Below are positions 1-11,393 of a DNA stretch of 11,393 bases, piece by piece. The notes under the pieces were generated by a model. That model saw nothing but the letters and a program-made list of their open reading frames with translations, was not told where the DNA came from and made no database searches. The stretch comes from an uncultured Bacteroidales bacterium. Its GTDB lineage: Bacteria > Bacteroidota > Bacteroidia > Bacteroidales > UBA932. Location of the stretch: positions 1 through 11,393 of the forward strand of contig CAMOGR010000096.1 of assembly GCA_946614205.1 (NCBI GenBank), given 5' to 3'. The first letter of the stretch is position 1. Each line of letters starts with the position of its first letter. The translations under genes and the position numbers were made by a program.

Positions 1-204
1 GTCGTCGGCAAAGCAGTCGAGCCCCGAAACGGAGTGTACGAGCCTTGCCTTCAGGATGGAATTCTCTTTGAGGGTGCTTCCTGTCTCTTCCGCCTCGGCG
101 GTGATTCCGAGCTGTGCGGTGGAAACTACATCCACCACTCCGTCGAGTATTTCCCGGGCCTCGCGCAGTTTTCCGCGGTTGCCGGTTGCAAACAGCAGTT
201 TCAT
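1..204 (-). CDS. rdgB: RdgB/HAM1-type non-canonical purine NTP pyrophosphatase (5' part only)
   Basis: The first 68 codons of a gene whose 3' end lies beyond the window's left edge. The product would hydrolyse dITP, XTP and related deaminated purine nucleotides to the monophosphate plus pyrophosphate in the cytoplasm, keeping them out of DNA and RNA. Seen: an N-terminal MKLLFATGNRGK, matching the family's ATGN-x2-K nucleotide-binding signature; EETGSTLKENSILKAR at about residues 39-54, matching the E-TG-T-x2-EN-x4-KA block; and CFADD at the edge, where the last Asp (residue 68) aligns with the catalytic Asp of the E. coli enzyme (Asp69). The start is fixed by the family alignment, by an ATG (204-202) at the head of the conserved block, and by a promoter box 8 bases upstream. 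It is divergent from the polyprenyl synthase gene. The identity is secure for the visible part; whether the rest is intact cannot be seen. Confidence 0.93.
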   Translation of the reverse strand, partial: MKLLFATGNRGKLREAREILDGVVDVVSTAQLGITAEAEETGSTLKENSILKARLVHSVSGLDCFADD

Positions 205-212
205 ATCGGATG

Positions 213-220
213 CAAAGATA
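213..220 (-). promoter_or_regulatory. -7 promoter box for rdgB (TATCTTTG)
   Basis: Read on the minus strand this is TATCTTTGC, an exact match to the Bacteroidota -7 consensus TAnnTTTG. It ends 8 bases before the rdgB ATG, so transcription should begin only a few bases from the start codon. I see no clear TTG -33 element at the expected distance. The box forms one arm of an inverted repeat with the box for the opposite gene. Confidence 0.6.
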
Positions 221-231
221 AGAGTTTTTGT

Positions 232-239
232 TATCTTTG
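232..239 (+). promoter_or_regulatory. -7 promoter box for the polyprenyl synthase operon (TATCTTTG)
   Basis: An exact TAnnTTTG match ending 4 bases before the ATG at 244. With the usual box-to-start distance the transcript would begin at or next to the A of the start codon, giving a leaderless mRNA. No convincing -33 TTG is seen about 20 bases upstream, where the opposing promoter box lies instead. Confidence 0.6.
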
Positions 240-243
240 CGGG

Positions 244-1206
244 ATGATTGACCCGAAACTGATTTCTTCACAGGTCGAAAAGATTTTCGACGACTTGCAG
301 TTCAGCGCTGAGCCCGCCGGGCTGTACGACCCGCTCAGATACATGATAAGCATAGGCGGCAAGCGCCTTCGTCCCTCCCTGTGCCTTACGGCTTACTCCC
401 TTTTCCGGGACTCCCTTGAGCCCGGGGTATGCGAGTGCGCAGCGGCCCTGGAGGTCTTCCATACCTTCACCCTCATCCACGACGACATCATGGACCGCTC
501 ACCCCTGCGGCGCGGCGTACCTACCGTCTGGAAGAAGTGGGACGAGGATACCGCCATACTGAGCGGCGACGTGATGGTCATAGACGCATTCCGCCGCATG
601 TGCAAGGCTCCGTCCGGCAGCAGGGAAGCTATCCTGGACGTCTTCGTACAGACTGCCGCACAGGTGTGCGAGGGCCAGCAGCTGGACATGGAATTCGAGT
701 CCCGCGAAAGTGTCGCCATGGACGAATACGTCAGAATGATAGGCCTCAAGACCGCCGTCCTTCTTGCCTGCAGCGCCAAGATAGGGGCGCTTGCTGCAGG
801 GGCGCCGCAGCCTGCGTGCGAGGCCGTTTACAATTACGGCTACCAGCTGGGCCTCGCTTTCCAGATTGCGGACGATTACCTCGACGCCTACGGCGACCAG
901 AAAGTCTTCGGCAAGCCTATCGGCGGAGACATAATCAACGGCAAGAAGAGCTGGCTGACCGTGCGGGCCCTTGAGAAAACTTCCGACCGTCAGGGGTTCA
1001 TGGACGTGTTCTGCAGCCAGGAACTGTCTGATGCCGAGAAGATTTCCGCAGTGAAGTCGCTTTACGACACCCTTGGCGTCCCGGGCGATGCAAGGGAGGA
1101 GATAAGGCGCCTTTCCGGCTGCGCCATGAGTGCGGTTGATTCTCTGGCCTGCGACATCGCCCCGCTGAAGGATTTTGCCGAAAAGCTCATAGGAAGGGCA
1201 AAATAG
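244..1206 (+). CDS. Short-chain trans-polyprenyl diphosphate synthase (FPP/GGPP synthase type)
   Basis: A 320-residue cytoplasmic enzyme that condenses isopentenyl diphosphate with allylic diphosphates in the isoprenoid pathway, supplying precursors for quinone tails and undecaprenyl carriers. Seen: GGKRLRP at residues 38-44 (substrate-binding block), the first Asp-rich motif DDIMD at 80-84 followed by an RRG-P segment, EGQQLDMEF near 143-151, and the second Asp-rich motif DDYLD at 210-214 with GKPIGGDI following. These Asp motifs bind Mg2+ and diphosphate. The first motif lacks the two-residue insertion of classic bacterial FPP synthases and has Phe five residues upstream, which suggests a short product (FPP or GGPP); this is inference. 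The frame stays open upstream to an ATG at 34, but that extension runs antisense through rdgB and does not match the family. The ATG at 244 gives the normal N-terminus and sits just after a promoter box. It abuts rsgA. Confidence 0.93.
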   Translation: MIDPKLISSQVEKIFDDLQFSAEPAGLYDPLRYMISIGGKRLRPSLCLTAYSLFRDSLEPGVCECAAALEVFHTFTLIHDDIMDRSPLRRGVPTVWKKWDEDTAILSGDVMVIDAFRRMCKAPSGSREAILDVFVQTAAQVCEGQQLDMEFESRESVAMDEYVRMIGLKTAVLLACSAKIGALAAGAPQPACEAVYNYGYQLGLAFQIADDYLDAYGDQKVFGKPIGGDIINGKKSWLTVRALEKTSDRQGFMDVFCSQELSDAEKISAVKSLYDTLGVPGDAREEIRRLSGCAMSAVDSLACDIAPLKDFAEKLIGRAK

Positions 1207-2139
1207 ATGGAAGCGACGGTAGTAAAGAACGCCGGCAGCCATTTCATGCTGAGCCGCCTGCCCGAGTGGGACCCGTTCCCCGCGGTGCTGAGGGGCAAGG
1301 TGCGGCTGGAGCGCAGCGTAGCCACCAATCCGGTCGCCGTCGGCGACAGGGTGGAATACCGTCTGGAAGAAACCCGTGCAGACGGCCCCGCCGCCGTAAT
1401 CACTTCCGTGCTTCCACGCAGCAACTATATCATCCGCCGCAGCACCAATCTGTCGCGCCAGTCCCATGTGATTGCCGCCAACGTCGACAGGGCAGTGCTG
1501 GTCGTCACCCTGTATTTCCCTGAAATCAAGCTGCCTTTCCTGGACCGGCTGCTCGTGACCTGCGAAGTCTACGGAGTCAGGCCGGTGATAGTGCTCAACA
1601 AAGTGGACCTGTACCGGGAGTTCGCCCGGGAGCAGATTGAAGCGTTCTGCGGCATCTACCGCGGAGCCGGATATACCGTGCTCGAATGTTCCGCGCTAAC
1701 GGGCGAGGGAATCGGTTCCCTCCGTGAGCTGTGCTCCGAAGGCACCAGCCTGCTGAGCGGCGAGTCCGGAGTGGGCAAGTCCTCCGTAATCAGGGCGCTC
1801 GACCCTTCGCTGGAACCGAAAGTCGGCGACATAAGCATAGCCCACCTGCAGGGCAGGCACACCACCTCCCTTTACGAAATGTACCCCCTGCAAGGCGGCG
1901 GATTCATAATCGACACCCCGGGTCTTAGAGGCTTCGGACTCGTGGACCTGGAAAAGGAGGAAATATCCAAATACTTCCCCGAGATGCTGCGGGTTGCCGA
2001 CGGCTGCCGCTTCATCCCCTGTACTCACACCCACGAGCCCGGCTGTGCCGTAAAGCAGGCGCTCGAAGAAGGCACCGTCAGCCCGGAAAGGTACAATTCC
2101 TACCTCGGTATGTTGGAGGAAGACAAGAAGTTCCGTTAA
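1207..2139 (+). CDS. rsgA: Small ribosomal subunit biogenesis GTPase RsgA
   Basis: A 310-residue circularly permuted GTPase that binds the 30S subunit late in assembly and helps decoding-centre maturation and release of other assembly factors. Seen: an N-terminal OB-fold region (about residues 1-70, including TNPVAVGDRV), then GTPase motifs in permuted order: G4 NKVD at 131-134, G5 SAL at 162-164, G1/P-loop GESGVGKS at 185-192, the G2-region HTT at 218-220, and G3 DTPG at 236-239. The C-terminal zinc site is complete: Cys267, Cys272, His274 and Cys280, with the familiar EPGCAVKQA. The length is normal. The ATG follows the TAG of the polyprenyl synthase with no gap, which predicts co-transcription and translational coupling. 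The two products have no obvious functional link. Confidence 0.97.
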   Translation: MEATVVKNAGSHFMLSRLPEWDPFPAVLRGKVRLERSVATNPVAVGDRVEYRLEETRADGPAAVITSVLPRSNYIIRRSTNLSRQSHVIAANVDRAVLVVTLYFPEIKLPFLDRLLVTCEVYGVRPVIVLNKVDLYREFAREQIEAFCGIYRGAGYTVLECSALTGEGIGSLRELCSEGTSLLSGESGVGKSSVIRALDPSLEPKVGDISIAHLQGRHTTSLYEMYPLQGGGFIIDTPGLRGFGLVDLEKEEISKYFPEMLRVADGCRFIPCTHTHEPGCAVKQALEEGTVSPERYNSYLGMLEEDKKFR

Positions 2140-2145
2140 AAACGC

Positions 2146-2153
2146 TATATTTG
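2146..2153 (+). promoter_or_regulatory. -7 promoter box for the putative metal-uptake operon (TATATTTG)
   Basis: TATATTTGC matches the Bacteroidota -7 consensus and lies in the 25-base gap between rsgA and the next gene, ending 11 bases before its ATG at 2165. It suggests the metal-uptake genes have their own promoter rather than depending on read-through from rsgA. No -33 TTG at standard spacing and no Fur- or Zur-like palindrome is evident. Confidence 0.55.
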
Positions 2154-2164
2154 CACCCGGACTT

Positions 2165-2518
2165 ATGGAAAGGAGACGACGCATATTTTCCGCCTTGCTG
2201 CTGGCAGTGTTCCTGCCGGCCTTCCTCGCGTCCGTTCTCCATACGCACCCGCAGGCTTCCGTGCAGCAGCCCGAATGCTTCCGGTGCGTCCATCATCTGC
2301 CTCATACAGGGCACCTCAGCGCAGCGGACGGAAGTCTGTCCAGCTGCGTCCAGTGCCATTTTCTCGGGCTTCCTTTCATAGCCTGCATCGCGGCGGTGTT
2401 CCTGCTGCCCGCAGAGGTCCGGTCGGCCTTCCGTGCCGTCTCCCGGGAGGCCCGCATATCCTTACATCTCCGTCTCAACCATTCCCGCGCTCCTCCTGTT
2501 TTCTCTGCAGTACAGTAA
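2165..2518 (+). CDS. Small Cys/His-rich membrane protein preceding a TonB-dependent receptor
   Basis: A 117-residue protein of a kind I associate with Bacteroidota genes upstream of metal-type TonB-dependent receptors, but for which I know no name or proven function. Seen: a basic N-terminus (RRRR at 3-6); a first hydrophobic segment at about 8-25 that could be a signal anchor; then HTH at 26-28; a Cys/His-rich stretch with Cys38-x2-Cys41, His43, His44, His47 and His50; a second pair Cys61-x2-Cys64 followed by His65; a second hydrophobic segment at about 66-83; and a basic C-terminal tail. Two CxxC pairs and seven nearby His form a plausible metal- or redox-active patch between the membrane segments. 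It is 29 bases upstream of the receptor gene and probably its operon leader. A role in metal sensing or hand-off is inference. The ATG is supported by the promoter box and the N-terminal membrane segment. Confidence 0.75.
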   Translation: MERRRRIFSALLLAVFLPAFLASVLHTHPQASVQQPECFRCVHHLPHTGHLSAADGSLSSCVQCHFLGLPFIACIAAVFLLPAEVRSAFRAVSREARISLHLRLNHSRAPPVFSAVQ

Positions 2519-2547
2519 TATTCAAGAGAAAATTTAAACAGGAAAGT

Positions 2548-4629
2548 ATGATTGCAACCCTCCTGGCTGCGGTCATGCTGCTGCAGGTACAGGATACCAC
2601 CGAGGTCCTCGGCCCGGCCGCCATATACGGCGAGTCGAAACGCCGGGAACTCATGCACCTTACCGTCGGCAGCGTGGAAGTCGGCCGGAATTACATAGAG
2701 AACAATTTCTCCGGAACCCTAATGCAGAGCCTGAGCGCCATCCCCGGCGTGCAGGCGCGGTCCATAGGCTCCGGGCAGTCCAAGCCCGCCATCCGCGGAC
2801 TGGGGTTCAACCGCATTGCAGTGGCCGTGGACGGCATCAAGCACGAAGGCCAGCAGTGGGGTGACGACCATGGCCTCGAGATAGACCAGTTCGCCGTAGA
2901 CCGCATAGAGGTCATAAAGGGCCCCGGGGCGCTGATGTACGGTTCCGACGCCATAGGCGGCGTGTTGGGAGTGTATACGAACTATCTGCCGCTTGAAGCC
3001 TTCGAAGGCAGGGTCAACCTCTTCGGACGAAGCAACAACCTGTCCGCAGGCATCTCCACCCGTCTTCAGGGACGAAGCGGCCATTTCTTCTGGCGGCTGC
3101 ATCTTACCGGGACGGATTATGCCGACTACAAAGTACCCGCGGACGAGATTGAGTATTACTCCTACCGGATCCCGCTGCTGAACGGAACGCTCCGTAATAC
3201 GGCCGGTCGCGAGGCCGATGCCTCCCTTACGCTGGGCTACGTCGGCGAGCGCTTCCGCAACGATTTCAAGGTCTCCGACACCTGGGGCAAGAGCGGATTC
3301 TTCGCCAACGCCCACGGGCTCGAGGTGCGCCTGTCCGACATCGACTACGATTCTTCCCGGCGGGACGTCGACCTGCCGAGTCAGAGCGTGAACCATCTTA
3401 CCGTCCACAACCATTCCCACCTGCACGGTGACGGATTCACCGTCGACGGTGACGTGGCATGGCAATGGAATCACCGGCAGGAACGTTCGGAGCCGGTCTC
3501 CCACGGCTACATGGGCGTGCCTCCGGACGACCTGGAGAGGGATTTTAGCAAGCATACCCTTACCGGAAAACTCGGCACCAAGGTAGACCTGTCCCGCCGG
3601 AACCAGCTGCAGGTTGGGGCGGATGCCGAATTCCAGCACAACCGCAGGGGCGGCTGGGGCTTCATCATTCCCGACTTCGAGACTCTTTCCGGAGGCGTCT
3701 TCGCCATTGACCGGCATACCTTCTCGGAGGTGCTGAATGTAAATGCAGGAGTGCGTTACGACCATGTCCTCACCTCGATTCACGCCTACCGGGACTGGTA
3801 CATGACGCCTGACGAAAGCGGAGTGCCCGTCTTCAAGGAACGCTCCGGGGAAGTGGCGCGCCGCTTCGACAGTTTCACCTGGTCTGCGGGAGTCGTATGG
3901 AGCCCGGGCCGGTGGGTGCTCAAGGCCAATGCCGGCAAGAGCTTCCGCGTCCCCATTCCCAAGGAACTCGGAGCGGACGGCGTGAACTATCACATCTTCC
4001 GTTACGAAAAAGGCTCGCCCGACCTGGAATCGGAACAGTCGTACCAGGTCGACCTGGGCGTCAACTGGGTGGGGGAGCGGCTTACGCTCCGGCTGGACCC
4101 TTTCTTCAACTGGTTCCCCAACTACATCTACCTCAATCCGGGTTCCGGTTACTACGAGGGGCTGCAGATGTACACCTACACGCAGGCGCAGGTGCTTCGT
4201 ACCGGGTTCGAGGCTCAGGCCGTCTGGACCGTGACGGAGCACTGGGAACTGGAGGCGCAGGGCGAATATCTCTTCGCCCGCCAGATGTCCGGTGCCAAGA
4301 AGGGCTACACCCTGCCTTTCTGCCCTCCGTGGAAGGCGGATGTGAGTGCAAAATATGCTTTCCTCAGTGACGGTTTCGTGAAACTGGACGTCCGCATTGC
4401 CGGAGCCAGGAAGGAAATCGTCCCTCCCGAAAAACCGACCGACGGTTGGTATACCGTCAACCTCTCTGCCGGGAAGTCCTTCTCCTTCGGAGGCCTCCGG
4501 CTAAAAACCAGCCTGCAGGTGGAAAACCTCCTGAACAGGCGGTATTACGACCATACAAGCTATTACAGACTCATCGGAGTCCCCGAGCCCGGCATCAACG
4601 CCTCGCTCATGCTGGGACTCGAATTTTAG
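2548..4629 (+). CDS. TonB-dependent outer-membrane receptor, probably for a metal ion or metal complex
   Basis: A 693-residue outer-membrane receptor powered by TonB-ExbBD. Seen: a short hydrophobic N-terminus (ATLLAAVMLL, residues 3-12); a plug domain at about 45-150 with SGTLMQSLSAIPGVQ, KPAIRGLGFNRIAV and VDRIEVIKGPGALMYGSDAIGGV; then a long beta-barrel ending in LMLGLEF with a terminal Phe, the usual barrel signature. It lacks the carboxypeptidase-like N-terminal extension of SusC-type glycan receptors. A His-rich stretch (His283, 287, 289, 291, 293) lies in what should be an extracellular loop, and the plug contains GIKHEGQQWGDDHG. Both resemble features of zinc receptors such as ZnuD, so zinc or another transition metal is favoured, though heme cannot be excluded. 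The frame is open back to 2275 but that part overlaps the preceding gene. ATG 2548 gives a signal peptide without basic residues, so the start is slightly uncertain. The lipoprotein gene follows after 11 bases. Confidence 0.9.
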   Translation: MIATLLAAVMLLQVQDTTEVLGPAAIYGESKRRELMHLTVGSVEVGRNYIENNFSGTLMQSLSAIPGVQARSIGSGQSKPAIRGLGFNRIAVAVDGIKHEGQQWGDDHGLEIDQFAVDRIEVIKGPGALMYGSDAIGGVLGVYTNYLPLEAFEGRVNLFGRSNNLSAGISTRLQGRSGHFFWRLHLTGTDYADYKVPADEIEYYSYRIPLLNGTLRNTAGREADASLTLGYVGERFRNDFKVSDTWGKSGFFANAHGLEVRLSDIDYDSSRRDVDLPSQSVNHLTVHNHSHLHGDGFTVDGDVAWQWNHRQERSEPVSHGYMGVPPDDLERDFSKHTLTGKLGTKVDLSRRNQLQVGADAEFQHNRRGGWGFIIPDFETLSGGVFAIDRHTFSEVLNVNAGVRYDHVLTSIHAYRDWYMTPDESGVPVFKERSGEVARRFDSFTWSAGVVWSPGRWVLKANAGKSFRVPIPKELGADGVNYHIFRYEKGSPDLESEQSYQVDLGVNWVGERLTLRLDPFFNWFPNYIYLNPGSGYYEGLQMYTYTQAQVLRTGFEAQAVWTVTEHWELEAQGEYLFARQMSGAKKGYTLPFCPPWKADVSAKYAFLSDGFVKLDVRIAGARKEIVPPEKPTDGWYTVNLSAGKSFSFGGLRLKTSLQVENLLNRRYYDHTSYYRLIGVPEPGINASLMLGLEF

Positions 4630-4640
4630 AATGCTGAATA

Positions 4641-5150
4641 ATGAAAAAGATTATCTTGGCTCTCGCAGCGTCAGTTGCCATAATATCCCTCACTTTCTCC
4701 TGCGAAGGCGTTTCCGCCGACAAGGACATGACACCTCCCGAAATACTCCCCATCGGGGACTATGCGTCGCCCCTCAACTGCCAGGGCTTCGTCAGGGGCA
4801 GCGTGATGCAATTCGCATATCTATTCACGGACAACGTGGAACTCGGTTCGTTCAATATCGAGGTCCACAACAACTTCGACCATCATACGCACAGTACCGA
4901 GGCCGGCGAGTGCGAGTCTGACCACGACCATGATCATGGGCATGGGGAGAGCCCGGTGAATCCTTGGGTGTTCAACCGGGATTACACCATCCCGGCAGGC
5001 AGCACCAGCTATGAGGCACGGCTCGAAATCCCCATCCCCGAGGATGTGGATGAGGGTACCTATCATTTCATGATTCGCGTTACCGACACCTCGGGATGGC
5101 AGCAGCTGCGTTCCGTGGGAATACGGATTCTCGAGGAGGCGGAAGACTAA
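4641..5150 (+). CDS. His-rich DUF4625-like lipoprotein, probable metal-binding partner of the receptor
   Basis: A 169-residue predicted lipoprotein. Seen: a Lys-Lys N-terminus, a hydrophobic segment at 4-19, and a lipobox-like LTFSC with Cys21 as the lipidated residue. A beta-rich Ig-like region follows, starting with DMTPPEILPIG and ending with YHFMIRVTDTSGW and RSVGIRILEE. Inside it lies a His/Asp/Glu-rich insertion at residues 76-103, with His at 76, 81, 82, 84, 95, 97, 99 and 101 and a Cys at 91. The opening TPP-I motif and overall shape suggest the DUF4625 family, assigned from memory. Such lipoproteins sit in the periplasm or on the surface of Bacteroidota. The His cluster is a strong sign of binding Zn2+, Ni2+, Cu2+ or Co2+. 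Position 11 bases after the receptor gene supports joint action: capturing metal and passing it to the receptor, or buffering it. The 3' end overlaps the opposing deaminase gene by 4 bases. Confidence 0.82.
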   Translation: MKKIILALAASVAIISLTFSCEGVSADKDMTPPEILPIGDYASPLNCQGFVRGSVMQFAYLFTDNVELGSFNIEVHNNFDHHTHSTEAGECESDHDHDHGHGESPVNPWVFNRDYTIPAGSTSYEARLEIPIPEDVDEGTYHFMIRVTDTSGWQQLRSVGIRILEEAED

Positions 5151-5605
5151 TAGTTCCTGTGTTCCAGGGACATATATTCGTCGAACAGTCGCAGGCATTC
5201 TTCCCGGTCCACCTCTTCCAGGAGGCCGGGGAGCTTGTCGCGGCCGCCGAACAGCTTGTCGAACTTGTCGTCGCGGAAGCCGATGCGCTCGTTGTCGGCA
5301 ATGGTGCAGCCGTAGTAAATCTTGTCTATATTGGCCCACAGGCATGCGCACAGGCACATGTGGCAGGGCTCGCCGGTGGTATACAGTTCGCAGCCGCTAA
5401 GGTCGTGGGTGCCAAGGCGCCGGCCGGCGTCACGTATGGCCGCCACTTCGCCGTGGCAGGTGGCGTCGTTGTCCCGCAGCACGCAGTTGTGGCCGCGGCC
5501 GACTATCTGTCCGTCCTTCACTATAACGGTGCCGAAGGGGCCGCCGTCTCCTTGTCTTATGCCCTCGCGCGCCTCGCGGATGGCAGTCTCCATAAACTTG
5601 TTCAT
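5147..5605 (-). CDS. guaD: Nucleoside deaminase of the cytidine deaminase-like superfamily, guanine deaminase type
   Basis: A 152-residue zinc deaminase. The closest match I recall is B. subtilis GuaD, which converts guanine to xanthine plus ammonia in purine salvage or catabolism. Seen: GGPFGTVIVKDGQIVG at 21-36, the zinc/catalytic motif HGE at 51-53 (His51 ligand, Glu53 proton shuttle), and PCHMC at 80-84 (Cys81 and Cys84 ligands), followed by the LWANIDKIYYG block and IGFRDDKF at 108-115, like the GFDD segment of GuaD. The length fits GuaD better than the tRNA adenosine deaminase TadA, but TadA-like or other nucleobase activity cannot be ruled out. HGE replaces the commoner HAE, a mild change. 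The ATG is supported by the family N-terminus and by a promoter box 4 bases upstream. It is divergent from the symporter operon; no partner purine genes are visible. Confidence 0.88.
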   Translation of the reverse strand: MNKFMETAIREAREGIRQGDGGPFGTVIVKDGQIVGRGHNCVLRDNDATCHGEVAAIRDAGRRLGTHDLSGCELYTTGEPCHMCLCACLWANIDKIYYGCTIADNERIGFRDDKFDKLFGGRDKLPGLLEEVDREECLRLFDEYMSLEHRNY

Positions 5606-5609
5606 GACG

Positions 5610-5617
5610 CAAAAATA
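5610..5617 (-). promoter_or_regulatory. guaD: -7 promoter box for the deaminase gene (TATTTTTG)
   Basis: On the minus strand this reads TATTTTTGC, matching TAnnTTTG, and ends 4 bases before the ATG at 5605, so the mRNA should be leaderless or nearly so. No TTG -33 element is visible at normal spacing. Part of the box lies within an AT-rich palindrome. Confidence 0.55.
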
Positions 5618-5630
5618 ATAAATTATTTTT
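5611..5630. repeat. AT-only 9-bp inverted repeat in the divergent intergenic region
   Basis: AAAAATAAT at 5611-5619 is the exact reverse complement of ATTATTTTT at 5622-5630, with a 2-base spacer. It overlaps the deaminase -7 box and ends 4 bases before the symporter's -33 TTG, so a protein bound here could affect both promoters. Because it contains only A and T in an AT-rich gap, chance symmetry is a real possibility. Confidence 0.6.
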
Positions 5631-5634
5631 CCAT

Positions 5635-5665
5635 TTGGGCATGTGAGAATAAATAACTAAATTTG
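5635..5665 (+). promoter_or_regulatory. Promoter of the symporter-porin operon (TTG, 20 bp, TAAATTTG)
   Basis: TTG at 5635-5637 and TAAATTTG at 5658-5665 are separated by 20 bases, giving both halves of the Bacteroidota -33/-7 promoter. This is the only complete two-part promoter I found in the window. The predicted start near 5670 leaves an AT-rich leader of about 30 bases before the ATG at 5699. The leader contains A-rich sequence (ATAACAAAATCAAAT) just before the start codon, as is common for translation initiation in this phylum. Confidence 0.72.
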
Positions 5666-5698
5666 CGCCGCTTTAATAGAGATATAACAAAATCAAAT

Positions 5699-7153
5699 AT
5701 GTCCAACGGAAAATTTTCTGTAAAGTATTGTGTGCTTCTGCCGCTGGTGCTGATAGTCACAATCCTTCTCTGGGCCCTCCCTACGTCTGTTTTCGGTATC
5801 GCGGACCTCACCCCCGTGCAGCAGAGGATGATAGCCATCTTCGTCTTCGCCGCCCTCATGTGGATGTTCGAAATCATCCCCAACTGGACCACTTCACTGC
5901 TTGTAATCGTCGTCATGCTGCTTACGGTCTCCAACAAGGGACTCAAGTTCTTCTGCATGCCCGAGGCCGGCACTCTCGTTGATTACAAGAGCATTATGGC
6001 TTCTTTCGCCGACCCTGTGGTGATGCTGTTCCTCGGAGGTTTCGTACTTGCCATCATAGCTTCAAAATACGGCATGGACGCCGTTATAGCCAAGGGACTC
6101 CTCAGCATTTTCGGCAGCAAGCCCAAGATGGTCCTCCTCGGTTTCCTCATCATCATCTCCATCTTCTCGATGTTCATGAGCAATACCGCCACGGCCGCCA
6201 TGATGCTTGCATTCCTCGCTCCCGTGCTCAAGACTCTTCCCGAGAATGAAACCGGAAAAATCGGCCTTGCCCTGTCGATACCCGTCGCGGCCAACCTCGG
6301 CGGCATCGGCACCCCCATCGGCACTCCTCCCAACGCAATAGCCATCGGCGCCCTCGAGAACGCCGGCTACCAGATAAGCTTCGCCACCTGGATGTCGAGG
6401 ATGATTCCGTACGTGATCGTCATGATACTCATAGCCTGGTTGCTCCTCCAGCTGTTCTTCCCCTTCAAGTCCGAGAAAATCGAGCTCAAGATAGAGGCCA
6501 AGCAGCACAAGTGGGCCTGGAAGGACTATGTGGCATGGATTACCTTCTTCGTGACCATTCTCCTCTGGGTTACCGAGTCCCTTACCGGCATCAATTCCAA
6601 CATCGTGGCGCTCATCCCTCTTGCCGTCTACACCTGCACCGGCGTGTTCGGCAAGGAAGACATCAAGGAAATCAACTGGAGCGTCCTCTGGCTCGTCGCC
6701 GGCGGCTTCGCGCTCGGAACCGGCCTCAACAAGACCGGCCTCGCAGCCACGCTCATCAACGCCATTCCGTTCAGCAGCATGAACGTGGTCCTGGTGCTCA
6801 TCATCGCCGGCCTCGTGTGCTACTTCCTTTCCAACTTCATCAGCAACTCCGCCACTGCCGCCCTCCTCGTCCCTATCCTCGTCGTCGTGGGTACCGCAAT
6901 GGCTGACCCTGCGGCTGCCAACAACGCCCAGTTCATGGCAATCGGCGGCATGGAGGCCATGATTCCGTTCATTGCAATGTGCGCTTCCATAGCCATGCTG
7001 TTCCCCATTTCCACGCCCCCGAACGCCATCGCTTCCTCCACCGGTCTGGTCCAGACCTCGCAGATGGCGAAGGTTGGCGCCATCATCGGCGTCGTAGGCT
7101 TCGTGCTGGGCTACTTCCTCCTTACCAAGATTTTCCCTTTCCCGATGTCTTAA
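5699..7153 (+). CDS. DASS/SLC13-family sodium-coupled anion (dicarboxylate) symporter
   Basis: A 484-residue inner-membrane transporter of the divalent anion:Na+ symporter family, whose members import succinate, fumarate, malate, citrate or sulfate. Seen: many hydrophobic segments and the two inverted family repeats with their signature hairpins. Repeat one has SNTATAAMM at 161-169 and GTPIGTPPN at 204-212; repeat two has SNSATAALL at 382-390 and STPPNAIA at 438-445. In the structurally known VcINDY, the paired SNT motifs hold Na+ and the substrate carboxylates; here the second is SNS, a conservative change. The dicarboxylate class is likely, but the exact substrate and direction cannot be read. 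The frame extends upstream to a TTG at 5663, but that codon lies inside the -7 box, so the ATG at 5699 is chosen. The porin gene follows after one base, suggesting a paired inner/outer-membrane route. Confidence 0.92.
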   Translation: MSNGKFSVKYCVLLPLVLIVTILLWALPTSVFGIADLTPVQQRMIAIFVFAALMWMFEIIPNWTTSLLVIVVMLLTVSNKGLKFFCMPEAGTLVDYKSIMASFADPVVMLFLGGFVLAIIASKYGMDAVIAKGLLSIFGSKPKMVLLGFLIIISIFSMFMSNTATAAMMLAFLAPVLKTLPENETGKIGLALSIPVAANLGGIGTPIGTPPNAIAIGALENAGYQISFATWMSRMIPYVIVMILIAWLLLQLFFPFKSEKIELKIEAKQHKWAWKDYVAWITFFVTILLWVTESLTGINSNIVALIPLAVYTCTGVFGKEDIKEINWSVLWLVAGGFALGTGLNKTGLAATLINAIPFSSMNVVLVLIIAGLVCYFLSNFISNSATAALLVPILVVVGTAMADPAAANNAQFMAIGGMEAMIPFIAMCASIAMLFPISTPPNAIASSTGLVQTSQMAKVGAIIGVVGFVLGYFLLTKIFPFPMS

Positions 7154-7154
7154 C

Positions 7155-8411
7155 ATGAAGAAGTTCATGATTGCAGCCGCAGCGCTGCTTGCTATATCCA
7201 CAGTCCTCTCCGCACAGGACCAGAAAGAGCCGCACTTCAAGTTATACGGCTTCGTGCGCAACTATTTCGCCTTCGACTCACGTGTCAGCACCGCCGGCAC
7301 CGAGGACCTCTACTACTGGATGCCCAAGGATGTCAAGATGGTCGGCGGCACCGACGTCAACGAGGCCCCCTCCTTCCGCTTCGCAGCCCTCACGTCCCGT
7401 CTCGGTGTAGATATAAGCGGCTACGAGTTCAGCGGCTACAAGGTGGGCGGCAAGTTCGAGGCCGACTTCTACGCAGGTCTTACCGGCAGCACCGGTACGG
7501 CCCAGCTGCGCCTCCGCCAGGCTTTCATTACCGTAGGCAAGGGCTCCCGCAGCTGGAAACTCGGCCAGGCATGGCATCCCATGGCAGCCGACCTCCCAGA
7601 CATTTTCTCGCTTGAGAGCGGCGCTCCCTTCGGCCCCTTCAGCCGCACCCCGCTGGTGCAGTTCGACTGGAAACTGACCGATGTCATGTCGCTCACTGCC
7701 GCCGCCATCTGGCAGATGCAGTACACCTCCACCGGCCCCGAGGGCGCCAGCGCCAATTACATCAAGTACGGCAGCACCCCCGAACTCTATGCCGGAATCA
7801 ACTTCAAGAGCGGCAAGACGACCCTGCGGCTCGGCGGCGACGTCCTGAGCATCAAGCCCCGCCAGGTCAGCGCCACCGGCCTTGCTGCAGACCGTCTCAC
7901 CACCTGGAGCGCATTCTTCTACGGTGCCACCTCCCTTGGCAAGCTCGACCTCAAGACCAAGCTTACCTATGCCAACGACGGCTCCCATTTCAACATGATA
8001 GGCGGATACGGCGTCACCGCAATCGACGAGACCACCGACAACTGGAGCTTCGCCGCCACGCGCGTCGCCTCCGGCTGGGCAACCCTCTCCTACAAGGGCC
8101 TCGGCCGCTGGGTTCCCTCCATCCTGCTGGGTTACTCCAAGCTCCTCGGTACGAGTGTCGACGTCCTGGGCGACAAGAACGCTTCCGGAGCCTGGATGTA
8201 CCGCTGGGTCAAGAACAGTGCCGATACCGTAAACACCCTCTTCCGTGTGCAGCCCGAGTTCATCTACAACCTCGGCAAGCTCCAGTTCGGCCTCGAGTAC
8301 ATGCTCACCGGAGCCAATTACGGAACTCCCAATACCCGCATGCTCGCCACGGACAACCTGCACCTGGTCATGAACCACCGCGTACAGGCGCTCGTAAGAC
8401 TCAATTTCTAG
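7155..8411 (+). CDS. Outer-membrane beta-barrel porin paired with the anion symporter
   Basis: A 418-residue secreted barrel protein. Seen: a clean signal peptide (MKKF plus a hydrophobic core, cleavage likely after Ala20 in TVLSAQDQ); then FKLYGFVRNYFAFDSR, typical of the first strand of Bacteroidota and DcaP-like porins; alternating polar/aromatic strands throughout, such as LRLRQAFITVGKGSRSWKLG; and a C-terminal strand VQALVRLNF ending in Phe, the usual BAM-recognised signature. Length suits a 16- to 18-strand porin. It has no plug domain, so it is not TonB-dependent. Its start lies one base after the symporter stop, so the two are almost certainly co-translated from one message. The context argues that it admits the symporter's anionic substrate across the outer membrane. 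Substrate selectivity is inference; a general or structural role is possible. Confidence 0.87.
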   Translation: MKKFMIAAAALLAISTVLSAQDQKEPHFKLYGFVRNYFAFDSRVSTAGTEDLYYWMPKDVKMVGGTDVNEAPSFRFAALTSRLGVDISGYEFSGYKVGGKFEADFYAGLTGSTGTAQLRLRQAFITVGKGSRSWKLGQAWHPMAADLPDIFSLESGAPFGPFSRTPLVQFDWKLTDVMSLTAAAIWQMQYTSTGPEGASANYIKYGSTPELYAGINFKSGKTTLRLGGDVLSIKPRQVSATGLAADRLTTWSAFFYGATSLGKLDLKTKLTYANDGSHFNMIGGYGVTAIDETTDNWSFAATRVASGWATLSYKGLGRWVPSILLGYSKLLGTSVDVLGDKNASGAWMYRWVKNSADTVNTLFRVQPEFIYNLGKLQFGLEYMLTGANYGTPNTRMLATDNLHLVMNHRVQALVRLNF

Positions 8412-8421
8412 ACCTCGGAAA

Positions 8422-11193
8422 ATGACTCCTTTTCTCCGACAGGTCGCGAGACACTATCATAACGGAGCCGGTGATTTGAGCCGGCTCTGTTTCGTTTTTC
8501 CCAACCGCAGGGCGCTGCGTTTCTTCGAGAATTACCTCGGGGAGGAGATAGCCGCTTCGGGTTCCGGCCCCGCCGTCGCTCCCGGAATGTACACGATGAA
8601 CGATTTCTTCTATCGTGCCACCGGCGAGCGTCCCTCCGGCCGCATCGACCTTCTGCTGGAGCTATACGGCTGCTACAAGGCGCTCAACCCGTCCGCCGAG
8701 CAGCTTGACGATTTCATATTCTGGGGCGACACCCTTCTGGGCGACTTCGACGACGTGGACAAGTATCTCGTCAATCCCGGGCACCTGTTCACCAACGTCT
8801 CCGACCTGAGGGAGATGCAGGACGACTATTCATACCTGACCGATACCCAGCGGGAGGCCATTCAGCGCTTCGTCCGCCATTTCCTCACCCCGGGTGCCGT
8901 GAAGGAGCGTTTCCTGGGTATATGGCGTATACTCCTGCCGCTTTACCGTTCGTTCCGGGAGACCCTGCGCTCCAAGGGGATGTCCTACGAAGGCATGGTG
9001 TACCGCGAGCTGGCGGAGAGCCTGGGCGAAGGGTCCGTGGCCGACCTGCTGCACTCGCGTTTCCCCTGGAGCGAACGATTTGTCTTCGTGGGCCTGAATG
9101 CGCTCAACGAGTGCGAAAAAACCCTGTTGCGCCGCATCCACAAGGCGGGCCTGTGCGAATTCTGCTGGGACTACCGGTCTGAACAGCTCCGCAACTCCGA
9201 CAACAAGTCGTCCCTGTTCCTCAGGGACTTCACGCTCGAGTTCCCTTCGTCTTTCCAGACCGACCCGGAAGGCCTTCCGCAGACCGAGTTCAACGTACTG
9301 AGCGTGCCCGGAGGCATCAGCCAGGCCAAGCAGATTCCGGATATCCTCGAGCGCTGCACTCCCAATCCCGGCATAGACACCGCCATCATACTGCCCGACG
9401 AGCAGCTGCTGATTCCGGTGCTCAATTCTATTCCGGCCCATGTGGAAAAGCTCAACGTAACCATGGGCTATCCCATCAGCGGCAGCCAGATGTGGGCGCT
9501 GCTCGGCGACCTTGCCGGGCTGCAGCTGCACCTCCGGCGCAAGGACGGAGGCTGGATGTTCTACCACCGTCCGGTGTGGGCGGTACTCTCCAACCCTATC
9601 GTTCGCAGTCTCCTTCCGGAGGATGTGCGTTCGGCTCTCGACGCCATGAGAGGGGAGCGCCGCTATTACATTCCCTCGGACGCATTCCCGTCCAGTCCCG
9701 TGCTCGGGGCAATTTTCCGCCCCGTAGCCCTGGACAACAATCCCGACGCCGCCCGGACCGCCGCGCTCTGCGGGTGGCTGCAGGATATACTCGTAACCGT
9801 CGCACCCATGCTCAAGGCCCTTCCCGGCATGCAGCTGGAGCTCGACTTCGCCAAGGTATGCCACGAGACGCTCGCCATGCTGGGCCGCAGGGAACTTCCC
9901 CTCGCGCCGGCGTCATTCTTCCGCCTGCTCACCCAGACGCTTGCTCCGGCCACCGTCCCGTTCGAGGGTGAACCGCTTGAAGGACTGCAGATCATGGGTC
10001 CGCTGGAGCTTCGTGCCCTCGATTTCGACAACCTTGTGATTCTCAGCGCAAACGAAGGCATGTTCCCTCGCCGTTCGGTGAGTTCATCTTTCATTCCTCC
10101 CGAGTTGCGCAAGGGCTTCGGGCTTCCGACCTACGAGTATCAGGACGCCGTCTGGGCTTACTACTTCTACCGTTCAATCCAGCGCGCGTCGAAGGTGTGG
10201 ATGGTGTTCGACTCCCGCACCGAGGGCCTAAGGGGAGGGGAACCCAGCCGCTACCTTGCCCAGCTCGAGATGCATTTCGGGGTGAAAGTCAACCACTATG
10301 AGGCCCATACGCCGCTGGGGCACGGCTCCGACAGCACGGAACCCGCAAAGACGCAGGCTCATCTGGATGCCCTGCGCTCGGGTTCGCTTTCCGTTTCCGC
10401 CGTGCGCTCGTACATAGCTTGCCCCGCCAGGTTTTTCTACTCCAAGGTCGAGGGTCTGAAGGCCGAGAACGAGGTCACGGAGTCGCTGGATTCCGGTACG
10501 CTCGGGCGTGTGCTCCACAGCACCATGGAGGCGCTCTATCCCGAGGGCACCGTGGCCGACGCTGCGTACATATCCGCCCTCCGCAAGGACAGCGGCCGTA
10601 TCCGCAGCCTCGTCGAGGAATTCATCTGCAAGGAGCTCAACACCTTCGAGGTCAGCGGACGCAACATAATCTTCGCAGACGTCATCTGCAGTTACGTCGA
10701 CGCCATTCTTTCCGCCGACCTCCGCACTCTGCCTTCCGGCGGTTCGCTTCGGATACTCGGAGTCGAGAAGCTGGGATACACTACGATAGGCTCCTTCCGT
10801 TTCAAGGGCTTTATCGACAGGCTCGACAGCACCGGAAACGGCAGCGTGAGGGTGGTGGACTACAAGACAGGCCGGGTGAATCCCGAAGACCTGCATTTTG
10901 ACGAAGGCAGCGGCGACATTCCCGAAATTGGCCTGCAACTGTATGTATACAAGCTTATTGCGTCCTCGCTTCGAAGCGGCTCCGAAGTCACCGGGGCCAT
11001 CTACCAGCCCGCTGTGCTGATGGGCGGCGGGGACGTTTTCTCCCTGTCTCTCGACGACGCCTACTGTTCCCGGATGCACGACTCCCTGGGAGCCGTACTC
11101 GAGGAAATCTCCGACCTGTCCGTTCCCTGGCGGCGCACGGACGATGAAGGCAAATGCAAGTATTGTGATTTCAGAGCCATCTGCGGACGATGA
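8422..11193 (+). CDS. addB: AddB-like Fe-S PD-(D/E)XK nuclease subunit of a double-strand-break repair helicase-nuclease
   Basis: A 923-residue cytoplasmic protein, the AddB half of an AddAB/RecBCD-type enzyme that resects DNA ends for RecA loading. Seen: an N-terminal helicase-like region beginning [17 protein letters not shown] (23-39), where a functional AddB P-loop would be expected but no GxGKT is present, so the helicase fold is probably structural. The C-terminal nuclease has His699 in GRVLHSTME, Asp799 in GFIDRLD, and Asp813/Lys815 in VVDYKTG. The Fe-S cluster cysteines are complete: Cys667 ([10 protein letters not shown]), then Cys912, Cys915 and Cys921 near the C-terminus, giving the AddB pattern of one distant Cys plus C-x2-C-x5-C. 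It begins 10 bases after the porin stop and overlaps the helicase gene, so it may be transcribed with the transport genes or from an internal promoter I cannot see. Confidence 0.9.
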
Positions 11194-11393
11194 TGAACAT
11201 TATCAAAGCCAGCGCAGGGTCCGGAAAGACTTACCGGCTCTCGCACACCTACATAGACTACCTGCTCGGGTCCGACGACCCCAAGGCCTACAGGCATCTT
11301 CTCGCAGTGACCTTCACCAACAAGGCCACGGCGGAGATGAAGGCGCGGATTCTGAGCGACCTGCAGAAGGCATCGGCCACCGACAGCCGCGCC
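11190..11393 (+). CDS. addA: AddA/RecB-like UvrD-family helicase (5' part only)
   Basis: The first 68 codons of a gene running off the right edge. Seen: Walker A ASAGSGKT at residues 7-14, immediately at the N-terminus as usual for AddA/RecB-type superfamily 1A helicases, and motif Ia within [13 protein letters not shown] at 39-51. The product would be the ATP-driven motor, probably with its own C-terminal nuclease domain, partnering the upstream AddB-like protein. Two adjacent ATGs (11190 and 11193) are possible starts: the first overlaps the upstream TGA by four bases (ATGA style), the second by one. Either implies translational coupling and equal amounts of the two subunits. The rest of the protein is outside the window, so completeness is unknown. 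Confidence 0.9.

Follow-up and report, generated by a model that had tools for sequence, protein, structure and literature searches.

The window, the whole stretch of 11,393 nt that was analysed from a contig of an uncultured Bacteroidales bacterium related to rumen members of the order (CAMOGR010000096.1), carries three closely spaced genes for a small leader ORF, a TonB-dependent receptor and a lipoprotein of the family DUF4625 (Table 1). Recheck of the sequence confirmed the three-gene cassette with the coordinates and features given in a preliminary description. The intergenic gaps are 29 nt between leader and receptor and 11 nt between receptor and lipoprotein. The promoter box claimed for the cassette was present: TATATTTG begins 19 nt upstream of the leader ATG, and the motif TAnnTTTG preceded 61 of 82 relatives' leaders within 150 nt, against 6.4 expected from mononucleotide shuffles. 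Counted from the leader start codons chosen by us, 26 of 69 such upstream sites were located at a distance of 12-19 nt and 46 at up to 38 nt.

Table 1 Features of the cassette in the window
Feature	Position	Strand	Remarks
Bacteroides-type promoter box TATATTTG (TAnnTTTG)	2146..2153	+	sequence; enrichment upstream of relatives' leaders
Leader ORF (gene 1)	2165..2518	+	117 aa; CruR/CutF-like presumed arrest peptide
First CxxC, C38-C41	2276..2287	+	each Cys in 84 % of 56 sequences
His cluster HHLPHTGH, residues 43-50	2291..2314	+	H50 invariant in 56 sequences
Invariant CxxC, C61 and C64 (residues 61-64)	2345..2356	+	43 residues before RAPP
RAPP codons, R108-P111	2486..2497	+	presumed ribosome arrest site
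Predicted RNA hairpin 1	2498-2533	+	spans leader stop; fold prediction
Predicted RNA hairpin 2	2546-2578	+	spans receptor start codon; fold prediction
TonB-dependent receptor gene	2548..4629	+	693 aa; ZnuD nearest solved relative
Receptor His stretch H-x3-H-x-H-x-H-x-H, residues 283-293	3394..3426	+	only H283 and H289 conserved
DUF4625 lipoprotein gene	4641..5150	+	169 aa
DHDHDHGH loop of lipoprotein	4920..4943	+	variable among relatives

Co-occurrence of the three families, proposed as a check in the preliminary description, was observed in 76 of 80 related loci; these had been gathered with the receptor as query, so that its presence is by construction. The leader was missing in L037 and L062, the latter on a contig that starts 317 nt upstream of the receptor, and DUF4625 in L013 and L053, the former on a contig that ends within the receptor. 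A reverse search from DUF4625 in genomes without a leader-profile match revealed the receptor in 17 of 20 loci; 12 of these 17 had a small ORF with RAPP, the remaining five had no RAPP ORF. The three genes are a conserved unit. Of the 44 genomes matched by the leader, 27 had no DUF4625 match, thus the leader family also serves other receptors.

The leader begins, according to the alignment, with a basic and then hydrophobic N-terminus and ends with SRAPPVFSAVQ. The C-terminal RAPP, absent from the preliminary description, was the most conserved stretch of the family, with a mean majority fraction of 0.98 versus 0.24 in the linker. R[AG]PP was positioned 1-13 residues from the stop in 82 of 83 leader-family ORFs, and its spacing to the CxxC was 42-44 residues in all 82 RAPP leaders and exactly 43 in 69 of them. 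Among 7569 background ORFs, six had R[AG]PP within the last 20 residues, and two of the six were such leaders. CruR senses metal as a nascent chain, stalls at RAPP and governs the gene that follows (PMC9426467); its arrest at RAPP has been demonstrated (PMC12992588). The CruR-type succession of CXXC and C-terminal RAPP, 45 residues apart with a tolerance of one or two, was found in the window with a distance of 43. The leader also passes the filters for CutF-like proteins (length below 150 aa, PP among the last 15 residues, a same-strand gene within 1000 nt; PMC9973294), having 117 aa, P110-P111 within the C-terminal 15 residues and the receptor on the same strand 29 nt downstream. Because the anatomy of CxxC, linker and RAPP equals that of CruR, gene 1 most likely encodes a leader arrest peptide that senses metal, rather than a working protein. 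A periplasmic or membrane metal binder fed by the receptor, in which RAPP is incidental, would agree with the hydrophobic N-terminus, the many possible ligands and the location in the operon of the receptor, but is very unlikely: R[AG]PP is rare in other ORFs, and RAPP here is the most conserved stretch, lies close to the stop and keeps a fixed distance across an unconserved linker. Of the earlier suggestion that the small protein senses or accepts metal, sensing was retained, presumably by a chain still being made on the ribosome, to which the conserved CruR/CutF-type anatomy points; a working acceptor is not what this anatomy suggests.

The predicted hairpin region at the junction of leader and receptor had a mean stability z of -2.2 in 65 loci versus -0.1 to -1.1 in controls. 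RNAalifold detected no compensatory change or covariation in the hairpins of 12 sequences. Thus the hairpin is only a lead and, although stable, was rejected as proof of a CutF-like mechanism. With a stalled ribosome, the calculated accessibility increased in 38 and decreased in 17 of the 65 loci; the gain was small (0.066 versus 0.024 in shuffles). A C-over-G skew of +0.12 ahead of RAPP, compared to -0.02 in the receptor body, is consistent with a Rho site, again only as a lead.

A search of the PDB with the receptor profile yielded ZnuD as best match at 108 bits, the next at 56 bits, and the first four Foldseek rows were all ZnuD; the resemblance to ZnuD noticed earlier was thus upheld. In the VIA-align fold comparison ZnuD was not singled out: BtuB, PirA, FecA, ZnuD and others scored within about 2 Z, therefore the fold alone does not choose among them. 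The closest solved receptor, ZnuD of Neisseria (PMC4557270; 4rdr, 4rdt, 4rvw), has its plug D-H in the same register: both the sequence and the profile search align D107-H108 to H100 of ZnuD and the Asp next to it. All 102 receptor entries whose locus includes DUF4625 had D/E107-H108. In contrast, ZnuD H499 is not conserved at the aligned column, which holds N480 with H482 two residues off; E340 was outside the aligned stretches. The window receptor also remained, with 115 bits, far below the NCBIfam ZnuD cut-off (NF038289, 950 bits). All 39 receptor relatives matched NF038289 (best 6.7e-50), and the ZnuD model gave the best E-value across them. For the window receptor, the heme models TIGR01785 and TIGR01786 scored higher, with 136 and 128 bits, all of these scores being far below the cut-offs. 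Together with a region within the barrel resembling FRxP...H...GNxxL, which we take to be a heme-receptor motif, these scores would suit a receptor that imports heme or a heme-like ligand, a lipoprotein acting as hemophore and a leader sensing another metal or heme. The heme receptor ShuA, however, obtained only 53 bits in the profile search, and the E-values of the 39 relatives as well as the regulator clade linked to zinc that occurs at some relatives' cassettes, described below, likewise speak against heme, which we regard as quite unlikely.

The lipoprotein scored 121.3 bits with Pfam DUF4625 (PF15418; gathering score 27 bits), a family without mention in the literature searched. By eye, Cys21 lies in a lipobox-like stretch. 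Foldseek indicated an Ig-like beta fold with generic matches, the query TM-score being at most 0.52 among the best 50 listed. Eight His are present in residues 76-101. Invariant in 44 sequences were H76, H81, H82, H84, H142, C47 and C91, including the motif HxxxxHHxH. The HDHDHDHGHG loop varied among the 44 sequences and was rejected as functional core, as was the His run of the receptor, which is not conserved beyond the two residues in Table 1. The preliminary description had argued from three unrelated folds, each enriched on its own in metal ligands; this is weaker than it looked, since the most striking His runs lack conservation.

In other Bacteroidales, a Fur-family gene was present in 8 of 20 DUF4625-first loci. 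Seven of eight non-cassette members of this regulator clade adjoin ZIP or COG0523 genes, hence its link to zinc. All nine cassette-side Fur-family proteins scanned exceeded the Pfam FUR gathering score. The NCBIfam Zur equivalog cut-off (167 bits) was not reached by the regulator (27.3 and 16.4 bits, a third scanned protein being unlisted); an NCBIfam class call was discarded, Fur, PerR and Zur not being separated. This zinc-linked regulator was found neither beside the window cassette nor at the 80 nearest loci. DUF4625-receptor loci had a Fur gene in 4 of 12 cases with and 4 of 5 without a leader, too few to claim that one replaces the other. More distant Fur-family genes occurred in 17 of 20 genomes of the window's relatives; ZIP, COG0523 and ZnuA had no match beside them in 20 loci examined. 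The one in L198 adjoins, by eye, a CDF-like ORF. ZIP was present in 14 and ZnuA in 1 of the 20 relatives, COX1 and Cu-oxidase_3 each in none (controls positive in 8 of 14 each; genome completeness not established).

Published CruR and CutF leaders in the literature searched are copper-responsive (PMC9426467, PMC9973294), and the same arrest mechanism could operate here with copper sensed by the leader and imported by the receptor, as in CruR-BfrG/CrtA. CruR responds to copper through its CxxC (PMC9426467), OprC is among the structural relatives of the receptor, and the leader family has a weak similarity to DUF2946 (PF11162): 31 of 56 relatives matched at E ≤1 (best 2.4e-5), the window leader remaining below the gathering score (11.6 versus 23.7 bits, E 0.5). 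OprC, however, obtained 46 bits against the 108 of ZnuD, and PMC12992588 reports Cu-class RAPP uORFs as missing in Bacteroidota and TonB-class ones as general in Gram-negatives. We consider copper unlikely; zinc is favoured because non-cassette members of the regulator clade present in some cassettes adjoin ZIP/COG0523 genes and COX1 and Cu-oxidase_3 were absent from the 20 relatives. The earlier assignments to zinc and to one metal pathway gained support from the co-occurrence, the DUF4625-first loci, the ZnuD relation and this clade taken together.

Known systems share parts of this arrangement. CruR-BfrG(CrtA)-Bp2921 of Bordetella pertussis (PMC9426467, PMC12914433) likewise opens with a small ORF that carries a CxxC and a C-terminal RAPP, and a TonB-dependent receptor comes next. 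The spacing is 45 residues in CruR, 43 here and two or three residues shorter than in CruR in most leaders of this family, which usually carry two CxxC and a His cluster; the gap to the receptor is 29 nt here and 162 nt there. The receptor here is ZnuD-like, a DUF4625 lipoprotein replaces PepSY_TM, and relatives are zinc-linked instead of copper-linked. CutF-CutO-CutG of Rhodobacter capsulatus also has a short exported leader whose C-terminal part contains PP, and a stem-loop ahead of the following gene, but there copper switches this gene on, unlike the off-switch proposed here; the CutF-like list contains Bacteroidota members and TonB neighbours in bulk, and the word zinc is absent from the text (PMC9973294). 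SecM (RAGP) and the RAPP-type arrest peptides that precede sec/yidC genes are also short exported ORFs with a RAPP-like motif close to the C-terminus, but what they monitor is protein localization (PMC10987492, PMC12992588).

The observed genes, motifs, spacing, co-occurrence and promoter box, the ZnuD relation and the zinc-linked clade of regulators at some relatives' cassettes point with a probability of about 65 % to a self-regulated zinc-import operon with a ribosome-stalling leader, in which stalling, the direction of regulation, the metal and the part played by the lipoprotein are inferred. Transcription would probably start a few bases ahead of the leader ORF, as the promoter box suggests. 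A ribosome translating the leader may stall at RAPP, as demonstrated for CruR, and during the stall the downstream mRNA would be usable, either by shielding from Rho or by a ribosome-hindered hairpin at the receptor start. The sensing CxxC would then be 46-49 residues from the peptidyl-transferase centre, approximately where the chain exits the ribosome. Metal, most likely zinc, may be bound by this CxxC of the emerging chain, assisted by the second CxxC and the His cluster; binding would release the stall, cause termination and turn receptor and lipoprotein off. In this presumed direction, the importer would be on only under metal scarcity. The ZnuD-like receptor would move the metal across the outer membrane; ZnuD itself is not known to have a leader or a partner lipoprotein. 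The lipoprotein may capture the metal or pass it on via the invariant HxxxxHHxH. More tentatively, at slightly less than even odds, the arrest peptide would respond to zinc as a nascent chain, through a site of two CxxC and His at the ribosome exit, and would work together with a Zur-type repressor in some Bacteroidales, the repressor being alone in some loci and the leader the sole regulator seen at the operon in the lineage of the window, where 20 genomes contained no close relative of the repressor.

Large numbers of RAPP leaders before TonB receptors are already known; the novelty would lie in a link to zinc. On-ribosome peptide sensing has been tied experimentally to copper in the literature searched. 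If this reading is true, attention moves from the conspicuous His runs to a small site that is invariant, the DUF4625 family gains a role and testable partners, and abundant Bacteroidales of rumen, mouth and gut regulate zinc import via a peptide sensed on the ribosome.

By analogy with CruR and CutF, known leaders with nascent-chain control of the next gene, the small first gene of the cassette is most likely a leader. The three open reading frames (ORFs) which the preliminary description had read as a His-rich metal-capture operon were confirmed on the plus strand with gaps of 29 and 11 nt (Table), and all motifs it had named were found in them. For CruR of B. pertussis, the accessible part of PMC9426467 reports that mutation of RAPP abolishes expression of the next gene, and mutation of CXXC its copper control; arrest at RAPP in vitro has been demonstrated for CruR (PMC12992588, accessible part). 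CutF follows a similar principle with opposite sign and a stem-loop covering the next start (PMC9973294, accessible part). CutF-like leaders in Bacteroidota and Gram-negative RAPP leaders ahead of TonB receptors are already included in surveys, as far as the accessible sections show (PMC9973294, PMC12992588, PMC10987492). CrtA, a copper receptor family, was described as mostly beta/gamma-proteobacterial (PMC12914433, accessible part). In the literature searched, with most subscription journals outside its scope, we found no zinc-responsive arrest peptide, no description of the leader-receptor-DUF4625 cassette and no paper for the word DUF4625.

Seven columns were invariant in 56 aligned leaders (H26, H50, C61, C64, R108, P110 and P111), and A109 was kept in 93 %. 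An R[AG]PP motif was located 1-13 residues from the stop in 82 of 83 leader ORFs from the window and 80 loci of relatives (L-numbers), a count not fully independent because the ORFs were chosen by a homology profile and two (L026, L074) by RAPP itself; the sole ORF without the motif was a truncated copy in L064. The distance from CxxC to RAPP in these 82 leaders was 42 (2 leaders), 43 (69) or 44 residues (11). The linker, residues 72-107, had a mean majority fraction of 0.24 versus 0.98 for RAPP (56 sequences) at nearly constant length, with one insertion column (9/56 sequences) and one gap. Constancy in length, not in sequence, fits the need for a set distance from the peptidyl-transferase centre. 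DUF2946 was matched by 31 of the 56 leader relatives at E values up to 1 (best 2.4e-5), but the window leader scored under the Pfam cut-off and was therefore not filed as a member; every other family matched at most two of the 56. In L070 and L079, two leader ORFs in tandem, each carrying CxxC and RAPP, precede a single receptor.

Coordinates of the cassette, its neighbours and selected leader ORFs
Feature	Place	Coordinates	Strand	Remark
Polyprenyl synthetase	window	244-1206		upstream of cassette
RsgA	window	1207-2139		upstream of cassette
Leader	window	2165-2518	plus	cassette
TonB-dependent receptor	window	2548-4629	plus	cassette
DUF4625 lipoprotein	window	4641-5150	plus	cassette
Deaminase	window	5147-5605	opposite to cassette	downstream of cassette
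DASS-family anion symporter	window	5663-7153		TIGR00785 above cut-off
DcaP-like outer-membrane protein	window	7155-8411		Pfam marginally above cut-off; directly after symporter
923-aa ORF	window	8422-11193
Walker-A ORF (start)	window	from 11193 onward		SAGSGKT
Leader ORFs	L064	3318-3713 and 5747-5962		one intact, one truncated
Tandem leader ORFs	L070	5154-5957
Tandem leader ORFs	L079	282-1109
RAPP leader	L133	2898-3233		mid-cassette
RAPP leader	L137	2054-2389		mid-cassette
RAPP leader	L146	5368-5703		mid-cassette
Small His-rich ORF	L172	2171-2527

A search of genome contigs with the receptor as query gave 300 relatives, of which 80 loci were analysed; their record titles name Bacteroidales and Prevotellaceae, and the nearest has a receptor 88 % identical to that of the window. 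DUF4625 was present in 78 of the 80 loci and a RAPP leader likewise in 78, adjoining the receptor in 77; in the remaining one, L064, the truncated leader adjoins the receptor, with an intact one lying some 2 kb upstream. The expected co-occurrence of the three families was thus borne out, with leader, receptor and DUF4625 together in 76/80 loci. In at least 26 of the 80 the DUF4625 profile matched twice, the weaker match lying next to the stronger one and usually being a divergent lipoprotein placed between receptor and DUF4625. By eye, the flanking genes varied among eight loci compared. Across 295 Bacteroidales genomes, the leader profile matched 44 and DUF4625 65 (58 above cut-off); both occurred in 17, in 12 of these on one contig and at most 4 kb apart, and 27 of the 44 had no DUF4625 hit.

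Leader-profile hits are partly circular because the profile includes the RAPP columns, and therefore a second test took DUF4625 as its starting point in genomes where the leader profile had no hit at E 0.001 (20 places in 19 genomes; others, e.g. in genomes G165, G286 and G288, were left out of the sample). Seventeen of these loci had a receptor, and 12 of the 17 a small ORF with terminal R[AG]PP, preceded by C-x-x-C/H/R at 44 residues in 11 and at 42 in L136; L132, L138, L141, L143 and L144 lacked a RAPP ORF. L140, whose contig starts within the operon, also has one. When the search is limited to the DUF4625-first loci, the leader profile does pick up ten of those 12 ORFs. As background, R[AG]PP was present within the last 20 residues of 6 of 7569 ORFs (60-250 aa, unmatched by the leader profile), and L137 and L147 contribute their leaders to these six. 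In L133, L137 and L146 the receptor gene is followed first by the RAPP ORF and then by the lipoprotein gene, and CPIH replaces CxxC in L133 and L137. Starting from the leader, a receptor-like ORF adjoined it in 29 of 30 loci (in five with weak similarity only, at E 1e-9 to 1e-5); the sequence of the thirtieth stops before a receptor could show; 29 of these leaders had R[AG]PP, that of L089 RGPC.

The promoter box TAnnTTTG was found at most 150 nt upstream of 61/82 leaders versus 6.4 expected, and 46 of 69 such sites start no more than 38 nt ahead of the leader start codon as chosen in the analysis. The box in the window ends 11 nt ahead of the ATG, and the transcript therefore probably has a 5' end of just a few bases. 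Leader stop and receptor ATG are separated by a median of 60 nt (78 cases). The RNA that begins ahead of RAPP and runs to the receptor start was more stable (mean z -2.2 versus shuffles, 65 short-gap loci) than the controls in the receptor body (-0.5 and -0.1) and receptor end (-1.1), and no covariation was found in the predicted hairpin RNA. Rho or a hairpin would be candidate means of control in this stretch.

The window receptor has Pfam TonB plug and barrel domains and matched NCBIfam models far under their cut-offs (two heme models with 136 and 128 bits, ZnuD with 115). Among 39 receptor relatives, ZnuD and both heme models matched all, with the best E-value for ZnuD. The receptor profile ranked ZnuD (108 bits) before Cir (56), ShuA (53) and OprC (46) in the PDB, and ZnuD entries were the first four Foldseek rows for the AlphaFold2 model (pLDDT 77); in VIA-align many receptors tied. 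The ZnuD plug site is retained, since D107-H108 aligned by sequence and profile with the D-H of ZnuD, where the Asp neighbouring the plug His is presumably a ligand. With a chain numbering offset of 14 (chain length 748, residue range to 734), the aligned His is H100. The accessible part of the ZnuD paper lists D90/H100/E340/H499, and H499 aligned to N480 of the window receptor. Conservation of His was counted over receptor entries that include overlapping copies of one locus. Where the locus also had DUF4625 (102 entries), H108, H283 and H319 were kept in all, H256 in 100 and H99 in 96; of 40 entries without DUF4625, about 10 of which end short of an existing DUF4625 gene, 8, 11 and 13 had His at H99, H256 and H319.

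The window lipoprotein is a DUF4625 protein (Pfam, 121 bits) with Cys21, by eye, in a lipobox-like position. Its model was all-beta and Ig-like (pLDDT 85), without a specific match in the structure search. Invariant residues in 44 sequences include C47, H76, H81, H82, H84, C91 and H142, and the long His/Asp loop is variable among relatives; we infer that the lipoprotein captures metal. Farther downstream, symporter and DcaP-like protein may form a pair, spanning inner and outer membrane, for an organic anion, and the last two ORFs look, by eye, like an AddB/AddA-type pair.

Regulator neighbourhoods and searches for enzymes in the genomes make zinc the best guess for the imported metal, with copper lacking an evident use in COX1 or Cu-oxidase_3; all these findings are associations. 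In the 20 genomes with relatives of the window cassette, of unstated completeness, COX1 and Cu-oxidase_3 were each absent (0/20), and each search matched 8/14 control genomes. The same 20, all with a leader by construction of the sample, had ZIP in 14 and ZnuA in 1. Of the 20 DUF4625-first loci, 8 have a Fur-family gene inside the operon, adjoining leader or receptor, and nine cassette-side Fur-family proteins scanned matched Pfam FUR. A profile of three such cassette-side Fur genes matched nothing in the window or the 80 nearest loci, and the close clade was not found in the 20 genomes with relatives of the window cassette (best E 2.8e-26). A profile of 11 Fur-family proteins had 24 close members in the 295 genomes (E < 1e-40), 16 of them, partly by construction, no more than about 1.5 kb from a receptor of the cassette family. 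Seven of the other eight adjoin COG0523/CobW or ZIP genes (Pfam); L171, at a contig end, had neither beside it. L143 unites cassette, Fur regulator, CobW and MerC. Of six more remote members examined, two (L176, L177) lie ahead of ZnuA (Pfam) and two (L178, L180) ahead of an ORF that looks ZnuA-like by eye; L175 and L179 precede neither. Among the recurrent targets of Zur are COG0523 proteins and TonB receptors (PMC6103462, accessible part). In L172, a small His-rich ORF has a receptor-like ORF and a Fur-family gene as neighbours and resembles, in outline, His-only CutF-like clusters. Leaders of the same family also stand ahead of a sister receptor group with plug E-H instead of D-H and DUF4625 not within reach (L119-L121, L124, L126-L128); these leaders may serve another metal.
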